Of a stretch of DNA of 6,075 nt, positions 1-6,075 are shown piece after piece. Made by a program: the position numbers and the translations under genes. The first letter of the stretch is position 1. The number at the start of each line of letters is the position of its first letter. The notes beneath the pieces were generated by a model. The model saw only the letters and a list, made by a program, of their open reading frames with translations, searched no databases and was not told where the DNA came from. The stretch comes from Tannerella sp. (GTDB lineage Bacteria; Bacteroidota; Bacteroidia; Bacteroidales; Tannerellaceae), in contig JAITBC010000139.1 of NCBI GenBank assembly GCA_031283785.1, positions 1-6,075 of the forward strand, given 5' to 3'.

Positions 1-50
1 GGATGGTTCATAAACCGTTTTAATCCCCTCTTGTTGAATTTTGTATGTTT
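1..50 (-). other. Spacer after the DUF3823 gene, with a possible start of the next gene
   Basis: This is the stretch downstream of the DUF3823-like gene. On the minus strand an ATG lies at 11-9 and reads M-N-H before the window ends. A purine-rich AAGAGGGG (complement of 25-32) lies about 13 bases before it, which is somewhat far for a ribosome binding site. A further surface lipoprotein or glycoside hydrolase gene would be usual at this place in a SusC/SusD operon, but three codons cannot identify anything. No terminator hairpin is visible here, which fits the operon continuing. Confidence 0.2.
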
Positions 51-755
51 CTACGGGAGTTTTACTTCCACGATTTTACTGTAATTGTAATGACTGCCCG
101 GATTGTCGGCAAACGCTCCGACCCTTACGTAATACGTAGAGCCGGGAACGAGTCCGGTCAAGGTGGCCGAATACGTCTTTGAAATGATTTCGTCGTCGCT
201 GACCGATTTTACCTCTATGTCGGATTTTTTTACAAATGTGTTTTTATCCACATAAGGCGTCTTGCCACACACAAAGGTGATGGTTTGGATTTTAGGTGCA
301 TTTGCCGAACGGGATACCTGCGTAGAGAGCGTGATTTCGCCTCCTGCACCCGGTACAACGTTAACGGACAGCCGTAGATACGGCGTCACCTTGACGTCCA
401 TGTTTTTTGTGCCGGATATATCTGTTTCGATCGGATCAAAAGCGGCAAAAGCGCCTTCGGCTGTAATTCTGTATTTACCCGCAAAGACGGATTTGTTCTC
501 GAAAGAGCCATCCTGTTTCACCCAAAAATCGTACGGCTGGGGACTCCATTCATTCTTGTAAAATTCATAGATTCTGATTCGCGCTCCGTTTGGCGTCTGC
601 GTTGGCATGGCTTCGTTCGTTTCCGAATCGAGTAACCGACCGGTCAGCGTCGCATTCGAAGCATCATAATTATCCAAACTGCATCCTGAAAAGCAGAATA
701 CACACAGGATCATCCACATCGGTACTGTCTTAAAAATTTTAGCTTGTATTTTCAT
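51..755 (-). CDS. DUF3823-like outer-membrane lipoprotein of a SusC/SusD locus
   Basis: This 234-residue protein starts with a lipoprotein signal peptide: charged MKIQAKIFK, a hydrophobic stretch, and lipobox FSGC with Cys25 as the lipidated residue. The mature N-terminus (SLDNYDASNATLTGRLLD), followed by NGARIRIYE at about residues 56-64 and DFWVKQDGSF at about 76-85, matches my memory of DUF3823 proteins. These have an Ig-like or carboxypeptidase-regulatory-like first domain. The second half (about 125-234) ends in a fibronectin-III-like strand pattern, LTGLVPGSTYYVRVGAF. The start lies 12 bases after the susD stop, so the two genes are almost certainly cotranscribed. Family members are typically encoded next to susD and are presumed to be surface-exposed glycan-binding or structural accessories; no catalytic role is implied. 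The family call is fairly firm, the exact ligand unknown. The stop is TAG at 53-51. Confidence 0.8.
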   Translation of the reverse strand: MKIQAKIFKTVPMWMILCVFCFSGCSLDNYDASNATLTGRLLDSETNEAMPTQTPNGARIRIYEFYKNEWSPQPYDFWVKQDGSFENKSVFAGKYRITAEGAFAAFDPIETDISGTKNMDVKVTPYLRLSVNVVPGAGGEITLSTQVSRSANAPKIQTITFVCGKTPYVDKNTFVKKSDIEVKSVSDDEIISKTYSATLTGLVPGSTYYVRVGAFADNPGSHYNYSKIVEVKLP

Positions 756-767
756 CTGACATATAAA

Positions 768-2531
768 TTAAAATCCCGGATTCTGTACCAAAATATCGTT
801 TTGAGCAACGCCCGGAATGGGTTGATAATAATTTTTTTCCAAAAATGTTTTTGCCGAATTGAAAGTATTTGCTCCCTTTTCGAAGATATATTTTCCGGTT
901 TTGTAGTCCAACCAAGGCAACAGAGCCGAGAACGTTGTGTTGTTCATCACCTCCGTTGCAATTCTCCAACGTACCAAATCCCAGTATCTCAAATTTTCGA
1001 AAGCGAGTTCAATCCTTCTTTCATGCCGGATATCCTCCAGCGTAATCGAAGTTTTTTGCAGTATACCTGCACGGGTTCTTATTGCATTCAGTTTCGGAAG
1101 GGCGTCGTCCGGGCGGTTGAGTTCCATCGCAGCTTCAGCATAGTTAAGTAGCGTTTCGCCGTAACGAAATACGAGAAAGTTGGTTGTGGAACGATTTTGG
1201 TCGAGGCGCAGATTAACCGGATCCAGATATTTTTTCAACAGGAAACCGGTACGGGTAGCATCACCCTGTATGGGCATTCCGTCTTTGCCGGCAAGGGAAT
1301 AGGAGGGGTCTTCAGCGAATTTGTCCGAATAGGCAGCGGCAGGTACCTTTACGCCGTCACTGCCGATGATTCCCCTGCGAATAACGACAAAATCACCCTG
1401 CCACGGACAGTTGGGATACAGTATGCTGCCGAAGAATCGGGGATCCTTGCCTTCAAAAATGTCTTCCGGCCGGTCGTAATAAATCGACTGGCCGTCAACG
1501 TCGTTTGTCACCAATATTCCGGGTCGTCCGTCGATATATTCAAAGGCTTCCACCAGTTCCTGTGTGGGGCCGATGCCATCGCCATAACTGACTTTAAACG
1601 ATTCGGGTGCGGTGTAATAGTCAAAACTGTGCCCTTTGTCTGCCGAATAAGCCTTGACAAAGATGGCTTCTTCATGCAGGGTTCTGTCCATGAACAGATT
1701 CTGGAAATTGGCTGCCCGGTCACTCGTATTCCTATCATACAGGCTGTAATTGCCCGAATTGATAATGGCTTCCGAGGCAGCCAGTGAAAGGCTGAAATAG
1801 CCGTTTGCCCTGTCGGCGGGAATCCCGACCAGTCCGTTTAACTGCATTCTGCCGTAGCGGGCAATGGAGCCAGCATACAGCATGGCACGGCTTTTCAGGG
1901 CATACGCGGCATATTTGGTTGCCCGGAACTGTTCGCTATTCGAGAGTTTTTCCGGAAGACCGGCAATGGCTCTGTCCAGATCTTCGGCAATGAAGTTAAA
2001 GGTTTCTTCCTCCGTACTGCGCGGCACTTTCAGGTCACTGATATTGCTGCCGTCATACTTCTGTGTTTCCTTAACCAGTGGAACGCCGCCGTAGCGTTTC
2101 GCCATCACAAAATAGTTGAACGCCCGCAGGAAATACGCTTCGGCCAGATACCTCTCTATCACTGACTGGCTAACGGAGGCATTTACAATTTTCTCGATAA
2201 ATTCATTGATTACTCTTACTTTACTATATTCCCAATTCGCCAGATAAGTGTCTGGAAATGTCGGATTGTAAGGGATTCCCCAGGAATAGGCTCGTAATGA
2301 TTCATCCGTATAATGCGAAAAGAAACCTTCCTGAGTCGTTTGCCATGCATGCGCTTCCATCTGTACATTGTCGTACATGTTAGCCAGATAGGCCTGAATA
2401 GCGCTTTCATTGTTCCACACATCCGCATCGGAAATAATATCCAGTGGTTTCCTGTCCAGAAAATCGTCCGTACAGGCGCTCAACGTCAGGCACAGGCCTG
2501 TTATTGTCACATATAAAAATTTACGTATCAT
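768..2531 (-). CDS. susD: SusD/RagB-family glycan-binding outer-membrane lipoprotein
   Basis: This 587-residue protein is an intact SusD homologue of normal family length. The signal peptide ends in lipobox LSAC with Cys20 lipidated. The acidic residues after it (TDDFLD) resemble the surface-export signal of Bacteroidota lipoproteins. The N-terminal FLDRKPLDIISDADVW is the classic SusD opening. TPR-like helices follow: YLAEAYFLRAFNYF with AKRYGGVPLV (about 130-153), and YAAYALKSRAMLYAG around 210. The C-terminal SusD domain shows FRYGETLLNYAEAAMEL, LNAIRTRAG, RRIELAFENLRYWDLVRW, and a terminal YYQPIPGVAQND block. Such proteins sit over the SusC barrel and help capture oligosaccharides. The start is 12 bases after the susC stop, with a weak AGGA upstream. 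The gene appears undamaged although its partner susC is interrupted, so it would lack a matching channel unless another SusC substitutes. The substrate cannot be read from the sequence. Confidence 0.95.
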   Translation of the reverse strand: MIRKFLYVTITGLCLTLSACTDDFLDRKPLDIISDADVWNNESAIQAYLANMYDNVQMEAHAWQTTQEGFFSHYTDESLRAYSWGIPYNPTFPDTYLANWEYSKVRVINEFIEKIVNASVSQSVIERYLAEAYFLRAFNYFVMAKRYGGVPLVKETQKYDGSNISDLKVPRSTEEETFNFIAEDLDRAIAGLPEKLSNSEQFRATKYAAYALKSRAMLYAGSIARYGRMQLNGLVGIPADRANGYFSLSLAASEAIINSGNYSLYDRNTSDRAANFQNLFMDRTLHEEAIFVKAYSADKGHSFDYYTAPESFKVSYGDGIGPTQELVEAFEYIDGRPGILVTNDVDGQSIYYDRPEDIFEGKDPRFFGSILYPNCPWQGDFVVIRRGIIGSDGVKVPAAAYSDKFAEDPSYSLAGKDGMPIQGDATRTGFLLKKYLDPVNLRLDQNRSTTNFLVFRYGETLLNYAEAAMELNRPDDALPKLNAIRTRAGILQKTSITLEDIRHERRIELAFENLRYWDLVRWRIATEVMNNTTFSALLPWLDYKTGKYIFEKGANTFNSAKTFLEKNYYQPIPGVAQNDILVQNPGF

Positions 2532-2543
2532 GGTCTTTGTCCT

Positions 2544-3515
2544 TTAAAATGTAATATTTACTCCTATGTTCCATATCTTGATTGAAGGGTATCCAAATCC
2601 GGTACTGCTGGCTGCTTCAGGGTCTCCATACGGAAGATTGTCAAAGGTCAGTACATTATTACCGGATACGTATAACCTCAGATTGCTCATGCCGGCTTTG
2701 TAGATCCACTGTTTCGGCAGTGTGTATCCCAACTCGATGTTTTTTACCCTGAAATAATAAGAGTTGAGGTTGTAGAAGGTTGAAGTTCTCGTGTTGTTCA
2801 CTTTTCCCGTAGCATATGTGGAAGGATATTTGCCAGGAATCCATTCCGAATTAGGGTCGAACGGATCTACCCGATGCCATCTGTCCATCAAGGCTTTCAA
2901 GGAAGTGCCGCTGTTGAATAGAGGATATGCTGCCGCATCCCTCATGTAACGGGAATATTGTGTAGCTCCCTGTATCAATACAGAAAAGTCAACCCCCTTC
3001 CAAGAGGCGGTAAGGTCTATGCCATAGTAAATTTCCGGCATATTGCTTCGGCCAATCGGCTGTACATCCAGATCGTTAATGACACCGTCGCCATTCAGAT
3101 CTTCAAACTTCAGGTCACCGGGTAACAACGTTGTATTACCTGCTCCGTCCTGCACTGCCCAATTATTGATATCTTCCTGATTCTGGAATTGTCCGAGGCA
3201 TACATACCCGTATTCAATATTGTTCCACCGGTCGCTCCGATTATTCCTCCAGTACAAGAATGAATTAATGGGTTCGTTCTGTTCGATATATCTGTTTTTG
3301 GAGCGGGTCATCGACATGTTCCCCTTGATGGAATACCGGAAATTCTGCACTTGGTTGTTGTGTCCCAGCGTTAGCTCAAATCCGCGGTAGTCGTCGCTGT
3401 TCAGGTTTTCCTGCGGCAGCGAAGTGCCGAAGGTATTGGGCAACGATTCGGTACGATAAGCAAGCAGCCCGTCGCGTTTACGGTAGAACACGTCCAGCGA
3501 GGCTTCCAGTAATCC
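2544..3515 (-). pseudogene. susC: SusC-like TonB-dependent receptor, C-terminal part (downstream of the insertion)
   Basis: This open frame encodes the last roughly 323 residues of a SusC/RagA-type outer-membrane receptor. It opens with GLLEASLDVFYRKRDGLLA, a barrel strand conserved in SusC proteins. It then carries the loop FEDLNGDGVINDLDVQPIGR followed by MPEIYYGIDLTASWKGVD, a hallmark of the family's C-terminal third. Later come FRVKNIELGYTLP and YVSGNNVLTFDNLPYGDPE, and it ends in NIGVNITF with the terminal aromatic residue typical of outer-membrane barrels. There is no real start: a TAA lies in frame at 3519-3517, one codon before GLLEA, and the only early initiator is a GTG at 3491 that is simply the family's conserved Val before FYR. 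It lacks signal peptide, plug and the first barrel half, so alone it cannot work. It joins in frame to the fragment at 4991-6075 if 3516-4990 is removed. Confidence 0.9.
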
Positions 3516-3620
3516 GTGTTATTTTCAAATGACACTTTGTAAACATTACCAATAATTAAAACAACTGAATAAATTAAATAATTGTGTTCGTTGTGAATTT
3601 TCTTTTATCTTATCCGTGTT
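3512..3620 (+). repeat. Two direct copies of ATCCGTGTT, 100 bases apart
   Basis: ATCCGTGTT occurs at 3512-3520 and again at 3612-3620, with context TAATCCGTGTT versus TTATCCGTGTT. The first copy overlaps the end of susC: its ATCC lies within Leu-Gly codons, and its GTGTT is the first sequence of the insertion. The core ATCCGTG also appears in the opposite orientation near the far end of the insertion (CACGGAT at 4951-4957). Three copies of a 7-mer in 1.5 kb could be chance. They are noted because two of them lie near the edges. Confidence 0.35.
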
Positions 3621-3623
3621 TAA

Positions 3624-3637
3624 AACCGTGAACGGTT
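3624..3637. repeat. Short palindrome AACCGT-GA-ACGGTT
   Basis: Two perfectly complementary 6-base arms, AACCGT at 3624-3629 and ACGGTT at 3632-3637, are separated by GA. The two-base spacer is too small for an RNA hairpin loop, so a dimeric protein-binding site would be the more natural reading. Nothing nearby identifies a regulator, and a palindrome this short can arise by chance. Confidence 0.3.
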
Positions 3638-3708
3638 ACAAAATTTCAAGTAATTGTTTATTTAGGTTGCGTAATATTTCAGTAGAATTTTTGTTTTTTC
3701 CTAATTAT

Positions 3709-3849
3709 TTTTTTAAGGAACAAAAGGAACGCTCTGGTTAAGAATCTATGATTGAAAAGACTCAAATTGGAATCTTTAATCTCCGATCTTAAACAACAAC
3801 GTTCCTCATGTCTCTAACGTCCCTTCTGTCCCTAATGTCCCTTAAAAAA
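3709..3849. repeat. 141-bp imperfect palindrome with terminal inverted repeats (MITE-like or structured element)
   Basis: The ends are inverted repeats: TTTTTTAAGGAAC at 3709-3721 against GTCCCTTAAAAAA at 3837-3849, pairing at 12 of 13 positions, the outer 10 perfect. Further complementary arms nest inside. AGGAACG (3725-3731) pairs with CGTTCCT (3800-3806). TTAAGA plus TC (3738-3743, 3745-3746) pairs with GATCTTAA (3785-3792), leaving A3744 bulged. GATT plus AAAGA (3750-3753, 3756-3760) pairs with TCTTTAATC (3773-3781), leaving a two-base bulge and a 12-base loop at 3761-3772. The right arm holds about 30 extra bases made of 9-bp repeats. The element sits 16 bases beyond the fucosidase stop. 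Its T-run is on the 5' side and its A-run on the 3' side in either direction, so it is not a standard intrinsic terminator. A small non-autonomous repeat or an RNA-stabilising 3' structure are both possible. Confidence 0.6.
3797..3841 (-). repeat. Degenerate 9-bp tandem array, five units (GGGACRTTA-like)
   Basis: Read on the minus strand from 3841, five successive 9-mers are GGGACATTA, GGGACAGAA, GGGACGTTA, GAGACATGA and GGAACGTTG. The first five positions follow GGGAC with at most one change per unit, while the last four vary. Two related 9-mers in the opposite orientation, GGAACAAAA and GGAACGCTC, occupy 3717-3734 on the plus strand, so the array makes up part of both arms of the surrounding palindrome. 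There is no unique spacer between units, which excludes a CRISPR. The array is non-coding and lies just after the fucosidase gene. Confidence 0.6.
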
Positions 3850-3865
3850 CACCGCCAAATTGCTA

Positions 3866-4912
3866 TTACTTCTTTTCTAGTTCTTGGATTTTTTGTCCGA
3901 CTTCTTGTAAAATTTTAACGTCGATATCTCGGATTTTTCCGTTGTAATCGGGACCGACATTTATCGAAAAAATATTTCCGTATTTAACAGCGCCGAGATA
4001 ATCGTCAAAAAGTTTTGTTGCGGGATAAACTAATTTATCGTGTTTCGGCAACGAATAGAACCACATCGCGCCGCCGCTATGAGCCGGCAAAATCGGATAC
4101 GTAAATTCGGCGACTTTCCAATTATGCTTGTTATCTTTGACTTTATTCCAAGGTGTAGAAGAATTGTCATCAAGCGATCCCGGTTTTCCCATTTCTCCGA
4201 GTCTGATGTCGGCAGTCGATTGGTCGCCGTGATTGTATCCGATAAAACAATTCGGCTGAAGTTTTTTACACCATTCGGTTGTTTCATTATGATTTAATCC
4301 TCCAGTTCCGGCGGCGTGGTCGAACCAGATATATTCGATAGGTCCGTAATTTGTCAGTAGTTCTTTGAGTTGAGCTTTTTTCACTTCAGGATTATTCCCG
4401 CCGCAATATACTTTGCCATCGACAGCGCCTTTCCAAGTCCAATCGCCTTCCGAAAAATACAAAGCGAGCTTGATTCCATATTTATCGCACGACTTTTTCA
4501 ACTCTGCGAGAACGTCTTTACCGAGCGGCGCGTTTGTTATTTTGCGTTCGGTCGTTTTGGTGTCCCAGAGACAAAAGCCGTCGTGATGTTTTGTCAGAAA
4601 CAAAATGTAACCCATTTTTGCTTCTTTTGCGGTTTTTGCCCATTGGTCGGTATCGACGTTTGTCGCCGGAAAGAGTTTATCGTAATCTGTCCGAGTCGCG
4701 ACATTTGTCGTCCATTCCTTACCGGAGAACGTGCTAAACGACCAACAGATAAACATTCCCCATCGCAAGTTTTTAAGCTCTTGCACTCGTTTTTCAGAAA
4801 CAACATTTGGAGTTTGTTCCGTTGAAATTTTAGGTTCGTCTGCCTTTGAGATATTACAAGCAATAATACCGCAAAAGACAAAAAAACAAATTTGTCTAAA
4901 ACATTTTTTCAT
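3866..4912 (-). CDS. Secreted GH29-type alpha-L-fucosidase-like protein
   Basis: This 348-residue protein would hydrolyse terminal alpha-L-fucose from glycans by the retaining mechanism of family GH29. The N-terminus is a signal peptide (MKKCFRQICFFVFCGIIAC). IIAC at 16-19 fits a lipobox, and ISKA-DE just after could be a signal peptidase I site, so it is either a lipoprotein or soluble periplasmic/secreted. Catalytic-domain motifs follow in order: LRWGMFICWSFSTFSG (49-64), LFLTKHHDGFCLWD (104-117) with the GH29 His-His-Asp-Gly, KYGIKLALYFSEGDW (144-158), and IEYIWFDHAAG (192-202), where Asp198 is the expected nucleophile. E269 in VAEFTYP, ahead of GGAMWFYSLPKHD, is a candidate acid/base by position only. 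It is shorter than many GH29 enzymes and has no C-terminal beta-sandwich. The sequence style reminds me of Planctomycetota/Verrucomicrobiota homologues more than of usual Bacteroides ones. No Shine-Dalgarno is visible before the ATG. It is the only gene inside the block that splits susC. Confidence 0.85.
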   Translation of the reverse strand: MKKCFRQICFFVFCGIIACNISKADEPKISTEQTPNVVSEKRVQELKNLRWGMFICWSFSTFSGKEWTTNVATRTDYDKLFPATNVDTDQWAKTAKEAKMGYILFLTKHHDGFCLWDTKTTERKITNAPLGKDVLAELKKSCDKYGIKLALYFSEGDWTWKGAVDGKVYCGGNNPEVKKAQLKELLTNYGPIEYIWFDHAAGTGGLNHNETTEWCKKLQPNCFIGYNHGDQSTADIRLGEMGKPGSLDDNSSTPWNKVKDNKHNWKVAEFTYPILPAHSGGAMWFYSLPKHDKLVYPATKLFDDYLGAVKYGNIFSINVGPDYNGKIRDIDVKILQEVGQKIQELEKK

Positions 4913-4940
4913 CGTTTTGATTTTGGTTAGTTGTTAATTT

Positions 4941-4971
4941 TTTATACTCGCACGGATGCGGTGTATTTCAA
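4941..4971 (-). promoter_or_regulatory. Possible sigma-70-type promoter for the fucosidase gene
   Basis: On the minus strand TTGAAA (complement of 4966-4971) and TATAAA (complement of 4941-4946) resemble -35 and -10 boxes, with a 19-base spacer that is slightly long. Transcription would begin near 4934, giving a leader of about 20 bases before the ATG at 4912. Bacteroidota housekeeping promoters normally use TTTG and TAnnTTTG boxes, which I do not see here. If real, it is a foreign-style promoter that may work poorly in this host. AT-rich DNA produces such matches readily. Confidence 0.3.
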
Positions 4972-4990
4972 AATAATCAAACAAACTACG

Positions 4991-6075
4991 CCTTTTGTAG
5001 GCGGCATCTATTCCTCCGTTGAATATCTCAGATGTAAACCAGGTGAATTGTTCATTGGGCAACCCTTTGGAAACAACGCTTTTGACTACGTTCGATCCGA
5101 ATATGTAGCTGGCACTTCCCGGATAGTTGTAGCCGGTGAGATACTGGAAAGCAGCCACACGGTCATCTCCTGTCTTTCCATATGAAAGCCGCAATTTCAA
5201 GTTACTAAGTATATGATGGCTGTCTTTCAGAAATGATTCCTCCGAAATTCGCCAGGCCATTTCTGCACCGGGAAAGAATCCCCAGCGGTTATTCTGATAG
5301 AATTTGGCGGAACCGTCTTCACGAAACGTCAGGTTTATCATATATTTACCCAAATAATCGTAATTCAGCCTACCGATAAATGACACGTTAGCCGTTTCCG
5401 TTTGAGATCCGGCGTTCGTCTTATTGAGATCCCGACCCGCATTGATCTGATCCAAGGCATCAATGTCAAACTGCCGATAAGCGCTCAGGAAATCCGTCAG
5501 GTCTTCTCGCTGTTCGTATGCAACGAAGGCGGAAACGGTATGTTTCTGTGCAAATATCCGGTTATAATCCAGTCTAAATTGCAGAAAATTCTGTTCGCCG
5601 ATGTCATCTCTCCGCGTTAATGCCGAAGGTGAGTTTCCGGTGTAGGTAATGTTATACGTATCCGTCGTCCGGTCGTATGAATACAAATGATATTCCTTGC
5701 TGAAATCCTTAGTTTCCTTCAGGTTACCCAGATAACTAAACAACAACTTGGCTGACAGGCCTTTTACAAACGGCATATCGTATTTAAGCGAAAATTGTCC
5801 GTTGAATAATTTATACTTTTCCTTGTTATACCCGGTCAGTTCAGGATAAAGACTAATGGCGTTGTTTGAGCCGAAAGTTGTTCGCTGGAAATACGCAAGA
5901 TTGTCATCGTTAGCCCATGGAGATTAGATGGGTAATACCTGTAATACGTTTCCGACACCTGCCCTTATTACATTCCTGTTTTCAATCCGTCCGCTTAACT
6001 GAACTTCCGCTGTCAAATACCGGGCTATTTTGGCAGAAATGTTGGAACGAATGTTGTACCTTTCGAATCCAGCAT
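4991..6075 (-). pseudogene. susC: SusC-like TonB-dependent receptor, middle part (upstream of the insertion), with a nonsense codon
   Basis: This is the part of the SusC receptor upstream of the insertion. It enters from beyond 6075, so signal peptide, carboxypeptidase-like domain and plug are not seen. Translation from the window edge (AGFERYNIRSNISAKIARY...) runs in one frame through early barrel strands. A TAA at 5926-5924 interrupts it between VLPI and SPWANDD; homology goes on in the same frame on the other side (FQRTTFGSNN, YDMPFVKGLSAKLLFSY). Conserved SusC segments follow: HTVSAFVAYEQRED, GRLNYDYLGKYMINLTFREDGSAKF, RWGFFPGAEMAWRISEESF, LKLRLSYGKTGDD, and QFTWFTSEIFNGGIDAAYKR at the insertion edge. 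Beyond 4991 the frame runs into the insert and adds about 18 unrelated residues before a TAA at 4936-4934. An ATG at 5776 begins the open part but lies mid-barrel and is not a real start. With 2544-3515 this accounts for about 680 residues of a protein usually near 1000-1100. Confidence 0.9.
5924..5926 (-). other. In-frame nonsense codon (TAA) inside the SusC barrel
   Basis: The minus-strand codons read CCC ATC TAA TCT CCA TGG GCT AAC, that is P-I-stop-S-P-W-A-N. SusC-like sequence lies on both sides in the same frame, so this is a single-codon change rather than a frameshift. Related receptors have a P-x-x-SPYAN-like stretch here, and a Leu codon TTA or a Ser codon TCA would each become TAA by one substitution. 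A base-calling error is the main alternative. Confidence 0.75.

Follow-up and report, generated by a model that had tools for sequence, protein, structure and literature searches.

A 1475-bp block carrying a GH29 fucosidase gene within a Tannerellaceae-like susC gene, and how it may have arrived there

The interrupted operon and the contents of the block

The window, by which we mean the whole stretch of 6,075 nucleotides analysed here, carries on its minus strand a susC gene that lacks its beginning, followed by susD and a gene for a DUF3823 protein. The susC 5′ part runs over 4993–6075 (−), as far as the contig reaches, and matches positions 425–668 of TIGR04056 as well as relatives P0121–P0139; the 3′ part (2544–3517, −) matches positions 680–981 of the same profile. 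Membership in the SusC/RagA family rests on these two pieces, each of which stays below the whole-protein cut-off of TIGR04056 because the gene is split. The susD gene lies at 768–2531 (−; PF07980 and PF14322; 86% to P0242), and the DUF3823 gene at 51–755 (−; PF12866 and PF18003) belongs to the susC–susD operon. In this gene order the window resembles the SusC/SusD uptake operons of Bacteroidales, and compared with the intact operon of locus L107, whose frames after susC are of matching lengths, it stays aligned across susD and almost the whole DUF3823 gene. Unlike the usual operons of this kind, its susC gene is interrupted and also contains a nonsense codon, an in-frame TAA at 5924–5926 (−) in the 5′ part, at a position occupied by F, Y, L or T in close relatives; either a decaying gene has taken a second lesion there, or the consensus is wrong. 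We note in passing that the intact operon of L107, from genome G021, adjoins a frame at 290–3628 (−) for a protein of 1113 aa that combines an FGE-sulfatase domain with a "hydrazine synthase alpha middle domain", which is odd for the lineage.

The block between the two parts of susC begins, in the direction of transcription, with an 80-bp leader (4913–4992, −; GC 0.34), which gives only short matches in the loci compared. It is followed by an intact gene for a GH29 alpha-L-fucosidase of 348 aa (3866–4912, −). PF01120 covers residues 30–340 of the predicted enzyme (E 5.7e-38; 131.7 bits, the cut-off being 25.2), GH29 proteins in the PDB are matched by sequence as well as by fold, and in a fold search with a predicted model (pLDDT 71) GH29 enzymes head the 50 PDB matches listed, with a best E of 4e-21. 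W196 and D198 of a W-F-D motif, whose Asp we take to be the nucleophile, are invariant in 19 sequences. Having the family profile, the fold and the invariant W-x-D motif, and no unusual feature, the enzyme is by these marks an ordinary GH29 fucosidase; a signal-peptide-like stretch at its N-terminus, recognised by eye, suggests that it is probably secreted. Apart from the fucosidase the block has no long reading frame, every further listed frame of at least 50 aa overlapping either that gene or the leader, and intergenic sequence flanks this complete gene on both sides, with no partial neighbour gene recognised there. The first-pass annotation, made from the letters alone, had described one cargo gene pointing in the direction of the operon, accompanied by no transposase or integrase and followed by a structured repeat tail. 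This description holds: the fucosidase lies on the minus strand like the sus genes, no recombination gene was recognised in a scan of the frames other than the overlapping ones of at least 50 aa, and the repeat tail is real.

That tail is an AT-rich stretch of 348 bp (3518–3865, −; GC 0.30), in which no gene was recognised. It contains a stem-loop (3709–3849, −) formed by a 9-bp AGGGACNNN array at about 3798–3849 and an inverted partner at 3709–3730, a region that folds better than 200 of 200 dinucleotide shuffles (z −3.1). We suggest that the repeat tail, rather than being the end of a transposon, would be a stem-loop between genes that may serve as a terminator. When the whole tail was compared with 123 genomes of the host family, at most about five candidates being scored per genome, 122 gave a match at E up to 10, the best of which (E 2.9e-4 over 46 bases) we take as chance. 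The array pattern was considered as a phylum marker and is a weak one, being present in 5/294 Planctomycetota genomes (136 and 100 matches in two of them, with overlaps counted separately, and one in each of the other three) and in 4/123 family genomes, with one or two matches each. The array-dense Planctomycetota genomes are G273 and G364 (loci L140, L138 and L147), where the repeat is a 9-bp-spaced AGGGAC array, which in G273 forms inverted pairs on three of four listed contigs; 74 IMG/VR stretches also hold such an array.

The edges of the block and the empty susC site

Uninterrupted susC alleles were sought among related genomes and aligned, and the seven that were examined (L107, L108, L091, L109, L110, L111 and L112) fix both edges of the block. 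They come from one family search and five genomes, namely G021, G097, G101 (three alleles), G120 and G105. Against them the inserted block spans 3518–4992 (−), 1475 bp in all, with both edges shifted by two bases from the 3516–4990 of the first-pass annotation; its removal restores the susC frame. With cuts at 3517/3518 and 4992/4993 the minus strand is rejoined as TACAAAA/ACGGATTACTGG, that is, TAC AAA AAC GGA TTA CTG GAA or Y-K-N-G-L-L-E, and the protein predicted after removal of the block reads ...GIDAAYKNGLLEASLD. The earlier proposal that excision rejoins GIDAAYKR to GLLEASLD is right as to frame, which is also kept at 3516–4990, and slightly wrong in its K-R-G join: at the place of R the protein alignment has N in 18/19 SusC relatives and D in the remaining one (P0121–P0139, out of 120 listed), and all seven intact DNA alleles have the codon AAC followed by GG. 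Its companion claim, that no susC residue is missing after excision, is borne out by the seven alleles and by the blastn edges once the cuts are moved over by two bases.

With the whole window as query, the blastn alignment to L109 places minus-strand base 1083 on base 1912 and minus-strand base 2559 on base 1913, and that to L107 is made up of local alignments that break off at 1081/6294 and begin again at 2559/6297, with two bases left over on either side. No base is common to the end of the left flank and the end of the block, or to the start of the right flank and the start of the block; the cut point is therefore unique and nothing is duplicated, in agreement with the initial observation that a target-site duplication is lacking, the number of repeated bases being zero. 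The alignments show the insertion point to lie between two adjacent bases, with no susC base lost or duplicated. The left junction itself is spanned by a CGCCT/AGGCG hairpin at 4989–5003; when folded as DNA, the surrounding 121 bases outdo 198 of 200 shuffles, which may be chance.

It had also been foreseen that the two SusC pieces might come from different receptors, or that susC sequence might be missing between them. Protein alignment, blastn and the seven alleles reveal neither, and an origin in different receptors is ruled out by the same nearest relative, the matching blastn alignments and the equal constraint of the halves; the two parts are thus shown to belong to one receptor. The joined SusC is most closely related to P0121, which is identical in 270/311 and 290/323 residues of the two halves. 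Measured against L109, the proportions of nonsynonymous and synonymous differences are 0.066 and 0.607 in the 5′ half and 0.051 and 0.581 in the 3′ half, next to 0.089 and 0.719 (5′) and 0.046 and 0.529 (3′) for the intact pair L107–L109, and over all seven alleles both halves remain within the range of intact pairs. Because these proportions resemble those of intact pairs, the susC gene would have been under ordinary selection until recently, and the break looks recent. Reading through the left junction, SusC stops after 19 block-derived residues, and this receptor copy is therefore broken; the fucosidase, by contrast, has an uninterrupted frame preceded by a leader of its own. As a side observation, contigs C410, C411 and C51 of G101 hold three close susC paralogues, or strain variants, in a single genome.

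Foreignness and donor of the fucosidase

The codon usage of the fucosidase differs from that of the operon. Leucine is encoded by CTG in 2/25 cases in the fucosidase and in 50/107 in susC plus susD, GC3 is 0.41 as against 0.50–0.55 in the sus genes, and composition shifts at the block edges. The nearest relative besides the protein itself, among the 120 listed of 3591 database matches, is P0002, which is 85% identical over its whole length, with the signal region counted in, and is encoded on a contig of 4317 bases in a MAG labelled Planctomycetaceae. In a tree of 48 rows P0002 and the block fucosidase are sisters with 100/100 support, and the names in the larger clade around them are a mixture of Planctomycetaceae, Tannerella, Tannerellaceae and Prevotellaceae. 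Within the host-family search, fucosidase relatives occur in 13/123 genomes, seven of them at 71–81% identity.

Whether the donor was a Planctomycete or another member of the Bacteroidales is not settled, the sequence comparisons pointing both ways. The near-identical signal region of P0002 and its Planctomycetaceae label speak against a Bacteroidales donor, as does a codon choice unlike that of the host operon; the label that a MAG gives to a short contig can be wrong, however, and the tree clade around the pair carries names from more than one phylum. The host family itself supplies fucosidases of 81% (G103) and 79% (G101) identity, whereas no close Planctomycetota source genome was found in overlapping sets in which 3/294, 2/392, 0/2, 0/4, 1/9 and 18/397 genomes matched at the thresholds of each set, the best identity being 71%. 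With whole open frames measured, and L131 and L132 left out, GC3 is 0.73–0.87 in three Planctomycetota fucosidase loci and 0.47–0.68 in seven family loci, so that the former lie further than the latter from the 0.41 of the block. That the donor was another Bacteroidales strain and not a Planctomycete, a reading which overlaps with the explanation we favour below, strikes us as a possible, if rather unlikely, course of events.

MAGs named Tannerella or Tannerellaceae contain several of the SusC and SusD relatives, and one fucosidase locus, among the best 80 of 594 matching stretches, derives from Tannerella isolate Pmx449_bin3, presumably a termite-gut style of name. Planctomycetes, including Pirellulaceae, live in termite guts according to one published account (PMC7024585).

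How the block may have come to lie in susC

We favour, with a probability of roughly 0.52, a recent physical insertion of foreign DNA of 1475 bp into a Tannerellaceae-like susC gene, by non-homologous capture and in one strain. A foreign piece comprising a complete fucosidase gene, its leader and the downstream stem-loop would have been captured as a fragment at a DNA break, and its recent insertion into susC would have broken this copy of the receptor while leaving the fucosidase frame intact. Non-homologous capture is proposed because, judged from the target side, there is no target duplication, and because no recombination gene was recognised; capture of a fragment would be the simplest physical route. 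Against this reading, loss-free blunt capture is rare. The likeness to illegitimate recombination lies in the foreign-looking gene, the lack of a target duplication and the lack of a recognised recombination gene; the difference, again from the target side, is that within the window nothing of the susC target is lost. In the homology-facilitated form of illegitimate recombination, one end recombines by homology (PMC3240628). Among the titles and abstract openings of the literature searched, we found no description of a fucosidase block inserted in susC.

The first-pass annotation held that the insertion is real and a misassembly unlikely. The seven alleles uphold a clean insertion into a single susC gene; its physical nature is likely and, on a single contig, unproven. 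The alternative is that a foreign piece of 1475 bp was joined into the susC contig by an assembly or library error. Consistent with such a chimera, the clusters of the fucosidase and of SusD each amount to a single protein from a single contig, whose 6075 bases equal the window's length, so that the window appears to be one complete contig, and no second copy of the insertion was found; the changes of composition at the edges, the other-phylum label of the block's nearest relative and the in-frame TAA at 5924–5926, which hints at an imperfect consensus, agree with it too, and shared words may have caused a misjoin. A chimera would, however, require two wrong joins at neighbouring bases of a single gene, and since independent errors would have to meet so exactly they are unlikely, although this is an argument and not a computation. 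We infer that the insertion is physical and not assembly-made, and consider an artefact improbable without being negligible. If the insertion is physical, it offers a fresh acquisition of a whole carbohydrate-enzyme gene, with both edges known to single-base precision and the empty allele present in seven relatives, and hence a clear view of gene entry into polysaccharide loci where no mobile element was recognised; if it is an artefact, it is a warning that a chimera can restore a reading frame exactly.

A mobile element has also to be weighed. A DDE transposon or insertion sequence, non-autonomous forms included, would be expected to leave a target-site duplication, and with zero repeated bases at the edges a target-duplicating transposon is incompatible with the block. 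An element moved without duplication, by a recombinase supplied in trans, would escape this objection. Elements of the Tn916 and CTnDOT type have inverted ends that adjoin a short coupling sequence of 5–7 bp, which travels with the element; for coupling lengths of 0–8, imperfect inverted ends of the block are no better than those of shuffles (p 0.16–0.94). According to PMC10214605 and PMC5871717, insertion without duplication is possible for Tn916-like, CTnDOT and strand-biased circularizing elements, so that the target bases are kept once, as they are around the block. Tn916-like and CTnDOT elements carry integrase genes and defined ends, and the block shows neither.

The proposal of a non-autonomous single-gene element, placed in trans by, for example, a Tn916/CTnDOT-type tyrosine recombinase, thus draws on the single retention of the target bases, on one complete gene with intergenic sequence to either side and no recognised partial neighbour, and on an imperfect inverted match, TTATTTT[G/C]AAAT(G)ACAC, near both block ends. 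That match is weak (p 0.03 by mononucleotide shuffles, and 0.01 to 0.08, depending on end length, by dinucleotide shuffles), one of its arms lies 16 bases inside the end, and the inverted-repeat word has no exact match in 227 loci. Two 18-base end words occur in 8 IMG/VR stretches each, on different contigs. The suggestion, made at the outset, that copies of the block might be found at other sites was followed up for the tail, and none was recognised in the 123 related genomes. With chance-level tail matches, weak terminal inverted repeats and end words on different contigs, the idea of a non-autonomous cargo element is left unsupported, and, given the poor showing of the coupling-model ends, we regard movement in trans as doubtful. 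Slighter still is the chance we give to the block being an integrase-free single-gene cassette, swapped among gut bacteria of different phyla and placed by a recombinase acting in trans with little or no need of homology and no target duplication.

Other vehicles were considered and set aside. The window gave no Rfam match at gathering score, and so no sign of a group I or II intron or other known RNA, and no tRNA. Integron gene cassettes are bounded by GTTRRRY, and the junction letters, read by eye, do not have this boundary on both sides. Of 107 candidate stretches none was confirmed as a viral contig that encodes the fucosidase, and a plasmid origin was rejected, all of the 297 plasmid records that match the fucosidase protein doing so below 60% identity. 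At the DNA level, only short pieces match 39 plasmid records, 30 of Rhizobium and one of Phocaeicola within the enzyme gene and 8 of Acinetobacter over 27 bases, and a short piece matches one phage record.
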